This document shows, in pieces, positions 1-64,000 of a stretch of DNA of 64,000 nt. Source of the DNA: Streptomyces griseus. GTDB taxonomy: Bacteria; Bdellovibrionota; Bdellovibrionia; Bdellovibrionales; Bdellovibrionaceae. Both the position numbers and the translations under genes were made by a program. Numbering within the stretch: the first letter of the stretch is position 1; each line of letters opens with the position of its first letter. The stretch is from contig CALQIT020000002.1 of the NCBI GenBank assembly GCA_943330705.2, forward strand, positions 1 to 64,000, written 5' to 3'. A model generated the notes under the pieces. It was not told where the DNA came from. It ran no database searches and saw nothing but the letters and a program-made list of their open reading frames with translations.

Positions 1-379
1 CAATTCGATCTGATTCCTCGGTCAGCTGTTTAACCTCCGCATTAAGGAAGCCTCTTTCACGATCACCAACCGTATCGCTGGCTGCTTGAATGCCAAGCTC
101 CCGCAATCGAATTAAAATATTATTGATTTCGTTAAGTCCGCCTTCTGATACCTGAATGGTCGAACCCGCATTTAAAGCATTGTTTCTAGCTTGCGCAATA
201 CCGCGAATGTTTGCTTTTAAACCTTCTGATATTGCCAGACCAGCGGCATCATCAGCAGCCTGAACGATGCGACTTCCTGAAGCTAATGCTTGAGCTGAAT
301 GCTCTTGCTTTTTTTGTTGCACTCCCAGCGCACGCTGTGCGGAAACCGACGACATGTTCGTATTAATTCTTAAGCCCAT
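1..379 (-). CDS. Flagellin, N-terminal part (cut by window edge)
   Basis: This is the N-terminal 126 residues of a flagellin, the filament subunit exported by the flagellar type III apparatus; the rest lies beyond position 1. The protein opens MGLRINTN and carries the D0/D1 signatures ALASGSRI, DDAAGLAISEGLKA and RELGIQAASDTVGD. The start is set by the ribosome binding site GGAGGAAGG four bases before the ATG. An 8-bp hairpin directly adjoins that site. A second flagellin on the same strand lies upstream, ending at 782, with about 400 bases between them, so each may have its own promoter. Thirty bases (62-91) are identical to 1292-1321 in the second flagellin. Confidence 0.95.
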   Translation of the reverse strand, partial: MGLRINTNMSSVSAQRALGVQQKKQEHSAQALASGSRIVQAADDAAGLAISEGLKANIRGIAQARNNALNAGSTIQVSEGGLNEINNILIRLRELGIQAASDTVGDRERGFLNAEVKQLTEESDRI

Positions 380-392
380 ACTACCTTCCTCC

Positions 393-414
393 TAGCAAAC
401 GGAATTGTTTGCTA
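393..414 (-). promoter_or_regulatory. Hairpin abutting the flagellin ribosome binding site
   Basis: On the minus strand TAGCAAAC, a six-base loop (AATTCC) and GTTTGCTA form a perfect 8-bp stem, followed immediately by GGAGGAAGG and the flagellin ATG. Such a 5'UTR hairpin could control translation or protect the mRNA end; this role is inferred from position only. Confidence 0.5.
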
Positions 415-781
415 TGTTAAATTGCCCAAATTTCTTTGGTTGGAGGTCGACCGCGAGTGAGGGAGGTGACTGCCTCTCTCACTCGGATCTTGATCAGGAG
501 CTTGAAGTTTGTATGGTGACTGCCGTACAAACTCTGTTCTTGATTCCCCAACGTGTTCAGACAACTTCTCGGCTAAGGTCCAGGAAACTTTAGGCCCTTG
601 GTCCAGCTTGCCTTTAGGCGCAGCGCGTCTTGTGTATGTATCGACTGGGTAAATTAGAAAAAAATTTATTTTCGACCAAGGTCTAGTTTGCCTCGTTTTA
701 GCCTGGACTTCGGTCGGATGGGGCCTAGACCCAGGTCGGGTTAGGCATCACTCATAGTAAAAACAAAGGACTCTAGCGGGG
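415..781. other. Intergenic region between flagellins
   Basis: I see no convincing gene here. The stretch 560-750 is rich in short related words (GGTCCAG, GGTCTAG, TTAGGC, GGCCTAGACC) that could fold locally, but no clear terminator or promoter consensus could be assigned. A 62-codon plus-strand frame at 405-593 has no recognisable product. Confidence 0.3.
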
Positions 782-1609
782 TCAGCCGATCAGCTTTAGA
801 GCTTGCCCCGTCCAGCGATTGGCTTCGCCTAAGACTTGAACTTGATATTGCTGCATGACCTGCAAGCGATACATATCGCTGACAGCCTTTGCCACATCTG
901 TATCTGCTAAGCGCGAATGGGCCTCGGTTAGATTTGCAACTTGTGTGTAACCATTATTGACCGTGGACTCTAGTCGACTTTGAACGGCGCCAAAGCTTGC
1001 ACGGGCCCGACTGACTTTGGTTAAGGCCTCGTCGATTGTATCTAACGAGTCCCGGGCGTCAGAACGATCACCAACCCTGGCGCTATCGATATTTAGCTCT
1101 GAGGCCGTGGTATTTTGATCGCTTCTATATTTGATTACGTTTTCCTCGCCCTTATTAGCGCCGACTTGAAATTCGAATTCTCGATTTTCACCGCTCAATA
1201 ATTTTGCCGAGCCAAAAGTGGTCGTCTTTGCAATTCGATCAAGCTCTGCCCCAATTTGAGAAAACTCTTGGTGAATCATTTCGCGTTCCGTATCACCAAC
1301 CGTATCGCTGGCTGCTTGAATCGCCAATTCACGCATTCGAATTAGAATATTATTTTGCTCGTTAAGCCCGCCCTCTGCGACCTGAATAAAGGAAATCGCA
1401 CTTTCAGCATTTTTCGTAGCTCCTTCCATGCCTTTGATTTGCCCACGAAGCCCCTCGGCAATGGCGTGATCCCCAGCCCGACCGCCTCCGTGACCAAATT
1501 GCGACCCCGACGCCAAAGACGTCACGACCTTCTCTAAATCTCGACTCGTTTTAGTGATCTCTTTTTGCGCTGAGATCGCAGCGACATTGGTATTGATCCG
1601 AAGACCCAT
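782..1609 (-). CDS. Flagellin, short form with divergent D0/D1 segment
   Basis: A complete flagellin of 275 residues with an N-terminal MGLRINTNVAAISAQ, a central QVAEGGLNEQNNILIRMREL and a C-terminal coiled region ending in QALKLIG; it lacks a variable D2/D3 domain. The longest frame begins at 1723, but the flagellin family start is the ATG at 1609, preceded by a G-rich ribosome binding site. An oddity: where flagellins usually read DDAAGLAI, this protein reads GGRAGDHAI, and the residues just before are unusually Gly-rich. The reading frame is intact. It may be a minor or specialised filament subunit, or a copy drifting after duplication. Confidence 0.92.
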   Translation of the reverse strand: MGLRINTNVAAISAQKEITKTSRDLEKVVTSLASGSQFGHGGGRAGDHAIAEGLRGQIKGMEGATKNAESAISFIQVAEGGLNEQNNILIRMRELAIQAASDTVGDTEREMIHQEFSQIGAELDRIAKTTTFGSAKLLSGENREFEFQVGANKGEENVIKYRSDQNTTASELNIDSARVGDRSDARDSLDTIDEALTKVSRARASFGAVQSRLESTVNNGYTQVANLTEAHSRLADTDVAKAVSDMYRLQVMQQYQVQVLGEANRWTGQALKLIG

Positions 1610-1843
1610 ACAGGCACCCCCTAAACGATGCCCCACTTGGAGACATCCCCACGTTGTTTGTGCCCACAGACAGTTCGTACAGCAGTCAAAATCAAGATTA
1701 TAATGCTTTGCGTTAAATGCCAATAACTATTAGGGTTTTTATCAAACTGAAGCACTCAAAGATAGTCGCCAGCCCTGCACGTTTTCAGAACGTTTTTTCC
1801 GGCCTGGCTGATTCAGTAGTCCGCCAACTTCCTGCTGGAACAA

Positions 1844-2704
1844 CTACAAGTTCGCATTGAAAAATTGCAAAATATTTGCGCGGTAATTAAGAATCGACAT
1901 GGTGCCCAACAAATGACCTGTGCTCAACGTGATGAGCTGATCCGGCTTGCAAGCGTGTGCTAATTCCAGCTGATTTTTTGTTGGTACCTTGCTGTCTTTT
2001 AAGCTGATGGTTTGCACAAGTTTACCGTAAACTCTGGAACACAGCTGAAGGGGATCGTTCTGCAATTTTTGCCTCAGGTATTCTTCGTATTGCACTGAAG
2101 TAACAAAATTCAGATCTTGCATCATGCGCGCTCTGGCCAGACGAATTTTATAAGCAGTCGAGTAAGCATAAATCGAAGGCAAGTCGCCCCCTGTAGAGGC
2201 AATCCATGCCGCCTTCACTCGGGGCACATGGGATGCAATAACCAAAGAGTAAATACCCCCTTGGCTAGCACCTAAAGCAAAAACAGGTAGCTCGCTATCT
2301 AATGACAGATACTGGTCAATGATCGTAATAAATTTTACAGCAAATTCCGCTGGCCGCAAAAATTCAATATCGAAATTATCGACATTCGGATGCAGGTTAT
2401 TGACCTCGTTTTCAAATGGAAGTGGTACAATAACTAAAAAATCATTCTTAGAAAAATACCTGGCGCTTACGGATTCAATTGGGGTGACCCCAACAATCGT
2501 CGGGCTAACAATCAAAATCGCCTTCGCTGTTTTATTTGGGATATAGACTAAGGCCTGAAGCAATTTACCGTTAAAATCGGTCGTCAACAAATTCTTCTGA
2601 TAGAACGAACCCTTATATAAGGCCTTCAATTGGTAGCAATAACCGGAACTGGAGAATAGAAGAAAAATAGAAAGAACGATCTTTTTCATAAGGATCTTAT
2701 ACAT
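1844..2704 (-). CDS. Secreted alpha/beta-hydrolase-like protein
   Basis: A 286-residue protein with an N-terminal hydrophobic signal sequence (IVLSIFLLFSSSGYC) and a likely alpha/beta-hydrolase fold. The nucleophile elbow is visible as GASQGG, with Ser near residue 148, and a candidate catalytic His lies in STGHLLG near the C-terminus; the acid was not assigned. Substrate is unknown. The start may be 2704, where GGAAAG lies very close to the ATG, or the internal ATG at 2689 that gives a more typical MKK signal-peptide start. It stands between the flagellins and the DUF4105 protein on the same strand with gaps of about 100-230 bases, so operon membership is uncertain. Confidence 0.65.
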   Translation of the reverse strand: MYKILMKKIVLSIFLLFSSSGYCYQLKALYKGSFYQKNLLTTDFNGKLLQALVYIPNKTAKAILIVSPTIVGVTPIESVSARYFSKNDFLVIVPLPFENEVNNLHPNVDNFDIEFLRPAEFAVKFITIIDQYLSLDSELPVFALGASQGGIYSLVIASHVPRVKAAWIASTGGDLPSIYAYSTAYKIRLARARMMQDLNFVTSVQYEEYLRQKLQNDPLQLCSRVYGKLVQTISLKDSKVPTKNQLELAHACKPDQLITLSTGHLLGTMSILNYRANILQFFNANL

Positions 2705-2798
2705 GCTTTCCGGCCATTGGCAGCATCTGAAAATGAATAGCTAAAAATAATACAGGCTAAAAGTGGTCGACCCAGCTGCAGGGCCCATTCAGTAAAGA

Positions 2799-4796
2799 TT
2801 ACTTATTGCCGCGAAATTCCCGCAACAGCTGACTATAAAATAGTTGATGGTCACTTACCACCTGCGCAAGCGCTATATCCTTTGAGTTTTGTAAAGGCTC
2901 AAGCAATTTTCCAAGGTCTTGAACATCACCGACCTGTGAATTCATTCTTTCCAAAATTGCGGCCACGGAAAATTGAAGCTCAGCGTCTGTGGGGATCCCA
3001 TAACCCGAAAGACCCTGCAGCCATAAAGCTGGGGAGTTTAGCTGCGCCATCACCGACCGAGTTTGGGCAACCACACGCAAAACATTTTCTTCGACTGCGG
3101 TCAAAGAACCGTTCGGTGCATTCAATAGAGCAAGGACCTGACGCATCTGCGACGCCTGCAAGGACGCTTTTTGATTTTGCAGAATCACATCCTCTAGACC
3201 AAACATCGCGGCAACTAACTTGCGCTTTTCTCTTTTATCAATAATTTGCATGACCTTTGCAAAATGCCTTTGCCTGCTGGTTAAGGTTGATTCCAAATAT
3301 TCATCTAAGCTGAGATTTTTATCGATCCAGCCAGATTCTAAAAGATTCTTTAAATAAGCTTGGTAAGCCGTGCGCTTTGAAGAAAATAAATAGCCATTCT
3401 CTAACGCGAACGCCCGACTCTTCACAACCGAACCATCAGCAAATCCAGTTTCAATAAATTTATGATAAAGGCTATCTGGACGAGCTATCCCCATTCGCCC
3501 AAGCTCGGCCCGAGCAGGCAGGGCCAAGCGCAGATGTTGCAGTGCCTCGTCAGCGCAATTATTTGAAAAAAACTTGTACTTTCCTTTATAGGTCCAATGA
3601 AGCTCTACTGCCGTCTGTAAAATTGATGCCTTTTCTGCTTCGCTAATTTTCAAAGGAATACTGATCAAGTCACGCAGTTCTCTTCGGTTATATTCGTCCA
3701 TCACTGCCGTCATCGGCAAAAAGAAATAAAGGGATGGGTAGCGTCCGTCTAATCCCTTGAAGATATTGATCTTCAGATCTTCGACCGCAGCCCGATAGGT
3801 AAGGACCACATGATATGCTAAATCTTCCAAGCAGGCAGGCCCAACTTCATTTCGCTCTGGCGCGCAAACGATCAAGCGCAACATTCCATGACCGAAACGA
3901 CTCATCACCGCCCGGCCTTTAGACGCAAAAAGGTAGTGAATCTGATATATCCGGGCGGGATCTAAATTGAAAAGCTGACTGGATGGGGTGGTCATCAGCC
4001 CATTCGAGTTCAATACAGATCTATGTAATTCACAAGCAACATTGGGAAATGGATTATGAAAATTAAATTTGTGCTCCAATGCCGCATAGACCGTAGGTCG
4101 ACGGCACTTAAACTGTGAATCCAGAAGATAGTATTCCATGTTTACGGCAAATGCTTCTTGCGGGTTTTTCCATTCGTAGATATCGGGGCTGCGCGATTGT
4201 GAAAAATTAGCTCGCTGAAGCCACAGATCACCGAAAAAACCAAAATAACGAAAACCAGCAGCCCGTTGAAACTGCTCATCGGCAGAGGCCCTTGGCGCGA
4301 TGGCAACATCGCGATCCGCAAGATCATAAACATGTGACAATTCATGCGCCAAGATTGCTTTCTTTAGTGTCTGCAGGTCAGGGTGAACCGAATTCTTTAA
4401 CCATTGCTGCCGTATTTGGACGGACTGAGAAGAACTCCCGATAAATATGTCCTTGCTCAAAATAAGAGTGTGGCGAACCGCACTGCCACTTACATGAGTC
4501 GGTAAATTCCTAAATTCGATATTGATTCCCTTTTCCCGCAACTGCAGGCGCATTGGCAATGGAAGCAGATCTATGACCTGACCAACTAAGATTTCAGTGC
4601 GCTCCAGGTCCCGCGAACTTAATTTATCGATAAATCGCAATTGAGGCCTAAGCTCTAGTGATTTTTCCAGGGATTGCGCCCGAGATTGCTCCAGCGCCAA
4701 GGCAGTACCAAATAGCGGTCCATTGATAAACAGAACGAAAAACAGCAGCCGACAGGCCGCAACTTGAATCAGATTTTGACTAAAAATTACCTTCAT
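2799..4796 (-). CDS. Secreted zinc-metallopeptidase-like and DUF4105 (Lnb_N-type) protein
   Basis: A 665-residue exported protein with a signal sequence ending near residue 35. The first half has a zincin motif, AHELSHVYD, with His151, Glu152 and His155; Glu214 in the segment NPQEAFAVN is a plausible third ligand. The second half matches DUF4105, with the typical SRFGHGMLRL (His303) and FFSNNCADEAL (Cys414) pair that suggests a Cys-His active site. DUF4105 was renamed Lnb_N after a lipoprotein N-acyltransferase of Bacteroides; whether this protein has that activity is unknown. The C-terminal 150 residues look helical. It is probably a periplasmic envelope enzyme. The 313 bases upstream (4797-5109) contain a long palindrome but no gene. 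Confidence 0.7.
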   Translation of the reverse strand: MKVIFSQNLIQVAACRLLFFVLFINGPLFGTALALEQSRAQSLEKSLELRPQLRFIDKLSSRDLERTEILVGQVIDLLPLPMRLQLREKGINIEFRNLPTHVSGSAVRHTLILSKDIFIGSSSQSVQIRQQWLKNSVHPDLQTLKKAILAHELSHVYDLADRDVAIAPRASADEQFQRAAGFRYFGFFGDLWLQRANFSQSRSPDIYEWKNPQEAFAVNMEYYLLDSQFKCRRPTVYAALEHKFNFHNPFPNVACELHRSVLNSNGLMTTPSSQLFNLDPARIYQIHYLFASKGRAVMSRFGHGMLRLIVCAPERNEVGPACLEDLAYHVVLTYRAAVEDLKINIFKGLDGRYPSLYFFLPMTAVMDEYNRRELRDLISIPLKISEAEKASILQTAVELHWTYKGKYKFFSNNCADEALQHLRLALPARAELGRMGIARPDSLYHKFIETGFADGSVVKSRAFALENGYLFSSKRTAYQAYLKNLLESGWIDKNLSLDEYLESTLTSRQRHFAKVMQIIDKREKRKLVAAMFGLEDVILQNQKASLQASQMRQVLALLNAPNGSLTAVEENVLRVVAQTRSVMAQLNSPALWLQGLSGYGIPTDAELQFSVAAILERMNSQVGDVQDLGKLLEPLQNSKDIALAQVVSDHQLFYSQLLREFRGNK

Positions 4797-5002
4797 TTCT
4801 TCACTTTCTAGCTATTGCCCGCTTGCGACGCCTTTTCGCGGTGTCTTTCGCTAATTTCTTTTCAGCAAAACCCCTGATCTATGGATACAAGATTTATGCC
4901 AAAAGTCAGAGATCCCCTTCTCACGATGAAAGTTAAGCTCGGTGCAAGCTGAAGGATGATCCAAAGAACAAATAGAAGTGAATGTGAAAGACTTACAAAA
5001 TG

Positions 5003-5030
5003 GCTGTAATTTTGACGTCAAAATTACAGC
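5003..5030. promoter_or_regulatory. 28-bp perfect palindrome, candidate operator
   Basis: The half-site GCTGTAATTTTGAC is followed directly by its exact reverse complement, with no spacer. It lies 80 bases before the His-rich secreted protein and 207 bases before the divergent DUF4105 gene. A perfect 28-bp palindrome is not expected by chance in 64 kb. It has no T-tract and no loop, which fits a dimeric regulator site better than a terminator. Confidence 0.6.
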
Positions 5031-5109
5031 AACTCCTTATTGAAAAGATTCATAAAAACAGCTAGATTGCGCACGCGATAGGATTTGACCTATAACTTGG
5101 AGGTAGAAA

Positions 5110-5493
5110 ATGAAAATATTCCTGACTCTGCTTGCGACTTTTGTGGCAGTGAGTGCAGCTCAAGCTCACCCTCGGCATCACCGTCCCCCATACCATGGCC
5201 ATCCCCCATACCATGGCCATCCCCCACACCACGGTGACGATGGCGACCTTGCACTTTCCGCAACTTTGCTTTCTCTATTTTTCACAACCATCCATGAAGA
5301 GCGCTACAACAAAGAATTGATGATCGCGGCAAAAGACGATGCCATAGATCTTTTAACCAACGAAGACGCCAACAAAACCTTAGTTTTGAAAGCCGCAATT
5401 GCCGAGCTCAACAAACAACAAAATCTACAATCTTTAACCGAAGACGAAAAATTAGAAATGATTGTGTTGCTGGGCTCTGCGGAAAAAAACTAA
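5110..5493 (+). CDS. Small secreted histidine-rich protein
   Basis: A 127-residue protein with a clear signal peptide (cleavage probably after AAQA, residue 19). It is followed by a His/Pro/Tyr-rich segment in which HGHPPYHGHPPHH is repeated, then a largely helical, acidic C-terminal half. The His-rich part is encoded by a tandem 18-base unit. The start has a good ribosome binding site, GGAGG. His-rich exported proteins often bind Zn, Ni or Cu; metal binding here is inference from composition. The 28-bp palindrome upstream suggests specific transcriptional control. I recognise no family for the C-terminal region. Directly after the stop codon a tandem hairpin repeat begins. Confidence 0.8.
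   Translation: MKIFLTLLATFVAVSAAQAHPRHHRPPYHGHPPYHGHPPHHGDDGDLALSATLLSLFFTTIHEERYNKELMIAAKDDAIDLLTNEDANKTLVLKAAIAELNKQQNLQSLTEDEKLEMIVLLGSAEKN
5185..5238 (+). repeat. In-frame 18-bp tandem repeat coding the His-rich segment
   Basis: The unit CCCCCATACCATGGCCAT occurs identically at 5185-5202 and 5203-5220 and in diverged form at 5221-5238. It is a multiple of three, so copy-number change would alter the number of His residues without shifting the frame. Confidence 0.85.
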
Positions 5494-5494
5494 A

Positions 5495-5624
5495 GCCGTA
5501 GGCTTTGTAAATCAGCCAGTGCCGTAGGCTTTGTAAATCAGCCAGTGCCGTAGGCTTTGTAAATCAGCCAGCGCCGTAGGCTTTGTTCATCAGCCAGCGC
5601 CGTAGGCTTTGTTAATCGACCGTG
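5495..5624. repeat. 26-bp tandem repeat carrying a hairpin, about 4.6 copies
   Basis: The unit begins GCCGTAGGCTTTGT and recurs at 5495, 5521, 5547, 5573 and 5599. The first two copies are identical and the later ones diverge; the last runs into the 3' end of the convergent methyltransferase gene. Each copy contains GCC-GTA-GGC, and with flanking bases AAAGCC-GTA-GGCTTT in the first copy, so the array can form a row of small hairpins at the meeting point of two convergent genes. A role as a bidirectional transcription stop is possible. Confidence 0.85.
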
Positions 5625-6427
5625 GCCGTCGCACGAATATAGGCATAGAAGAAAATTGCGTCCTTTGCGGACTTCAAAATTTTTGTTTCTGCCTTCATTT
5701 TCTGAATCAAAGATTTAGTAACTCGGCCTTCTCGCAGTAGAACATCCTGTCCACTCAGTAAAATCTGATGAAAGTACTCAACATAAGTGGCCCGAGCTTT
5801 AGGGTTGCGGGAATCATAAAGATAGTCCCGAACTTCCAGCTGAATATTTTTGTAGCCAGCTTTATGTAATAGGTTTCCTAGCTTCGCGCCGACAAATGGA
5901 TCACCGTTCATTCGAGTCTGCAAATCATTGAACTCGGCCCAATACTCTTGAAACGCGGGAGCATAGGGCTCCAAATACAGGGTCTGATTAAAAACTTCGC
6001 TGCAGTATATCCGCGCCCCCGGAGAAAGTTGTTTCTTAATATTTTTCAAAACCTTCAGTGGGTCTGGTACGTGTTCGAAAAACCAACAAATAAAAGCTGA
6101 ATCGTAAGTTCCAGCGTCGTCTAGCTTCAACGCCATTGCATCTTGCTGCGAAAGACGAACCTGCCCTTTTTTGATTTCTGATTTCAAATACTGTGCCGCT
6201 GCATGCAGCTGAACTTCAGACAAATCCACCGAATGGATAGATAGGTGCGGAAACCGTCTGCATAAAATTTTTGTTTGGGCACCGACACCACAGCCGACCT
6301 CAAGAAGTTTATGACGACCGGAATAATCCAAACCTTCATAAACCTTAGATTCCAAAAGATGAGCTTGAGCAATCAGACGTTTTTGTTCACTTTTTGAAAA
6401 TCCGTGAATATATTTTGAATTTGCCAT
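5612..6427 (-). CDS. Class I SAM-dependent methyltransferase
   Basis: A 271-residue cytoplasmic protein with a Rossmann methyltransferase core: motif I LLEVGCGVGAQT at about residues 41-52, post-I acidic residue in HSVDLSEVQL, and a motif IV-like region around DSAFICWFFEHVPDP. The substrate is not evident; the general architecture resembles small-molecule, quinone or lipid methyltransferases of the Methyltransf_11/25 type. It begins at MANSKYIHG without a strong ribosome binding site. It is convergent with the His-rich protein gene, and its last codons lie inside the final copy of the 26-bp tandem repeat, so the C-terminus has probably been shaped by that repeat. Confidence 0.85.
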   Translation of the reverse strand: MANSKYIHGFSKSEQKRLIAQAHLLESKVYEGLDYSGRHKLLEVGCGVGAQTKILCRRFPHLSIHSVDLSEVQLHAAAQYLKSEIKKGQVRLSQQDAMALKLDDAGTYDSAFICWFFEHVPDPLKVLKNIKKQLSPGARIYCSEVFNQTLYLEPYAPAFQEYWAEFNDLQTRMNGDPFVGAKLGNLLHKAGYKNIQLEVRDYLYDSRNPKARATYVEYFHQILLSGQDVLLREGRVTKSLIQKMKAETKILKSAKDAIFFYAYIRATATVD

Positions 6428-6575
6428 GGGTCGGAATTTAATGCGCTTTCACTAAAGAGTCTACAACTGCCGCAAGACCTAAGGCCAGTATCCTGAAATC
6501 TATTTTCGTTTCAATTGTGACCTTGCAGCTTCGAATTTAATATCTAATTTCAATTCATCTGAGAAGGTTCATAAA

Positions 6576-7061
6576 ATGAAAACTCTACGTTACCTTGTAC
6601 TAGTTGGGTCTCTCACTCTTTCTCAGCTGTCGATGGGGCAAAATGTGGATGACTTCGGAAGCCCTGTATTAGGCAAAGGACAAACTCCACAACAGCTTGA
6701 CCGAACGGATGAAGCTGCGCGGACCAGTCAGACGGCGAATTGGGCCATGGTGCTTGCTGGTGGGGCAGCATTTTTTTTCGGTATTAATAAAATTGCACAA
6801 AGAGATTGCAAGGATACCGCCGACGCTTCTGGGGCAACTGTTCACGATTGTTCTTATCCGGGAACCAACTCTGGAATCGACGTCGCTCTTTTAGGCGCAG
6901 GAGCCGCCAGCTGGGGCTTGTGGAGGATGAACATCAACTCGCTAATAGATGACTCCAAACCAGCATCAGGACAGAGCGGTATCAGACCTTCTGAAAAATC
7001 AAATCTATTTTTTGCTTCGACCGGGCAACAACACTCCGTACTTTTCGAAAAATCGTTCTAG
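6576..7061 (+). CDS. Exported protein of unknown function
   Basis: A 161-residue protein with a signal peptide ending near MGQ (residue 22) and two hydrophobic stretches, around WAMVLAGGAAFFFGI and VALLGAGAASWGLW, that might be membrane segments. Two Cys (in RDCKD and HDCSY) lie between them. The ribosome binding site GAGAAGG precedes the ATG. I recognise no family. It is divergent from the methyltransferase gene, and the region just downstream holds the remnant of a DUF4143-type ATPase. Confidence 0.6.
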   Translation: MKTLRYLVLVGSLTLSQLSMGQNVDDFGSPVLGKGQTPQQLDRTDEAARTSQTANWAMVLAGGAAFFFGINKIAQRDCKDTADASGATVHDCSYPGTNSGIDVALLGAGAASWGLWRMNINSLIDDSKPASGQSGIRPSEKSNLFFASTGQQHSVLFEKSF

Positions 7062-7103
7062 AATGTGTCCTGATTTGCTAAATGGGTACATATGTAAATA
7101 TGA

Positions 7104-7433
7104 TACACAGAATTACATCTGGAAAAATCATTTGATCTTTCTACAAATCGCAAAGGCCTTTTGTGCGAACAAATTGTTTATCAACAATTGACTCATTCCG
7201 CATCTGCCCTGAGAAAAGACTTAACGCTGCACTCTTTAAGAACCAGGGGCGGAGCCGAAATCGATTTTTGGCTTCGACTTGAATCAAAAAATATTGGCAT
7301 TGAGGTCAAAGCAAGTGGCCAGATTATCGATGACGATGTTAGGCATTTAGTTCAATTTAAAAAAGAGGAACCAAGTGCAAAATTTCTACTTTTTCACTTT
7401 GGAACAGAAGAGATAAAGAGAAATGGCATTTAG
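7104..7433 (+). pseudogene. C-terminal remnant of a DUF4143-type AAA ATPase
   Basis: The open frame from 7104 to the stop at 7433 reads KGLLCEQIVYQQL and then RGGAEIDFWLR and IGIEVKASGQI. This pattern (EQ-V--EL, GxExDF, I-iEvKas) is typical of the C-terminal nuclease-like DUF4143 domain of archaeal/bacterial AAA ATPases, which are normally about 400 residues long. Here only about 110 residues remain, preceded by a stop and with no ATPase domain and no proper start codon; the first possible start is a TTG at 7161. I read it as a decayed gene, the rest having been lost by deletion. Confidence 0.6.
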
Positions 7434-7612
7434 TGCCTACCTGTCGGTGTTGGATTTAAAGAAATAGGTCTTTGAGATTCAACCCACGTTTGCCTGCTGT
7501 AGTATGGCGCGGCGAATTAATCCTATGGAGCATATAAAGTTTAATTTGTCCGGGATGGGTGAACTCAGCTAGGCTGCCTGGTTTTAAGGCGTTTTATCAT
7601 GAGGGGTGTATT

Positions 7613-9070
7613 TTGATTCAAGACTATATCGACGGAAAATGGGCTTCTTCCAGCGCAAAAAATTCGGTGCCAATTATCAATCCTGCGGATGGCAAAGAAA
7701 TTAATTCTTGTCCGATGGGCACTGAGGCCGATGTTGCTCTTGCGGTTAAAGCGGCACATCAAGCTTTTCAACAATGGAAACTAGTTCCAGTCGTCGAGCG
7801 CATTCAATATCTTTTCAAACTAAAAACTCTTTTGGACGCCAATGTCGAAGAACTAGCCCGCTTAGTCACACAAGAGCACGGAAAAACTTTAGTTGAAGCC
7901 CGGGGCAGCGTGAAGCGCGGAATTCAAATGGTTGAAACTGCCACAGGAATGCCGACTTTCCAAAAAGGCGAATTTCTAGAGGACATCGCGCGCGGAATCG
8001 ACTGCGTAACCATGAAACAACCGATGGGTGTTTTTGCTGGCATCGCCCCCTTTAATTTTCCAGCCATGGTGCCTTTTTGGTTTTGGCCCTTTGCTATCGC
8101 TTCCGGAAATACTTTTGTTTTAAAGCCCAGCGAAAGAGTGCCGCTGACTCAGCAATTGATTTTTAAATTGATCGAGCAAACGGGCTTGCCAAAAGGGGTT
8201 ATGAATCTAGTGCACGGTGGGAAAGAAGTCGTCACAGCCCTATGCACACATCCTGACGTTAAGGGTGTTTGTTTCGTTGGCTCAACCCCTGTTGCAAAAT
8301 ACGTTTATACAACAGCCTCAGCCCTTGGCAAAAGGGCACAGGCACTGGGCGGAGCAAAAAACTTTATGGTCGTCTTACCTGATGCAACCATAGATAAATC
8401 CGTTGCAACAGCCTTAGAATCTGTCATTGGTTGTGCCGGCGAACGCTGCCTTGCTGGCTCAGTTATCATTTGCGTTGGCGATGAGACCTACAAACAAGTC
8501 AAAGAACGAATGGTAAAATCAGCCTCAGATGTTTCCATCGGCAATGGCATGGATCCAAATGTGCAAATGGGTCCGGTGATTTCGCAAGAATCCAAAGAAA
8601 GAATCAAAGGGCTTATTCAGTCGGCGGTCGACGAGGGCGCTCAACTTCTAGTTGACGGTCGAAAAGACGTTGACCACTTGCCTGGATTCTTTCTAAAGCC
8701 AAGTGTCATTGGCGAGGTCAGTGAAAAAATGAGAGTGGCGAAAGAAGAAATTTTTGGCCCTGTCGTTCTACTCGCAAAAGTGAAAACTTTTGATGAGGCC
8801 ATTTCCTGGATCAATCGCTGCTCGTTTGCCAATACCACGACCCTTTTCACTTCGAGTGGTCCTGCCGCTCGCAAATTTTGCAGTGAAATCGCCCCAACTA
8901 TGATTGGGATCAATATCGGCGTTCCGGCACCAATGTCTTTTTTTAGCTTCGGAGGATCTCGGGATTCATTTTTTGGCGACATCAAGGCACATGGTGCATC
9001 CTCTGTAAATTTCTTCACTGAAGAAAAAATAATTACTCAAAGATGGATGTCAGACGCCAACGTCTGGTAA
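7613..9070 (+). CDS. mmsA: Acylating malonate/methylmalonate-semialdehyde dehydrogenase
   Basis: An aldehyde dehydrogenase of 485 residues that converts (methyl)malonic semialdehyde with CoA and NAD+ to acetyl-CoA or propionyl-CoA and CO2. The family signature is GCAGERCLAG with the catalytic Cys near residue 279; APFNFPAMVP and FVGSTPVA are also as in MmsA/IolA. The longest frame begins with GTG at 7559, but the TTG at 7613 has a ribosome binding site (GAGGGG, six bases away) and gives the usual family length and start QDYIDGKW. It is first of the pyrimidine operon, 19 bases before dihydropyrimidinase, and performs its last step: malonic semialdehyde (from uracil) and methylmalonic semialdehyde (from thymine). 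Confidence 0.93.
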   Translation: MIQDYIDGKWASSSAKNSVPIINPADGKEINSCPMGTEADVALAVKAAHQAFQQWKLVPVVERIQYLFKLKTLLDANVEELARLVTQEHGKTLVEARGSVKRGIQMVETATGMPTFQKGEFLEDIARGIDCVTMKQPMGVFAGIAPFNFPAMVPFWFWPFAIASGNTFVLKPSERVPLTQQLIFKLIEQTGLPKGVMNLVHGGKEVVTALCTHPDVKGVCFVGSTPVAKYVYTTASALGKRAQALGGAKNFMVVLPDATIDKSVATALESVIGCAGERCLAGSVIICVGDETYKQVKERMVKSASDVSIGNGMDPNVQMGPVISQESKERIKGLIQSAVDEGAQLLVDGRKDVDHLPGFFLKPSVIGEVSEKMRVAKEEIFGPVVLLAKVKTFDEAISWINRCSFANTTTLFTSSGPAARKFCSEIAPTMIGINIGVPAPMSFFSFGGSRDSFFGDIKAHGASSVNFFTEEKIITQRWMSDANVW

Positions 9071-9089
9071 ATACTCGGAGGATTTAACA

Positions 9090-10481
9090 ATGAGCACTTT
9101 ACTTATTAAAAATGGGACTGTGGTGACGGCTTCTGATATTCAAGAGGCCGATGTTTATATCGAGGGTGAACAAATTCATACCATCGGCAAAAATCTGCAA
9201 CTGAAAGCAGACCGGGTCATCGACGCTGACGGCTGCTATTTATTGCCCGGCGGAATCGATGCCCACACCCATATGGAATTGCCATTTATGGGAACTTTTT
9301 CCAGCGACACTTTCGAAAGTGGAACTCTGGCGGGATTGCACGGGGGAACAACGACAATTATCGACTTTGCCATTCAGTCCCAAGGGCAAAGTATGACGGC
9401 GGCCCTCAATGCCTGGCACGAAAAGGCCGATGGCAAAGCTGTTGGTGACTACGCCTTTCACTTGGCCGTGACCGACTTTAATGAATCTACAAAAAAAGAA
9501 GTCCAGACCCTGATCGAAGAGCGCGGGGTTTCCTCTTTTAAAACATTCATGGCCTACAAAGGGGCTTTGATGTTGGACGACCGACAAATTATTGGCCTGA
9601 TGAAAGAAGTCAAAAAGCATGGTGGCATGGTCACAACCCACGCCGAAAATGGCGACCTCGTTGATACCCTGATAGCCGAGAACCGAGCTCAAGGAAATTT
9701 GGGCCCCGAATACCATCCACTGTCGAGACCACCCATTTGTGAGGCCGAAGCCACCGGTCGCATACTGGATATCGCCTATCAAGGCGGACACCCGCTTTAT
9801 ATTGTTCATTTGACTTGCGAAGATGCCCTCAATCGCGTGCGCCAAGCGACGATGCGCAATCAAAAGGTATTTCTAGAAACCTGCGTGCAATATTTGTTAC
9901 TGGATGACTCGGTCTATAAAGAAAAAGATTTTGCCGGTTCAAAATACGTCATGAGTCCTCCGATCCGCAAAAAAACCGATCAAGAAGCTTTGTGGATGGG
10001 AATCCAACAAAATTTGATCGAGGTTGTCGCTACGGACCATTGCCCGTTCTGCATGGATCAGAAACGCATGGGTGAAAAAGATTTTTCAAAAATTCCAAAT
10101 GGTGCACCCGGTGTCGAAAACCGAATGGAACTGATGTTTTCCGAAGGTGTTCTTAAAAACCGTATTAGTCTGCACAAGTTTGTAGATTTAACCGCCACCG
10201 CACCGGCAAAAATATTCGGCCTGTTCCCGCGCAAAGGCACCATCGCCGTCGGCACCGACGCTGACATCGTTATCTTTGATCCCAAGAAACAGCATACGCT
10301 TTCTGCTAAGACTCACCACATGAACTGTGACTACAGCCTTTATGAGGGGTGGAAAGTCCAGGGCAAATGCCGCACTACCATTTTACGTGGAACAGTAGCT
10401 GTTGATGAAGGCAAAGCTTTAGTTGGTAAAGGATTCGGAAAGTATTTGAAACGAAATAAATTAGGAGCAGCTCATGTCTAG
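9090..10481 (+). CDS. hydA: Dihydropyrimidinase
   Basis: A 463-residue amidohydrolase that opens dihydrouracil and dihydrothymine to N-carbamoyl-beta-alanine and its methyl homologue. It has the zinc motif GIDAHTHME (His59, His61), the carboxylated lysine region FKTFMAYKG (Lys157), THAENGD, HLTCEDA and VVATDHCPF, all as in D-hydantoinase/dihydropyrimidinase. The ribosome binding site GGAGG lies before the ATG, and the 3' end overlaps the next gene by eight bases. With preTA upstream in the pathway and beta-ureidopropionase next to it, a dihydropyrimidine substrate is much more likely than a hydantoin. Confidence 0.95.
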   Translation: MSTLLIKNGTVVTASDIQEADVYIEGEQIHTIGKNLQLKADRVIDADGCYLLPGGIDAHTHMELPFMGTFSSDTFESGTLAGLHGGTTTIIDFAIQSQGQSMTAALNAWHEKADGKAVGDYAFHLAVTDFNESTKKEVQTLIEERGVSSFKTFMAYKGALMLDDRQIIGLMKEVKKHGGMVTTHAENGDLVDTLIAENRAQGNLGPEYHPLSRPPICEAEATGRILDIAYQGGHPLYIVHLTCEDALNRVRQATMRNQKVFLETCVQYLLLDDSVYKEKDFAGSKYVMSPPIRKKTDQEALWMGIQQNLIEVVATDHCPFCMDQKRMGEKDFSKIPNGAPGVENRMELMFSEGVLKNRISLHKFVDLTATAPAKIFGLFPRKGTIAVGTDADIVIFDPKKQHTLSAKTHHMNCDYSLYEGWKVQGKCRTTILRGTVAVDEGKALVGKGFGKYLKRNKLGAAHV

Positions 10482-11340
10482 AATCGTAAAGTCAGCTTTA
10501 ATTCAAGTCGCAAATAAATTGGACACCGCCGCAAGCTGTGAAGAACACCGCAAAGCAATGATCGAAGCCCATCTTCCCTACATCGATAGGGCAGGCAAGA
10601 TGGGTGTGCAGATGCTGTGTTTTCAAGAAATTTTTACCGGACCCTATTTCTGTCCATCCCAAGATAAAAAATGGTATGGCTTGGCCGAAGCTATTCCCGA
10701 CGGCCCAACCACCAAACTAATGTGTGAATACGCCAAAAAATACAATATGGTGATTGTCGTTCCGATCTACGAAGAACATATGACTGGCGTTTACTATAAC
10801 ACGGCCGCGGTTATTGATGCTGACGGAAAATACCTTGGCAAGTATCGCAAAAATCATATTCCACAGGTCGCTGGATTCTGGGAGAAATTCTTTTTCAAAC
10901 CAGGCAATTTGGGCTATCCCGTTTTCAATACCGCCTATGGTAAAGTTGGCGTTTATATTTGTTACGATCGTCATTTTCCTGAAGGAGCCAGAGCTTTGGG
11001 TATCAATGGTGCGGAAATTATTTTCAATCCTTCAGCAACGGTGGCTGGTCTTTCTCAGTATTTATGGGAGCTCGAACAGCCAGCGCATGCTGCGGCCAAT
11101 GGATATTTTGTTGGCGCGATCAACCGTGTTGGTAAAGAAGCCCCTTGGAATATCGGTGAATTTTACGGAACCTCGTATTTTGCAAATCCCCGTGGTCAAA
11201 TTATTGCCAAAGCATCAAAGGACAAAGATGAAATGGTTGTCGCTGATTTGAACTTTGATGAAATCCGCGAAATCCGCGACCTTTGGCAATTCTACCGGGA
11301 TCGTCGTCCAGAAACCTACAGCCCACTAACGGATCTCTAA
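10474..11340 (+). CDS. Beta-ureidopropionase, nitrilase superfamily
   Basis: A 288-residue carbon-nitrogen hydrolase that removes the carbamoyl group of N-carbamoyl-beta-alanine (or beta-aminoisobutyrate), giving the beta-amino acid, CO2 and ammonia. The nitrilase triad is visible: Glu52 in CFQEIF, Lys126 in KYRKNHIPQ and Cys163 in YICYDRHFPE. The overall form is that of the UPB1-like branch rather than of the M20 peptidase-like beta-ureidopropionase found in many other bacteria. Its start overlaps dihydropyrimidinase by eight bases, which suggests translational coupling. Confidence 0.93.
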   Translation: MSRIVKSALIQVANKLDTAASCEEHRKAMIEAHLPYIDRAGKMGVQMLCFQEIFTGPYFCPSQDKKWYGLAEAIPDGPTTKLMCEYAKKYNMVIVVPIYEEHMTGVYYNTAAVIDADGKYLGKYRKNHIPQVAGFWEKFFFKPGNLGYPVFNTAYGKVGVYICYDRHFPEGARALGINGAEIIFNPSATVAGLSQYLWELEQPAHAAANGYFVGAINRVGKEAPWNIGEFYGTSYFANPRGQIIAKASKDKDEMVVADLNFDEIREIRDLWQFYRDRRPETYSPLTDL

Positions 11341-11461
11341 GGCTCAGCCGCGTCAGAAGAGATTTGTTCAACTGCCGCTGCTAGGACTGCTACTACTTAA
11401 AATTCATAGCTTTCAACGCTTAAAAAAACGTTCTTTGCTATTTCTGCACAAGGGGCCAAAC

Positions 11462-12781
11462 ATGGGTCAAAATAAATTCCGCAGCAACGACGAGCTCATT
11501 GCCTTTCGAAAAAAACATTTTCTGCCAACGGCGGGTCTTTACCATAAAGAGCCTATCCAGATTGTAAAAGCCGAAGGGGAATATGTTTGGGACTCAAACG
11601 GAGTACGCTATTTGGATGCTATCGGTGGAATTATTTGTATTTCAGCGGGCCACAATCATCCAAAGATAAAAGACGGAATTAAAAATTTGCTGGAAAAAAA
11701 CATGATCCAGCACACCAGCACCCTATATTTGAATGAGCAAATTATTGATGCCGCCGAAGCTTTGCTTGAAGAAGCACCCGAAGGCCTTGATCGTGTGGCA
11801 TTCACAAACTCGGGTTCTGAAGCGAACGAACTAGCTTTTATGGCTGCCCGACATGCCACCGGCGAAACAATGATTGTTAACCTTCGCCATTCTTATCATG
11901 GTGGAACATCGGCGGCACTGGCCAGCTGTGGCCATGGAACTTGGCGCTTTCGCGCGCAACCCGTTGCCAACACCACTTCAGCGATGGAACCCTACTGCTA
12001 TCGCTGTCCTTTTGGAAAAGTACCTACAAGCTGTGAATTTGAATGTGCAAAAAATGTTGAAACCACAATTCAAACCTCTACTCACGGTAAGATTGCCGCA
12101 TTTGTTGCAGAACCGGTAATGGGCGTCGGTGGTTTTATTGCTCCGAAAAAAGAATACTTTGATTTAGTTGCAAAGATTGTTCACAACTATGGCGGGAAAT
12201 ACATCAGCGATGAAGTGCAAACCGGAGCTGGCCGCTGCGGACAGGACTTTCTATTGACCAAATCCTTAGAGATCAAAGCTGATGTCGTAACCATGGCCAA
12301 AGGTTTTGGCAACGGAGCTGCCATCGGTGCGGTACTGATGAAAACTGAGGTTGCGGAAAAGATGGCGGGAAAATCTTATTTCAATACTTTCGGGGGAGAT
12401 CCCTACCAGACCCTGCAGGCCAAGCTAACAATGGATATCATCAAAGAAGACAAGCTGGTTGAAAACGCTAAAAACATGGGCAAGCTAATTACAGATGGTC
12501 TTACGCAAATGATGAAGAAGTATCCAATCATGGGTGACGTGCGAGGCCGCGGACTATTACTAGGAATTGAACTAGTTAAAGATCAGAAAACTAAAACCCA
12601 CGCCAGCGATGAAACCGCTCGGTTTATGGATATCTGCAAAGACAAAGGCCTTTTACTAGGTAAAGGTGGGTTGATGGGAAATGTCGTTCGTATTGCGCCC
12701 CCCATTTCAATTAAAAAAGATCAAGTGCATTCCATGTTGGAAATCATGGATCAAGCCTTTGCAGAATTAGCTAAGGGGTAA
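11462..12781 (+). CDS. Class III aminotransferase (beta-alanine/AGXT2-like)
   Basis: A 439-residue PLP enzyme with SGSEANELA, the cofactor Asp segment YISDEVQTG and the Schiff-base lysine in VTMAKGFGNG (about residue 280). The family is the AGXT2 / beta-alanine and beta-aminoisobutyrate aminotransferase group. In this operon it would convert beta-alanine and 3-aminoisobutyrate to their semialdehydes, feeding MmsA. A Cys-rich stretch, CYRCPFGKVPTSCEFEC, is present as in AGXT2-type enzymes. The start at 11462 is chosen because of an AGGGG site six bases before the ATG; the longer frame begins with a TTG at 11435. It follows beta-ureidopropionase by 121 bases. Confidence 0.9.
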   Translation: MGQNKFRSNDELIAFRKKHFLPTAGLYHKEPIQIVKAEGEYVWDSNGVRYLDAIGGIICISAGHNHPKIKDGIKNLLEKNMIQHTSTLYLNEQIIDAAEALLEEAPEGLDRVAFTNSGSEANELAFMAARHATGETMIVNLRHSYHGGTSAALASCGHGTWRFRAQPVANTTSAMEPYCYRCPFGKVPTSCEFECAKNVETTIQTSTHGKIAAFVAEPVMGVGGFIAPKKEYFDLVAKIVHNYGGKYISDEVQTGAGRCGQDFLLTKSLEIKADVVTMAKGFGNGAAIGAVLMKTEVAEKMAGKSYFNTFGGDPYQTLQAKLTMDIIKEDKLVENAKNMGKLITDGLTQMMKKYPIMGDVRGRGLLLGIELVKDQKTKTHASDETARFMDICKDKGLLLGKGGLMGNVVRIAPPISIKKDQVHSMLEIMDQAFAELAKG

Positions 12782-12785
12782 GTGA

Positions 12786-14096
12786 ATGAAATACGACGAA
12801 GTCTTCTGTGATATCAATAAACCGTTTGACCTGAAAAATGCGCAGGTCGAAGCAAATCGTTGCTACTATTGCTATGATGCCCCATGCATAGAAGCTTGTC
12901 CCACCGCAATTGATATTCCAAGTTTCATTCGTAAGATTTCCAATGAAAATATTCGCGGTGCTGCCATGGATATTCTTAGCGCCAATATTATGGGTGGCAC
13001 TTGTGCCAGAGCCTGTCCCGTAGAGACCTTGTGCCAACAGGCCTGTGTCAGGGAAAAATCAGAAAAACAGCCGGTTGCCATAGGTTTACTGCAAAGATTT
13101 GCAACAGATCAGTTTTTTAAAACAGGCGAACAGCCCTTCAAACAAGGACCTTTAAACGGAAAAAAAATAGCCGTCGTTGGCGCTGGACCAGCAGGTCTTT
13201 CTTGTGCACATAAGCTGGCAACCCTTGGCTATCAAATTACAATTTTTGAAGCCCGTGAAAAACCCGGAGGCTTAAACGAATACGGACTTGCCCCCTATAA
13301 AATGACTGATGGCTTTGCGCAAAAAGAAGTGGATTTTATTTTGGGTGTCGGGGGAATCGAAGTTCGTAACAATTCAATCTTGGGTAAGAACATCAGTTTG
13401 TCTGAACTGCAAAAAAACTTCGCAGCTGTTTTCATCGGACTGGGATTAGGTGGGGTCAACGCTTTGAATGTCCCCGGCGAAGAGCTTAGTGGTGTCTTAG
13501 ACGCCGCCAAATATATTGAAAAAATTAGACAAAGTAGAAGTTTTTCTGACTTGGCAGTTGGTCGCCATATTGTTGTCATCGGCGGCGGAAATACCGCGGT
13601 TGATATCGCCATACAAATGAAAAAATTGGGAGCAGAATTTGTGACGATTGCCTATCGCCGCGGTTTTGCACAAATGGGTGCCACGCACCACGAACAGGAA
13701 CTTGCACAAACTAATGGTGTCTTGATTCAGACGTGGGTGCAACCGGTTCAAATTAACGGCCAAGCTGGTAAGGCCCAAGAAATTAAGTTAGAATATACCC
13801 AACTTAATCCAGACGGAAAACTGTCTGGAAACGGGCAGTTTTTGACTTTGAAAGCCGACCAGATTTTCAAAGCAATTGGGCAGACTCTTGAAAAAGAAAG
13901 TAGCCTTTCTTTAGGTGTTAAAATCAGCGATGGAAAAATTCAGGTGAACCAGGATTTAGAAACTTCTGTGCCTGGCATTTTTGCTGGTGGTGATTGCATT
14001 GCTTTAGGCGAAGACCTCACCGTGACCTCAGTTCAGCAGGGCAAACTTGCGGCTCTTGCAATCCATAAAAAATTAGGGGGTAAGTCAAATGGCTGA
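12786..14096 (+). CDS. preT: NAD-dependent dihydropyrimidine dehydrogenase, flavin/FeS subunit PreT
   Basis: A 436-residue subunit that passes electrons between NAD(P)H and the pyrimidine-binding subunit. Cys26/29/34/38 (CYYCYDAPCIEAC) and Cys73/77/83/87 (CARACPVETLCQQAC) would hold two iron-sulfur clusters as in glutamate-synthase small-subunit-like proteins. FAD binding is at VVGAGPAGLSC (about 131-140) and NAD(P) binding at VVIGGGNTAVD (about 260). Together with PreA it corresponds to the N- and C-terminal parts of the single-chain eukaryotic DPYD. It starts four bases after the aminotransferase stop and overlaps preA by eight bases. Confidence 0.93.
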   Translation: MKYDEVFCDINKPFDLKNAQVEANRCYYCYDAPCIEACPTAIDIPSFIRKISNENIRGAAMDILSANIMGGTCARACPVETLCQQACVREKSEKQPVAIGLLQRFATDQFFKTGEQPFKQGPLNGKKIAVVGAGPAGLSCAHKLATLGYQITIFEAREKPGGLNEYGLAPYKMTDGFAQKEVDFILGVGGIEVRNNSILGKNISLSELQKNFAAVFIGLGLGGVNALNVPGEELSGVLDAAKYIEKIRQSRSFSDLAVGRHIVVIGGGNTAVDIAIQMKKLGAEFVTIAYRRGFAQMGATHHEQELAQTNGVLIQTWVQPVQINGQAGKAQEIKLEYTQLNPDGKLSGNGQFLTLKADQIFKAIGQTLEKESSLSLGVKISDGKIQVNQDLETSVPGIFAGGDCIALGEDLTVTSVQQGKLAALAIHKKLGGKSNG

Positions 14097-15351
14097 TCTA
14101 AGCTGTCGTATTGCAGGGGTAAAATCACCCAATCCATTTTGGCTGGCTTCGGCCCCCCCTACTGACAAGAAATATAATGTCGAGCGAGCTTTCAAGGCCG
14201 GCTGGGGCGGTGTTGTTTGGAAAACTTTAGGCGAAGATCCACCTGTCGTAAACGTGTCTTCTCGTTATGGTGCAGTTGAAATTAAGGGCCAAAAAATGAT
14301 GGGCCTAAATAATATTGAACTGATCACAGATCGACCACTTGAATTGAATCTACAAGAAATCAAAGAGGTCAAACGCGATTGGCCGGATCGGGCCATGATT
14401 GTTTCTTTAATGGTTCCCTGCAACGAAGAGAGTTGGAAAAAAATCCTTAAGCGCGTCGAAGAAACCAATGCCGACGGTGTCGAGTTAAATTTTGGTTGTC
14501 CCCATGGCATGAGCGAACGGGGTATGGGCTCGGCGATTGGCCAAGTTCCAGAATATATCGAAATGGTCACCCGATGGTGTAAGGCCAACACGCGAATGCC
14601 GGTGTTTGTTAAGCTGACGCCGAATATTACGGATATTCGAGGACCTGCCCGGGCCGCCAAAGCCGGTGGTGCTGATGCCGTTTCATTAATTAACACGATC
14701 AATTCAATCACCTCTGTGGATTTGGACCTGATGGCGCCACGACCCACGGTCGGCGGCAAAGGAACCCATGGCGGATACTGCGGGCCTGCTGTAAAACCGA
14801 TTGCTTTGAATATGGTTGCCGAAATTGCGCGGGACCCAGCGACTTTCGGGCTGCCTATTTCCGGCATTGGCGGAATTTCAAACTGGAAGGACGCCGCCGA
14901 ATTTATTTCTTTAGGCAGTGGCTCGGTCCAAGTTTGCACAGCAGCCATGCACTACGGCTTTAAAATTGTCTCGGATATGACCGATGGCCTTAGCAACTGG
15001 ATGGACAGCAAGGGTTATAAACGCCTGGAAGATTTCATGGGCAAAGCCGTTGGCAATATTCGCAACTGGAATGAGCTGGATCTAAATTTTCAAACTATTG
15101 CGCATATCGAGCAAGACAAGTGCATCCAATGTGGCCTGTGTTATATCGCCTGCGAAGACACTTCACACCAATCCATTTCTGCGACGAAAAGTGCGGGCCA
15201 AACAAAATACGAAGTCATCGACAAAGAATGTGTCGGATGTAACTTGTGTGCCATTATTTGCCCAGTGGACTGCATCACAATGCTCCCGCAAACTACCAAT
15301 AAACCTTATTTGCCGTGGACAAGTCATCCCAATAACCCAATGAGAAAATAA
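14089..15351 (+). CDS. preA: Dihydropyrimidine dehydrogenase, FMN/FeS subunit PreA
   Basis: A 420-residue subunit that reduces uracil and thymine at an FMN-containing TIM barrel of the dihydroorotate-dehydrogenase type (NPFWLASAPPT, ELNFGCPHGM, FVKLTPNITD, PISGIGGISNW). The C-terminal 80 residues add two 4Fe-4S motifs, CIQCGLCYIAC and CVGCNLCAIICP. This domain order is diagnostic for PreA. It has a GGGGG-type ribosome binding site inside the end of preT and is followed after four bases by the transporter gene. First step of the pathway. Confidence 0.95.
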   Translation: MADLSCRIAGVKSPNPFWLASAPPTDKKYNVERAFKAGWGGVVWKTLGEDPPVVNVSSRYGAVEIKGQKMMGLNNIELITDRPLELNLQEIKEVKRDWPDRAMIVSLMVPCNEESWKKILKRVEETNADGVELNFGCPHGMSERGMGSAIGQVPEYIEMVTRWCKANTRMPVFVKLTPNITDIRGPARAAKAGGADAVSLINTINSITSVDLDLMAPRPTVGGKGTHGGYCGPAVKPIALNMVAEIARDPATFGLPISGIGGISNWKDAAEFISLGSGSVQVCTAAMHYGFKIVSDMTDGLSNWMDSKGYKRLEDFMGKAVGNIRNWNELDLNFQTIAHIEQDKCIQCGLCYIACEDTSHQSISATKSAGQTKYEVIDKECVGCNLCAIICPVDCITMLPQTTNKPYLPWTSHPNNPMRK

Positions 15352-15355
15352 AAAC

Positions 15356-16792
15356 ATGAGCTATAGCAACGAAGATCTTGCCGCCGTTCCACTAGAGAAA
15401 CGCACTTGGGAAACCTGGAACTTTGCAGCCCTGTGGATCAGCATGAGTTTGTGTATTCCCACCTACATGCTGGCAAGTTCTTTGATCGAGGGCGGAATGA
15501 ATTGGTGGCAGGCCATTCTGACCATCTTTCTTGGCAACAGTATTGTTTTAGTTCCCATGCTTTTAAATGGGCATGCCGGGACAAAGTACGGAATTCCCTT
15601 TCCCGTTTTTGCCCGAGCAAGTTTTGGAATTCGCGGGGCGAACTTACCTGCGCTGTTAAGGGCAATCGTCGCTTGCGGTTGGTTCGGCATTCAAACCTGG
15701 ATTGGTGGCTTTGCCATTTTTCAACTTTGTAAGGTTTGGCTGCCCGAAATCGCAGGACTACCAGCGATTTTCCCGCCCTCTTGGGGCCTAGAAACCGGTC
15801 CAGCGATTACTTTTTTCGCGTTTTGGTTATTGAACATGTATGTTGTTTACCTGGGGGTCGACAGCATCAAAAAACTTCTGGTTTTCAAAGCTATCTTTTT
15901 GCCGGTGGCAGCACTGGCACTGCTTTGGTGGGCAATTTCCGCAAGTCACGGGCTGGGGCCAATTCTAAATCAGCCTTCGAAGTTCACAAATAGCGATCAG
16001 TTCTGGGCCTATTTTTTCCCCGCCTTAACCGGCATGGTTGGATTTTGGGCGACGTTATCTTTGAATATTCCCGACTTTACTCGCTATGCAAAATCACAGA
16101 AAGCCCAGATCCGGGGTCAGGCCATTGGACTACCGGCTTCAATGACTTTATTTGCCTTTGTGGGTGTTGCGGTAACCAGCGCAACGACTATCGTCTTTGG
16201 ACAAACCATCTGGGATCCGGTTATTTTGGCCGGAAAGTTTGATTCTAAAATTTTGGTAACTTTGGCAATGACCGCGGTTGCCATTTCTACCCTTGCGACA
16301 AATATCGCCGCCAATATTGTTAGTCCGGCAAATGACTTTTCAAATTTGAGTCCGCAAAAGATTAGTTTTCGGGTCGGCGGCTATATCACAGGGGTCATTG
16401 GAATTCTGATCTTTCCATGGAAACTCATTGCCGATCCACAGGGCTACATTTTCAAATGGCTAATTGCTTACTCAAGTCTGTTGGGTCCTATCGGCGGAAT
16501 TATGATTGCTGACTACTTCTTAATTCGAAAGAAAGAGCTTAAATTGGCGGACCTGTATAGTGCTGACGGCCAGTATTGGTTTACAAATGGAGTCAATACC
16601 AACGCGGTTATCGCCTTTTTGATCGGGGTTTTACCAAATGCACCTGGATTTTTGGCCGAAATTGGCTGGCTCGACAAAAACGGATCACTCCGTCATTTGG
16701 TGGGTCTTTACCACTATGCTTGGTTCATTGGATTTTTTGTTTCGGCATTTGTCTACTGGGCTTTAATGAAAAAATCATCAAGCAGGTCCTGA
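15356..16792 (+). CDS. NCS1 nucleobase:cation symporter
   Basis: A 478-residue inner-membrane protein with about 12 hydrophobic helices and the NCS1 N-terminal hallmark KRTWETWNFAALWISMS, plus the loop GIPFPVFARASFGIRGAN. NCS1 proteins import uracil, cytosine, allantoin or hydantoins with Na+ or H+. Position at the end of the pyrimidine operon, four bases after preA, makes uracil/thymine or dihydropyrimidines the likely substrates. No separate ribosome binding site is seen, which fits translational coupling with preA. Confidence 0.93.
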   Translation: MSYSNEDLAAVPLEKRTWETWNFAALWISMSLCIPTYMLASSLIEGGMNWWQAILTIFLGNSIVLVPMLLNGHAGTKYGIPFPVFARASFGIRGANLPALLRAIVACGWFGIQTWIGGFAIFQLCKVWLPEIAGLPAIFPPSWGLETGPAITFFAFWLLNMYVVYLGVDSIKKLLVFKAIFLPVAALALLWWAISASHGLGPILNQPSKFTNSDQFWAYFFPALTGMVGFWATLSLNIPDFTRYAKSQKAQIRGQAIGLPASMTLFAFVGVAVTSATTIVFGQTIWDPVILAGKFDSKILVTLAMTAVAISTLATNIAANIVSPANDFSNLSPQKISFRVGGYITGVIGILIFPWKLIADPQGYIFKWLIAYSSLLGPIGGIMIADYFLIRKKELKLADLYSADGQYWFTNGVNTNAVIAFLIGVLPNAPGFLAEIGWLDKNGSLRHLVGLYHYAWFIGFFVSAFVYWALMKKSSSRS

Positions 16793-16836
16793 GCACCTCT
16801 AGAATTTGATTTACATCTATTAGCCCTCAATGAAAA

Positions 16837-18033
16837 ATGAATTTCGGGGGCCATGGTTTGAAGCTTGAAAATGAAAAAGTTATTTTAAGTTCCTTGAACC
16901 TTAATCAGCTTCGCCTGTCCGGGGCAATTCACAGTCTAATGGACAAACGATTATTCCCGTTGGCGCCAATGGATATCGAAATTCTAGAACTATTGTCACG
17001 TCAATTTTCGATTACAGAGGTGGTTCAGTTCTTTCTTAAAAAAGGAGCTCTCGTTTCTTTTGATTCGCTAAAAAAACTTCTTTATTTTTTGACTCAAGAA
17101 AAACTAATTTCAAACCCAAGTTTTCATTCCTATTTTCTGCAAACAGAATCCGCCGCAACTAGCTTAAGCGACGAATTCCTGGACAACTTTTTGGCCAAAG
17201 TTACCAATCTATTTGGCGACAAAGAAGCTGCAGAAATCAGAGTCGATCTTGAGCTAAAAGAAATTCCATTTTTTCGCTCGCTGGACCCAGCGATCTTTGC
17301 GCTATTTTTGCAACAAATGAAAGTTATTGAAACGCCCGCCAAAACAAAAATTTGTGAGCAGAATCAGTTGCAAAGAAGTCTTTTTGTTCTGCTACGCGGG
17401 CAGGCTTCGATTTTTGTTAAAGATATCATCGGACAGTCGAAAAAAATTGCGGTGCTCAGCGCTGGCAGCGTGTTTGGGGAAATTGGCTTTTTCTTAGGTG
17501 CGCCACGCTCGGCGGATATTGTTACCGATCGTGAAAGTTTGATTCTTCGCTTCCCCTATGTCGCTGAGGTTTTTGATGGCCTGATCAAACGTGACAAAGC
17601 ACAGTTGATTCAAAAGCGATTTTGGTTGATTCATGCTTTACTGAAGTCATCGGTTTTTAAAGAACTGCCCAACGACTGCTTCGATGCTTTGATCTCTGCG
17701 GGCACACTAAAAACTATTGGTGCTAGCTCCATTGTCATTCGCGAGGGGGAACTGGGTCGATTTTGCTATATAGTGGTTCAAGGCAGCTTAAAGGTATCGC
17801 AAAGTGGCAAAGAGATCCGCAAACTGAGCCAAGGAGATTGCTTTGGCGAAGTCGCACTTTTACTAAGCCAAGGACTAAGAACCGCCACTGTGACCTCAGA
17901 AACCGAAACTATATTGTTAGAAATTGGTTACGATCAATTCTATCGCCTCATGAGCGAAAACCTATTTTTAGCGGCAGAGTTCGAAAAATTTTCGCTATCT
18001 AGAATCCGCGACGATCAACAACGAAAAAAATAG
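16837..18033 (+). CDS. Protein with two cyclic-nucleotide-binding domains
   Basis: A 398-residue protein with an unassigned helical N-terminal region (about 1-140) and two tandem cNMP-binding folds. The phosphate-binding cassettes read FGEIGFFLGAPRSADI (near 210-225) and FGEVALLLSQGLRTATV (near 333-349); both keep Glu and Arg, and the second is closest to the cAMP-binding consensus. There is no HTH domain at the C-terminus as in Crp, so it is not an obvious transcription factor. The ATG at 16837 lacks a ribosome binding site; a TTG at 16858 follows GGGGG at good distance. It lies 44 bases after the transporter and may be co-transcribed with the pyrimidine operon. Confidence 0.8.
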   Translation: MNFGGHGLKLENEKVILSSLNLNQLRLSGAIHSLMDKRLFPLAPMDIEILELLSRQFSITEVVQFFLKKGALVSFDSLKKLLYFLTQEKLISNPSFHSYFLQTESAATSLSDEFLDNFLAKVTNLFGDKEAAEIRVDLELKEIPFFRSLDPAIFALFLQQMKVIETPAKTKICEQNQLQRSLFVLLRGQASIFVKDIIGQSKKIAVLSAGSVFGEIGFFLGAPRSADIVTDRESLILRFPYVAEVFDGLIKRDKAQLIQKRFWLIHALLKSSVFKELPNDCFDALISAGTLKTIGASSIVIREGELGRFCYIVVQGSLKVSQSGKEIRKLSQGDCFGEVALLLSQGLRTATVTSETETILLEIGYDQFYRLMSENLFLAAEFEKFSLSRIRDDQQRKK

Positions 18034-18167
18034 ATCCCCGTTGGCAACTTAGCATCGCAGGGTATCGTTCTCGCAGCAGCTCGGCTGGTAATGGTAGAGA
18101 GACTGATTGTTTATTTTATTCTGAGAGAGCGTTCATACGTGTTGTTGGCGCTCAATCTCTATTTACT

Positions 18168-18752
18168 TTAAGTCCAAACCTCGGGAAACAGATTTCCAGA
18201 ATGATCCATGCCTTCGAGCATTTTTGAAAACTCTGTTACTCCTGATTTTTTCAAGCTTTCGAAATACATATTCTTTTTCGGCTTCGTCAAATGATTGGCC
18301 TTCATTTGATAAGCTATAGATTCTTTCACGGCATCACCACTTCGTTGCAAAAGGGCGCATAAGTAAGAATCGGGATGACTGCTCTTTATTCCATATGACT
18401 TTAGCTTCTCCTCTGGGAAATCTCTTAGGTTGAATGTCACTATGAGGGCGGCGCGCTCTTGTCGCGCCAATGCAAGAACATGCTCATCATTCAAGTCGGG
18501 CAATCCGGCGGGGCTAAAATCAGATTCTAAAATACACATGCAACTGTGAAACTTCACAAACACATTATTTTCAATCTGAGTCCGAAATATCTTTTCTTTT
18601 TCCGAGTCCTTTGAGTAATTTCTAAAAACCTCTTCCCAAATTTCTTTCGTCCATACAGTTGCGCATTCCCCGCGCCACATGAGCCATAAAAATAAACTGC
18701 GAAGAGTATTTGAATAAAGAACGTTTGCATCAATGACGATCTTTTCCATCAA
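18168..18752 (-). CDS. PIN-domain ribonuclease, putative toxin
   Basis: A 194-residue PIN protein with candidate metal-binding acids in VIDANVLY (Asp8), WEEVFRN, DLNDEHVLALA and VTFNLRDFP. It would be an RNase of a type II toxin-antitoxin module. The C-terminal 60 residues extend beyond a minimal PIN domain. Its start overlaps the stop of the upstream antitoxin gene by four bases (ATGA). The DNA is visibly more AT-rich than the pyrimidine operon, in keeping with an acquired module. Confidence 0.8.
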   Translation of the reverse strand: MMEKIVIDANVLYSNTLRSLFLWLMWRGECATVWTKEIWEEVFRNYSKDSEKEKIFRTQIENNVFVKFHSCMCILESDFSPAGLPDLNDEHVLALARQERAALIVTFNLRDFPEEKLKSYGIKSSHPDSYLCALLQRSGDAVKESIAYQMKANHLTKPKKNMYFESLKKSGVTEFSKMLEGMDHSGNLFPEVWT

Positions 18753-19132
18753 TCAAGACCAAATCCTGCTTTATCCATCTCACCCATCATTTGCATCATA
18801 CTCTCACGATCTTCGAGGTATTTAAGTACGGAGTCTTTTGTTACCCTCCAATGAGTTCCAACTTCATAACCCTTAAGCCTTCCAATTTTCAGCATATTCA
18901 TCACCGACGTGCGAGATATCCCAGCGATTTCTCCTGCCTCTGTTGGAGAAAGATCTTCCTCTAAAACAATTGGTTTTTTGCTTAATAAAAGTTCCACCAA
19001 ACCCACAAGTTCATGAACGGAAGACTTGAGGATTTCGACCGTTTCCTTGGGTTGTTTCTCCGCACCTTTTAGGAGGAGCAATAGGCTTTGCACCTTCTTC
19101 TCCTCAGCTTGGTTCATCAGTAATTTGGACAT
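18749..19132 (-). CDS. Excisionase-type HTH antitoxin
   Basis: A 127-residue protein with a MerR/excisionase-type winged HTH near the C-terminus: LSPTEAGEIAGISRTSVMNMLKIGRLKGYEVGTHWRV. The N-terminal half is helical. The start at 19132 is set by AGGAGG four bases before the ATG; a longer frame begins at 19180. Proteins of this type pair with PIN toxins and repress their own operon. It overlaps the toxin gene by four bases. Confidence 0.8.
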   Translation of the reverse strand: MSKLLMNQAEEKKVQSLLLLLKGAEKQPKETVEILKSSVHELVGLVELLLSKKPIVLEEDLSPTEAGEIAGISRTSVMNMLKIGRLKGYEVGTHWRVTKDSVLKYLEDRESMMQMMGEMDKAGFGLD

Positions 19133-19256
19133 ATTACCTCCTACTGGCTCAGTATAGCTTATATCTGTACTATCTGCCATATCTTCTATAATTACTTTAT
19201 CGGCTTTAACTAGCGTTTCTAAACCTCATATATTGGTTATGGGCCTTAGTCCTGTC

Positions 19257-19280
19257 TGACGGAGAGGGAGAGATTCGAAC
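19257..19280 (-). other. tRNA-Ser 3'-end fragment, candidate attachment-site scar
   Basis: Read on the minus strand this is GTTCGAATCTCTCCCTCTCCGTCA: a T-loop, the 3' half of a T-stem and a CCTCTCC acceptor strand with discriminator G, as in the 3' end of bacterial tRNA-Ser. The 5' half of the tRNA, including the other side of the T-stem, is absent. Integrases commonly target this part of tRNA genes, so it fits an att site left by an integrated element. Confidence 0.5.
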
Positions 19281-19396
19281 CCAGTAATTTACGCATGTCG
19301 GTTGGTTAAATAACTGAATTTACTTGTATTTCTGTATTCTTCAGCAAAAAGTGTCGAATTTTCGTCAGTTGACGAATTGAAGAGTTGGAGACGCAA

Positions 19397-20665
19397 ATGG
19401 GAGCTGCGCAATGTTACAGGCATTATCCCGATTCAATAAAGCTGGAGGTAGCAAAGTCTAATAATCCCTACTACTATCCCGAGCTCGAAATTCCAAGAAC
19501 GACAGCACTTTATTGGATTAAGAAGTCTAGAAAAATAAAATTAAGCTCTCATGATTTTGTTGAATCAGAACGAATCAAAAAATTGCAAAGTAAAATAGAC
19601 CAACAACAAGCATTGTTGAGTTTGGTTCAAAGAGTTCGCCACATCTATCGACATGGATTTAACTCTGGCAAAGCAATTTTCCGGCCTCAAAGAAAAAAAA
19701 TTGTCGCAGCTATCCAAGTAGCAGGAAAGCTAAATAGAATTGGCGATTGCTTAAAAGCAATTGGTCTTTCGAAAAAAATCTACGGACAGTGGCTTTCGGA
19801 ATTTTTCTTTTGTCAAAATGAAGTTGGATTTTGCGATCAACGAAGGCCGCAACAGTTAACAGCTAATGAAATCAACACGATGAAACGTCTTGTGACATCG
19901 AAAAAATATTCCCATGTCACGATTCATTCGCTTTGTTTGCTAGCCCAGCGAGAAAATTATTTATTCTGTTCAATTGATAGCTGGTATAAATATATTCGGA
20001 TCTTCGGTTGGTTGCGGCCCCGACACAGAAAAATAGAAACCATCGAACGAGTTGGGATTCGAGCTAAAATGCCAAATGAAATGTGGCACATCAACGTCAC
20101 CGAAGTAAAAACTATCGAAAACGAGATCGTTTACATACAAATTGTGTACGACAACTTCTCTCGATATGTGATTGCATGGAAAGTAACCTCACAAATCAGC
20201 GGCCTTTCAACAGTTGACCTTCTTGAAAGAGCAAAATCACATGCAATTGACTTGGGGAGTTTGACAGAAACAAAAGTGATTATGGATGGTGGCCCAGAGA
20301 ATGATAATACAAGAGTTCTAAACTTCACAACTTCAAAAAGCATGAGACGATTGATTGCAAGAGTTGATATTCATTTTTCAAACTCTATAGCGGAATCACT
20401 TTTTCGAAGCCTGAAATCAAATTTTCTCAACACCGAAGAATTGCTTTCAAAATCTGATATTGACAATAAAATTAATTTTTACTTCACTGAACACAACAAT
20501 AATATTCCAAAAGCAATTTTCAAAGGCGCAACGCCGAAAGAAATCTATTTGAATTTGTGGAACGCCAAAAAATCTGAAGAACTTAAAACTGGTCTTAAGC
20601 TTGCTATGGAAAATCGCAAAAAAGTTTACAGCGAGCGATCCTGTTTTGCTTGTGCAGACAAGTAA
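19397..20665 (+). CDS. DDE-type transposase/integrase-core protein with first Asp replaced by Asn
   Basis: A 422-residue protein with an N-terminal helical/HTH region and an rve-type integrase core (about 215-370). In IS3/IS481-like relatives the first catalytic Asp lies in W-x-D-x-T; here the segment is MWHINVTEVK, with AAC (Asn) at that position. The second Asp (MDGGPEND) and the Glu (NSIAESLF) are kept. The protein would therefore be impaired unless another acid substitutes. The start at 19397 has GGAG seven bases away. No flanking terminal inverted repeats or target duplication were found; a 7-2-7 palindrome (19361-19376) lies just upstream. The gene is AT-rich. It could be a dead or a domesticated transposase. 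Confidence 0.75.
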   Translation: MGAAQCYRHYPDSIKLEVAKSNNPYYYPELEIPRTTALYWIKKSRKIKLSSHDFVESERIKKLQSKIDQQQALLSLVQRVRHIYRHGFNSGKAIFRPQRKKIVAAIQVAGKLNRIGDCLKAIGLSKKIYGQWLSEFFFCQNEVGFCDQRRPQQLTANEINTMKRLVTSKKYSHVTIHSLCLLAQRENYLFCSIDSWYKYIRIFGWLRPRHRKIETIERVGIRAKMPNEMWHINVTEVKTIENEIVYIQIVYDNFSRYVIAWKVTSQISGLSTVDLLERAKSHAIDLGSLTETKVIMDGGPENDNTRVLNFTTSKSMRRLIARVDIHFSNSIAESLFRSLKSNFLNTEELLSKSDIDNKINFYFTEHNNNIPKAIFKGATPKEIYLNLWNAKKSEELKTGLKLAMENRKKVYSERSCFACADK

Positions 20666-20866
20666 TCAATTATAATATTTTTTACTAGATTTCTTTGGCT
20701 GGCGCCAAATTAATTGGTTATAGCGCTTGTAAGAAATTTGATCATGTATGTGCGCGTAGATAGCCGCCTGACCCATTTTATAAGTCAGGTGAGCAAATGA
20801 ATCGACCAATCCTAAAGTAAATACGATTCCTAAAATCCAAGATAAAAACTTGATTGGTATTAACAT
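20666..20866 (-). CDS. Small putative membrane protein
   Basis: A 66-residue frame with one strongly hydrophobic N-terminal segment (IKFLSWILGIVFTLGLVD) and a basic C-terminus ending QPKKSSKKYYN. It overlaps the upstream frame on the same strand by seven bases, as genes in an operon often do. It is tail-to-tail with the transposase gene, sharing no bases. I recognise no family and it may not be expressed. Confidence 0.4.
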   Translation of the reverse strand: MLIPIKFLSWILGIVFTLGLVDSFAHLTYKMGQAAIYAHIHDQISYKRYNQLIWRQPKKSSKKYYN

Positions 20867-21371
20867 ATTATCTTCTTTCTGAATTCGTAGCTAATGAGAT
20901 TGAGCTTGAAATTCTTCTGTTCCTTGATCAGTTTTTCGATTTCCTGATTTATCGCGTTTTGGACGATAATTTTTTTAAATTCTTCCAAATTCATCTTTGA
21001 TATCCCGCTATTACGCATAGTTCGAATACTCACCTGAATGGCGGACCGAGACCAGCCCAGGGCATTGCATATTTTTGGAATTGTCAGGTTCTTGATCCAA
21101 CGTAGTCTTGCCAGCTCCTTTAAATCAATCTTGACACTATTCCATCGCACCAGTGCCGTTTTAATTGCGTCTGGGGGTTCAACTACTTGTACGTCACCTG
21201 CACCCGCTCTTGCCGTTAATCCCAAGGCTTGAGTAAAACCCGCGCACAGGCCCTGTCCAAGACTCCCAAGCCGATAGAATTTCAATCAGCAAATCGCCAC
21301 TCACGTTCTTCACATAACCGCCATCAGTTTTGTACGAGCTCAGCTTCTTTTTCAAAATAGCTAGATGCCAT
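20860..21371 (-). pseudogene. Frameshifted gene with HTH-like C-terminal part
   Basis: A good start (ATG at 21371 behind GGAGGTG) gives MASSYFEKEAELVQ and then a stop. Continuing in the next frame gives a plausible protein, KTDGGYVKNVSG, LLIEILSAWESWTGPVR, FYSSLGINGK, before another stop near 21190. The third frame then continues as VEPPDAIKTALVRW, LKELARLRWIKNLTIPKI and CNALGWSRSAIQVSIRTM, an HTH-like pattern, to the stop at 20860. The middle segment resembles helper (OrfA-like) proteins of transposable elements, but I am not sure of the family. Two frameshifts are more likely decay than programmed shifts. The last frame alone is open from 21285. Confidence 0.45.
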
Positions 21372-21845
21372 ATTCGACACCTCCATGTGTTCGTATATGT
21401 AGATTAATTGAAATGTTTCATATTCCGAATGTCGGGACCTTCGACGATGTACTTGCGATCTTCTCATCGCAAACATAGAAACCCTGAGGATTCCTTCCCT
21501 TTCATTGGATTCCGTCTCATCAGAACAAGGTCTTAGAACTCTTGTTAAGAACTGTCCTAGCTCTTTACGGATTTGTGACTAAGACCACAAATCTTGGCTT
21601 TTCGGCGAGTACTCCCTGCACCTAAAAAGAGCGAAGCATATCTTGATAAACGCGCAGCTGTAGATCGGCCCTCTGACATTTCTGCTTGCGCGTTAGCTCT
21701 GGGGGTAAGGCATACCGGGATTCGATCCCCCATGTTGGTTACTTAGTTTTAATAGAATTTTTTATTTGGTGGGTTTTTTGGCGGTAATTCGCTGATGGCC
21801 AGCTGAATTCACCAAACAGATTCCTGCATAGAGTCTCTTTTCATT
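21372..21845. other. Intergenic region with debris
   Basis: No convincing gene is seen in these 474 bases. Around 21694-21750 the text resembles a tRNA (GTTAGCTC then GGGATTCGATCCC) but cannot be folded into a cloverleaf. The region separates the transposon-like debris from hipBA. Confidence 0.35.
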
Positions 21846-23162
21846 TTATTCGAATAGCAGATGCAGTTTTTTAATACGATCTACTTCGTTTTCATCAACG
21901 CCGGCTTTTTCAGCAAATGAAGGCCATTTCTTAATCGCGTTTCTCACTTCATCAATGATGGAGGGCGCTTCACCGACACCAAATCTATCTGCAACTTCCT
22001 GCAAATCATTTTTAGTGAAATTTTTGAATTTGCCATTAACGGACATGAGGTGTTGATTAATCCATTCGCTATTCGGGTCGTGTGCAAAGGTTACGTCATA
22101 TGCTGGGGCTAACTCCCATGCTCCAGCATGACGCAGTAGAAATGAAAAGTTTTTTGTGTGATCATCGCAGTTTTGTGCCATCACATTGAAGACCATTCGT
22201 CTAAAGGCTTCGACCTCGGCTTCATGACCAAGAGAAAGTTCTCGAATAGTCATGAAAAATTGCTCGTAACTGTTCGTTCCCTTCAATTTGTAATCAACAT
22301 GGTTCATGGCGCACAGGGTTTGCATGTGATGCTTAATATGCCCACTCTTACGATCAAAGCGTTTTGTCATAAAGTGAGCGCGACCATTTTCCTCAAGAAG
22401 TCTGCACTCTGACATTGTGATTCCAGCTTTTTTGGCCATCAAATAATAGGCATACTCTGTGCGGCCATAATCCTGCGAAGTTCCAAGTTGTTGATCAGCT
22501 TTGTTCATTCCATCAAACTTAAGGAGCCAATGTTCAAAACCCTCCGGGGCTTCGACTTGGCCAGAGCAGATCTCGTTTGTCTTACTATTCCAAGCAATAA
22601 CTGCTTTAGCTCGCGCGCCTCCGGCCGATGTGCCAACCTCAATGATGCTCCTGAGCGCAGCACTCATTTGGTCGTCACCATCGAAGTTTCCTTTGACCAT
22701 CTTTCGAGCCTCAGTCACGAGACTATTCATTTCTAGTGCCGCGGGCTTTTCTGTTTTGGGTCCTCGCGTGGGTTTAAACTCTAGTGCTCCCATAGAACGC
22801 TTGCCCATATAGGCAAGACGATCAAGCGCTGTGATTTGTGAGGCCGAAATACCTTTGTCGGCCATATAGCGATTAATCAAGGCATTGCCAAAATCATCGG
22901 GCAACGCATCGGCCAACATCGCTGGCAATCGCTTGTACGTTAACTCTGGTAAATCAGTAAAAAGGTAGAGAGTTTCAGAGTCATTAAGTGGCATGTGCAA
23001 AGGCGAAACCTCAATACCACTTTTGCCAAACTGCCTATCATAAGCAAAAACGTAGTAGCCCCGCTTGGGGTCAAGTGCAACCGCACCCACGAACTGTTCC
23101 CATAGGAAAACCTCAATGCGATCTACTTTTTTGTACGATTTATTTTTCTTCCTTTTTGCCAT
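21846..23162 (-). CDS. hipA: HipA-type serine/threonine kinase toxin
   Basis: A 438-residue HipA-family protein. N-terminal subdomain: VFLWEQFVGAVALDP and LPELTYKRLPAMLADALPDDFG. The Gly-rich loop reads GTSAGGARAKAVIAW, and the kinase catalytic loop reads NCDDHTKNFSF, with a metal Asp in APAYDVTF. HipA kinases phosphorylate a tRNA synthetase (GltX in E. coli) or other targets and cause growth arrest. The start at 23162 follows an AAGGG site and overlaps hipB by 23 bases; the longer frame starting at 23249 lies inside hipB and is not needed. The order hipB-hipA is standard. Confidence 0.92.
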   Translation of the reverse strand: MAKRKKNKSYKKVDRIEVFLWEQFVGAVALDPKRGYYVFAYDRQFGKSGIEVSPLHMPLNDSETLYLFTDLPELTYKRLPAMLADALPDDFGNALINRYMADKGISASQITALDRLAYMGKRSMGALEFKPTRGPKTEKPAALEMNSLVTEARKMVKGNFDGDDQMSAALRSIIEVGTSAGGARAKAVIAWNSKTNEICSGQVEAPEGFEHWLLKFDGMNKADQQLGTSQDYGRTEYAYYLMAKKAGITMSECRLLEENGRAHFMTKRFDRKSGHIKHHMQTLCAMNHVDYKLKGTNSYEQFFMTIRELSLGHEAEVEAFRRMVFNVMAQNCDDHTKNFSFLLRHAGAWELAPAYDVTFAHDPNSEWINQHLMSVNGKFKNFTKNDLQEVADRFGVGEAPSIIDEVRNAIKKWPSFAEKAGVDENEVDRIKKLHLLFE

Positions 23163-23457
23163 GAGCCCTTCTTGGTGCGCGTTGTCTGTCGGACTTATTT
23201 TGAACCATGTGTAGGGGATTAATGCTGGCAATAGGTGCGACAGCTTCAATCCAGTCTTCTCGGTCCAATGCTCGAATGACTCGGATTAATGTTTTCACGG
23301 AGGCTCCCACTCCATTTTCAAGATTCTTAAGAGCACTCACGCTTATGCCAGCTTGGTCGCTTAAAGTTTGCTGATGCAGTCCTTTTTGTAAGCGAAGTTT
23401 TTTAATATTTTCGCCTAAAATGGTCTCTAATTCGGACGTGTTTTTTATACTTTTCAT
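23140..23457 (-). CDS. hipB: HipB-type XRE antitoxin
   Basis: A 105-residue protein with a Cro/C1-type HTH: IKKLRLQKGLHQQTLSDQAG followed by ISVSALKNLENG. It would bind and restrain HipA and repress the operon. The start at 23457 has AAAGGAAG at suitable distance; the longest frame begins at 23496. The basic tail (QRAPRRAHGKKEEK) extends over the start of hipA, the two genes sharing 23 bases. A tiny ORF with a perfect ribosome binding site lies upstream. Confidence 0.9.
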   Translation of the reverse strand: MKSIKNTSELETILGENIKKLRLQKGLHQQTLSDQAGISVSALKNLENGVGASVKTLIRVIRALDREDWIEAVAPIASINPLHMVQNKSDRQRAPRRAHGKKEEK

Positions 23458-23560
23458 AAGGGCTTCCTTTAAAGCTTTTATCTTTAAAAATATCAATAAC
23501 GGATCTATTTAAACCTATTATAATACACATACTAAGTATCGACAACATATACTAACAGCT

Positions 23561-23632
23561 TTAATTAAGACTTTTAGTGGCAACAACCAAGGTAATAGCT
23601 TTTTTTAAGCCTACTATATAAATCATTCGCAT
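23561..23632 (-). CDS. 23-codon leader-like ORF upstream of hipBA
   Basis: The frame MRMIYIVGLKKAITLVVATK (three more residues follow) is preceded by AAGGAGGTCGTC, an almost ideal ribosome binding site, six bases before the ATG. It ends about 100 bases before the hipB start, on the same strand. The product would be a short hydrophobic, slightly basic peptide. It could be a leader peptide, a small toxin or a chance frame; only the strength of the binding site speaks for it. Confidence 0.4.
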   Translation of the reverse strand: MRMIYIVGLKKAITLVVATKSLN

Positions 23633-23762
23633 GACGACCTCCTTTTTAATAGTGATAACTTACCAATCCTAACTTTTCGCTCCTAAATCTTATCTGTCCT
23701 CATAATCGAGATACGGGAAAATTCCAAAGTTGGCTATTTAACTCAGTCGCCAACTATGCTAT

Positions 23763-23788
23763 GTTATTAAGTGTAATAACGTTATTAA
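23763..23788. promoter_or_regulatory. Candidate operator of the RHH/PIN module
   Basis: GTTATTAA occurs at 23763-23770 and again at 23781-23788; the second copy is the right half of the perfect 14-bp palindrome TAATAACGTTATTA (23774-23787). This arrangement 20-45 bases before the start of a ribbon-helix-helix antitoxin fits an autoregulatory operator. A 14-bp palindrome alone could be chance. Confidence 0.45.
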
Positions 23789-23808
23789 CCAAAATCAGGA
23801 GTCCAAAA

Positions 23809-24045
23809 ATGAGACAAGCCAAGGTCGTATCAATAAGCCTCCCGCCAGACATGCAAGATGAGATGGCACAGATCGCCAAAGAGGAACGCAGGAGTGTATC
23901 AGAGGTCATCAGGGAAGCCTTTCGGCAGTACCTTGCAAGCAGGGCGCTTGCTACTGTTAGAACGAAAGCAAGGAAAACAGCCAAACGTAAGGGAATCAAA
24001 ACAAGTGATGTCGATACAATCATCCACGAAAGCCGTCGTCGCTAA
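23809..24045 (+). CDS. Ribbon-helix-helix antitoxin
   Basis: A 78-residue CopG/Arc-like protein: VVSISLPPDMQDEMAQIAKE is the DNA-contacting strand and first helix, SVSEVIREAFRQYL the second helix. A basic C-terminal tail (KARKTAKRKG) probably wraps the toxin. The ATG at 23809 has AGGAG at eight bases; the longer frame from 23761 runs through the operator-like repeats. Stop and toxin start overlap as TAATG. Confidence 0.85.
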   Translation: MRQAKVVSISLPPDMQDEMAQIAKEERRSVSEVIREAFRQYLASRALATVRTKARKTAKRKGIKTSDVDTIIHESRRR

Positions 24046-24452
24046 TGATTCGAGCCTGTCTTGACACAAACGTTTGGATAAGCGGGATCATCTTTGGCGG
24101 TGCCCCTGGAAAAATAGTCCAACTTGCGCTTGATAAAAAGTTTGTTGTCATTACATCGAGCGCTATCCTCGATGAAGTCACCAGAGTTCTGGAGTCGAAA
24201 TTTGAACTATCATCAAAAGATGTTAAACGTCTCCGCAGCCGTATTATTCAGGTTGCTGATGTTTACGAACCCCCAGGCGAACTCAAGGTCATTGCAGCAG
24301 ATCCTGATGACGACATCATTGTTGAAACGGCCGTCGTGGGGAACGCTCGTTATTTGGTTTCTGGAGACAAGAAACACGTGTTGCCATTGCAACATTATGG
24401 CCATGTCAAAATTGTAAGCCCCAAAGACTTTCTGTCAGCAATTGGCCACTAA
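24045..24452 (+). CDS. PIN-family putative toxin
   Basis: A 135-residue protein of the 'putative toxin-antitoxin system toxin component, PIN family' type. The acids are visible in CLDTNVWISG (Asp7), ILDEVTRVL, ADPDDDIIVETAV and YLVSGDKKH. It would be a Mg-dependent RNase. Its ATG overlaps the antitoxin stop by one base, so the two are coupled. Confidence 0.88.
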   Translation: MIRACLDTNVWISGIIFGGAPGKIVQLALDKKFVVITSSAILDEVTRVLESKFELSSKDVKRLRSRIIQVADVYEPPGELKVIAADPDDDIIVETAVVGNARYLVSGDKKHVLPLQHYGHVKIVSPKDFLSAIGH

Positions 24453-24556
24453 AAAGAAGCCCCCGACGCCGGCGATCACACTTGATTAGATCCGTTAACA
24501 AAAACAACGAAGCATTTGATATAGTTCTAATGCCAATAGTGAAAATGTTTTTGTTT

Positions 24557-25639
24557 TTAGTTAGCTTTTGCGGTCAGTACGTTGCTGGTAATAGTGTAGC
24601 TGACTTCTTTGGGATCTTTACCATCCGGGGAAAGGGATGGGCTGGTCAGCAGCGGATACATAAAATAGTTGACTGAAATAAAACTGTCTTTGTTTGGAAT
24701 TTTGAAGTCTCGGCCGAAATTGAACACAGCCCAATTGCCTTCCCAATAACCAAAAAACTTAGCACGAAGAATTTTAATTTTTGGGTCGTCTAAGGCTAAT
24801 TTTTCTTCTAAAATGGCTTTGCGAACATCAGCTGGATCCACTGGTATCCAAGCCTTCTGTTTGGTCGAATAGTATTCGGCCCGGCAATGTTGGCCCTTTG
24901 TGACCTCACCAAGCTTTCCCAGCGAAGGGAATTCAGTTGAAGTGTTGACCCTGATACCGAAGACTTCTCTTGCTGGAATTTTTGCCGCTCTGGCTAAACC
25001 AACAAAAAGCGAATTTAGATCCGCGCACTTGCCGCTTAAGTTGTTCACGGTCAAAGTTGCTTTGACATCGCCTAAACCGCAGCCACGGACCTGCGGGTCT
25101 CGGGTCGAGTTCTCGACAATCCAATTGTAAATAGCCAATGCCTTTTGATCTGGATCTTTTATTTTTCCGACAATTTTTTTGGCAGTTTCACTGACAATTC
25201 CATCTGTTTGGATATGCTCGGTGGCCTTCAAATACGGGGCGATATTCGCTGGGTCATTCTCTGGCGAATTGTTTGGGCTGAGGCCTCGATACTCGGCAAT
25301 CTTTAGTATGCTTACAACATGCAACTCAGGATTGACCGCCTTCTTCCAGGTCGCATGCAGCATAGTTACAGAGCCAGTTACGGAGCCAACTTTTTCAACC
25401 TCGATACTGTCCGCGTTCCCAGTAAATTTCTGAGAGACCACAACTTGATAGCCCTTCAGTTCCATTGGAATCGGCACCCAAAGATCAGCCATTTCATCTT
25501 TTACCAATGGCGTGAAATCTTGCTTTAATTCTATTATTTTTTCCGCAATAGGAGCTACCGCCGACTTAGAAAGGGCATTAGAAAAAGAACAACAACCCCA
25601 TACTAGACTGCAAATACCGATCATCATTAGTTCTTTCAT
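24557..25639 (-). CDS. Secreted transglutaminase-like protein
   Basis: A 360-residue exported protein with a transglutaminase/papain-like core. The triad is visible as Cys in SGKCADLNSLF, His in GQHCRAEYY and Asp in IPVDPADVR. The signal region contains VWGCCS, which could be a lipobox, though Trp at -2 is unusual. Family members act as peptidases or, rarely, cross-linkers; the bacterial secreted ones are mostly of unknown substrate. The start at 25639 follows AAGGAG; the frame is open to 25663. It is the last gene of a run of five exported proteins on the minus strand. Confidence 0.82.
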   Translation of the reverse strand: MKELMMIGICSLVWGCCSFSNALSKSAVAPIAEKIIELKQDFTPLVKDEMADLWVPIPMELKGYQVVVSQKFTGNADSIEVEKVGSVTGSVTMLHATWKKAVNPELHVVSILKIAEYRGLSPNNSPENDPANIAPYLKATEHIQTDGIVSETAKKIVGKIKDPDQKALAIYNWIVENSTRDPQVRGCGLGDVKATLTVNNLSGKCADLNSLFVGLARAAKIPAREVFGIRVNTSTEFPSLGKLGEVTKGQHCRAEYYSTKQKAWIPVDPADVRKAILEEKLALDDPKIKILRAKFFGYWEGNWAVFNFGRDFKIPNKDSFISVNYFMYPLLTSPSLSPDGKDPKEVSYTITSNVLTAKAN

Positions 25640-25689
25640 GTGAACTCCTTTAATGAGGATCAAGTAGCCTTAGTTTTTGTATTAATCAA

Positions 25690-26322
25690 CTAGTTGCGCG
25701 AACACTGCTGCCATTGGACCTGGAAAGTCTGCTTAAAACTAAGATCTTGAGAATCCAAACTGACCATAGCTTCGGGGTACCTGTTGCGAAGGCTATAGGC
25801 AATGCCCACGGATGCGGTCATTGCCAAACTGACCTTGGATTGGCTGCACGGGGTCCATGCTAGTCGGGTTGCTTTTTGATTGGCTTGAAAGATAAAATTT
25901 CCAGTGTAGGGACCCACGAATCTAGCTTCGCGTAAGGACACTATCGGCATCATCGGTGCATTATACACAAATCTTTGAAAGGCGGTTGCCCCTTTAGGAA
26001 CTGATGCAAAACCTCGGTAATCAACCGAAACCAAGGCAAATTGCCAACCAGCCGGTACGCCCATTTCAATATTCACTGTGCACTGCTTGGCTGCGATTAA
26101 GTTTTTGGGATTGACCATTGAAGGCTTGGCCTCAAGAACCATATTATCAAACAAAATCGAAAGATCCTGAAGATCTGGCGAAATGCTAACCGCCGCCGAA
26201 GCCAGATCACAACCCGACCCCTTTAGGTTCACGCTGATGATTTCAGCATTGGGAGGCTTCGTTTGTGCTGTCGCTTGAAATGTTATGCCGAAAAATAAAT
26301 TCAAAAACCCCAAAAGAAACAT
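25690..26322 (-). CDS. Secreted DUF4360-like protein
   Basis: A 210-residue protein with a signal peptide ending near ATAQ. The mature part shows the DUF4360 pattern: GSGCDLASAAVSISPD, LSILFDNM, VSVDYRGFASVPKGATA, FVGPYTGNF and WTPCSQS. DUF4360 proteins are small secreted proteins with conserved Cys, common in fungi and in some predatory or polymer-degrading bacteria; their function is unknown. There are four Cys in the mature part, probably in disulfides. It lies 50 bases upstream of the transglutaminase-like gene. Confidence 0.75.
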   Translation of the reverse strand: MFLLGFLNLFFGITFQATAQTKPPNAEIISVNLKGSGCDLASAAVSISPDLQDLSILFDNMVLEAKPSMVNPKNLIAAKQCTVNIEMGVPAGWQFALVSVDYRGFASVPKGATAFQRFVYNAPMMPIVSLREARFVGPYTGNFIFQANQKATRLAWTPCSQSKVSLAMTASVGIAYSLRNRYPEAMVSLDSQDLSFKQTFQVQWQQCSRN

Positions 26323-26402
26323 CGATATACCCCTCCCGGCGATAAGCTACCCGAAAGCTTCTCGTGCAAGAGAGGGGCCAAGCAAATGGAGTCAAGGTGT
26401 CA

Positions 26403-26990
26403 CTAGCGCTCGCCAGATTTCTCATCAGCTTTGCGGGATTTAAGCTCAGTCCTGCAAATAGAAATCTTTTCGGTGTATTCGTCTTCGCGCTTTTCTAAAA
26501 CATTGCGGTAACCGCGAAAACGATCAATACGGTCTTTCAGAAATTCGACGGTAACACCAACCAACTTTTCATTCTCGTCCAAGCCTAATTTAAGATCATC
26601 TTCACGATTTGTGACCCGTTCCAAAGGTTCAGTCCAAGTCAATTTTCCATCGCCGCCATTTCGTTTGTCAGCAAGATCTTCTTTGCATTTTTTCAAGACC
26701 CCGTACAAACCAAGGCTTCCGTAGTTGCGATTGCCGTAAACCCGGTCCTCTAAGCTGTAGACATCATTTTGCAAGCGACGAAGCTCTTCTTTAATCTCCA
26801 CTTTTCTCTGAAAAACCATGTTGCCGTCTTTAACTCCGATTTGGGAATCAGAACTGACGTTGTCTTTTTTATCCATATTGGTTTCAATCTTTTCGGCTTT
26901 GTGCGGATTGGTACTACAACTTACCGCCACTAGCGAAGTGCTCGCCAACAAAAGAAGCATTTTGGATACTTTTTTGGATACGTTTTTCAT
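26403..26990 (-). CDS. Coiled-coil lipoprotein of unknown function
   Basis: A 195-residue protein with a lipoprotein-type signal, LLLLASTSLVAVSC, and a highly charged helical mature part with likely coiled coils (RKVEIKEELRRLQNDVYSL; VEFLKDRIDRFRGYRNVLEK). Two Cys are present in the mature chain (KKCKED and SICRTE). The start at 26990 is chosen because it gives the signal peptide directly and has AGGA before it; the longest frame runs to 27104 and would overlap the next gene. I recognise no family. Confidence 0.6.
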   Translation of the reverse strand: MKNVSKKVSKMLLLLASTSLVAVSCSTNPHKAEKIETNMDKKDNVSSDSQIGVKDGNMVFQRKVEIKEELRRLQNDVYSLEDRVYGNRNYGSLGLYGVLKKCKEDLADKRNGGDGKLTWTEPLERVTNREDDLKLGLDENEKLVGVTVEFLKDRIDRFRGYRNVLEKREDEYTEKISICRTELKSRKADEKSGER

Positions 26991-27081
26991 ATTCCTGACC
27001 CTTTCATGCGACTCGCAAAAATAGGAATTGCGATCAGGAAAAAGTCTAATTTTCATTCTTTGATTTGGGTAGACCATTTTC

Positions 27082-27708
27082 TTACTCGAAACGAATACCG
27101 ACACGGCCTAGCAAGTAGACGGAAGTACTTGGGTCCCAGCCCTCTGCGCGAATGACTCGGGCCTCCGCACTGACCCACAACCAGCGCACTGGTGCACGAA
27201 AGCCACACCCAACACCGCCCAAAGAGCGCCAGTCGGACTCATTGGAAGTCCGAATACCAAGTAAATCACTGTCTACCTTGTTTTGAGCTGTCCCTATCCC
27301 TACTGTTAGAAATGGAACTCCCCACTGGAATTTATCGATTTGATATTGCGCCCAAACAGCATAGGCCTGGTAATTTCGCAATACCTTTAGGGTCGAGTTT
27401 CCGCTCGAGTCCGAAAAATCTGACTTCTCAATAAGCACATTGTATTCATTAACGCCGACACCAAAAGCCAGGTTGCTTAGATTGCGATAGACATATTCGT
27501 TGCTGGTATTGTTTTCAGATCGCACTTCTTGACCCAGTGTAAAAATAAATCGATAGCTGAATTTGTTCGCTTGCGACTGAAGCGGCGAACCAAGCTCGCG
27601 ATCCGCAGCCCTGCAGAAACTGGAACCACTGGAAAAAAGTAGAAAAAACAAAAAAGACCGTGCGAAATTTGATTTTATTTTTAGATTCTTTTGAAATTCT
27701 TTTTTCAT
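27082..27708 (-). CDS. Putative outer-membrane beta-barrel protein
   Basis: A 208-residue protein with a signal peptide (FLFFLLFSSGSSFCRA) and alternating hydrophobic strands such as FSYRFIFTLGQEV, YQAYAVWAQYQI and VPFLTVGIGTAQNK. It ends in VGIRFE, close to the terminal-aromatic signature of outer-membrane barrels, and the strand number suggests eight. It ends 91 bases before the lipoprotein start and begins one base after the stop of the peptidase gene, so transcription with that gene is likely. Confidence 0.6.
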   Translation of the reverse strand: MKKEFQKNLKIKSNFARSFLFFLLFSSGSSFCRAADRELGSPLQSQANKFSYRFIFTLGQEVRSENNTSNEYVYRNLSNLAFGVGVNEYNVLIEKSDFSDSSGNSTLKVLRNYQAYAVWAQYQIDKFQWGVPFLTVGIGTAQNKVDSDLLGIRTSNESDWRSLGGVGCGFRAPVRWLWVSAEARVIRAEGWDPSTSVYLLGRVGIRFE

Positions 27709-27709
27709 T

Positions 27710-28909
27710 CTATTTCTTACAGCTAAAAGCAGTTACCAGATCTGGATCTTTGACCATATTTTGAAAATACTCACACTCTGCAGTTGTCGTTAGCGAAAGA
27801 CTTTTATAAAACCAAAATAAAATTTGCGCTGGCGCCATGACGTCTTCTGGCTTTTTCTGATCAAGAAAAGTTCGAAGCTCTGACAAAGTCAAAACAAGGG
27901 CCTTGCCCATCTCAATCCGAACTTTGTCCTCGGTCATACCAGGCTGATTGAGCATAACTTTACTTAATCCATAAATCGAACGCGCCAATTTATTACCAAG
28001 CTTATATGAAATACTTACTTCATATTCTGGGGGCACATGGGCAATCAAAGACGAAAGTTCTTTGCGCGTCGGCATTGAAAGCACGTCAAAATCCAGCCTG
28101 CGACTTAGTTTTTCAGAAGGTAGCGACCGGCCCACAAAATTACTATCTTTGGAAAAAATCCAACCCCAAACGTCGGCCATACCCTCATTCAGGCCCCTCA
28201 ATAATATCGGAAGGTACAGATCCTCTAAATCTGACTTCGGATAGCGGTCGCCCAAGGGCCTCATAACGATTTGATTAAATATGGAATGAAAGTGTTCATG
28301 CCCGATGACCCCAGAATTTACCATCAAAGGTAAGTCCTCTGAAGTGAAGGGAACAAACAGATAGGTATCCACAGCACTAGAATACAAAGCATTGTTTTGC
28401 AGCAAACTGCCGTCTTCGGAACTAAATCTTGCGTTGATTGCGACTTTTCGCGGCCAGATATTGACCGTCGCCACGCCGATTTGTTGATCCAAAAACATCA
28501 ACCGCTCAAACTGATAATAAAGCGTTACTAACTGCAAGCTCAACGCATCCATGGCGACATAAACGCCCTCTTTGGACTTCATAAAACGCACAGCCGGAGC
28601 CTTGCCAACGATTTCTCCATCCTGAGAAGTGGGCTCCATAAAAAATTGGGCGGCAGTCCCCTCAAGTCGGCTAAGATCTGTAATAGTTAGTAACTCTACC
28701 TCTTGCATTGAGTAAGTCTTGTCACTCAGGCTTGGAATCTGGACTCGAATAGGTCCATCTTGAGCTGAAATCTTCTTTTCCGTGCAACCAACCACCGAGC
28801 CCGCAATAGTCATCGCAAACACTAAAAAAGTGATGAAATAACGGCAACATAAGCGTATAAGCAACCAGATTGTCACTGCCGGAGTGTAGACGAAACCTGA
28901 CCCAGGCAC
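27710..28909 (-). CDS. Zinc-metallopeptidase-like lipoprotein
   Basis: A protein of up to 399 residues with a membrane signal and lipobox-like SVVGC (Cys42). It contains the zinc motif VIGHEHFHSIF (His204, Glu205, His208) and, 34 residues later, NEGMADVWGW with Glu242, the gluzincin-type spacing for a third ligand. It is therefore probably an active envelope metallopeptidase of unassigned family. The start is unsure: GTG at 28909 has no ribosome binding site, and starts nearer to the hydrophobic segment are possible. It is the first gene of the exported-protein run and divergent from pcrA. Confidence 0.6.
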   Translation of the reverse strand: MPGSGFVYTPAVTIWLLIRLCCRYFITFLVFAMTIAGSVVGCTEKKISAQDGPIRVQIPSLSDKTYSMQEVELLTITDLSRLEGTAAQFFMEPTSQDGEIVGKAPAVRFMKSKEGVYVAMDALSLQLVTLYYQFERLMFLDQQIGVATVNIWPRKVAINARFSSEDGSLLQNNALYSSAVDTYLFVPFTSEDLPLMVNSGVIGHEHFHSIFNQIVMRPLGDRYPKSDLEDLYLPILLRGLNEGMADVWGWIFSKDSNFVGRSLPSEKLSRRLDFDVLSMPTRKELSSLIAHVPPEYEVSISYKLGNKLARSIYGLSKVMLNQPGMTEDKVRIEMGKALVLTLSELRTFLDQKKPEDVMAPAQILFWFYKSLSLTTTAECEYFQNMVKDPDLVTAFSCKK

Positions 28910-29010
28910 AATCGTTAGAATTTTGTACAGGTGATGTCTACAATCGCCGTCGTCGGCAACACCTGTCGCCGCTGTCGGCCAGCGGAATGATCGAGCGAAG
29001 GGGTCTGTTC

Positions 29011-31266
29011 ATGATGGATTTGCAAATTGTAACCAAGAATCTGAACTTCCCGCAAAAATCGGCCGTTGAGCACACCGATGGCCCGCTTTTGATCTTGGCA
29101 GGAGCAGGCTCGGGAAAGACGCGGGTTTTGACCAGCCGAATGGCCACTTTAATTGCCCAGCGATTGGCCGCGCCCGATGAAGTCCTTGCCGTCACCTTTA
29201 CCAACAAAGCCGCTCGGGAAATGGAAAGCCGAATTTTTAAAATTTTGCTAGATCTTGGGATTTCAATTCGCGAGCCCCTTTGGGTCAGCACTTTTCACAG
29301 TTTCTGCAACCGCCTGCTGCGCGAACATATTTCACTGTTGGATTACAAACCCCACTTTGGAATTTATGATGATAGTGATCAGCTCAGCCAAATTAAAAAA
29401 GTTATGGGTGCCCTGAATCTGAACGACAAAGTTTACCCAGCGAAAAGTTTTCGCAACCGAATCAATTCAGCCAAAATGCTAGCCCTGTCCCCCGATGACG
29501 TCGCAAAATCTTCTAAACTTTTTTTGGACGACAAAAGTATTGCCGTCTATCGCTTGTATGAACAGGAAATGAAAAAGGCCAACAGTCTGGATTTTGGTGA
29601 TCTTTTATTTAAGACCTACGAACTTTTTCGCATGTACCCTGATGTTTTATTGATGTTCCAAACCAAGTTTAAGTATGTGCTTATTGATGAATATCAAGAC
29701 ACAAACCACATCCAATATTTGTTAGTTAAAATGCTGGCCGAAAAGCATCGAAATCTTTGCGTCGTTGGTGACGAGGATCAATCTATTTACAGTTGGCGCG
29801 GAGCTGATATTTCGAATATATTGGATTTTGAAAAGGATTTTCCCGAAGCGAAGGTGGTAAAGCTTGAAGAAAATTATCGCTCCAGTGCAAATATTGTAAA
29901 CGCCGCCACGGCCGTCATTAAAAATAATACCGAAAGAAAAGATAAAACACTTTTTACTGCCAACGCCGCTGGCGACTTGATCTGTGTCCACGAAGATCGC
30001 AGCGAGTACGAGGAAGCTCGATTTGTGGTACGACAAGTTCAGGCTTTAATCGCACAGGGCGAGGGCAATTATTCCGACTACGCAATTTTTTATCGCACGA
30101 ACGCTCAGTCTCGGGTTCTGGAAGAGCAGCTGCGCTCCAGTGGCATTGCTTATAAAATTGTGGGCGGCGTCCGTTTCTACGAGCGCATGGAAATCAAGGA
30201 CATGCTAAGCTATATGAAGCTGACGGCCAATCCAGCAGATGATATGGCATTCAAGCGAGTGATTAACACTCCGGCCCGCGGTATCGGCAAAACGACGGTT
30301 GAAAAGCTAGAAGAATTTTCGATGCAAGAGAAACTTCCCTTGTTACAAGCCGCTGCAAAAGCCTGTGAACAACGAATGTTTAATGCTGGTACCACTTCTA
30401 AAATTCGAAATTTTCTGCAATTGATGGAAGACCTGCAAGCCCTTAGTCAACGGCATAACTTAGTCGATTTTTATCATATGGTTTTGGACAAGACAGAATA
30501 TGTGAATCGCTTGAAAGCGGAAAACAATACTGAATCCGATGCTCGAGTACAGAACTTAGAGGAACTTTCCAATGCGCTAACTCAGTTTATGAAAGAACGT
30601 ATCGATGCTTCGCTGCAGTCTTTTCTCGAGGAAATGGCGTTGGTCTCAGATATTGATTCGCTGGACGAAGAGCAAGATAGCGTCACCATGATGACTTTAC
30701 ATATCTCAAAGGGTCTTGAATACCCTGTCGTCTTCGTCGTTGGAAACGAAGAAAATCTTTTTCCAAATATTAAGCCGCACGAAGGTGACGAAGAGCATGA
30801 GATTGAAGAAGAACGGCGTTTGATGTATGTCGGTATGACTCGAGCCCGCAAAAGGCTTTATTTGACCTATGCCCGGACCCGCAAAGTCTGGGGTCAAGAG
30901 CACTTCAATCCGCCAAGCCGATTTATAAATGAAATTCCAGAAAATTTAATTGAATTTTCAACCACCTATCAAACCCCTCGTTTTGTAGCTACGGCGGCCA
31001 CAAATACGGCCAGAACTGCGGCAGACTGGACCGCTCCCAAAAAAGGGGCTTCGGACTTTGATTTGCAGAATTTTCCGGATTACGAAATGACAGACTCCCG
31101 TTCCAGCGACTTTAGTAAAGGCATGCGGGTTCGCCATCCCACCTTCGGTGCGGGCTCGGTTTTTCAGGTCGAGGGTGCTGGCGAGCAACAGAAAGTTAGT
31201 GTTATGTTCACAGATCAAACAATTAAAAAATTTGTTGCTAAATACGCACGACTTGAGAGAATTTAA
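29011..31266 (+). CDS. pcrA: UvrD/PcrA-type DNA helicase
   Basis: A 751-residue superfamily 1A 3'-5' helicase for nucleotide excision repair, mismatch repair or replication-conflict resolution. Motif I is GAGSGKTRVLTSRM, motif II LIDEYQDTNHIQY, motif III GDEDQSIYSWRGA, motif IV LEENYRS, motif V TLHISKGLEYPVV and motif VI EERRLMYVGMTRARKRLY. The C-terminal GMRVRHPTFGAGSVFQVEG is the Tudor-like domain that binds RNA polymerase in PcrA/UvrD. The longer frame from 28870 is not used; AAGGGG lies seven bases before the ATG at 29011. Either uvrD or pcrA is a fair name. Confidence 0.95.
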   Translation: MMDLQIVTKNLNFPQKSAVEHTDGPLLILAGAGSGKTRVLTSRMATLIAQRLAAPDEVLAVTFTNKAAREMESRIFKILLDLGISIREPLWVSTFHSFCNRLLREHISLLDYKPHFGIYDDSDQLSQIKKVMGALNLNDKVYPAKSFRNRINSAKMLALSPDDVAKSSKLFLDDKSIAVYRLYEQEMKKANSLDFGDLLFKTYELFRMYPDVLLMFQTKFKYVLIDEYQDTNHIQYLLVKMLAEKHRNLCVVGDEDQSIYSWRGADISNILDFEKDFPEAKVVKLEENYRSSANIVNAATAVIKNNTERKDKTLFTANAAGDLICVHEDRSEYEEARFVVRQVQALIAQGEGNYSDYAIFYRTNAQSRVLEEQLRSSGIAYKIVGGVRFYERMEIKDMLSYMKLTANPADDMAFKRVINTPARGIGKTTVEKLEEFSMQEKLPLLQAAAKACEQRMFNAGTTSKIRNFLQLMEDLQALSQRHNLVDFYHMVLDKTEYVNRLKAENNTESDARVQNLEELSNALTQFMKERIDASLQSFLEEMALVSDIDSLDEEQDSVTMMTLHISKGLEYPVVFVVGNEENLFPNIKPHEGDEEHEIEEERRLMYVGMTRARKRLYLTYARTRKVWGQEHFNPPSRFINEIPENLIEFSTTYQTPRFVATAATNTARTAADWTAPKKGASDFDLQNFPDYEMTDSRSSDFSKGMRVRHPTFGAGSVFQVEGAGEQQKVSVMFTDQTIKKFVAKYARLERI

Positions 31267-31287
31267 GTCCAGTGACGGAGGTGCTTG

Positions 31288-31869
31288 ATGCGTTTGGTAA
31301 CGGCTCTAAGTGTTTTGATTTCGATGCTACTTATTTCAACAACATCTTTTGCCCAAAAGAAATCAACAAAGGGGCATAGCTCAGAAGGCGCAAGCAATTC
31401 TGGTTCAAATTCTGGCCTTTATGTACCAGACAAAGAAGTTGCACTTTCAAGTACATTTGGGGAATTCAGTTCAGCCAGCGGCACCAATGGTTTGCGGGCC
31501 TCGATGAATTATAAAAAATTTATTCGTGAAGGCATGGAAGTTGGTGGTCGGTTTGATCTGATGATGGTGGATTACAAGGGGTCATCGAATACCTACATGG
31601 GACTTTGGGGCACTTTTACCTACAACCTGCACAGTTGGGACCTAGCCAACACCTACTATGCAACCGGAGCACTTGGTATTGTCGACGAAGCCTTGGCAGG
31701 AGCGGCGGTTGGGGCCTCAGATAAAAAGTTTAGCTTCTCAGCCTTTGCTGGTCGGCGGTTTCCTTGGATGGACAAACTTTATTATTCACCGGAAGCTGGT
31801 TTCCGAAAAATTGGCGGCACTGATTTGGCTATCGTGATTGTGCCTCTGAATGTAAGCGTTCTTTGGTAG
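31288..31869 (+). CDS. Exported barrel-like protein
   Basis: A 193-residue protein with a signal peptide (LISMLLISTTSFAQ), a Ser/Gly-rich linker (SSEGASNSGSNSG) and then alternating strands (GLRASMNYKKFI, MEVGGRFDLMMVDYK, YMGLWGTFTYNLH) ending in NVSVLW, as expected of a small outer-membrane beta-barrel. A strong GGAGG lies six bases before the ATG at 31288. It follows pcrA by 21 bases. Its last 41 bases overlap the 3' end of the convergent kamA gene. Confidence 0.65.
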   Translation: MRLVTALSVLISMLLISTTSFAQKKSTKGHSSEGASNSGSNSGLYVPDKEVALSSTFGEFSSASGTNGLRASMNYKKFIREGMEVGGRFDLMMVDYKGSSNTYMGLWGTFTYNLHSWDLANTYYATGALGIVDEALAGAAVGASDKKFSFSAFAGRRFPWMDKLYYSPEAGFRKIGGTDLAIVIVPLNVSVLW

Positions 31870-33091
31870 GAATACGCAAAAGCTGATTCGTAAGATCAGG
31901 ATTCGATTCTTTTGCAAGCTGAGTGGTCCTCCACTCGGCTTCATACTCTGAAGCATCAATGGGCTTGAAAATCTGATTAGCGCACGGATTTATATAGTCC
32001 GCGGTTACCCCGTCCCAACCTTTGTAAGTCCTTTTTTCTTTAGATGCTTCGATCAAAAAATCCGGAACCAAAGCGACCTTCCCGCCTCCGTTTGGAATGT
32101 CCACGGATAGATTTGGCATTGCCAGACCGGACAAGGTGCCCCACAACTCTTTCTGAATTGCCAAGGAATCCTCAATTGAGGTGCGCAGATGGTCGCTGCC
32201 TTCGGACGGATCGCACTGAAACATATAGTATGGTTTTACCCTTAAAAACAAAAGCCGCCGCGACAAAGCCTGCACAATTGCCGGATGATTATTTACACCA
32301 TTTAATAACACCATTTGATTCATCACCGGAATGCCATGATCGACAAACATTTCTACAGCCATTTTTGCTTCAATTGTTATTTCCCGAGGATGATTGAAAT
32401 GAGTCATCAAAAATACGGGATTGTGTTTACGAATGATTTTAACAAGACCTTCGGTGATTCGCATGGGGCAAACGACGGGCATACGGGTGCCAATTCGAAT
32501 GATCTCAATATGCTCAATCTTACGCAGGTCAGTTAGCACTCGATCCAACTGCTGATCAGATAAAGTAAGCGGGTCCCCGCCAGAAAGAATCACTTCGCGA
32601 ACACCAGGTTTGCTGCGGATATAGGCCAAGGCATTTTGATACTCGCTTTCGCGGATGAATGCTTGTTCGGCCCCGGTAAAGTGCTTGCGCGTGCAAAATC
32701 GGCAGTAAACGCTGCAAATGTCGGTAATCAAAAAAAGAACTCGATCTGGATAGCGATGAATCACTCGCGGTGTCGGATTATTTTTTCTTTCCCCCAACGG
32801 ATCAAATAACCCTTGGCTGCCCTTACTTAATTCTTGAGCATGGGGCATCAGTATTCGTCGGATAGGATCAAGCTCTTGGGCCCTTGCCAACGACGCGTAA
32901 TAGGGGGTTGAGCGAATATTAAAAAGCTCAGCACCCTGCTGAAAGGCCTGCTCTTCGCCCGCGGTCAATTTAAACCACTGGCTAAACTCCTGCAAAGATT
33001 TAAGAGAATTCCGCAATTGCCAGTGCCAAGATTGCCAGTTCTGGGAATCGATGGCCTCGGGTCTATTTGCCGTCGCAAAGTTCATTTTCAT
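31829..33091 (-). CDS. kamA: Lysine 2,3-aminomutase family radical SAM enzyme
   Basis: A 420-residue protein that would interconvert L-alpha- and L-beta-lysine. The cluster motif is CSVYCRFC; VILSGGDPLTLSD follows. The PLP lysine is in DIPNGGGK, and the two substrate-binding Asp of KamA are kept in CDPSEGSDHLR and SVDIPNGGG, which favours lysine over other substrates. An EF-P-lysylation role (EpmB-like) is less likely because of the longer chain, but not excluded. The C-terminal coding part overlaps the convergent barrel gene by 41 bases. Confidence 0.85.
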   Translation of the reverse strand: MKMNFATANRPEAIDSQNWQSWHWQLRNSLKSLQEFSQWFKLTAGEEQAFQQGAELFNIRSTPYYASLARAQELDPIRRILMPHAQELSKGSQGLFDPLGERKNNPTPRVIHRYPDRVLFLITDICSVYCRFCTRKHFTGAEQAFIRESEYQNALAYIRSKPGVREVILSGGDPLTLSDQQLDRVLTDLRKIEHIEIIRIGTRMPVVCPMRITEGLVKIIRKHNPVFLMTHFNHPREITIEAKMAVEMFVDHGIPVMNQMVLLNGVNNHPAIVQALSRRLLFLRVKPYYMFQCDPSEGSDHLRTSIEDSLAIQKELWGTLSGLAMPNLSVDIPNGGGKVALVPDFLIEASKEKRTYKGWDGVTADYINPCANQIFKPIDASEYEAEWRTTQLAKESNPDLTNQLLRIPTKERLHSEAQSR

Positions 33092-33304
33092 AGTGTGTGG
33101 TTAACATAGACCCGCTTTTGCTGTCTAGATTATAGACATCTCTATGACCTAACAGCGGCAGGATCAGTCAACAACGGGAGTCTCAGAATGAGAATGCCCA
33201 TTAATTCTAAGCCCTTAATACAATTGGCATATTGGCCTAGGTATTGAAGTAGCTATCAATGAGATTAAAATTTACGGCAAGACGCCATTTTCCAGGAGGA
33301 CTTT

Positions 33305-34981
33305 ATGAAAACGCCATTTTACAGAGAACCGCGGTTCGCGAAGTGGTCAATGTTCACGGCTTTGGTTTTAGCGATGGGTGCAAACCTAAGCCTCAATCCG
33401 CAGACGCTTAATATAAGTCGCCACGGTCCTTTGAAGTTTGATGTTGCATCGACAGAACAACCGGCGGCAGAGGCAGCGACCGCGCAAAAACTGGAAGTCG
33501 GTACGGCAAAAAAATATCAGGTTTCAGATAAGCTCTACACCGTAAAGGTTTCTAGCTTAGACGAGGAAAAAATCGAAGTTCTGGGTAAGCCTGATGCAAA
33601 CTATGTTAAAACAACGATCAAAGTGCAAGTTACCCCAGACAAAGCAATAACTGTGGCACAGGGATCTGACTGTTCTGAGTGCAATTCCCCACGCGACATC
33701 ACCTTGATTCTGACCCAAAAAAATCAAGATATGGCCACAGAATTAAAAGCCGCAATCGAAAGAGAATACAAAGCAGTTGAGGCAAAACCAGAAACACGAC
33801 GTGGCAGTGCTGAACGAGGCAAAAAAGAAACAGAACAATCCAAAATAACTGCCGAAATTGATCGGCTGATTGCGCAAAAAACCGAAGAGTGCAAAAAATT
33901 CGAATCAAAACGTGATCTTTTTGATTGCCACGCCGGTAACCTAGAGGAACTTTCAAAAGAATTTTCAGAAAGTGAATTCGCTGATTCCAATCAAATCAGA
34001 ACGAAACTTTTTAAGTACTATCGGGCAAATTTGCACAAATATTTTTCATCCGCCTTTGCGCAAAACTCTGAATCAAGCAGTGTTTTTAGCCGAAGACTAC
34101 GCGATGATTCAGACAAGAATATTGATATGGATCAAGCCAACGAATTGGCAGGAAATCTATTAGAAAACCTGCAAGCTGAAAATGCACAGGATATTGTCGC
34201 CGACTTAATGCGAACAATGGCGTCAAGCTTCTCGATGAAAGCACAGCGCGCCTACCAGCTCAGCCGTTCAAACAATCCAAGAATGGCAAGCTTTGGCATG
34301 AACCAAATGGTTCAACTTCGACCGCTTCTAGAGACGACAAACTTCAATACTCTGGCGACCTTAACTGCCAATGATAGTTTCGATCAAATGATGTCTCTTG
34401 GTATGGTCCAACAGAATTTATATGAACCCGTTGATCAAATGCTAGCACAGATCACAGCTAAAATGTCAGGCTCCAGCAGGAATGGGAATATGAACATGAA
34501 TGGACGAAACATGAATCCGAATCAGTTCGGTCAACAAAATCCGAACTCAGTAAATCAATTCGGCCAGCCAATTTTGCAAAATTCATTTCCAAACCAGCAG
34601 GTCGGAATGAATAACCAGTTGTATCCGCAAAATTCATTTCAGAACCAGCAGTACGGAACCTATAACCAATTCAATCCGAACGTGATGTCGCCATCGCCTT
34701 ACTCCATGAACAACCAGACCTTTCGCTTACCCGATCTTAATCAAAATGATTTCGCAATTAACTTCCAGGGTTCGTCGATGCAGGGCTTAAATAATAATAG
34801 CAACATGTTCATGGACCGCCCTACAACAGCCAGCAGCTACCTACGCGGGGGCCAAGCCGCGATTGGCATTAATAATAATGTAATGCCATGGGACCTCTCT
34901 GGGCAGCAGTCCCTAAACAACGGAGCAGTAATAGGCCCAACCCCATCATCATCAGCCCGCAGCCGCTCCGGCCGCCAGTAA
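33305..34981 (+). CDS. Exported protein with Asn/Gln/Met-rich prion-like C-terminus
   Basis: A 558-residue protein with an N-terminal hydrophobic signal (WSMFTALVLAMGANLSL), a coiled-coil-prone charged middle part (about 130-240) with a CECNSP-like Cys pair (SDCSEC), and a long low-complexity tail from about 390. The tail is rich in Asn, Gln, Met, Pro and Tyr, with repeated NQFGQ, QNSFPNQQ and QNSFQNQQYG. Such tails can self-assemble, but this is inference. The start has AGGAGG five bases away. It is followed by a strong intrinsic terminator. Family not recognised. Confidence 0.7.
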   Translation: MKTPFYREPRFAKWSMFTALVLAMGANLSLNPQTLNISRHGPLKFDVASTEQPAAEAATAQKLEVGTAKKYQVSDKLYTVKVSSLDEEKIEVLGKPDANYVKTTIKVQVTPDKAITVAQGSDCSECNSPRDITLILTQKNQDMATELKAAIEREYKAVEAKPETRRGSAERGKKETEQSKITAEIDRLIAQKTEECKKFESKRDLFDCHAGNLEELSKEFSESEFADSNQIRTKLFKYYRANLHKYFSSAFAQNSESSSVFSRRLRDDSDKNIDMDQANELAGNLLENLQAENAQDIVADLMRTMASSFSMKAQRAYQLSRSNNPRMASFGMNQMVQLRPLLETTNFNTLATLTANDSFDQMMSLGMVQQNLYEPVDQMLAQITAKMSGSSRNGNMNMNGRNMNPNQFGQQNPNSVNQFGQPILQNSFPNQQVGMNNQLYPQNSFQNQQYGTYNQFNPNVMSPSPYSMNNQTFRLPDLNQNDFAINFQGSSMQGLNNNSNMFMDRPTTASSYLRGGQAAIGINNNVMPWDLSGQQSLNNGAVIGPTPSSSARSRSGRQ

Positions 34982-35006
34982 TCAAATCCAAAAAAAGAAG
35001 TACTCC

Positions 35007-35035
35007 AAAGACCCAAGGATTGGGTCTTTTTTTTT
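35007..35035 (+). terminator. Intrinsic terminator of the Q/N-rich protein gene
   Basis: AAAGACCCAA, loop GGA, TTGGGTCTTT and then more T (T-tract 35027-35035): a perfect 10-bp stem with U-tract, 26 bases after the stop codon. Confidence 0.92.
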
Positions 35036-35036
35036 A

Positions 35037-35212
35037 CCACGAAGGCCGTTCCCATTTTATTACCCGAAGACCACAATACGATCCCCGATCTGAGCAAGAC
35101 CGCCCCTCTAATAAAATGGGATTCCGCCCCCGCAGGATGCGGTACCCAAGGGCGGCAAGGCCACGAAGGCCGTTCCCATTTTATTAGAGGGGCGGTCTTG
35201 CTCAGATCGGGG
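35037..35212. repeat. 39-bp perfect inverted repeat with nested 26-bp direct repeat
   Basis: Positions 35083-35121 are the exact reverse complement of 35174-35212, with a 52-base centre. In addition the 26 bases CCACGAAGGCCGTTCCCATT(TTATTA) occur at 35037-35062 and 35161-35186; the second copy runs into the right arm. The element lies between two terminators and outside any gene. It could be a miniature mobile element or a hairpin formed by template switching. No target-site duplication was recognised. Confidence 0.9.
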
Positions 35213-35224
35213 CATAGTAAAACG

Positions 35225-35253
35225 AAAAAGACCCGAGGACTTTCGTCCCCGGG
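35225..35253 (-). terminator. Intrinsic terminator of the porin-like gene
   Basis: On the minus strand CCGGGGAC, loop GAAA, GTCCTCGG and then GTCTTTTT. The stem is 8-9 bp with one G-T pair. It lies about 90 bases beyond the stop of the minus-strand outer-membrane protein gene. Confidence 0.8.
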
Positions 35254-35344
35254 GCCCTGCTCACCGCCATTCAGGCCTAAGCTGAAAATCAGATGAACTC
35301 TCAGATGAACTCAAGGTGCCGTACAAGATGCAATCTAAATGTCC

Positions 35345-36925
35345 TCAAAAGCTAATGGCGGCTTTCGATGCAAATCCAAAGTTAGTTGAGTTTCCAAAAC
35401 CTGCAGAACCACCCGTCCAGGCTTGTCCGGGAAACAAAATACCGATCTCATTTACCCAATGGAACTTATCAGTCGGTTTATAGTTGAAACCTATATCGTA
35501 TTCGAAACCAATATCCTTTGAAGCCCCAACCCCAGGACGAGGGTCCGTCTGCAATTGAGCCCAAGTCACCGTTTGCGTCCAATCCCAAACATCACTAATT
35601 CTTTTAACAAACTTAGGAGATATGAAAAGAATATTGCTCATGCTTTCTTCATCCAAAGCAACATCGTTGCCGTAGGCTGGGCAAACTGTTTTTGTGTTGG
35701 GTGCTGTTCCCACTGTTGTTGGAGTGCAGCTGGTTCGATTCGGACTTCTTTGCAATGCCGAACGAAAAAGATCGTACTGACCCATCGGATGATTGAATAA
35801 CAAAAATGCGACATCATAATTTTTACTAAGCTGATAGCCTTCGTAACTTGAAGTTTCTGGATTGTCGCCGCTAACAATACCTAAACGGACAAAGGTATCC
35901 CATTTGCTATTTGGATTGATGAAATCCAACTCAGTGACAATGCCATAGCCATTGACCTTCACTTCTTCATTGGATGCCGTTTGAATACCTGTGTTGCCAG
36001 ACTGAAATCCAGCCTCGAGGCGGAATTTAAAAGTATCGTAACCGCGACCAAAATAGATGTTCACATGCTGCGTATTCCAACCGCCGCTGATACCATTTCC
36101 GTCTGGAACTCCGTTCACGGACTTCCCATAAAGGTGAAATGGAGCATCATTGGCATCTTGACTAGCTGTGCGGGTCAAATGGAAAACACCAAACTGCGAA
36201 TCGGTTTCTGGATTGTTATAACCAATATTCCAAATCACGTCTGTCGTATTTTGCCCCTGAGCCACAGAAGCATCGGATGGACGACCAATGGTTGGTGCAA
36301 AATAGCCGTTTCCAACCGTAAATCTGTAGCCAACCATATCCATCGTATTCGTCCAATGATTGAATTCAGGACCACCGACTTTATATCCAGATTTTTCACT
36401 CAGATTGTACCAATCATCAAAGGGGCCTTTGCCGCCGTTGTATGTGATACCCAAACCGAAAAAAACCGGAGCTCGACCAACAACTATCAAGCCATTGTCC
36501 TGCTTAAATTTAACATAGAGTTGGCTGGCTTTAATCGCAGAGCTCGATTGGCGCGAAGAGTTTACTGAACTATCTTGGCCAGAGGAGCTTCCCGTCGCAG
36601 GTTTGCTGGGACCAGTTCCCCATGAAGTTCCCGTCTGATCGTCGGGATAGTTCGGATTGTTCAAAACATCAAACTTGGTAACGATATTTACGCCGTCTGA
36701 AGCAATGATTTCAGTGCCCAACTGCAATGAGTTTAGCAGATAGCTTTTTCTCATCTTGTTGTTTGAATCAAGGGATGGACGGTCAACCTCTGTATATTCA
36801 AAACGGTAGGTTCCTGACCAGTCGACCATCATTGCGCTGACTGGTAAGCAAGAGAGAACCCCCAATACGGTTAACCATCGTGTTGGGCGTGAACAGTATC
36901 TTAGTAATTTTGCACATTTTTTCAT
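35345..36925 (-). CDS. Outer-membrane porin-like beta-barrel
   Basis: A 526-residue exported protein. The signal peptide ends near LPVSA; the mature protein is full of alternating strands such as YRFEYTEVD, LNSLQLGTEII, LYVKFKQDNGLIVVGRAP and IGFEYDIGFNYKPTDKF, and it ends in the aromatic AAISF. The segment GSSSGQDSSVNSSRQSSS is probably a surface loop. It resembles large single-chain porins or export barrels, but substrate and family are unknown. The start at 36925 gives a basic n-region MKKCAK; an ATG at 36946 is also open. Its terminator is at 35225-35253. Confidence 0.7.
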   Translation of the reverse strand: MKKCAKLLRYCSRPTRWLTVLGVLSCLPVSAMMVDWSGTYRFEYTEVDRPSLDSNNKMRKSYLLNSLQLGTEIIASDGVNIVTKFDVLNNPNYPDDQTGTSWGTGPSKPATGSSSGQDSSVNSSRQSSSAIKASQLYVKFKQDNGLIVVGRAPVFFGLGITYNGGKGPFDDWYNLSEKSGYKVGGPEFNHWTNTMDMVGYRFTVGNGYFAPTIGRPSDASVAQGQNTTDVIWNIGYNNPETDSQFGVFHLTRTASQDANDAPFHLYGKSVNGVPDGNGISGGWNTQHVNIYFGRGYDTFKFRLEAGFQSGNTGIQTASNEEVKVNGYGIVTELDFINPNSKWDTFVRLGIVSGDNPETSSYEGYQLSKNYDVAFLLFNHPMGQYDLFRSALQRSPNRTSCTPTTVGTAPNTKTVCPAYGNDVALDEESMSNILFISPKFVKRISDVWDWTQTVTWAQLQTDPRPGVGASKDIGFEYDIGFNYKPTDKFHWVNEIGILFPGQAWTGGSAGFGNSTNFGFASKAAISF

Positions 36926-37005
36926 CAATCGCATCCTATGCAGCATAATTAAAACACCATGAAATATGGCGTGACAATAATATTCTAAAAAAATTTAAAC
37001 GACCT

Positions 37006-37572
37006 TTAGCCTTCAATAATTCCGAGAACTTCAGACTCTCGAATGATGCGTACACTTTTGTCTAAAATAATTGCTTTAGCACCCGACATTGCTGCAAACA
37101 AAATATGATCCCCAGCTTTGACATCCATCGTTTTGATTTTTCCTTTAGTTCCGCGGTGACCACGTCCAACCACCAAAACCACACCTTCGGTGTTGCCTTC
37201 TGTGATCGCCGTATCGGGAATAATTAGACCTCCCGCTGTGACTTTTTCGCCAGCGCGAACTTCAACAATCAATCGATCATCCAAAGGGGTCACAAACCCA
37301 GCCCAAAATTTAAGGTCCGGCGCAGACTTTTTGTGAACCGGCGTTGTCGACTTCGCCTTAACTTTACCGGCCGTTCCGGCCTTGGCTTTAGCGGTCGTGC
37401 TGACCTTCGCTGGCGCTTTTTTAGCAGCTAGTTTTGCCGGCTTTTTAGCGAGTTTTTTAGACAGCCTTACCGCGGCCCTCTTGTTAGATTTTGTACTAGA
37501 TTTCCCAGTAGATTTTGCGATTGATTTTGCTGCTGATTTCTTTTTTCCAGAAGCCTTTTTAGCTTTTGCCAC
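37006..37572 (-). CDS. GroES-like domain with histone-H1-like Lys/Ala-rich N-terminal tail
   Basis: A 188-residue protein. Residues from about 95 on form a Cpn10/GroES fold: TPLDDRLIVEVRAGEKVTAG, GLIIPDTA, TEGVVLVVGRGHRG, VKAGDHILFAAMSGAKAII and IIRESEVLGIIEG. The first 90 residues are Lys/Ala/Ser/Thr-rich (KKSAAKSIAKSTGKSSTKSN; KKLAKKPAKLAAKKAPAK), like the tail of histone H1 or Hc1-type DNA-binding proteins. Ordinary GroES is about 95 residues long. The start is taken as GTG at 37572, behind GAGAGG; the longer frame to 37788 is the out-of-frame shadow of the upstream DUF507 gene, which it overlaps by 14 bases. No groEL is seen in the window. Confidence 0.75.
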   Translation of the reverse strand: MAKAKKASGKKKSAAKSIAKSTGKSSTKSNKRAAVRLSKKLAKKPAKLAAKKAPAKVSTTAKAKAGTAGKVKAKSTTPVHKKSAPDLKFWAGFVTPLDDRLIVEVRAGEKVTAGGLIIPDTAITEGNTEGVVLVVGRGHRGTKGKIKTMDVKAGDHILFAAMSGAKAIILDKSVRIIRESEVLGIIEG

Positions 37573-37834
37573 GACGGTTCCTCTCTTCTTCGTAATACTT
37601 TTTATACAAAATGTCCCACTCTGGGCTGCCTTCAATAACATTTCTTTTGAGAGAAGCCACCTTTTGTCGCGCCTGAATATCGATTTGCTCGTCTTCTCTG
37701 ACAAACTCTGCGATGGCCTGCTTGGCGGCTCGAATGGCGAGCTCATCATCGCTGTAATCAACCAGGTCATCATCCCAGATCGCATCAATGATCACATGGG
37801 CTAAACGTGTCTGTCGGTCGTCAGAAATGATCAT
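37559..37834 (-). CDS. DUF507 family protein, second of pair
   Basis: A 91-residue acidic, helical protein of the DUF507 family, recognisable by HVIIDAIWDDDLVDYSDDE and by the end SPEWDILYKKYYEEERNRR. The family occurs mainly in delta-proteobacteria-like phyla and Aquificae, usually as two adjacent genes, and has no established function. Start and the stop of the first DUF507 gene overlap by four bases; the 3' end overlaps the GroES-like gene by 14 bases. All three are thus probably co-translated. Confidence 0.85.
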   Translation of the reverse strand: MIISDDRQTRLAHVIIDAIWDDDLVDYSDDELAIRAAKQAIAEFVREDEQIDIQARQKVASLKRNVIEGSPEWDILYKKYYEEERNRRGKS

Positions 37835-38109
37835 AAAATGATCTTCCTTTCTTTTGCCAGCTTCTGCTTCAGCAAAGGAAACATCTTATAACGCTGGAAT
37901 TCGCCACTATGCTGCCTTTCAAGATCATCAAGCATTTTGTTGACATCCCTTTCGAGATCCATTTCTTTCTGATAGTCTTGTTTGACTGCCAAAAGGGCCC
38001 GAGCGAAGACTTTTTTCTCGTCATCTTTAAAGATAATCACATTTTGCTCTTTTAGCTTTTCAAAAACCTTTTCGGTCATCTTTTGCATCTGAAGAGGGGT
38101 TAGTCTCAT
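37831..38109 (-). CDS. DUF507 family protein, first of pair
   Basis: A 92-residue protein of the other DUF507 branch: MRLTPLQMQKMTEKVFEKLK at the start, VFARALLAVKQDYQKEMDLE in the middle and LLKQKLAKERKIIL at the end. It is helical and rich in Lys and Glu. It is divergent from the PBP gene, with only 59 bases between the two starts, which must hold both promoters. Confidence 0.85.
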   Translation of the reverse strand: MRLTPLQMQKMTEKVFEKLKEQNVIIFKDDEKKVFARALLAVKQDYQKEMDLERDVNKMLDDLERQHSGEFQRYKMFPLLKQKLAKERKIIL

Positions 38110-38168
38110 AAATTACCTCGCTGCTACTTTGACTCTTTGAAGGCTAGGCCGTAATCTTTGAATATCCA

Positions 38169-40412
38169 ATGAAAAAATGGAAGATCGTTCTAATTTCTTT
38201 GAGTCTCTTTGCTGTCTTTGCCCTTTGCGGCTTGGGCTATTGGGTACATGGTCTGAATAGCAAGATTACCGAAGGCCTTGCAAATAAAAAATTTCTTCCT
38301 CCCACCGAGTACTTTTCAGCTCCTGTTGACATACGGGTCGGCAGTCATTGGACACAAAAGGATATTGAGAACCTGCTGCAAAAAAGATCCTATCGCCAAC
38401 GCACTATGGAGCAAAAACTGCTTCCCGGTGATTACCGCCTACTTACTTCCGAAGAATGCAACAAAAGCGTGCCCTCAAGCGTTCCTGAAAGTACCGCCAC
38501 CTGCCTTTTTTTCGTAGCTAAAGACGTCGGCGACTCCGAGCTCAATCTGATCCCGCTGCAAATGCTGGCCCTTGCAAAAGATGGAAGCTTAGTTCAAACC
38601 TTTCAAGGAAATCCGCTTGAGGAAAAGCCATTTGTCACGTTCGAACCCGAACTCATTGCGCAGTTCCTTGAAGATCAGCCGATCATGCAAACCTATACTC
38701 CATTGGGCCAATTCCCGCCCAGTTGCATGAATGCCGTTCTGGCCATCGAAGACGCAAAATTTCTTGAGCATAGTGGGGTTTCCTACCGGGGCATTTTACG
38801 AGCTGTGCTTAGCAATATTTTGGGTCGGCACCGCCAAGGTGGCAGTACGATTACCCAGCAACTTGTAAAAAACTATTTTCTTTCACCCGAAAGAACCATT
38901 AAAAGAAAAGCCATCGAGTTCTTTATGTCTTTGGTTTTAGAGACCCACCAAAGCAAGGACGAAATTCTTGAAACCTACCTTAATATTATCTATATGGGGC
39001 AGAATGGTCCGTTCCAAGTCAGGGGATTTCCAGCGGCGGCGCAGTACTATTTCCAAAAGAAAATCAGCGGACTAGATTTGCACGAGTGCGCCCTGCTTGC
39101 GGCAGTCCTGAATAGCCCCGGACTTTTTGATCCGTTCAAGCAGCCGGCACGAGCCCTTCAACGGCGCAGTCTGGTCTTAGAAAAAATGCGCGACAACGGC
39201 TTTATCAGCGTGGACGAGGTCAAGCTTGCAACACCGCTTAGCCTTCCTCCGTCCCGCACGGCTTTGCCAATTGAAACGGCGCCCTACTATATTGACGCCG
39301 TAAAAAAGCAACTGCTTGCAAACCACATTGAACTTATCGGCGCCAAGATTTTTACTGGCCTTTCTTTGTCAGCACAAAAATCAGCTCAAGAAGCGATCCT
39401 AAAGCAGCTTCTGTTTCTTGAAACCACCAACCCTAAGATCAAGCTGCTTAAAGAAAAGGGAACTATTCTAGAAGCCAGCCTACTTTCGGCGGATAACTCG
39501 AGCGGGCTGGTTAATGTCGTTGTTGGCGGCCGCAATTTTAAAAATACCCAATTCAATCGGGCCGTCGAAGGTCACCGCCAAATTGGCTCAATTATGAAGC
39601 CCATCGTCTACTTGACAGCACTTTTAGAAAATAGCGAAAAATACCGACCCATGACCTTACTGGAGGATAGCAAATTCACCTATAAATATGAAGGTCAAAG
39701 CTGGACTCCGGATAACTACGGCGGAAAATACTACGGCAGTGTACCGATGTATTTTGCACTTAAGAATAGTCTGAATGCCGCAACTGCCAAGGTCGCATTG
39801 GACATCGGATTAAAAGCTGTGATTGCGACCGCTTTAAAACTTGGCGTGACATCAGCTCTCGAACCGGTGCCTTCGGTAAGCCTTGGATCTTTTGAACTTT
39901 ATCCCAGAGAAGTGCTTGAGATCTACATGACAATCTCGCGTTTTGGCCAGCATACAAGCACAAGCTTTGTCCGCTCCGTTACCAGCGAAAGTGGGCAAGT
40001 GGTCTTTCTTTTTAACCCGGAAGTTGAACAACGAGTTGATCGCGCAAAAACAGCAATTCTTGTCGGGATGATGAAACACACGGTACTTTCCGGGACGGCA
40101 AAACTGATCGCCAACTCGGGCTTCACCCAACCTGCCGCTGGAAAAACCGGAACAACTTCAGACAATCGCGATGCCTGGTTTTCTGGATTTACTCCGAACA
40201 CAACGACCATTGTATGGCTTGGCAATGATCACAACAGCCCATCGGGTCTAACCGGAGCCTCTGGCGCAGTCCCGATCTGGCTTGATTTTATGAAAACCGA
40301 AGTGCAAAACTTTGCCCCGAATGACTGGATATGGCCCGAAGGAACAAAAAAAGAATTGGTTAATGTGGTTGAACCGGATTCCGATCCAAAGCAAATAGAG
40401 CTTATTCAATAG
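38169..40412 (+). CDS. Bifunctional class A penicillin-binding protein (PBP1B-like)
   Basis: A 747-residue inner-membrane enzyme that polymerises and cross-links peptidoglycan. It has an N-terminal transmembrane anchor and a UB2H-like segment (RVGSHWTQKDIENLLQKRSY) as in E. coli PBP1B (mrcB). The glycosyltransferase GT51 motifs are AIEDAKFLEHSGV, RQGGSTITQQLVKN, RKAIEFFMSLVLE and KDEILETYLNIIYMGQ. The transpeptidase has Ser-x-x-Lys in GSIMKP, SLN in NSLNAAT and KTGTT. Length and order are as in the family. Confidence 0.93.
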   Translation: MKKWKIVLISLSLFAVFALCGLGYWVHGLNSKITEGLANKKFLPPTEYFSAPVDIRVGSHWTQKDIENLLQKRSYRQRTMEQKLLPGDYRLLTSEECNKSVPSSVPESTATCLFFVAKDVGDSELNLIPLQMLALAKDGSLVQTFQGNPLEEKPFVTFEPELIAQFLEDQPIMQTYTPLGQFPPSCMNAVLAIEDAKFLEHSGVSYRGILRAVLSNILGRHRQGGSTITQQLVKNYFLSPERTIKRKAIEFFMSLVLETHQSKDEILETYLNIIYMGQNGPFQVRGFPAAAQYYFQKKISGLDLHECALLAAVLNSPGLFDPFKQPARALQRRSLVLEKMRDNGFISVDEVKLATPLSLPPSRTALPIETAPYYIDAVKKQLLANHIELIGAKIFTGLSLSAQKSAQEAILKQLLFLETTNPKIKLLKEKGTILEASLLSADNSSGLVNVVVGGRNFKNTQFNRAVEGHRQIGSIMKPIVYLTALLENSEKYRPMTLLEDSKFTYKYEGQSWTPDNYGGKYYGSVPMYFALKNSLNAATAKVALDIGLKAVIATALKLGVTSALEPVPSVSLGSFELYPREVLEIYMTISRFGQHTSTSFVRSVTSESGQVVFLFNPEVEQRVDRAKTAILVGMMKHTVLSGTAKLIANSGFTQPAAGKTGTTSDNRDAWFSGFTPNTTTIVWLGNDHNSPSGLTGASGAVPIWLDFMKTEVQNFAPNDWIWPEGTKKELVNVVEPDSDPKQIELIQ

Positions 40413-40430
40413 CAGCAACCGGATTTTCAA

Positions 40431-41426
40431 TTACTCCAGATTCGTTAGATCAACAACCAGCCCATCAAATGCATATTTCCATTTCACATGGGGCAAGGCT
40501 CCATGATTATTTTGCGAAGTCTTGAGCCTCCAATCGTAGTATTCCCTGGTTTGCTGTTTTAAGCGATAAATCTGCTGAGTCGTCGCCCCCGGGTCATGAT
40601 GGGCAAACAGCAAATGTTTTATACCCTCTCGAAAAGCAATATCTAAACCAATTTGGGCGGCACTATGCCCCCAGTTTGCTTTTTCTTGTGCTAACTCGGG
40701 CAATGTATACTGGGCATCGTAACACATCACATCAACGCCTTGATAAAGGGGCAGATCGGGACCCATAGCCTCTCGGGTATTGCGAGTCCCTTCGGTGTCC
40801 ACACAGTGGGAATAAACACGCCCACCGGCCTCAATACGATATCCCCAACAAGGGTCCGGATGATCAAGCTGATACGGCGTAATCGACAAATCATTTATTT
40901 TAACGGTCTCGCGTGGCTTTAGGGAATGAAACTTAATGGTTGAAGGCAGGGCCTCGAACGGAACCGGAAAAAGAGGCTTAGAAAATTTAATCTTTACGAC
41001 CTTTTCAAGTTCTGGCTGAACGGCGTAGTAGTTAATAGTGTTACCTTTAACAAAATGCGGAACAAAAAACGGCAGCCCTAGCAAGTGGTCCCAGTGAAAA
41101 TGAGTCATAAAAATATGAATTTGGGCTCCACTGCGCCCTAGGCCATTTTTCATCATTGCTTCGCCCAAATTACGAAGCCCGCTTCCACCATCAATAATGA
41201 TTTGTACATTTGGGCTTTGGACCTCGACACAAGTCGTGTGCGTACCAAAACCTCCGATTTGCGGGATCTTGTAAGAGTCCAAAAATTCACGAATTTGCGA
41301 AGGCTCTTTATAACCCTTGATGAAAAAGTTCTTTAAAACTTGTTCAATATCATTGACCCACTGTTCCGGAGAGGGAGAAGAAGGCAATGATCCTCGCACG
41401 CCCCAATACTTAATTTTCAGTGACAT
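40431..41426 (-). CDS. MBL-fold metallohydrolase
   Basis: A 331-residue metallo-beta-lactamase-fold protein beginning MSLKIKYWGVRGSLP. The metal site motif is MTHFHWDHLLGLPFF; further candidate ligands are in HCVDTEGT, WGHSAAQIGLD and LLFAHHDPG. The GVRGS(L/T)P start and the GTHTTCVEV and GGSGLRNLG segments are shared by a group of MBL-fold hydrolases near RNase Z and cAMP phosphodiesterases; the substrate cannot be told. The longer frame to 41474 lacks a ribosome binding site and family homology. It is convergent with the PBP gene, 18 bases apart. Confidence 0.8.
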   Translation of the reverse strand: MSLKIKYWGVRGSLPSSPSPEQWVNDIEQVLKNFFIKGYKEPSQIREFLDSYKIPQIGGFGTHTTCVEVQSPNVQIIIDGGSGLRNLGEAMMKNGLGRSGAQIHIFMTHFHWDHLLGLPFFVPHFVKGNTINYYAVQPELEKVVKIKFSKPLFPVPFEALPSTIKFHSLKPRETVKINDLSITPYQLDHPDPCWGYRIEAGGRVYSHCVDTEGTRNTREAMGPDLPLYQGVDVMCYDAQYTLPELAQEKANWGHSAAQIGLDIAFREGIKHLLFAHHDPGATTQQIYRLKQQTREYYDWRLKTSQNNHGALPHVKWKYAFDGLVVDLTNLE

Positions 41427-41558
41427 GAAACTAGGATGCCTAATGCCATTTACGCTTGGCAAAGGGTTTTGCATTAGCTTGGAGCATACAAAAGAATTCT
41501 AATTTAAAGTCGGGTCCAGAAACCACTTCCGGCCGCGCTTTGGTCGATCCAAGGTCCT

Positions 41559-41585
41559 GTTTTAAATATGGTCCGTATTTAAAAC
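41559..41585. promoter_or_regulatory. 10-bp inverted repeat before the REC-HD gene
   Basis: GTTTTAAATA and TATTTAAAAC form perfect arms around TGGTCCG, ending 41 bases before the ATG at 41626. It may be an operator or an mRNA hairpin. There is no T-tract for a plus-strand terminator. Confidence 0.4.
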
Positions 41586-41625
41586 AATGACTTCAAAAGC
41601 CTAGCCAACTTTCCGATAAATCAAT

Positions 41626-43005
41626 ATGGGACAAAATAGTCTGAAAATTTTGGTGGTCGATGACTCTGAAGAAATTCGCGAGCTTGTCACTTTCTTTCTG
41701 CAAGCCAATATGGAGTGCGAGATAGTAACCGCCAACTCGTCGCGAAAAGCCTTGGAAATCTTCAAGAAAGATCCGACTTTTAATCTCATTGTCTCAGATC
41801 TTCATATGCCCGATGGGCACGGAATTGATTTGGTTCGCTACTTTGACAAGAACGATAGCCAAATGCCGATTGTGATCCTTTCTGGGGAAGCTACGAATAA
41901 GTTCCCCGAGCTTAAAACTCGAAAGCACTTAACCTGGATTGCAAAACCATTTTCTGATGATGAGCTTATTGCTGCCGTTCAAAGTCAGATCGGCGACTAC
42001 GCTGCCGCCAACAAGGGTACTGCGCAAATTGAAATGGGCGCCTACATCCCGGTCAAATTGGACCTTCTACGAATGATTCGCAAAGTGCAAACACCGCTAT
42101 TTATCAAAATAAATAATAGCAAATTTATAAAAATGACCCCAGAAGAATCCATTTTCAATCAGGATCAATATCAAAAATTTAAACATAAGGGCGTAGAGTA
42201 CCTATATATTGAATCCTTTCAAACAGAAAAATTCATCTGTGAATTCCGTAAGAATACCCTTTCTCAAGAGGCCTGGAAACAGGCCTCTGCAAATGAAGCT
42301 CAAGGGTTCATAAACCTAAATATTGACCTCATGAGAAACATCTCAAATCAACTTGGCTGGCGAGAAGAACTTTTAAAACTAGCTCAAGAAAATATCCAAC
42401 GAGTTCTGCATTTAGTATCCCAAGAAAAACAGCTCAACCTTCTCGTTCAAAAATTTCTTCATATTGAAAAATTTGGATTTGCCGACCATTGCACATTGTC
42501 CGCGTTAGTGGCAACCGCCTTGGCTGAAAAACTTGGCGTCGGAACTCCTGAAAACTTTCGACTACTTACCTTTGCTGCACTTTTTCACGACATGACCCTT
42601 TCTGACGAACAATACGATAACAAAAGTAAATTTATTAAAAATATTCGCCGTGGCGAGCACCTCCATCTTAAAGATGCAAAAGAGGTCTTTGCTCATTCGG
42701 CCAAGGCTGCAGCCATGGTCAAAAATTGGGATTTTTGTCCCTCAGGTGTTGATATCGTCATCATGAACCATCATGAGTTGGCAGATGGCACAGGCTTTCC
42801 AATGGGACGACAGGCAGAACAATTAGACTTGCTATCAGTGATTTTCATTGTCGCTGAAGAGTTCGCCCAATTTGGAATCGATGCATCAGGAATGCCGACA
42901 GTCGAACGCTACATTCATGCAACCAAAGATAAACACGGAAAAAATCCATTTAAAGAAGTTTATAAAATCTTGATCGATTCCGTCGCAAAAAAAATGGTGG
43001 CTTAA
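41626..43005 (+). CDS. Response regulator with variant HD-GYP domain
   Basis: A 459-residue protein. Residues 1-120 are a receiver domain with VVDDSEE, phospho-acceptor Asp58 in IVSDLHMPDG and Lys in IAKPFSDDE. A middle part of about 150 residues (PVKLDLLRMIRK...) resembles regions found between REC and HD-GYP domains. The C-terminal HD-GYP-like phosphodiesterase domain has the metal HD in ALFHDMT, a later His in EVFAHSAKAA and NHHELADGTGFPMG. The signature reads GTGFP in place of the usual GSGYP, so cyclic-di-GMP hydrolysis is likely but should be taken with care. Its last 46 bases recur at 44284-44329. Confidence 0.85.
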   Translation: MGQNSLKILVVDDSEEIRELVTFFLQANMECEIVTANSSRKALEIFKKDPTFNLIVSDLHMPDGHGIDLVRYFDKNDSQMPIVILSGEATNKFPELKTRKHLTWIAKPFSDDELIAAVQSQIGDYAAANKGTAQIEMGAYIPVKLDLLRMIRKVQTPLFIKINNSKFIKMTPEESIFNQDQYQKFKHKGVEYLYIESFQTEKFICEFRKNTLSQEAWKQASANEAQGFINLNIDLMRNISNQLGWREELLKLAQENIQRVLHLVSQEKQLNLLVQKFLHIEKFGFADHCTLSALVATALAEKLGVGTPENFRLLTFAALFHDMTLSDEQYDNKSKFIKNIRRGEHLHLKDAKEVFAHSAKAAAMVKNWDFCPSGVDIVIMNHHELADGTGFPMGRQAEQLDLLSVIFIVAEEFAQFGIDASGMPTVERYIHATKDKHGKNPFKEVYKILIDSVAKKMVA

Positions 43006-43006
43006 G
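42961..43006 (+). repeat. Direct repeat, left copy (3' end of REC-HD gene)
   Basis: These 46 bases, covering the last codons and stop of the response-regulator gene, match 44284-44329 at 41 of 46 positions. They flank the HTH cassette on the left. Confidence 0.85.
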
Positions 43007-43092
43007 GCTGTAAAGCTGGCTCCTTAAGTTGCAGGGTTACTTGAGTTTAGTCTTCACGCTGGTGGTAACCGGCGCGGCCCAGGACGGCATAT

Positions 43093-43467
43093 TTATTCAT
43101 TCGCATCCTGGTAAATCTGTTCAATCGCCCCGAAAAAATACTTAATTGCCACAGCATCATTGTGTGCAAGCATCCGATGAAGGGTTTGTCTTGTAGTTCC
43201 AATAGCCTCGGCAAACTCATCTTGGTTATTATACTTATGACTGTTGGAAATATAGGACGAAATAAGGTCTGTAATAGAAGCCACGTCGCCGTCCTTCATG
43301 TACTCAGCCATCATATTTAAAACTTCCTGTGGGTTACCAAATCGCTCTTTCAGCGCCATGCGCTTTTTGCCGGCCTGATGACTTTCTTTCACTTTAACTG
43401 CAGTCTTTTCCTTTACCGCTCCCCAAAAGCAGAAGAGTGCCCTTTCCGTCTTTTGCGCTTTTGCCAA
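43093..43467 (-). CDS. HTH protein, antitoxin-like
   Basis: A frame of 124 residues with a C-terminal HTH of the addiction-module type: NQDEFAEAIGTTRQTLHRML then AHNDAVAIKYFFGAIEQIY. The N-terminal part is basic, and the true start is uncertain: the first codon is TTG without a ribosome binding site, and an in-frame ATG before ALKERFGNPQE (Met37) is an alternative. It lies 18 bases after the other HTH gene. No toxin partner could be recognised, so toxin-antitoxin membership is only a possibility. Confidence 0.55.
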   Translation of the reverse strand: MAKAQKTERALFCFWGAVKEKTAVKVKESHQAGKKRMALKERFGNPQEVLNMMAEYMKDGDVASITDLISSYISNSHKYNNQDEFAEAIGTTRQTLHRMLAHNDAVAIKYFFGAIEQIYQDANE

Positions 43468-43485
43468 AGGTATTGCTCAGATCTT

Positions 43486-43938
43486 TTAAGCAGCCCGAAT
43501 CTTTTCAAGATCTATCTTAATGGCTTCGTGCTTTTCAAGGGCAACGCTTGTGAGCTGCTCGTACACGACGACAAATCTTTTAGCTTTTGGTTCTAAAATA
43601 TTGAACGCAAAGAGCCTGATGTCTTTTTCAGTTGTCCAGCTCATACCTGTCCCCTGATTTTTTGTCCGCTCCCACTTTAAAACAGCTGGATGGGTGACAT
43701 CAAATCGCGCAGCGAATTGTTCAAGAGTCATTTTTGAAAACTGACGGATAAATTTCACTTCATTTCCAGATAAGCGACTGTGCTTAAGCACCAAAGCCTC
43801 CAGAACTCGTTCCTGAAGCTCTTTCTGATTAATCGTCGGAACCCATTCGCCGCGAACTTCGGTCATCGGAACATTTAAAAGTGTAACCGGAAATCCGAAG
43901 CCATGATCTTGATATGTTTTTTGAATTTTCTTTTTCAT
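43486..43938 (-). CDS. HTH protein with MqsA/YgiT-like C-terminal domain
   Basis: A 150-residue protein. The C-terminal part has SGNEVKFIRQFSKMTLEQFAARFDVTHPAVLKWE, the HTH pattern of MqsA/HigA-like antitoxins (L-G-x-E-I-R-x-L-R...). The N-terminal 45 residues (FGFPVTLLNVPMTEVRGEW) could correspond to a degenerate ligand or zinc domain, but the CxxC motifs of MqsA are absent. It is the first gene of a two-gene cassette between direct repeats. Confidence 0.65.
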   Translation of the reverse strand: MKKKIQKTYQDHGFGFPVTLLNVPMTEVRGEWVPTINQKELQERVLEALVLKHSRLSGNEVKFIRQFSKMTLEQFAARFDVTHPAVLKWERTKNQGTGMSWTTEKDIRLFAFNILEPKAKRFVVVYEQLTSVALEKHEAIKIDLEKIRAA

Positions 43939-44283
43939 AACTTATTTATCCCTCAAAGACCTAGATCAATTGTTGTTATTACAAACACATTAGGTTGAGC
44001 AAGCGCGACTACAATTCTCAAAACCCTACCCTCCAGCGTTTTGCCTTTAATGGCATAATCCCAAGACTGAAATTCTTCGTTAAACTGGTAAAAGTGCATT
44101 TACCTTAGGTGGCCTCTTCATTTGACCTTAATGTAACCCAGTTACATTTAAATTTCAAGCAGTTTTTAGGTGGCCATAGTAGCGAAATAACCCACCCGTC
44201 AGTTTTCAAACGGACGGTGTATGAGCGTGAAAAGCTTGAGCGCGTTTGTCAATAAATCACCAGGACGATGCCGTCTACAAATT
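43939..44283. other. Intergenic part of the HTH cassette
   Basis: No gene is seen. The region must hold the promoter for the two minus-strand HTH genes. The text GTAACCCAGTTACATTTAAATTTCAAG near 44134-44160 contains the imperfect inverted repeat GTAACCCAGTTAC, a possible operator. The right direct repeat follows. Confidence 0.35.
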
Positions 44284-44329
44284 CATAAAACTTTGATCGA
44301 TTCCTTCGCAAAAAAAATGGCGGCTTAAG
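44284..44329 (+). repeat. Direct repeat, right copy
   Basis: A 46-base near-copy (41 of 46) of the 3' end of the response-regulator gene, including its stop codon, but without the upstream coding part. It lies directly before the ferredoxin gene end at 44335. Confidence 0.85.
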
Positions 44330-44334
44330 ACGCG

Positions 44335-44616
44335 CTATATTTTGTCATAGTTTACCGTCAGTGCCTTGCAACCTTCTTTGGGCTTGGCCTGACAAGTTAA
44401 AATTCGCCCCAACTTGACATCACTTTCATCTAAAATAGTATCGTCTGGAAAATCAGTTTGGCCTTCTTCGATAAGTGCTAAACAAGCTGTGCAGACCCCC
44501 TCCATACAAGAATAGGGTGGATTTAGATCTGCCTTAATCGCGGTATCCAGCAAAGTGTCCCCGGCCTGGTATTCGATTTCCTTCTTACTGCCACCGATAA
44601 TAAAAGTGATTTTCAT
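44335..44616 (-). CDS. Plant-type 2Fe-2S ferredoxin
   Basis: A 93-residue electron carrier. The cluster ligands are in YSCMEGVCTACLALIEEG (C-x4-C-x2-C) and, after about 33 residues, RILTCQAKP. The N-terminal KITFIIGGSKKEIEYQAGDT is the usual beta-grasp start. The partner is unknown; the radical SAM gene begins divergently 248 bases away, and radical SAM enzymes do need an electron donor, so a link is possible but not shown. Confidence 0.92.
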   Translation of the reverse strand: MKITFIIGGSKKEIEYQAGDTLLDTAIKADLNPPYSCMEGVCTACLALIEEGQTDFPDDTILDESDVKLGRILTCQAKPKEGCKALTVNYDKI

Positions 44617-44702
44617 GAGAAAAGCCTAATTGCACTTCAATTGAACTGCAAGGCAATGGTCGAATTGTTCTGTGGTGTTCTAGTTCTGTGGTCCAGCGGT
44701 CC

Positions 44703-44758
44703 AGGCGCAGGGCTTTTCTTGTGCCGCTTTTTGCTGCGCCTTTTTAATTTTTTTGGTG
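44703..44758 (+). terminator. Terminator or attenuator upstream of the radical SAM gene
   Basis: AGGCGCAG (44703-44710) pairs with CTGCGCCT (44734-44741), followed by TTTTTAATTTTTTT. The 23-base loop contains a smaller possible stem. It is oriented to end plus-strand transcription about 105 bases before the radical SAM gene, although no plus-strand gene lies directly before it; an attenuator or the end of a small RNA is possible. Confidence 0.55.
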
Positions 44759-44863
44759 GTGCACAAGTATACCACTTAAATATATAATATTATTTAGCTT
44801 TAAGCGATTTACTATGGCTGTATTCTTGCATCTCTTATAGCTGTTATTCAAACTGAGGCCAAC

Positions 44864-46150
44864 ATGGAACTGCGCAGATATAAGGACATTCTAGCTCTAG
44901 AGACCGCTCAAGGCGATGTCGTGGGGTTTCATGTGCGAACTCTGGAGATGGCCGAGCTTTCTCCGCAGGCTTGGGCCGCCATGGCAGAAGACACAAGCCT
45001 GCCAAGCAATGCCGAAGCCCTATCGGAAATTGCTACCTGGGAGCAAGAGTCAGCCAACCAGATTCCGGCCAAACATGAATTCAAAATTAAGAATGTCACG
45101 ATCAACGTTACGCAAATCTGTAACTTGCAGTGCAAGTATTGCGCAGCTGGTGGCGACGGCACTTACGGCGATCCGGTGCGGAAAATCTCGGTCGAACAAA
45201 CTCTGCCGCAGATCAAATTTTTTATTGATAAATTGAATCCGGGGGAATCCTTCGCTATCAACTTTCTAGGTGGGGAGCCTTTGCTCTATCCAATCGGAAT
45301 GGAAGCGATTGGTCTGTATGCTAGGCAGTTAGGCCAGGAACGTGGCGTAACGATCCAACTTTCAGTCACAACCAACGGAACTCTTTTTAATGAAGATACT
45401 TTGGCGACGCTAAAGAAAATCAAATGTTCAGTCACCATTAGCATGGACGGCGGAAAAGAAATTACCGATCAAGAGCGTCCATCCAAAGACGGCAAAAGCA
45501 CCTCTGACAAAATCTTGGCTGGCTTACCACTTCTGTTTCAGGCCAAAGCCGAGCTCGGTCGCATTCGCTTTCATGGGGTCTATGGCCGTTTTAATATGGA
45601 CGTGGTGAAAGCTTACCGATTTTTTAGTGAGTTCCCAGTGACCGAATTTGAATTCACCTATGATCACATTGAGGTCAGTGAAGACGTAAATCAGCAGTTC
45701 ATCCAGCAAATGAGTCTAGTTGCGGAAATGGCCTATGATAAGGGCGGCGAAACAGAGCTTCGTCGAATTCGCTTCTTTGATAATATCTTTAGTCGAATTG
45801 ACAATCGGGATCCGGTTCGTCACTACTGCGGAGCTGGCCAAAGCTATCTGATGATTGATGCCAAAAATCAGCTCTATACCTGCCCCTGGGACGTCAACAC
45901 CCCCAGCGAGAAAGTTGGCCAAGGATTGTCACTGGACCATGAAAAATTGGCCAAGTATCAGGGCGATTTGATTGAAAAAAACGACTGCCAAGCTTGCTGG
46001 GCAAAAAACCTTTGCGGTGGTGGCTGCATGTATATACATAAAAACAGGACTGGAAATAAGAATAAGGTTGATTCAAACTTTTGTATGAGAACAAAGCACT
46101 TGCTAGCTCTAGCTCTTTTGTACTATCAAAGAAGCAGAGCGGCGGCGTAA
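44864..46150 (+). CDS. Radical SAM/SPASM peptide-modifying enzyme
   Basis: A 428-residue radical SAM protein. The 4Fe-4S/SAM motif is CNLQCKYCAAGGDGTYGD (Cys86, 90, 93); the residues after the third Cys resemble those of SCIFF/QhpD-type peptide maturases. The C-terminal SPASM region has Cys in HYCGAGQSYLMID, LYTCPWD, DCQACWAKNLCGGGC and NFCMRTKH, enough for two auxiliary clusters. The first 70 residues form a separate domain that may bind a leader peptide. Directly downstream (11 bases) is a 36-codon ORF with a ribosome binding site. This is the arrangement of a RiPP maturase with precursor. Anaerobic sulfatase maturases share the SPASM domain, but no sulfatase is present. Confidence 0.88.
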   Translation: MELRRYKDILALETAQGDVVGFHVRTLEMAELSPQAWAAMAEDTSLPSNAEALSEIATWEQESANQIPAKHEFKIKNVTINVTQICNLQCKYCAAGGDGTYGDPVRKISVEQTLPQIKFFIDKLNPGESFAINFLGGEPLLYPIGMEAIGLYARQLGQERGVTIQLSVTTNGTLFNEDTLATLKKIKCSVTISMDGGKEITDQERPSKDGKSTSDKILAGLPLLFQAKAELGRIRFHGVYGRFNMDVVKAYRFFSEFPVTEFEFTYDHIEVSEDVNQQFIQQMSLVAEMAYDKGGETELRRIRFFDNIFSRIDNRDPVRHYCGAGQSYLMIDAKNQLYTCPWDVNTPSEKVGQGLSLDHEKLAKYQGDLIEKNDCQACWAKNLCGGGCMYIHKNRTGNKNKVDSNFCMRTKHLLALALLYYQRSRAAA

Positions 46151-46161
46151 AGGCGGTAAGT

Positions 46162-46272
46162 ATGGACCCTAAAACTTTAATAGCACCACAGATAAAAAAA
46201 CCTCATGTGAAGAAGCTAGTTGCGAAACCTGCTCCCACCCGCCGTCCTGGATGCATTCCTCAGGGTGAGTAG
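46162..46272 (+). CDS. Putative RiPP precursor peptide, 36 residues
   Basis: A 36-residue peptide beginning MDPKTLIAPQIKKP and ending TRRPGCIPQGE, with nine Lys/Arg residues, six Pro, one Cys (residue 31) and no aromatic residue. AGGCGG precedes the ATG at suitable distance. It begins 11 bases after the radical SAM stop and its last eight bases overlap the likely GTG start of the histidine kinase gene. Small size, position next to a SPASM enzyme, and a C-terminal Cys core after a basic leader fit a ribosomally made, post-translationally modified peptide. A chance frame is not excluded. Confidence 0.5.
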   Translation: MDPKTLIAPQIKKPHVKKLVAKPAPTRRPGCIPQGE

Positions 46273-48118
46273 AGTTGCTTCACTTCTTCGTCACTGGCGA
46301 ACCCACGAGAAATCCTACAACGCCCTGATTCGCTTTAGTCTTGCCACCCTATTGGCTGTTCTGATTAGCCGCGTTTCCGCAGATAGCATTGAAGCCTATT
46401 TTTATGATCTACGTATTTGGTTAAAGCCCCCTGTCGCAACCTCGGGGGCTGTCGAAATGGTGTTGTTTGATCCAACAACGATGGCACAACTTCCAGGATT
46501 GCCAAAAGCAGCGGCGCATTTAAAAGTGGCACAACAAATTTTAGAAAGTGAGCCCCTTGCGATTGTTTACACATTCGATGTGAGCAAAGTAGAAGGCAGT
46601 AGCGACGAAAAATCAGCCCTAGCAGAACTTTTAAAAAATCAAATTTTTGTGATTGCCGACGAAGACCCAGATTTTACCAGCGTAGGAAAAGAAAAACTCA
46701 ACAACCCTTTTAAAGAAACAGCGATTTCTCCCGCGCCATTTACCAGAGACAATAAGTTCGGCGGTAAAGACGGCGTAACACGACGACAAATGCTTTACTA
46801 CCACAACACTTGGATGCTGCACCAAATGCTTGCGGCAAAAATTAATCCTGAAGTGAACGATCTATCTAAGATTCGCGGTCATTTTGAACTCTATCAAGCC
46901 GAACAAACTAACGTTGATTTTCATCGCAAGGGAAGCTTTCAAACTTCAAAATTTGAAAATATATTTAATCACGCCATGGATACCACCCGCTTTAAAGGCA
47001 AAATTGTCCTGATCGGTGATGATCTCAACGAGGACTCAAAGCGCTATATCCTGACCCCCTACGATCGCTCTGTGAATGCAATGACCTTGACCGAGATGCA
47101 CGCCAATATGATTGATACACTGATCAGGAATTCCGCACCGGTGAAGGCCCCCGCATGGGTCAATCTTTTGTTTACAATTCTAATTTCAGTGCTAACCGTC
47201 CATGTGGTTCTTACCGTCAAACCGGGACGGGGTATTTTAATTCTACTTACGACCGCCGCCATTTTTGTGTTTGCTTGTTACATCGCATTTTGGCCCTTTG
47301 GCGTACTTATCGGAATGATCCATCCGATGCTGGCCATTTTTCTCTGTTATTACTTTTTTATTCCCTATCGTCTGATTATTGAAAACCGTCGTAGTTGGGA
47401 ATACTTTCAAAAACATAAACTGCTTTCTGAAGTTGAGACCCTGAAAACAAACTTCATTGGCATGATGTCACATGATTTGAAAACGCCCTTGGCGCGAATT
47501 CAGGGTATGACTGAAATTATTGCGCGGGGTACGACGCCTTTGTCCGCCCCACAAAGTGAAGCGCTTGATACAGTGAAACAATCTGCCGAGGACCTTACTC
47601 GCTTTATAAGCACGATATTAAACTATGCAAAAATCGAATCTCAAGGGGTCGAGCTGCACTTGCAAAGTTGTGATATCAATGAATTGGTCAAAGACGTGGT
47701 AAAAAAATCTGAGTTTTTAGCTAAACTAAAACATATTCAGCTACTTGCCGAACTTGAACCTCTTTTTACTATTCGCATCGATCCCGAGCTGATGAAACAG
47801 GTGCTTAGCAATCTTATTGAAAACGCCATCAAGTATTCTCCGGAAAATTCAAAGGTACTGGTCACCACTGATGAAATTGAAGGTAAAATTGTAGTTCAGG
47901 TGGCTGATCAGGGGATTGGAATTCCGGTTGATGAGCTTCCTAATATTTTTATGAAGTTCTTTCGTAGCAACAACGCAAAGTCGTCGCCAATCAAAGGCTC
48001 AGGCCTGGGTTTATATTTGGCAAAATATTTTGTTGAACTTCATCAGGGCACTATAAGCTGCGAAAGCTCTCCGGGCCAGGGTTCAACCTTCACGGTAGAG
48101 CTTCCTCTTTTGAATTAA
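46265..48118 (+). CDS. CHASE2-type sensor histidine kinase
   Basis: A 617-residue membrane kinase. An N-terminal helix (FSLATLLAVLISRV) is followed by a CHASE2-like extracytoplasmic domain (AYFYDLRIWLKPP, VEMVLFDPTTM, FKGKIVLIGDD, LTEMHANMIDTL), three or more helices (about 300-380) and the kinase core: H-box MMSHDLKTPLARIQ, N-box NLIENAIKYS, G1 DQGIGIP, F FMKFFRS and G2 GSGLGLYLAK. CHASE2 domains sense unknown outside signals. The GTG at 46265 overlaps the stop of the peptide ORF, so coupled translation is likely; a TTG at 46220 is also open. No response regulator is adjacent. Confidence 0.85.
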   Translation: MSRVASLLRHWRTHEKSYNALIRFSLATLLAVLISRVSADSIEAYFYDLRIWLKPPVATSGAVEMVLFDPTTMAQLPGLPKAAAHLKVAQQILESEPLAIVYTFDVSKVEGSSDEKSALAELLKNQIFVIADEDPDFTSVGKEKLNNPFKETAISPAPFTRDNKFGGKDGVTRRQMLYYHNTWMLHQMLAAKINPEVNDLSKIRGHFELYQAEQTNVDFHRKGSFQTSKFENIFNHAMDTTRFKGKIVLIGDDLNEDSKRYILTPYDRSVNAMTLTEMHANMIDTLIRNSAPVKAPAWVNLLFTILISVLTVHVVLTVKPGRGILILLTTAAIFVFACYIAFWPFGVLIGMIHPMLAIFLCYYFFIPYRLIIENRRSWEYFQKHKLLSEVETLKTNFIGMMSHDLKTPLARIQGMTEIIARGTTPLSAPQSEALDTVKQSAEDLTRFISTILNYAKIESQGVELHLQSCDINELVKDVVKKSEFLAKLKHIQLLAELEPLFTIRIDPELMKQVLSNLIENAIKYSPENSKVLVTTDEIEGKIVVQVADQGIGIPVDELPNIFMKFFRSNNAKSSPIKGSGLGLYLAKYFVELHQGTISCESSPGQGSTFTVELPLLN

Positions 48119-48226
48119 CTTCGTTGACACCAGCCTTTTTCCCAGGGTCCCACAAGTAGCATTTAGTCAATCGTTGCTATCTCGCGTGATGGGGGGCATT
48201 GTCACCACGATCAGGAGAAGTTCCCC

Positions 48227-50755
48227 ATGATAGAAAATAAGGTTCGCAATCAAAGTGGTCTTTCTCTGTCGACTGTTCTGCGCCGGCAAGAAGAAGAGGG
48301 TTTTAATGAATTGCCGACTGCAAAGCCAAAACGTTTTTATCACATTGCCTTCGAGGTCCTTCGTGAACCGATGGTGTATTTGCTTTTAGGCTGCGGCCTC
48401 GTTTACTTTTTCATCGGCGACCAGCAAGAGTCATTCATGTTGCTTGGCTTTCTTGGACTGATCGTTGGTATTACCATCTTTCAAGAGCACAAAGCAGAGC
48501 GAGCACTTGAGGCCCTTCGCGACCTTTCTAGTCCGCGAGCGCAAGTCATTCGGGGTGGGGTTAAACTTCGAGTCGCGGGAAGAGATTTAGTCCGAGAAGA
48601 TTTTATTTTTCTAAGCGAAGGGGACCGTGTGCCTGCCGATGCGGAACTTGTGGATGCGACTCAGGTAAAGGCAGATGAGTCGCTCTTAACGGGTGAATCG
48701 GAGCCAGTGTCTAAAGAGTCTGGAGCCAAAATTTTTGCCGGTACAACGCTGGTCAGTGGACAGGCAACTGCGCTTGTCACCTCGATAGGCCTCGCGACTG
48801 AAATCGGAAAAATTGGAAAGTCTATTCAAGGTGCAATTACTGAGAAGACTAAACTTGAAACGCAAACCAACGAACTCGTTCGCAGAGTTGCTTGGCTTGC
48901 CGCCGTAATTTGCGTTTTTGTTTTCCTTATTTATGCATTAACGCGCACCGATTGGCTTGGGGGGTTGCTTGTTGGCCTAACTCTAGCTATGGCGATTCTT
49001 CCGAATGAGTTACCAGCGGTGCTCACAATCTTTCTGGCTCTTGGTGCTTGGCGAATTTCCAAAAGACGAGTTCTCACTCGTAAACTTCCAGCAATCGAAA
49101 ACCTTGGGGCTGCCAGTGTCCTATGTGTCGACAAGACCGGAACTTTAACTCTCAATCAGATGAAGATTCAGAAGCTTTATTCCAATGGAAAGTTTATCGA
49201 TCTTTCTGACTCGACTCTTAAAGTTCTTCCAGAAGATTTTCACGAAGCGCTCGAATACGGGATTCTGGCAAGTCGTCCTGACCCTTTTGATCCGATGGAA
49301 ATTGCCTTCCTTACGGCAGGTTCAATATTTTTGAAAGGAACCGAACACCATCATCAAGATTGGTCATTAAAAAAGGAATATCCCCTTTCGCCGGATTTGC
49401 TGGCCCTATCTCACGCATGGAAGCCGCAAGATGGCGGAGGATTTGTGGTGGGTGCTAAAGGCGCTTCTGAAGCTATTATCGATCTATGCCATCTTTCGCG
49501 CGAAGATGCTGCAAAAATGAACCAAGTTACCGACGATCTTGCGCGTGAAGGACTTCGAGTTCTTGGTGTTGCGAAGGCAACGTCTCACGTTACTTCTCTG
49601 CCCCTAGACCAACATGACTTCGATTTCACTTTACTTGGTTTTATAGGAATCGCCGACCCGGTTCGTCCTGAAGTCCCCAAGGCAATTGACGAGTGTCGAT
49701 CTGCCGGTATTCGCGTTGTCATGATGACCGGAGATCACCCCATTACTGCGAGCAGTATCGCCAAGAAGATCGGCCTTCAAAACCCCGATCAGGTTATAAC
49801 CGGCGCTCAGTTGAAAGACATGTCTGATTCCGAACTTGCAAACTCTGTGAAGGTTGTAAATGTTTTTTCTCGGGTTGCGCCTGCGCAGAAGCTTCAGCTT
49901 GTGGAACTTCTAAAAGCCCAAGGTGAAGTGGTTGCCATGACCGGCGACGGTGTAAACGATGCACCGGCACTGAAAAGCGCAAACATCGGCATTGCAATGG
50001 GTGGACGAGGAACGGACGTCGCTCGTGAGTCCGCCTCTTTAGTCCTTTTGGACGATGATTTTGGCTCCATCGTCGAAGCGATTCGGATGGGCCGAAGAGT
50101 GTATGCAAATCTTAAAAGCGCGCTGGCTTATCTTTTTGCGGTGCATATTCCCATCGCAGGCATGTCCGTAATCCCAGTTGTGTTTAAGCTTCCTTTAGTT
50201 TTGCTTCCAGCGCACATCGCACTTTTACACTTGATCATTGAGCCCGCATCATCTGTTGCTTTCGAAGCCGACCCAGCAGATGAATTTGTGATGTCGCGGC
50301 CACCTCGAAATCCCCGCGAGCGACTCTTCAATCGTGGACTGTTACTACCAAGTTTTTTGCAAGGGTTAAGTATTTTCGTGGCTCTTCTAATTATTTATTT
50401 AGTCTCACTACAACGGGGGCAAGGAGAAACCGACGCAAGAGCACTGGTCTTTACGACGCTCATTATCTCGAACTTGATGCTAATTCTTATGAATCGGGGC
50501 CCAGAGCGGTCACTTCTAAAAAAAATGACTTCGTTAAAAAACCATATCGTCAAATGGATTGCTTTGGGCTCGTTCGTAGTTTTAGCAACAACCCTCTACA
50601 TCCCAAATCTTCGAGATCTTTATCGACTTTCGAACTTGCATATGAACGATATTGCCATTTGCTTAGTTGCAGGAGTTCTTAGCGTAATCTGGCTACAACT
50701 GCTTCCAACGAAGTGGACCGATCCCGGAAATGGAAAGCCCCCGTTGCTTAGGTAG
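48227..50755 (+). CDS. P-type cation-transporting ATPase
   Basis: An 842-residue inner-membrane pump. The actuator motif is DESLLTGESEPVSK, the phosphorylation site CVDKTGTLTLNQM, and the hinge VVAMTGDGVNDAPALKSANIGIAMG; VVMMTGDHPITA and six C-terminal hydrophobic segments follow. The N-terminal LSLSTVLRRQEEEGFNELP is as in P2/P3 (Ca2+ or H+) ATPases. The M4 segment reads AILPNELPAVLT where Ca pumps have PEGLP and related bacterial pumps PEEFP, so the ion specificity cannot be predicted. AGGAG lies before the ATG. Confidence 0.92.
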   Translation: MIENKVRNQSGLSLSTVLRRQEEEGFNELPTAKPKRFYHIAFEVLREPMVYLLLGCGLVYFFIGDQQESFMLLGFLGLIVGITIFQEHKAERALEALRDLSSPRAQVIRGGVKLRVAGRDLVREDFIFLSEGDRVPADAELVDATQVKADESLLTGESEPVSKESGAKIFAGTTLVSGQATALVTSIGLATEIGKIGKSIQGAITEKTKLETQTNELVRRVAWLAAVICVFVFLIYALTRTDWLGGLLVGLTLAMAILPNELPAVLTIFLALGAWRISKRRVLTRKLPAIENLGAASVLCVDKTGTLTLNQMKIQKLYSNGKFIDLSDSTLKVLPEDFHEALEYGILASRPDPFDPMEIAFLTAGSIFLKGTEHHHQDWSLKKEYPLSPDLLALSHAWKPQDGGGFVVGAKGASEAIIDLCHLSREDAAKMNQVTDDLAREGLRVLGVAKATSHVTSLPLDQHDFDFTLLGFIGIADPVRPEVPKAIDECRSAGIRVVMMTGDHPITASSIAKKIGLQNPDQVITGAQLKDMSDSELANSVKVVNVFSRVAPAQKLQLVELLKAQGEVVAMTGDGVNDAPALKSANIGIAMGGRGTDVARESASLVLLDDDFGSIVEAIRMGRRVYANLKSALAYLFAVHIPIAGMSVIPVVFKLPLVLLPAHIALLHLIIEPASSVAFEADPADEFVMSRPPRNPRERLFNRGLLLPSFLQGLSIFVALLIIYLVSLQRGQGETDARALVFTTLIISNLMLILMNRGPERSLLKKMTSLKNHIVKWIALGSFVVLATTLYIPNLRDLYRLSNLHMNDIAICLVAGVLSVIWLQLLPTKWTDPGNGKPPLLR

Positions 50756-51237
50756 CAAACTTAACTCGTTGGACCGGCGGCGAATTATTTCAGACATACC
50801 TTCAGATAAAGCGGATAATATCGATTTTATTTTAATTCTAAAATACACTTATGGAGTATGATCCATAGACTACCTAAATTATCGAATTCAAATAACTTTT
50901 TCTCATTTGAAGCAGCCTGACCGGCATATTTTTCAGTTGTTTCAGCACATTGGTAAGATCCTATTTGTTCGCTCGCTGCGACCAACTCGCACTCCATGGC
51001 TTCGGCGGCGCTTGCAAGTGTCGCTAATGTGATGACTTAATTGCAATGTATATATTGCAATCCAAATGAGCAGAAAAAATATGAATAAATCCGACAAGGG
51101 CACGTCACTTTTTAACCTGGGAGCCAACTAACTCTCTGATTTCTTGCTTTGTATTGCGGCTTGGCTCTTACCGGGATGTGGAAGCCGCGCTGGGCATTGC
51201 TGATTCAACTTTTGGCGATGCGCTTCGCTTAAGGCGG
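50756..51237. other. Intergenic region with a near-palindrome
   Basis: No convincing gene. TTGCAATGTATATATTGCAA at 51041-51060 is a 20-bp palindrome with one mismatched pair, a possible operator. The text 51130-51235 looks like degraded coding sequence but no protein can be reconstructed. Confidence 0.3.
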
Positions 51238-53214
51238 CTATTGAGCTTTTTGATATTTACTTAACGCCAGCAATGGAAAGGCGTAAGGATAGCTTGGATA
51301 ATTCATGTAGACAATTCCTGGGTGGCCGGTCCCGACGGTTGAAAGATCTGTCCATTTTCCATTTTTTTGCAATTCTGCCTGCAGATAGTAAGCTGCTTTA
51401 TTTGCGCTTTCAGATCGCGCTTCACCAGCGGCAACCAACGCTAGCAGGGCCCATGCGGTTTGTGATGGGGTTGGGTATCCTTTGCCTGCAAAGCCTTGCT
51501 CATTTTTTCCGGCACCAACAAAATAGGACAAAGTTGTTTCACCGAAACTGCCATCAGGTCTTTGCACCGATTTTAGCCACTGAACAGCCTTTTGAATATA
51601 GGCGGCGCCCATGTCCTCTTTAACTTCGTGCAGGCCCACCAAAACAGCACTTGTTCCATAAATAAAATTGACCCCCCAGCGGCCTGTCCATCCGCCAAAG
51701 TTTTTGTTTTGCTGAACCTTTAAATATTTAACCGCTGCTTGGACCACTTTTGATTTTTCTTTTGTCTGGCCAATCAAACCTAAGCCCTCAAGGGCGTGCC
51801 CGGTAACATCTGGCGAGCTTTCGTCAAAAAATGCGACCGAATCCTTAAATGCTTCGAGCACAAAATTGCTAACATCATTCTTTTTGAATAGTCCATATCC
51901 GGTGTTGTTTTTTGCAAAGGCAGCCCAACCACCGTCCGAGTTTTGCATTTCGTAGATAAATTTTTCGCCGTGTTTGATTGCCGCTTCATAGCGTGAACCG
52001 AAGTGCTGCAAGAAGGTGATCATTTCTGCAGTATCATCGACATCCGGTGCATATTCAAAGTCGACGCCAAAAGCCAAACCACCATTTTTTGACTGAACCC
52101 GAACAACCGCATCGGCAGCGGCAATCAGTGATTCCTGCTTTGCGCCAGATTCAAGTAACGCTTGCCCAACTAATATAGTATCCCAGTAACGCCCGTCTTG
52201 GGTTGCTCCTAGGTGATTGGCTGCCCCGTTTGCAAAATACCGATCCTCGATAAATTTAATTCCTTTTTTAATCGCTGGATCTTCAAGACTCATCTTCCCG
52301 GCTGTCGTCAGTGCCATGATATTGAACATCGTCGCCAAGGTATAACCACCCCAGCTGCCCGCAGGCTGTTGCAATGGCATTAGAAACCTGAGTGTGCGCT
52401 GTTCGTCCTTCGCTGAGACCGCACGTGGGATATTTTTTTTGCTAAAATCAGGATCCAGCAGAATAGAAGTTGCCGAGACTCCAATTGAGCGAACAAATTT
52501 GTGATGGCGAAGTACGGCCAACGGCTTTAAATGGGGCCCGACCCATTGTCCAAAGTTCCAGCTCTCGGCAAACATGCTGTTGTCATTCAAGATCAAAGTT
52601 GGGATCGGAATAATTTTCTTTTGCCAATCAATTGCACCGGATGCGGCCAAAAGCATTTTGGTTAGCATATTCCCTTCTTCTGCGCCGCCAACTTGCAATA
52701 TCCATTGCCTAGCTCGGGTAAGTCTTCGGCCAATCTCAAGGCCTGAGATCAATTTAGAAGTGACCGACTGCTCCTGATACTTTTTTACAAATAGATAGTT
52801 CCAAACTGTTGCGTTGATATCTCCGGTTCCAACAATTTTGTCTTCGATTGAAAACCAACTGCCATCAGATCTTTGTGAGTCTAGCAAAAACTTAAGGTGC
52901 GTCTGAATTTGCCCAGGATCATCGCTCATGCCAATCCATTGCTTAAAAAGCAAATACTGAGAGACATAGAACGACCCAAGATATGACGGAAAATCCCAGG
53001 TTCCATCTGACTTTTGTTCGGCAACACAATTAGCCTGAGCCTTGGCAATAGTTTCTGCAACTGAAGGCAATGCCACTGTAACCTGATCCGCAGGCCCTCG
53101 CTGATTCGCAGCAGCTTGGCGCAGATTGCTGCCGCCGATAACACTGCAACCCAACTGACAAGCAACAATTACTGAGAAAATAATATTTGCGGATGAATTC
53201 ATTTTTTTCTTCAC
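51238..53214 (-). CDS. Squalene-hopene-cyclase-like protein with lipoprotein-type signal
   Basis: A 658-residue protein of the terpene cyclase/mutase fold. The catalytic acid motif of squalene-hopene cyclases is present as APDVDDTAEM (about residues 391-394). QW-type repeats are seen: QKSDGTWDF, QRSDGSWF, QQPAGSWGG, QNSDGGWAAF and QRPDGSFG. Unusually the N-terminus is an export signal, MKKKMNSSANIIFSVIVACQ then LGCSVIGG, with possible lipobox Cys at residues 19 and 23. Ordinary hopene cyclases have no such signal. The start is the GTG at 53214, five bases after GGAG. No squalene synthase genes are near. Cyclase activity, with substrate taken from the outer leaflet or periplasm, is an inference. 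Confidence 0.75.
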   Translation of the reverse strand: MKKKMNSSANIIFSVIVACQLGCSVIGGSNLRQAAANQRGPADQVTVALPSVAETIAKAQANCVAEQKSDGTWDFPSYLGSFYVSQYLLFKQWIGMSDDPGQIQTHLKFLLDSQRSDGSWFSIEDKIVGTGDINATVWNYLFVKKYQEQSVTSKLISGLEIGRRLTRARQWILQVGGAEEGNMLTKMLLAASGAIDWQKKIIPIPTLILNDNSMFAESWNFGQWVGPHLKPLAVLRHHKFVRSIGVSATSILLDPDFSKKNIPRAVSAKDEQRTLRFLMPLQQPAGSWGGYTLATMFNIMALTTAGKMSLEDPAIKKGIKFIEDRYFANGAANHLGATQDGRYWDTILVGQALLESGAKQESLIAAADAVVRVQSKNGGLAFGVDFEYAPDVDDTAEMITFLQHFGSRYEAAIKHGEKFIYEMQNSDGGWAAFAKNNTGYGLFKKNDVSNFVLEAFKDSVAFFDESSPDVTGHALEGLGLIGQTKEKSKVVQAAVKYLKVQQNKNFGGWTGRWGVNFIYGTSAVLVGLHEVKEDMGAAYIQKAVQWLKSVQRPDGSFGETTLSYFVGAGKNEQGFAGKGYPTPSQTAWALLALVAAGEARSESANKAAYYLQAELQKNGKWTDLSTVGTGHPGIVYMNYPSYPYAFPLLALSKYQKAQ

Positions 53215-53494
53215 GAAACTCCATTCACCCAAGGCCGCGGCGCGATCGCAATTTTCCGGGGCAAACCAAATTCTATTTTGCTTTGGCTAACCTTAGTTTA
53301 GTTTAGCAAACGAACTTCACAGCGAAAATGCAGCAATAGCTTTTTGGGCCTTAGTCTGACCTAATCTGAGATCCCAGAATCCAACCCAATCGCTATGGGT
53401 TCTTGGATGTCTCATTTTAGTCTCAGAATGAAAATAGCTAAATATCTAGGTCCAGTTGGCCGATTGGTAGGAAGTAGAAATCAGGAGGCCGGAT

Positions 53495-56400
53495 ATGAAT
53501 TTCAAGTCGATTGCTTCAGTGGGTCTAGTGCTTATCGCATTTGCTCTTGCAGCCTGCACCCGCCAGGATGCGACTAAGGCGACTGTGAATATCGCAATTC
53601 CTCAGAAGATGAATTCCAACAAGGTTGGGGCCTTTGCCGCTGACGATACTCTGATGCGCGTGACGATCAATGTTTCTGGACCCGGCCTTCCTGGACCAAT
53701 TTTGATGAACTGGGACGCTTGTCGCGATTGCCCTGCCGATACGGGATCCTTTGCAAGTCTGTTCGTCGATGTCCCAACTGGTGACAATCGCTTGTTTCAA
53801 GTTTTGGCTGTCTATAAATCAAGCTCTACTAAAACCATGAGTTTCTATTATGGTGAGGAAGCAAAATCACTAGTTACAGCACAAGAGGCAATTAAGATAA
53901 AAGTCAATTCGGTCTCTCAGGGATTGCAGGTCGTGCAGGGGCAAGTTTCTGGTCGTCTTTTGGATACGGTAGCAACCGGCCCGACTGATGAAGTTGAAAT
54001 CCGCTACAATCCGGGGGACGGCAAGCCCTCGCTTATTATTGATCGCAGTTACATTCTTAACGGATGGTTTCGCTTTTTCATGCTGACCGGAGTTGCCTTT
54101 GAATATCGGACAAAATCAGGCGGACTACTTTTTGGTGGCCCCGTCAGTTTAGATTCACCACAATTTGCAGTTGGCGGCGACCGAAATCGACGTTTAAAAA
54201 TGATGATCCCCGTGCATTTGCGGCAGCAGTATGGCAATGCGCCGGCGGGTACTTATTCTCCGGACGAAGCGATGATCTACGTTTGGGGAATTTGGGGCGA
54301 CGCTAGCGTCATTTCAGACCGCGCTGTTTGTCCAATAAACATGTTTGCTGGGTTTACGAAAATGAAAGCCTATACCACCGGTACCACTTACACCAACTTA
54401 GCCACAAGCAATGTAACAGCTTTAACAATTGCCGATCTTTTGAATACAACAACGCCTAAGAATTATGCCTATTACGACGGGGGCGCAGCAGTTTCCGTTG
54501 CCGGTGGAGTCACCACTTGCGATGGCACGGTAATGGATGAATCTTCAGTTGCAACTGGAACCTTATATCGTAAGCACTACAAAGTTGATATCGCCTATGC
54601 CGATGGTGATGGAAAAGATAGTGCCGCAGGATTTTACGGACCCTATCGACGGCTAAGCAACGGACGTGGTGTCAGCAGCGCTGTTGTTAATAACGCCACA
54701 GAAGTTTCTGGAATCCTTTTACCCGGATTATCTGGAATGTTTACCCAATTCACGTTATTCAAACGACCGATCTCTGCCGGTACTATCGTTGAGTCCTACA
54801 TCGATAGCGACGAGATTGACTGCCGACAAGTCGCAGCCGGTGCAGGTCGATTCGCTGGTTTTGTGCCAGCCGGAGAGACCACCCCCAACGCAAGTGGAGA
54901 ATTCAAAATCGTTTCTAACATTAGCGCAGCCGAAGCTTCATCTGGCGTAAATGGAATTCTTTGCCCTTCAATTGCCGGAGTCATGATAAAACAGGGCGGC
55001 TTTATGGACCGATGCTCTCTGGGCGGCTGCGTTGTCGGAAACTCGAATCCTCCAGCCAAATTAGCTGTCAGAAAATTAGACAACAATCCAAACTATTCTA
55101 GCTCTGGCACATGTGAGCGGCTAGAATACCGTCTTCAAGACAGCACTAGCAAAGATACTACAAATAACACCGGCGCAATTATTTCAATGGTGGCCACAGC
55201 GACGGTTGTATCAGGGAATTTTTACAATGATTTGAACAGCTGCATGGCTAGCACAGGCGCCAACTCCAACATCATATTTCCAATTGGTATTGGATCTGTC
55301 TCTAAAATTTTCAAAGCTACTACCAGTTCAATCGACTACTCAGCATTGGGAGTCACTAGCTTGCCAGCCTCACTGACCGCGTTCCCTGCAAATGTCAAAT
55401 TTGTAGATCCTACAGGCACTACAAGAATTTTTCAATTCAACCTGCCGAGCACCCAGCTGGCACCGGGAATTTGTTATCCAATCTATTGGAAGATCAGCAA
55501 AGTCGATGGCTCTAACGATACAACCTGGATTTCTGGAACTGTTACTGTTACTGTCACTGCGACCTCAGCAGGTGCAGACCCTGTTTTATCAACAACGTCC
55601 AACTGCGCATCCCCAGCAAACGTTATCAACCCAAGTTACTCGACCACTAACACTGGTATGTTTTATATGATGATCCCTGCGGGGACACCGTCAGGCACCG
55701 GGTACACCATAAATATGACCAAATCTACCATATATGGAACCCAGCTCTTTTTGGCAGGCTCTGGCGGATCTTCGATCGACCACTTTATCGTTCGCGGCAT
55801 GAGCAACATGACCCAGAACACGTGTAATAGTGTCACGATCATACCGGTTAACAATGCGGGAATTCCGATACCAGCTCCGGCTGGATTTACGGGATCGCTG
55901 CTTCCGGCAAATGGTGCGGCATCGTCTTTCTTTTCAAGTAGCGCCGACTGTGTCGCTTCGACTCCGCAGACCACTACAGTTACGTTTGCGATTGGCGATG
56001 TTTCGCGAATTGTTTATTTCAAAGGTATGTCGCTCGGTTCATATACGATACTAGCTCAAGCAACCGTCAGCGGCGTCAATACAGTTACCGGACCTGAGTG
56101 CAATAGTGGATGTCCGACGGGGCTGATTGCCAATGTTACCGCTCCGCCTATGGCCGTAGCCGGGAACTCTTTACTTTGGATGTCTCGAAGTGTTGTTTTC
56201 CAATCAAGCCCCAATACGAGTGTCGATCTTTCTGTGATGGGAAGGGACGGCACCAATATGAATGTTGATAGCTGCAGCAACGGTGATAGCGTCAGCATGG
56301 CAAAAGGCGGCATTGGTTCGGGCAACGTGACTCTGGCTTGCGCTACACAACAATATCAAGGGACTATTACCCCAATCTCCAGCGCTGGTAACCTGACTAT

Positions 56401-56773
56401 CGCCACGACAATCAATGGGATTGCAGGACCAACTGGCACGATCGTGTCGTTAGCCCAACCAGCTTACATCTGGAATGGAACTACCGTTACCGGAGGTGGC
56501 ATGGTTGACTTTGGCACAGTCTCCATTGCTCACCCGTCTGTTGCACGAATCGCATTTACCAATTCGACAGGTGGAACCATAACGTTCACGATCACAGCAT
56601 CAGGAGATTATGCTTATAGCGCTGGAAACTGCGGTGGATCGCTAACCATCGGAGCCGCTTGTGAATTTGATATTACGTTCAATCCGACGGCCAGTGGAAC
56701 ACGCGCAGGGGGTGTGACATTTAGTAGTGGGATTACGGGATCAATTCCCTTCACTGGAATCGGGGCACCTTAA
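53495..56773 (+). CDS. Large lipoprotein with C-terminal choice-of-anchor D domain
   Basis: A 1092-residue lipoprotein: signal MNFKSIASVGLVLIAFALAAC with a good LAAC lipobox. The long middle part is Ser/Thr/Gly-rich and beta-rich with about 25 Cys. The last 95 residues form an ASPM-SPD-2-Hydin/choice-of-anchor-D-type domain: VDFGTVSIAHPSVARIAFTN, FTITASGDYAYS and CEFDITFNPTASGTRAGGVT. Such proteins are usually on the cell surface. The ribosome binding site is AGGAGG. It is divergent from the cyclase-like gene, 280 bases apart. Function unknown; adhesion or prey contact would be speculation. Confidence 0.75.
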   Translation: MNFKSIASVGLVLIAFALAACTRQDATKATVNIAIPQKMNSNKVGAFAADDTLMRVTINVSGPGLPGPILMNWDACRDCPADTGSFASLFVDVPTGDNRLFQVLAVYKSSSTKTMSFYYGEEAKSLVTAQEAIKIKVNSVSQGLQVVQGQVSGRLLDTVATGPTDEVEIRYNPGDGKPSLIIDRSYILNGWFRFFMLTGVAFEYRTKSGGLLFGGPVSLDSPQFAVGGDRNRRLKMMIPVHLRQQYGNAPAGTYSPDEAMIYVWGIWGDASVISDRAVCPINMFAGFTKMKAYTTGTTYTNLATSNVTALTIADLLNTTTPKNYAYYDGGAAVSVAGGVTTCDGTVMDESSVATGTLYRKHYKVDIAYADGDGKDSAAGFYGPYRRLSNGRGVSSAVVNNATEVSGILLPGLSGMFTQFTLFKRPISAGTIVESYIDSDEIDCRQVAAGAGRFAGFVPAGETTPNASGEFKIVSNISAAEASSGVNGILCPSIAGVMIKQGGFMDRCSLGGCVVGNSNPPAKLAVRKLDNNPNYSSSGTCERLEYRLQDSTSKDTTNNTGAIISMVATATVVSGNFYNDLNSCMASTGANSNIIFPIGIGSVSKIFKATTSSIDYSALGVTSLPASLTAFPANVKFVDPTGTTRIFQFNLPSTQLAPGICYPIYWKISKVDGSNDTTWISGTVTVTVTATSAGADPVLSTTSNCASPANVINPSYSTTNTGMFYMMIPAGTPSGTGYTINMTKSTIYGTQLFLAGSGGSSIDHFIVRGMSNMTQNTCNSVTIIPVNNAGIPIPAPAGFTGSLLPANGAASSFFSSSADCVASTPQTTTVTFAIGDVSRIVYFKGMSLGSYTILAQATVSGVNTVTGPECNSGCPTGLIANVTAPPMAVAGNSLLWMSRSVVFQSSPNTSVDLSVMGRDGTNMNVDSCSNGDSVSMAKGGIGSGNVTLACATQQYQGTITPISSAGNLTIATTINGIAGPTGTIVSLAQPAYIWNGTTVTGGGMVDFGTVSIAHPSVARIAFTNSTGGTITFTITASGDYAYSAGNCGGSLTIGAACEFDITFNPTASGTRAGGVTFSSGITGSIPFTGIGAP

Positions 56774-56814
56774 AAGGAGCCACTGACATTCAAGGCAATG
56801 AAGTCGCAACTAAT

Positions 56815-56837
56815 CTGGTGCAGTAAATCTGCACCAG
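56815..56837 (+). terminator. 9-bp hairpin after the large lipoprotein gene
   Basis: CTGGTGCAG, loop TAAAT, CTGCACCAG: a perfect stem 41 bases after the stop. No T-tract follows, so if it ends transcription it would need Rho; it may otherwise protect the mRNA 3' end. Confidence 0.5.
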
Positions 56838-57242
56838 TCGCAGGCATGGCGCCGGGGCTCTAAGTCATGGTTAAATTACTACGATCGGGACCTCTTTGTA
56901 TTTGGTCCATGCCGTAGACCGAAGCCTGCCTCTTGCCTTCGCCTGAGCCATTTAACTGAGCCGTGAATTTTTTTCGCGACCCATTTGTCAGGGTTTGAGT
57001 CATCGCCCGTCTTTGGGAAGCAAATTTTACCTTATAATTTCAATATGTTAGCGCCGACCAGGGGGCCTCTCGTGCGCCCCTCTGCCTTTTTCTGGCGGAA
57101 TTAAGATTCTCCTACGTTTGCCTTTATCCTAGTGAAATCATTGGATTAGAGTTGATACTCGGGGAAAGCTGCTTTCAGGTATGGCAGGAACTGTGTTATA
57201 TATGCGAATCACCCTTTTTTACGGGTGCCTGTGGAGGATCCT
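56838..57242. other. Intergenic region before the NtrC-type regulator
   Basis: No gene is seen. AGGGGGC...GCGCCCCT near 57059-57082 followed by TGCCTTTTTCTGG is a weak terminator candidate. CACCC/GGGTG (57210-57227) is a short hairpin just before the regulator's ribosome binding site. Confidence 0.3.
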
Positions 57243-58772
57243 ATGCTTCGTGTCCTTGTGGCTGATGATGATCATGGCTTGCGGCTTTCGGTAAGGTCTG
57301 CGCTGGCATTGGATGGACGATTTGCTACGGATGAAGCTATTGATGGACTTACCGCAGTCGAACAAGCCAAAGTGACCCAATATGATATTGCGATTCTTGA
57401 TGTCGATATGCCACGACTTAACGGGCTTGAAGCGCTTCGCCAAATTAAAGAACTAAATCCCGGCACTGTGGTTATCATGATGACAGCTTTTGCAACCATC
57501 AATGACGCCGTTTCTGCAGTCAAGGACGGGGCCTACAACTACCTTTCGAAACCAGTTCAAGGCGACCATTTGATTGCCTTGATTGACCGCGCCCTTGCGG
57601 CAATGAATTTGATTTCAAATGTTGCGGCCTCAGCGCCAATGCTGATGGACGATGGTCGTAAGATGATTGGCAATAACTCGCATATGCAAAAAGTTTTCAA
57701 TGTGATCAGCCGGGTTTCTAAGGTTGATACTCCAGTTTTGATCCGCGGCGCTTCTGGAACCGGAAAAGAACTTGTGGCCCGAGCGGTCCACGCAAACTCG
57801 GCCCGTAAGGACGAAAAATTTGTTGCGATCAATTGCTCGGCGATACCGGAAAACTTGTTTGAGTCCGAATTGTTTGGCCACGAAAAAGGCTCGTTCACTG
57901 GCGCTGATCAGCGCAAAATCGGCAAGTTCCAATTCGCCGAAGGCGGCACCTTGTTTTTGGATGAAGTTGGTGATTTGCCTTTATTGATGCAGGTAAAATT
58001 GCTGCGCGTTTTACAAGAAAAAATGTTTACCCCAGTTGGTGCCAACCGCGAAATCCCAACCAACGTTAGAATTGTTGCCGCCACCAATCGGCCACTGGAA
58101 GAAATGATTAAGCTTGCCACTTTTCGCGAAGATCTTTTCTATCGCCTAAATGTAATACCCATCTTGTTGCCCTCGCTGATGGATCGCAAAGATGATTTAG
58201 ACAAATTGATGACTATGTTTATCAAAAAATTTAATGCAGCCCACAGTAAACGTATTGGTGGCGTGGCTGCCGATGCTCTGGCCGTCCTCAAGCGCTACGA
58301 GTGGCCAGGGAATATCCGCGAACTTGAAAACGTTATCGAGCATATGTTCATTATGGAAAATGCAAAGCTTCTGACTTTGGGGTCCATTCCCGAATCACTA
58401 TTGAAAGCAACCGGCACCTTTCTGCCAGAGTTTCCACAAACTGAAGCGACCCTAAGCACTACCGTTTCCGAGTCTAGCTTTGCAGCTTCTGGCCTTGATC
58501 TTGAAGACGACACGCTTGGCTTTGATTCTTCAGATGATTTGGATATTGATGATGACTTCCTGGAACCCATTGCCGGAGCGCCTACCGGGGACGGTGGACC
58601 AATGGATTTCAATGCTCAAAAAGAGACCTTTGAAAAAGACTTTATCATTAAAGCGCTGAAAACTTTTAAGGGTCGTATCAATCAAACAGCCTTGCATGCG
58701 AATATTCCGAAAAAGACTTTACTAAGAAAAATCGAAAAGTACGGAATTGTCGCTAAAGACTATACCCTTTAA
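57243..58772 (+). CDS. Sigma-54-dependent response regulator, NtrC family
   Basis: A 509-residue regulator. Receiver domain with VADDDHG, Asp53 in AILDVDMPRLNG and Lys in YLSKPVQG. The AAA+ domain has Walker A GASGTGKE, the sigma-54 contact loop EKGSFTGAD (GSFTGA in place of the usual GAFTGA), and the arginine-finger/sensor region PTNVRIVAATNRPLEE. A long acidic linker (LEDDTLGFDSSDDLDIDDDF) precedes the Fis-type HTH (GRINQTALHANIPKKTLLRKIEKYG). The ATG at 57243 has GGAGG six bases away. The target genes and cognate kinase are not evident. Confidence 0.93.
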   Translation: MLRVLVADDDHGLRLSVRSALALDGRFATDEAIDGLTAVEQAKVTQYDIAILDVDMPRLNGLEALRQIKELNPGTVVIMMTAFATINDAVSAVKDGAYNYLSKPVQGDHLIALIDRALAAMNLISNVAASAPMLMDDGRKMIGNNSHMQKVFNVISRVSKVDTPVLIRGASGTGKELVARAVHANSARKDEKFVAINCSAIPENLFESELFGHEKGSFTGADQRKIGKFQFAEGGTLFLDEVGDLPLLMQVKLLRVLQEKMFTPVGANREIPTNVRIVAATNRPLEEMIKLATFREDLFYRLNVIPILLPSLMDRKDDLDKLMTMFIKKFNAAHSKRIGGVAADALAVLKRYEWPGNIRELENVIEHMFIMENAKLLTLGSIPESLLKATGTFLPEFPQTEATLSTTVSESSFAASGLDLEDDTLGFDSSDDLDIDDDFLEPIAGAPTGDGGPMDFNAQKETFEKDFIIKALKTFKGRINQTALHANIPKKTLLRKIEKYGIVAKDYTL

Positions 58773-58799
58773 AAATTTTGGCCTTTGTTTCTTAGACTT

Positions 58800-59195
58800 C
58801 TATTTTTTACGTCCCCAAAAAATATGGGACTCTGGAATATTGCCCTTTTCACATTCGTTTTTTTCATTCGAGGTAAAGGCTTGAGCGCAGGTCCGCTGCT
58901 CTTTCATGTAAGTGCACCATGCCCGGTGAGTCAAATCAGCAATGGTTGAAAAACAACTACTACCTTCTAGATAGGCCCGGCAAAGATCTTGATCCAAACC
59001 TGCGGGCAAAGAGGAAAAGCAACTTTTACCATCACGACAAACTTCACAAATTTTTCTCTCGCTGCCCTGAAAAGAACTAAAACAATCCGTCTTTACCGAT
59101 TTGTAAGCCGCACAAGTTTCTAGCTTTGCAAAAACAGATGTCGGAAAAAAAACCAAAAAAAGTGCTAACCCAAACAAACTCCGATTCATTTTCAT
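58800..59195 (-). CDS. Secreted Cys-rich repeat protein
   Basis: A 131-residue protein with signal peptide (LFGLALFLVFFPTSVFA). The mature part has about eleven Cys in a recurring pattern, C-x2-Y/L-x5-CF-S-x-x, visible as CAAYKSVKTDCFSS, KSCFSSLPAG, CRAYLEGSSCFST and CTYMKEQRTCAQ, suggesting four degenerate repeats stabilised by disulfides. The start at 59195 has AGGAG. I recognise no family. It is convergent with the NtrC-type regulator gene, 27 bases apart. Confidence 0.65.
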   Translation of the reverse strand: MKMNRSLFGLALFLVFFPTSVFAKLETCAAYKSVKTDCFSSFQGSERKICEVCRDGKSCFSSLPAGLDQDLCRAYLEGSSCFSTIADLTHRAWCTYMKEQRTCAQAFTSNEKNECEKGNIPESHIFWGRKK

Positions 59196-59273
59196 ATCGC
59201 GATCTCCTGGAAAATATCCAAAAAAGAATCAACTGTGACGATTTTAGCAACTTGGTGCCTAGATTACCAGTGC

Positions 59274-59317
59274 TGATATCACTGTTGATATCACTGTTGA
59301 TATCACTGTTGATATCA
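59274..59317. repeat. 12-bp tandem repeat, 3.7 copies
   Basis: GATATCACTGTT is repeated at 59274, 59286 and 59298, with a partial copy at 59310. Each unit holds the palindrome GATATC. It lies between the divergent Cys-rich and START-like genes and so in or near their promoters. Confidence 0.88.
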
Positions 59318-59438
59318 TAGGCAAACCTGGGCCAGATCAGCATGCGGGTCTTTGTAGCTGTCAATGCGGTGGCAAGGCAAAGGCTTGGCAATTGACAAGC
59401 TGCTTTCCTGTAAGCTTCAATCTAGTCAATGGAAGTTT

Positions 59439-60227
59439 ATGAAATTTAAATCAATCCTGTATGCGCTTGCACTACTAACCACCTTACTTATCCCTACCCC
59501 AATTTGGGCGTGGGATCTTTCTTCGCTACAAGGCATTGATACAGATTACAGCAAAGCACTGCACAGCCTTGCTCTTGAGGGAGTTGATTCCTACCTGCCT
59601 CTGGCCAACCCAGATCTGGACGGAATCGCCCTGATTTGTTTTTCCCATCCGGCAAATGACTTGTATATGGGCGTTGGCCAATTTATGAAAATCAATGCAC
59701 CCCTTGAAAGAGTGACTCAGTTTTTGGAAAGGTTTGAAGACTATCCAAAATGGACAGATGGGCTTCTTTCAAACTCTGCACAAAAATTGAAAGATGGAAA
59801 ATTTTTAGTAAGTTCTGAGCAGCACGTACCGATTCCTTTTGTTTCCAATGTGCATTCAAAAATGATTTATTCAGTTGAGAAGAAAGATAATAAGGTTTTT
59901 TTTCGCTATCAGTTGAAATCTAGCAATTCACTGACTGCCTACGACGGCTTTATTTTACTTGAAGAAAATAAAGATCGAACAACTCAGTACATTGAGTACG
60001 ACTTTTGGGATGCAGATTGGGGCTTGGGAAAATCCTTTGCTAAGGCCAGAATTTGGGCAGACAGTCTACAGGGCATCTATCAGTGGGACATTGCTTTTAA
60101 GCTGCGGTCCGAAAACTTAAATATAACTGATCATGAAGTCCTAGATCTAAGTAAGAAGAAAGCTAAAATCAAAAGTCTTGAGCCCTGCTTATCAAATAAA
60201 GTTTCCTTTAAATATTTAGCAAAATAG
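59439..60227 (+). CDS. Exported START/SRPBCC-like protein
   Basis: A 262-residue protein with signal peptide (ILYALALLTTLLIPTPIWA). The mature part resembles START/polyketide-cyclase-like lipid-binding folds: MKINAPLERVTQFLERFEDYPKWTDGL, SEQHVPIPFVSNVHSKMIYS and TQYIEYDFWDADWGLGKSFA, with the typical 'F-D-Y-P-x-W' element. It may bind a lipid or other hydrophobic ligand in the periplasm. The start at 59439 was chosen for the signal peptide; GGAAG lies only three bases before the ATG. The longer frame runs to 59364. Confidence 0.65.
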   Translation: MKFKSILYALALLTTLLIPTPIWAWDLSSLQGIDTDYSKALHSLALEGVDSYLPLANPDLDGIALICFSHPANDLYMGVGQFMKINAPLERVTQFLERFEDYPKWTDGLLSNSAQKLKDGKFLVSSEQHVPIPFVSNVHSKMIYSVEKKDNKVFFRYQLKSSNSLTAYDGFILLEENKDRTTQYIEYDFWDADWGLGKSFAKARIWADSLQGIYQWDIAFKLRSENLNITDHEVLDLSKKKAKIKSLEPCLSNKVSFKYLAK

Positions 60228-60435
60228 TGGTCGCCTTGATGTGACTAAGGCTTAGTCGGAGCCAGCGCCGTCAAGAAAAAACTTCTTAAAAATTTACTTA
60301 TGGAGCAAGTTCTCAAACGCGTTTTGACTTGATCGTAGAACCCTAAAAACCTATCTTCAGCCCCCTGCTTTGAAGCTCTAACGCCAGGTTTGAATAGAGC
60401 TTCTGGTACGGAAAATGGGAGGGGTCCTTTCCGGC

Positions 60436-61002
60436 ATGACAATGAATCCGCTACCACCGCAAGCTTATACCAAGGATACTCTTGCCCATGCTTTTGCTTG
60501 GCTGCAGAACCAAACTGAAAGCATCAAGGAAATGGCTAGCAATCCCGATATCTTGGTCGGTCTTTACCTAAAAGCCAAGCTTCAGGGTGATGAGGCCCTC
60601 GAGCGCCCTAGTATCCAAAATTTTAAAAACGAGCTTCGTAGCTTAGCTGGAATGATGGGCGAGTTTACCACCAAACAAGAGCATCGCCCAGAACACCGCC
60701 CAGAATCCCGCCCCGAACACCGCACCGAGCACCGCTCAGAACCCATGGCAAAATCACAGCCTGCTCCTGCCGCCATGCCAGGCCCCGCCAAATCAGCGCA
60801 GCAGTTTTCAGCAAGCCAGCAAAACATCACGCCGACACCCCCACCACGGACCGAAACTCAGATGTTGGATCAAAAATCTCTGCAAATGATTCGCGAAGTC
60901 AAAGAGCAGTTTAACTTAAGTTCGGATTCCGAAGCCTTGCGTCTTTTAATTTCCGCTGGATCGCAAAGCCTGAAGGGCTTGATTCACGAATCTCGACGCT
61001 GA
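60436..61002 (+). CDS. Protein with charged EHRP repeats, unknown function
   Basis: A 188-residue protein. Residues 1-80 are helical; then comes a short degenerate four-residue repeat (EHRPEHRPESRPEHRTEHRS), a Pro/Ala/Gln-rich linker and a C-terminal helix-rich segment, REVKEQFNLSSDSEALRLLI, that resembles a ribbon-helix-helix half. No signal peptide. GGAGGGG lies 11 bases before the ATG, which is long; another ATG follows at 60442. It ends 78 bases before ileS on the same strand. Family not recognised. Confidence 0.6.
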   Translation: MTMNPLPPQAYTKDTLAHAFAWLQNQTESIKEMASNPDILVGLYLKAKLQGDEALERPSIQNFKNELRSLAGMMGEFTTKQEHRPEHRPESRPEHRTEHRSEPMAKSQPAPAAMPGPAKSAQQFSASQQNITPTPPPRTETQMLDQKSLQMIREVKEQFNLSSDSEALRLLISAGSQSLKGLIHESRR

Positions 61003-61080
61003 TCACATTGATCTTCCAAAGCTTTTCCAATAGCTTAGCTAAATCTATTTAATTTGAACTGAATCTTGGAAAGGCCCGTC

Positions 61081-63924
61081 ATGAGTACGCCTTCGGACAG
61101 CAAGCCCGATTACAAATCCACCATCCGTCTTCCGCAAACGGATTTCCCAATGAAGGGAAATTTAAATGTTCGCGAGCCTGAAACTATTAAGAGCTGGCTA
61201 GACACGGGTATTTACCAAAAAATTATGGCCAAAAATAAGGGTCGAACAAAATTTGTTCTGCCAGATGGTCCGCCGTATGCCAATGGATCCATCCACATTG
61301 GCCATGCGCTCAATAAAACTTTGAAAGATATCATTATCAAGTACAAAAACATGACAGGATTTTGGGCGCCGTTTATTCCCGGCTGGGATTGCCACGGGCT
61401 GCCAATTGAACACGCGGTGATGAAAAATCTGGGACCCAAACTAAAGGAAAAAACCGATCCAGAAATCCGTGCCCTTTGTCGTGCAGAAGCGCAGAAATGG
61501 ATTCAGCATCAACGACCGCAGTTTCAACGGCTGGGCATTTTGGCAGACTGGGATAAGCCCTACTTAACCATGGATGCAAGTTACGAGGCCGAACAAGTTC
61601 GGGAATTTGCTCGTTCATTTTCCAAGGGCTTAGTTTATCTGGGCACCAAACCGGTGTATTGGAATTGGACTTTAAAAACCGCCCTAGCCGACGCCGAGGT
61701 CGAATACCATCCGCATAAAAGCCCGGCCATCTACGTTAAATTTTCAGTGGAAGATGCGACAACCTTAAAAAAATTGGGCAACCCCACTCAAGCCACGTCA
61801 TTTGTTATTTGGACGACAACCCCTTGGACATTACCTGCAAACTTGGGTGTTTGTTTAAATGCCGATTTTGAATATGGCGTTTACAGTACAGGCTCTGAAA
61901 ATATTATTGTTGCCAAGGCTTTGAAAGAATTTTTTGAAAAAGACACTGGGCTGACCTTGCAATTACAGTCTTTATTAAAGGGCTCTGAGCTTGAATATGG
62001 TAAGGCTCGACATCCGTTTTTGAATCGTGATTCTTTAATTGTGCTTGGAAACCACGTCACTGCCGACGCGGGAACTGGCTGCGTGCATACAGCACCAGGA
62101 CATGGGGCTGACGATTACAAGGTTGGATTGCGATACGGATTGCCAATTCTCAGTCCCGTCGATGCCTCGGGCACCTACACCGATGAATACCCGGAACTTC
62201 AGGGAACGAATATTTTTAAAGCCAATCCGCTAATTATTGAAAAATTAAAATCCAACGGCCATCTTTTGGGTTTCAAAGAAATTGAGCACAGCTATCCGCA
62301 TTGCTGGCGCTCAAAAACCCCATTGATTTTTCGTGCCACAGCCCAATGGTTTTTGGGAATTGATATCGAAGGCAAAGAATTGCGCAAGATGGCGCTAAAA
62401 GAAATGGACTCGATCAAATTTTATCCGGATTGGGGCGAAGCACGTTTTCGCGCAATGTTCGAAAGCCGTCCGGATTGGTGCCTAAGTCGGCAAAGGGTTT
62501 GGGGCGTTCCGATTCCTGTTTTTTACTGCCTTAAGACTGAAAAACCGCTGGCTGATGAAAAACTTATGATGGCTGTGGCTGACGTGATGGAAACCGAAGG
62601 TGGGATCGAAGCCTTTTTCAAATACACACCAGAGCAATTTTTCGCTAAGGCCTATCCAGGAAAAGAAAAAGCATTTCTTGAAAGTGCTCAAGCCCTTCAT
62701 GGTCATGACGCTAATTTTGGGGCCGAGGGCTTTCGCCACGGCAAGGATATTTTCGATGTCTGGTTTGACTCTGGAATCTGTCACTCTGCCGTGCAAAAAC
62801 GCCGCGCCAGTGAAGGTCTGGACTTTCCTGCCGATGTTTATCTTGAGGGCAGCGATCAGCACCGTGGTTGGTTCAATACCTCGATGCTATCGTCGTTGGC
62901 GACCAATGGCAAAGCGCCGTTTAAGGCTTTGATCACCCATGGCTTTGTGAATGATTCACAAGGAATGAAAATGAGCAAATCCAAGGGTAACGTGGTTGAT
63001 CCCAACGACGTCGCCAGCAAAAGCGGCGCTGAAATTATTCGGCTTTGGACAGTCTACGAAGACTACGGTGGTGATGTTAAATGTGGTCCCCAAGAATTTG
63101 AACGAGTCACAGAAACCTATCGCCGAATCCGCAATACCATGAGGTTTCTACTGGGCGCGACTTCAGATTTCGATCGGCAAAAGGATTCTGTGGAGTTCGC
63201 TGAGATGACCGCACTTGACCAGTGGGCGATGGGTCGGCTGTTCGACCTGACAACCAAGATCACCGAAGCTTACGATAATTATACCTTTTATAAGGTCTAT
63301 CACTTGCTCAACAATTTCTTTACCGTGGACTTGTCAGCCACCTACTTGGACGCCATAAAGGATCGGCTTTACACCTGGAAGGGCGAAGGCAAGGCGCGAA
63401 GATCGGCACAGACTGCAGTTTTTATTATCACGGACTATTTAATCCGTATGATGACGCCAGTCCTGTCCTTTCTAGCCGACGAATCCTACCGCTATGTCCA
63501 AGGGGCAAAAGCGGAAAGTGTTTTTCTTTTGGATTTCCCAGTGCCGGCAAAAGAGTGGCAACAACCTGAACTTGCTGAAAAATTTGCCGAGCTCTTACGG
63601 ATTCGCTCAGATGTGCAAAAGAATTTAGAGAACTTAAGGGCGCAAAAAATCATAGGCGCTAGCTTAGATGCCGCAGTTGAAATTACCTGCGAAGGACCAG
63701 CCCTTACCACTTTACAATCTTTTGATGGCAAAGGCGGTTTGTTTTCTGACCTGCGGGAACTTCTGATTGTATCAAAAGTAAGCCTAAAGTCAGGACCTTA
63801 TGCCATTGCAGTGGCCAAAGCAGATGGGGAAAAATGCCTGCGCTGCTGGATTTATTCGAATGAAGTGGACCAATCAACTGTGCACCCGGGCGTCTGTCCG
63901 AAATGTGTGGAGGCCTTATCATGA
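61081..63924 (+). CDS. ileS: Isoleucyl-tRNA synthetase
   Basis: A 947-residue class I synthetase that charges tRNA-Ile and edits Val. The HIGH motif is in NGSIHIGHALNKTL, the KMSKS loop in GMKMSKSKGNVVDPND; the CP1 editing domain has FVIWTTTPWTLPAN and GTGCVHTAPGHGADD. The C-terminal zinc finger is CLRCWIYSNEVDQSTVHPGVC then PKC. The start at 61081 has AAGG six bases away; the frame is open to 61066. Its stop overlaps the lspA start (ATGA), the frequent ileS-lspA arrangement. Confidence 0.97.
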   Translation: MSTPSDSKPDYKSTIRLPQTDFPMKGNLNVREPETIKSWLDTGIYQKIMAKNKGRTKFVLPDGPPYANGSIHIGHALNKTLKDIIIKYKNMTGFWAPFIPGWDCHGLPIEHAVMKNLGPKLKEKTDPEIRALCRAEAQKWIQHQRPQFQRLGILADWDKPYLTMDASYEAEQVREFARSFSKGLVYLGTKPVYWNWTLKTALADAEVEYHPHKSPAIYVKFSVEDATTLKKLGNPTQATSFVIWTTTPWTLPANLGVCLNADFEYGVYSTGSENIIVAKALKEFFEKDTGLTLQLQSLLKGSELEYGKARHPFLNRDSLIVLGNHVTADAGTGCVHTAPGHGADDYKVGLRYGLPILSPVDASGTYTDEYPELQGTNIFKANPLIIEKLKSNGHLLGFKEIEHSYPHCWRSKTPLIFRATAQWFLGIDIEGKELRKMALKEMDSIKFYPDWGEARFRAMFESRPDWCLSRQRVWGVPIPVFYCLKTEKPLADEKLMMAVADVMETEGGIEAFFKYTPEQFFAKAYPGKEKAFLESAQALHGHDANFGAEGFRHGKDIFDVWFDSGICHSAVQKRRASEGLDFPADVYLEGSDQHRGWFNTSMLSSLATNGKAPFKALITHGFVNDSQGMKMSKSKGNVVDPNDVASKSGAEIIRLWTVYEDYGGDVKCGPQEFERVTETYRRIRNTMRFLLGATSDFDRQKDSVEFAEMTALDQWAMGRLFDLTTKITEAYDNYTFYKVYHLLNNFFTVDLSATYLDAIKDRLYTWKGEGKARRSAQTAVFIITDYLIRMMTPVLSFLADESYRYVQGAKAESVFLLDFPVPAKEWQQPELAEKFAELLRIRSDVQKNLENLRAQKIIGASLDAAVEITCEGPALTTLQSFDGKGGLFSDLRELLIVSKVSLKSGPYAIAVAKADGEKCLRCWIYSNEVDQSTVHPGVCPKCVEALS

Positions 63925-64000
63925 AAAAGAAATACGTTTTTTTAATTACCTTTTCAGGTCTGATCATTGCTATTGATCAAGTGACCAAGATATTTATTCA
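63921..64000 (+). CDS. lspA: Lipoprotein signal peptidase II, N-terminal part (cut by window edge)
   Basis: The first 26 residues of LspA: a basic start MKKKYVFLITFSG, then a membrane helix with IAIDQVTK, the conserved D-Q-x-(S/T)-K element of the family. LspA cleaves prolipoproteins before the lipidated Cys. The ATG overlaps the ileS stop by three bases. Confidence 0.85.
   Translation, partial: MKKKYVFLITFSGLIIAIDQVTKIFI

Follow-up and report, generated by a model that had tools for sequence, protein, structure and literature searches.

A candidate radical SAM RiPP family with single-cysteine precursor peptides encoded next to a CHASE2 histidine kinase in Bdellovibrio-type bacteria

Comparison of homologous loci demonstrates that a 36-codon open reading frame (ORF) in the 64,000-nucleotide stretch of DNA analysed here (the window) is a real gene, inherited with an adjacent gene for a radical SAM/SPASM enzyme. 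The two likely belong to a new family of radical SAM RiPP precursors and maturases, with modification (probably a thioether) at a C-terminal cysteine and possibly a role in signalling together with a neighbouring kinase and response regulator; the chemistry, export, and sensing are at most inferred. The enzyme (positions 44864 to 46150, forward strand, 428 aa) has SPASM-type cysteines and is a probable peptide maturase, as judged from its Pfam Radical_SAM match, an orthologue alignment, and an AlphaFold model. It is followed after 11 bases by the precursor peptide gene (46162 to 46272, forward strand; 36 codons with an ATG start, MDPKTLIAPQIKKPHVKKLVAKPAPTRRPGCIPQGE), which is preceded by a plausible ribosome binding site, AAGGCGG, and is kept at homologous loci under purifying selection. 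A CHASE2 sensor histidine kinase (46265 to 48118, forward strand) is read in a different frame from a likely GTG start at 46265 and overlaps the peptide gene by 8 bases (46265 to 46272); its Pfam domains are CHASE2 (4.4e-21), HisKA (1.1e-16), and HATPase_c (3.6e-30). The order of the three genes, the 11-base gap, the ribosome binding site, the GTG start, and the overlap are thus all as the first-pass annotation had described them.

The 36-residue peptide matched no family in domain and profile searches (Pfam and NCBIfam), and the case for it comes from related loci. Relatives repeatedly carry, 3' of the enzyme gene, an ORF of 30 to 80 residues with H-[IV]-K-K-[IV]-K-P near its N terminus and G-x-G-C-[IVL]-P near its C terminus, giving a layout of a conserved basic N-terminal motif, a freely variable spacer, and a tail of the form G-x-G-C-[IVL]-P-x-[RG]. 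In the window, the N-terminal motif takes the form H-V-K-K-L (46204 to 46218, forward strand), identified from the alignment and codon tables and proposed to be what the enzyme recognises, and comparison of distinct peptides places the tail, with its single cysteine, at P-G-C-I-P-Q-G-E (46246 to 46269, forward strand), the proposed modified core. When loci were scored mechanically for an ORF of 20 to 90 codons just 3' of the enzyme with C-x-P no more than 14 residues from its end, a qualifying ORF was present at 67 of the 73 distinct loci. Dinucleotide shuffles predict 4.5 such loci, and the antisense strand gives 5; the C-x-P tail and the N-terminal motif occur together at 57 loci, against 0.22 expected from shuffles of the 73. 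The six exceptions, all in family f4, have an MK[HN][IV]KK start and a C-P-E or similar tail, and since they were recognised through the N-terminal motif they are weaker evidence.

All but one of the 66 distinct C-x-P peptides contain one cysteine, and the several-cysteine criterion of ranthipeptides is not met. Glycine is found at -1 relative to the cysteine in 41/66, glycine at -3 in 44/66, and isoleucine, valine, or leucine at +1 in 50/66. One genome (locus L126) has two tandem, non-identical precursor peptides between the enzyme and the kinase, and no such peptide was found upstream of 12 kinases that lack the enzyme. At L059, in the one well-assembled genome of the window's own family (f1) that lacks the enzyme (G007), the place of the peptide before the kinase is taken by a 42-aa, Gly/Asn-rich ORF with KPPF repeats.

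Selection was assessed in ten Bdellovibrio genomes with enzymes 73 to 100% identical to the reference enzyme. Over the aligned peptide, pN/pS is 0.28, and the changes are unevenly placed: the block GEGCIPVR has no non-synonymous changes, and the block HIKKxKPxKP has only I/V and L/Q replacements at two positions, both blocks having many synonymous changes while the spacer changes freely. Across all loci, the tail proline uses all four of its codons and the cysteine both, and because C and P are fixed by the search pattern, it is their codon use and not their identity that is informative. The pattern is that of a leader, a spacer, and a core, as far as aligned codons can define one. In principle, the ORF could serve only the translation of the kinase, as a leader or for coupling, with the enzyme acting on another target, and the 8-base overlap with the kinase start in the window would suit such a role; this is very improbable, however, as amino acid conservation is seen at both ends of the peptide across families, including positions irrelevant to coupling, many relatives have a gap between the peptide and kinase genes, and one genome has two tandem copies. 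The first-pass annotation had inferred the peptide to be the substrate of the enzyme, and had asked for purifying selection and a conserved C-terminal core in relatives, with absence or breakage of the ORF beside the enzyme, or a lack of codon-level conservation, as grounds for rejection. Neither ground applies: the ORF is present between enzyme and kinase homologues, both signatures are found, and the conserved tail holds the single cysteine; the substrate assignment is strongly supported by the retention of the ORF beside the enzyme and by its codon-level conservation, but it has not been shown chemically.

The enzyme carries the radical SAM motif CNLQCKYC (C86-x3-C90-x2-C93) and the seven SPASM cysteines for two auxiliary clusters, C322, C340, C375-x2-C378-x5-C384-x3-C388, and C407, all of which are invariant among 34 orthologues, in agreement with its earlier description as a SPASM-type radical SAM protein with a CxxxCxxC motif. 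Pfam Radical_SAM matches the window's protein at 4.5e-16 and all 34 members of the set, and the Pfam SPASM profile itself matches only one (0.011). The best NCBIfam match is the PapB ranthipeptide maturase (NF047865; 1e-49), with a score of 169.6 bits against a cut-off of 340, and the SCIFF maturase profile scores 127 bits against a cut-off of 425; neither ranthipeptide maturase cut-off is reached, and no curated family claims the enzyme. Because all 34 members behave alike, with PapB best at about half of its cut-off, the enzyme is placed by its sequence in an unnamed subfamily of probable radical SAM/SPASM peptide maturases. The AlphaFold model (pLDDT 91) is closest among solved folds to CteB (5wgg; whole-chain TM 0.83/0.81). 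CteB is likewise the top PDB profile match (4.7e-48), with an identity of only 21%; SPASM enzymes with a wide range of chemistries, among them cyclophane formers and an epimerase, match at lower scores. The N-terminal domain is modelled as four strands followed by two helices, with A30 invariant, and this strand-rich arrangement is compatible with a leader-binding (RRE) domain, although a direct fold test was non-significant: searched in isolation against the PDB, the domain had no significant match, and the RRE of TbiB1 ranked fourth (E 0.33).

These systems thus resemble those of the PapB and other ranthipeptide maturases in pairing a radical SAM/SPASM enzyme with an adjacent short precursor that has a C-terminal cysteine, and resemble the CteB/SCIFF (six-cysteine) maturase in fold. 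They differ in that the enzyme falls far below the PapB family cut-off and is distant from CteB, and in that the precursor has one cysteine, unlike the six of SCIFF precursors, and lacks the Cys-x3-Asp repeats of PapB substrates. In the proposed mechanism, the enzyme would recognise the H-[IV]-K-K-[IV]-K-P motif and modify the tail at its single cysteine, joining its sulfur to a carbon close by, in the backbone or in a side chain. The most likely product is a thioether, because the nearest relatives by both profile and fold, PapB and CteB, are thioether-forming maturases; this remains an inference from relatives that use several cysteines or a Cys-x3-Asp motif, both missing from this peptide, and the tail has no invariant acceptor other than proline. 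Some other radical modification, such as epimerisation, a carbon-carbon bond, or decarboxylation, with the cysteine serving as a ligand, a thiol, or a later attachment point, is conceivable given the varied chemistries of the lower-scoring matches. It is nonetheless unlikely, with thioether-forming or cysteine-targeting enzymes at the top of both the profile and fold comparisons and with few tails (8/66 distinct peptides) containing an aromatic residue in the last 15 positions, which argues against cyclophanes.

Parallels also exist with systems that have short precursors or regulatory outputs. Single-cysteine streptococcal sactipeptides (streptosactin GggB and similar) likewise have a short precursor with few cysteines and a regulatory link, and the GggB profile matches 31 of the 34 enzyme members weakly; the precursor sequences are unrelated, however, and the streptococcal systems have an adjacent exporter, which is lacking here. 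In the epipeptide system EpeX/EpeE, a two-component system responds to the effect of a radical SAM-modified peptide, with epimerisation as the modification and exporter genes present; the EpeX core is longer and without the cysteine tail described here, and EpeE is only a distant structural match to the enzyme. The ends of small peptides are the source of mycofactocin and PQQ, and the modified tail could similarly yield a small redox cofactor, or another metabolite, instead of a signal, as might suit a short conserved C-terminal tail present in single copy, near-fixed in a family, and without an exporter. Such a fate is improbable, as the generally conserved neighbours include no peptidase, dehydrogenase, or other gene for cofactor synthesis, and the tail has neither the Tyr/Glu pair of PQQ precursors nor the Val-Tyr of mycofactocin.

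The window's genome has one copy of the enzyme gene. Orthologues with 35 to 53% identity occur throughout the window's family, and some of the order's other families have them as well. Within the class, 81 of 144 genomes have an orthologue, including 60 of 66 in f1, all 13 in f10, and 8 in f4. Among the six f1 genomes without one, four are assemblies less than 75% complete, and in another (G069) the kinase lies at the end of a contig; G007, which is 99% complete, seems to be a true absence. Gaps at contig ends (L046 and G069) were not scored as losses. In the phylum outside the class, only two distant enzyme matches were found, neither with a tailed peptide beside it, and a contig scan with the single protein as a query returned only one remote Clostridium match. 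In the genus that apparently includes B. bacteriovorus HD100, the enzyme-peptide pair is present in 23 of 24 sampled genomes, and the 24th assembly breaks at the kinase.

An orthologue of the kinase lies directly 3' of the peptide at all 54 loci with enough downstream sequence, in three families, and it is typically followed by a sigma-54-dependent response regulator, a protein of ∼190 aa with unknown function, and commonly genes for IleRS and LspA (both named from sequence); a penicillin-binding protein gene is often found upstream of the enzyme locus. The regulator directly follows the kinase in nearly all relatives, and in the window it is displaced to 57225 to 58772 (forward strand; Response_reg 5.2e-26, Sigma54_activat 1.6e-71) by an inserted block (48227 to 56773) that codes for a P-type cation ATPase, a 664-aa secreted squalene-hopene-cyclase-like protein (reverse strand), and a 1,092-aa lipoprotein-like protein; from these domains and the synteny it is the probable partner of the kinase. 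Two predation-induced two-component genes, Bd3359 and Bd3360 (PMC2797640), may be this kinase/regulator pair, which is not claimed here, as another two-component pair is close by; in one relative's genome, the enzyme lies ∼33 kb before a flgE gene, and Bd3395 is flgE (PMC11656739, PMC2277423).

The first-pass annotation saw no exporter or peptidase next to these genes, and across relatives, too, the neighbours that are generally conserved in synteny include no exporter, peptidase, or immunity gene. Several genes recur at a minority of loci. A 2Fe-2S ferredoxin (Fer2, 4.2e-14) is encoded divergently upstream of the enzyme in the window (44335 to 44616, reverse strand) and is counted at 11 loci in the synteny comparison; a role as electron donor to the enzyme is possible and unproven. 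Six loci, among them L034 (3444 to 4753), have divergently oriented genes upstream of the enzyme for a secreted metalloprotease of the matrixin type (HExxHxxGxxH), possibly a processing protease, and for a partner of ∼220 aa. At L023 (3796 to 5757) and seven similar loci, the gene immediately preceding the enzyme, in the same orientation, codes for an exported protein of ∼650 to 800 aa without a Pfam match.

The modified peptide would work with the CHASE2 kinase and sigma-54 regulator as a regulatory or signalling peptide and not as a secreted antibiotic, a less well supported step that is proposed because exporter, peptidase, and immunity genes are not among the generally conserved neighbours and because the system, close to fixation in one family, lies beside housekeeping genes. 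The link between kinase and peptide, and with it the first-pass suggestion that the kinase may sense the mature product, rests on adjacency alone and is weaker than that between enzyme and peptide, since the kinase and regulator also occur without the peptide. The pair is found in several families that lack both enzyme and peptide, and the kinase tree requires several gains or losses of the enzyme, from which the two-component pair is inferred either to predate its link to the peptide or not to depend on that link; the kinase therefore cannot depend on the peptide everywhere. Enzyme and kinase distances are correlated (r 0.75, Mantel p 0.0005), as fits common inheritance, but this may reflect only shared ancestry and is no proof of interaction.

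A serious contender, at somewhat below even odds, is that enzyme and peptide form a RiPP pair for which the kinase is merely a co-transcribed neighbour, the pair having been inserted before an old kinase/regulator operon and using its transcription. Families without the enzyme or peptide have the kinase orthologue together with the regulator, IleRS, and LspA genes, and a rough census finds kinase-like matches in essentially all genomes of the class, as this would predict; it accounts less readily for the direct adjacency at every checked locus in three families, and for the presence of another RiPP-type enzyme in the same slot elsewhere. In three genomes of the sister families f8 and f9 (L062, L067, and L068), which lack the radical SAM enzyme, a graspetide-type ATP-grasp gene lies directly before the orthologous kinase, in divergent orientation, with matches to MvdD (4.5e-38), MvdC, and SAV_5884-type proteins that are all below NCBIfam cut-offs. 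Short basic, Lys-rich ORFs between the ATP-grasp and kinase genes are unproven precursor candidates. The likeness to graspetides (the MvdC/MvdD family) is thus one of position before the kinase, and the chemistry differs; if a precursor were established there, a different peptide-modifying chemistry before the same kinase would be the strongest hint that kinase and modified peptide belong together. A broader and more speculative view, for which there is only tentative support, is that a core, vertically inherited peptide-signalling system of Bdellovibrio-type predators feeds a modified peptide into the CHASE2 kinase/sigma-54 pair, with lineages swapping the chemistry between radical SAM and graspetide-type ATP-grasp enzymes.

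The kind of system, a radical SAM RiPP, is already known. The precursor sequence, its GC[IVL]P tail with one cysteine, and the subfamily to which the enzyme belongs appear to be undescribed, as does the setting, which is close to fixation, linked to a kinase, and without an exporter; literature searches yielded no description of the system and, as the first-pass annotation had supposed, no RiPP class with such a precursor, with most subscription papers outside their coverage. Precursors with one cysteine and a GC[IVL]P tail would escape searches for multi-cysteine precursors. A near-fixed, single-copy modified peptide in predators, tied to a kinase and without an export cassette, would, if confirmed, suggest that a RiPP acts in regulation inside the cell or at its surface, and the peptide gene offers a gene-sized, testable handle on predatory regulation.
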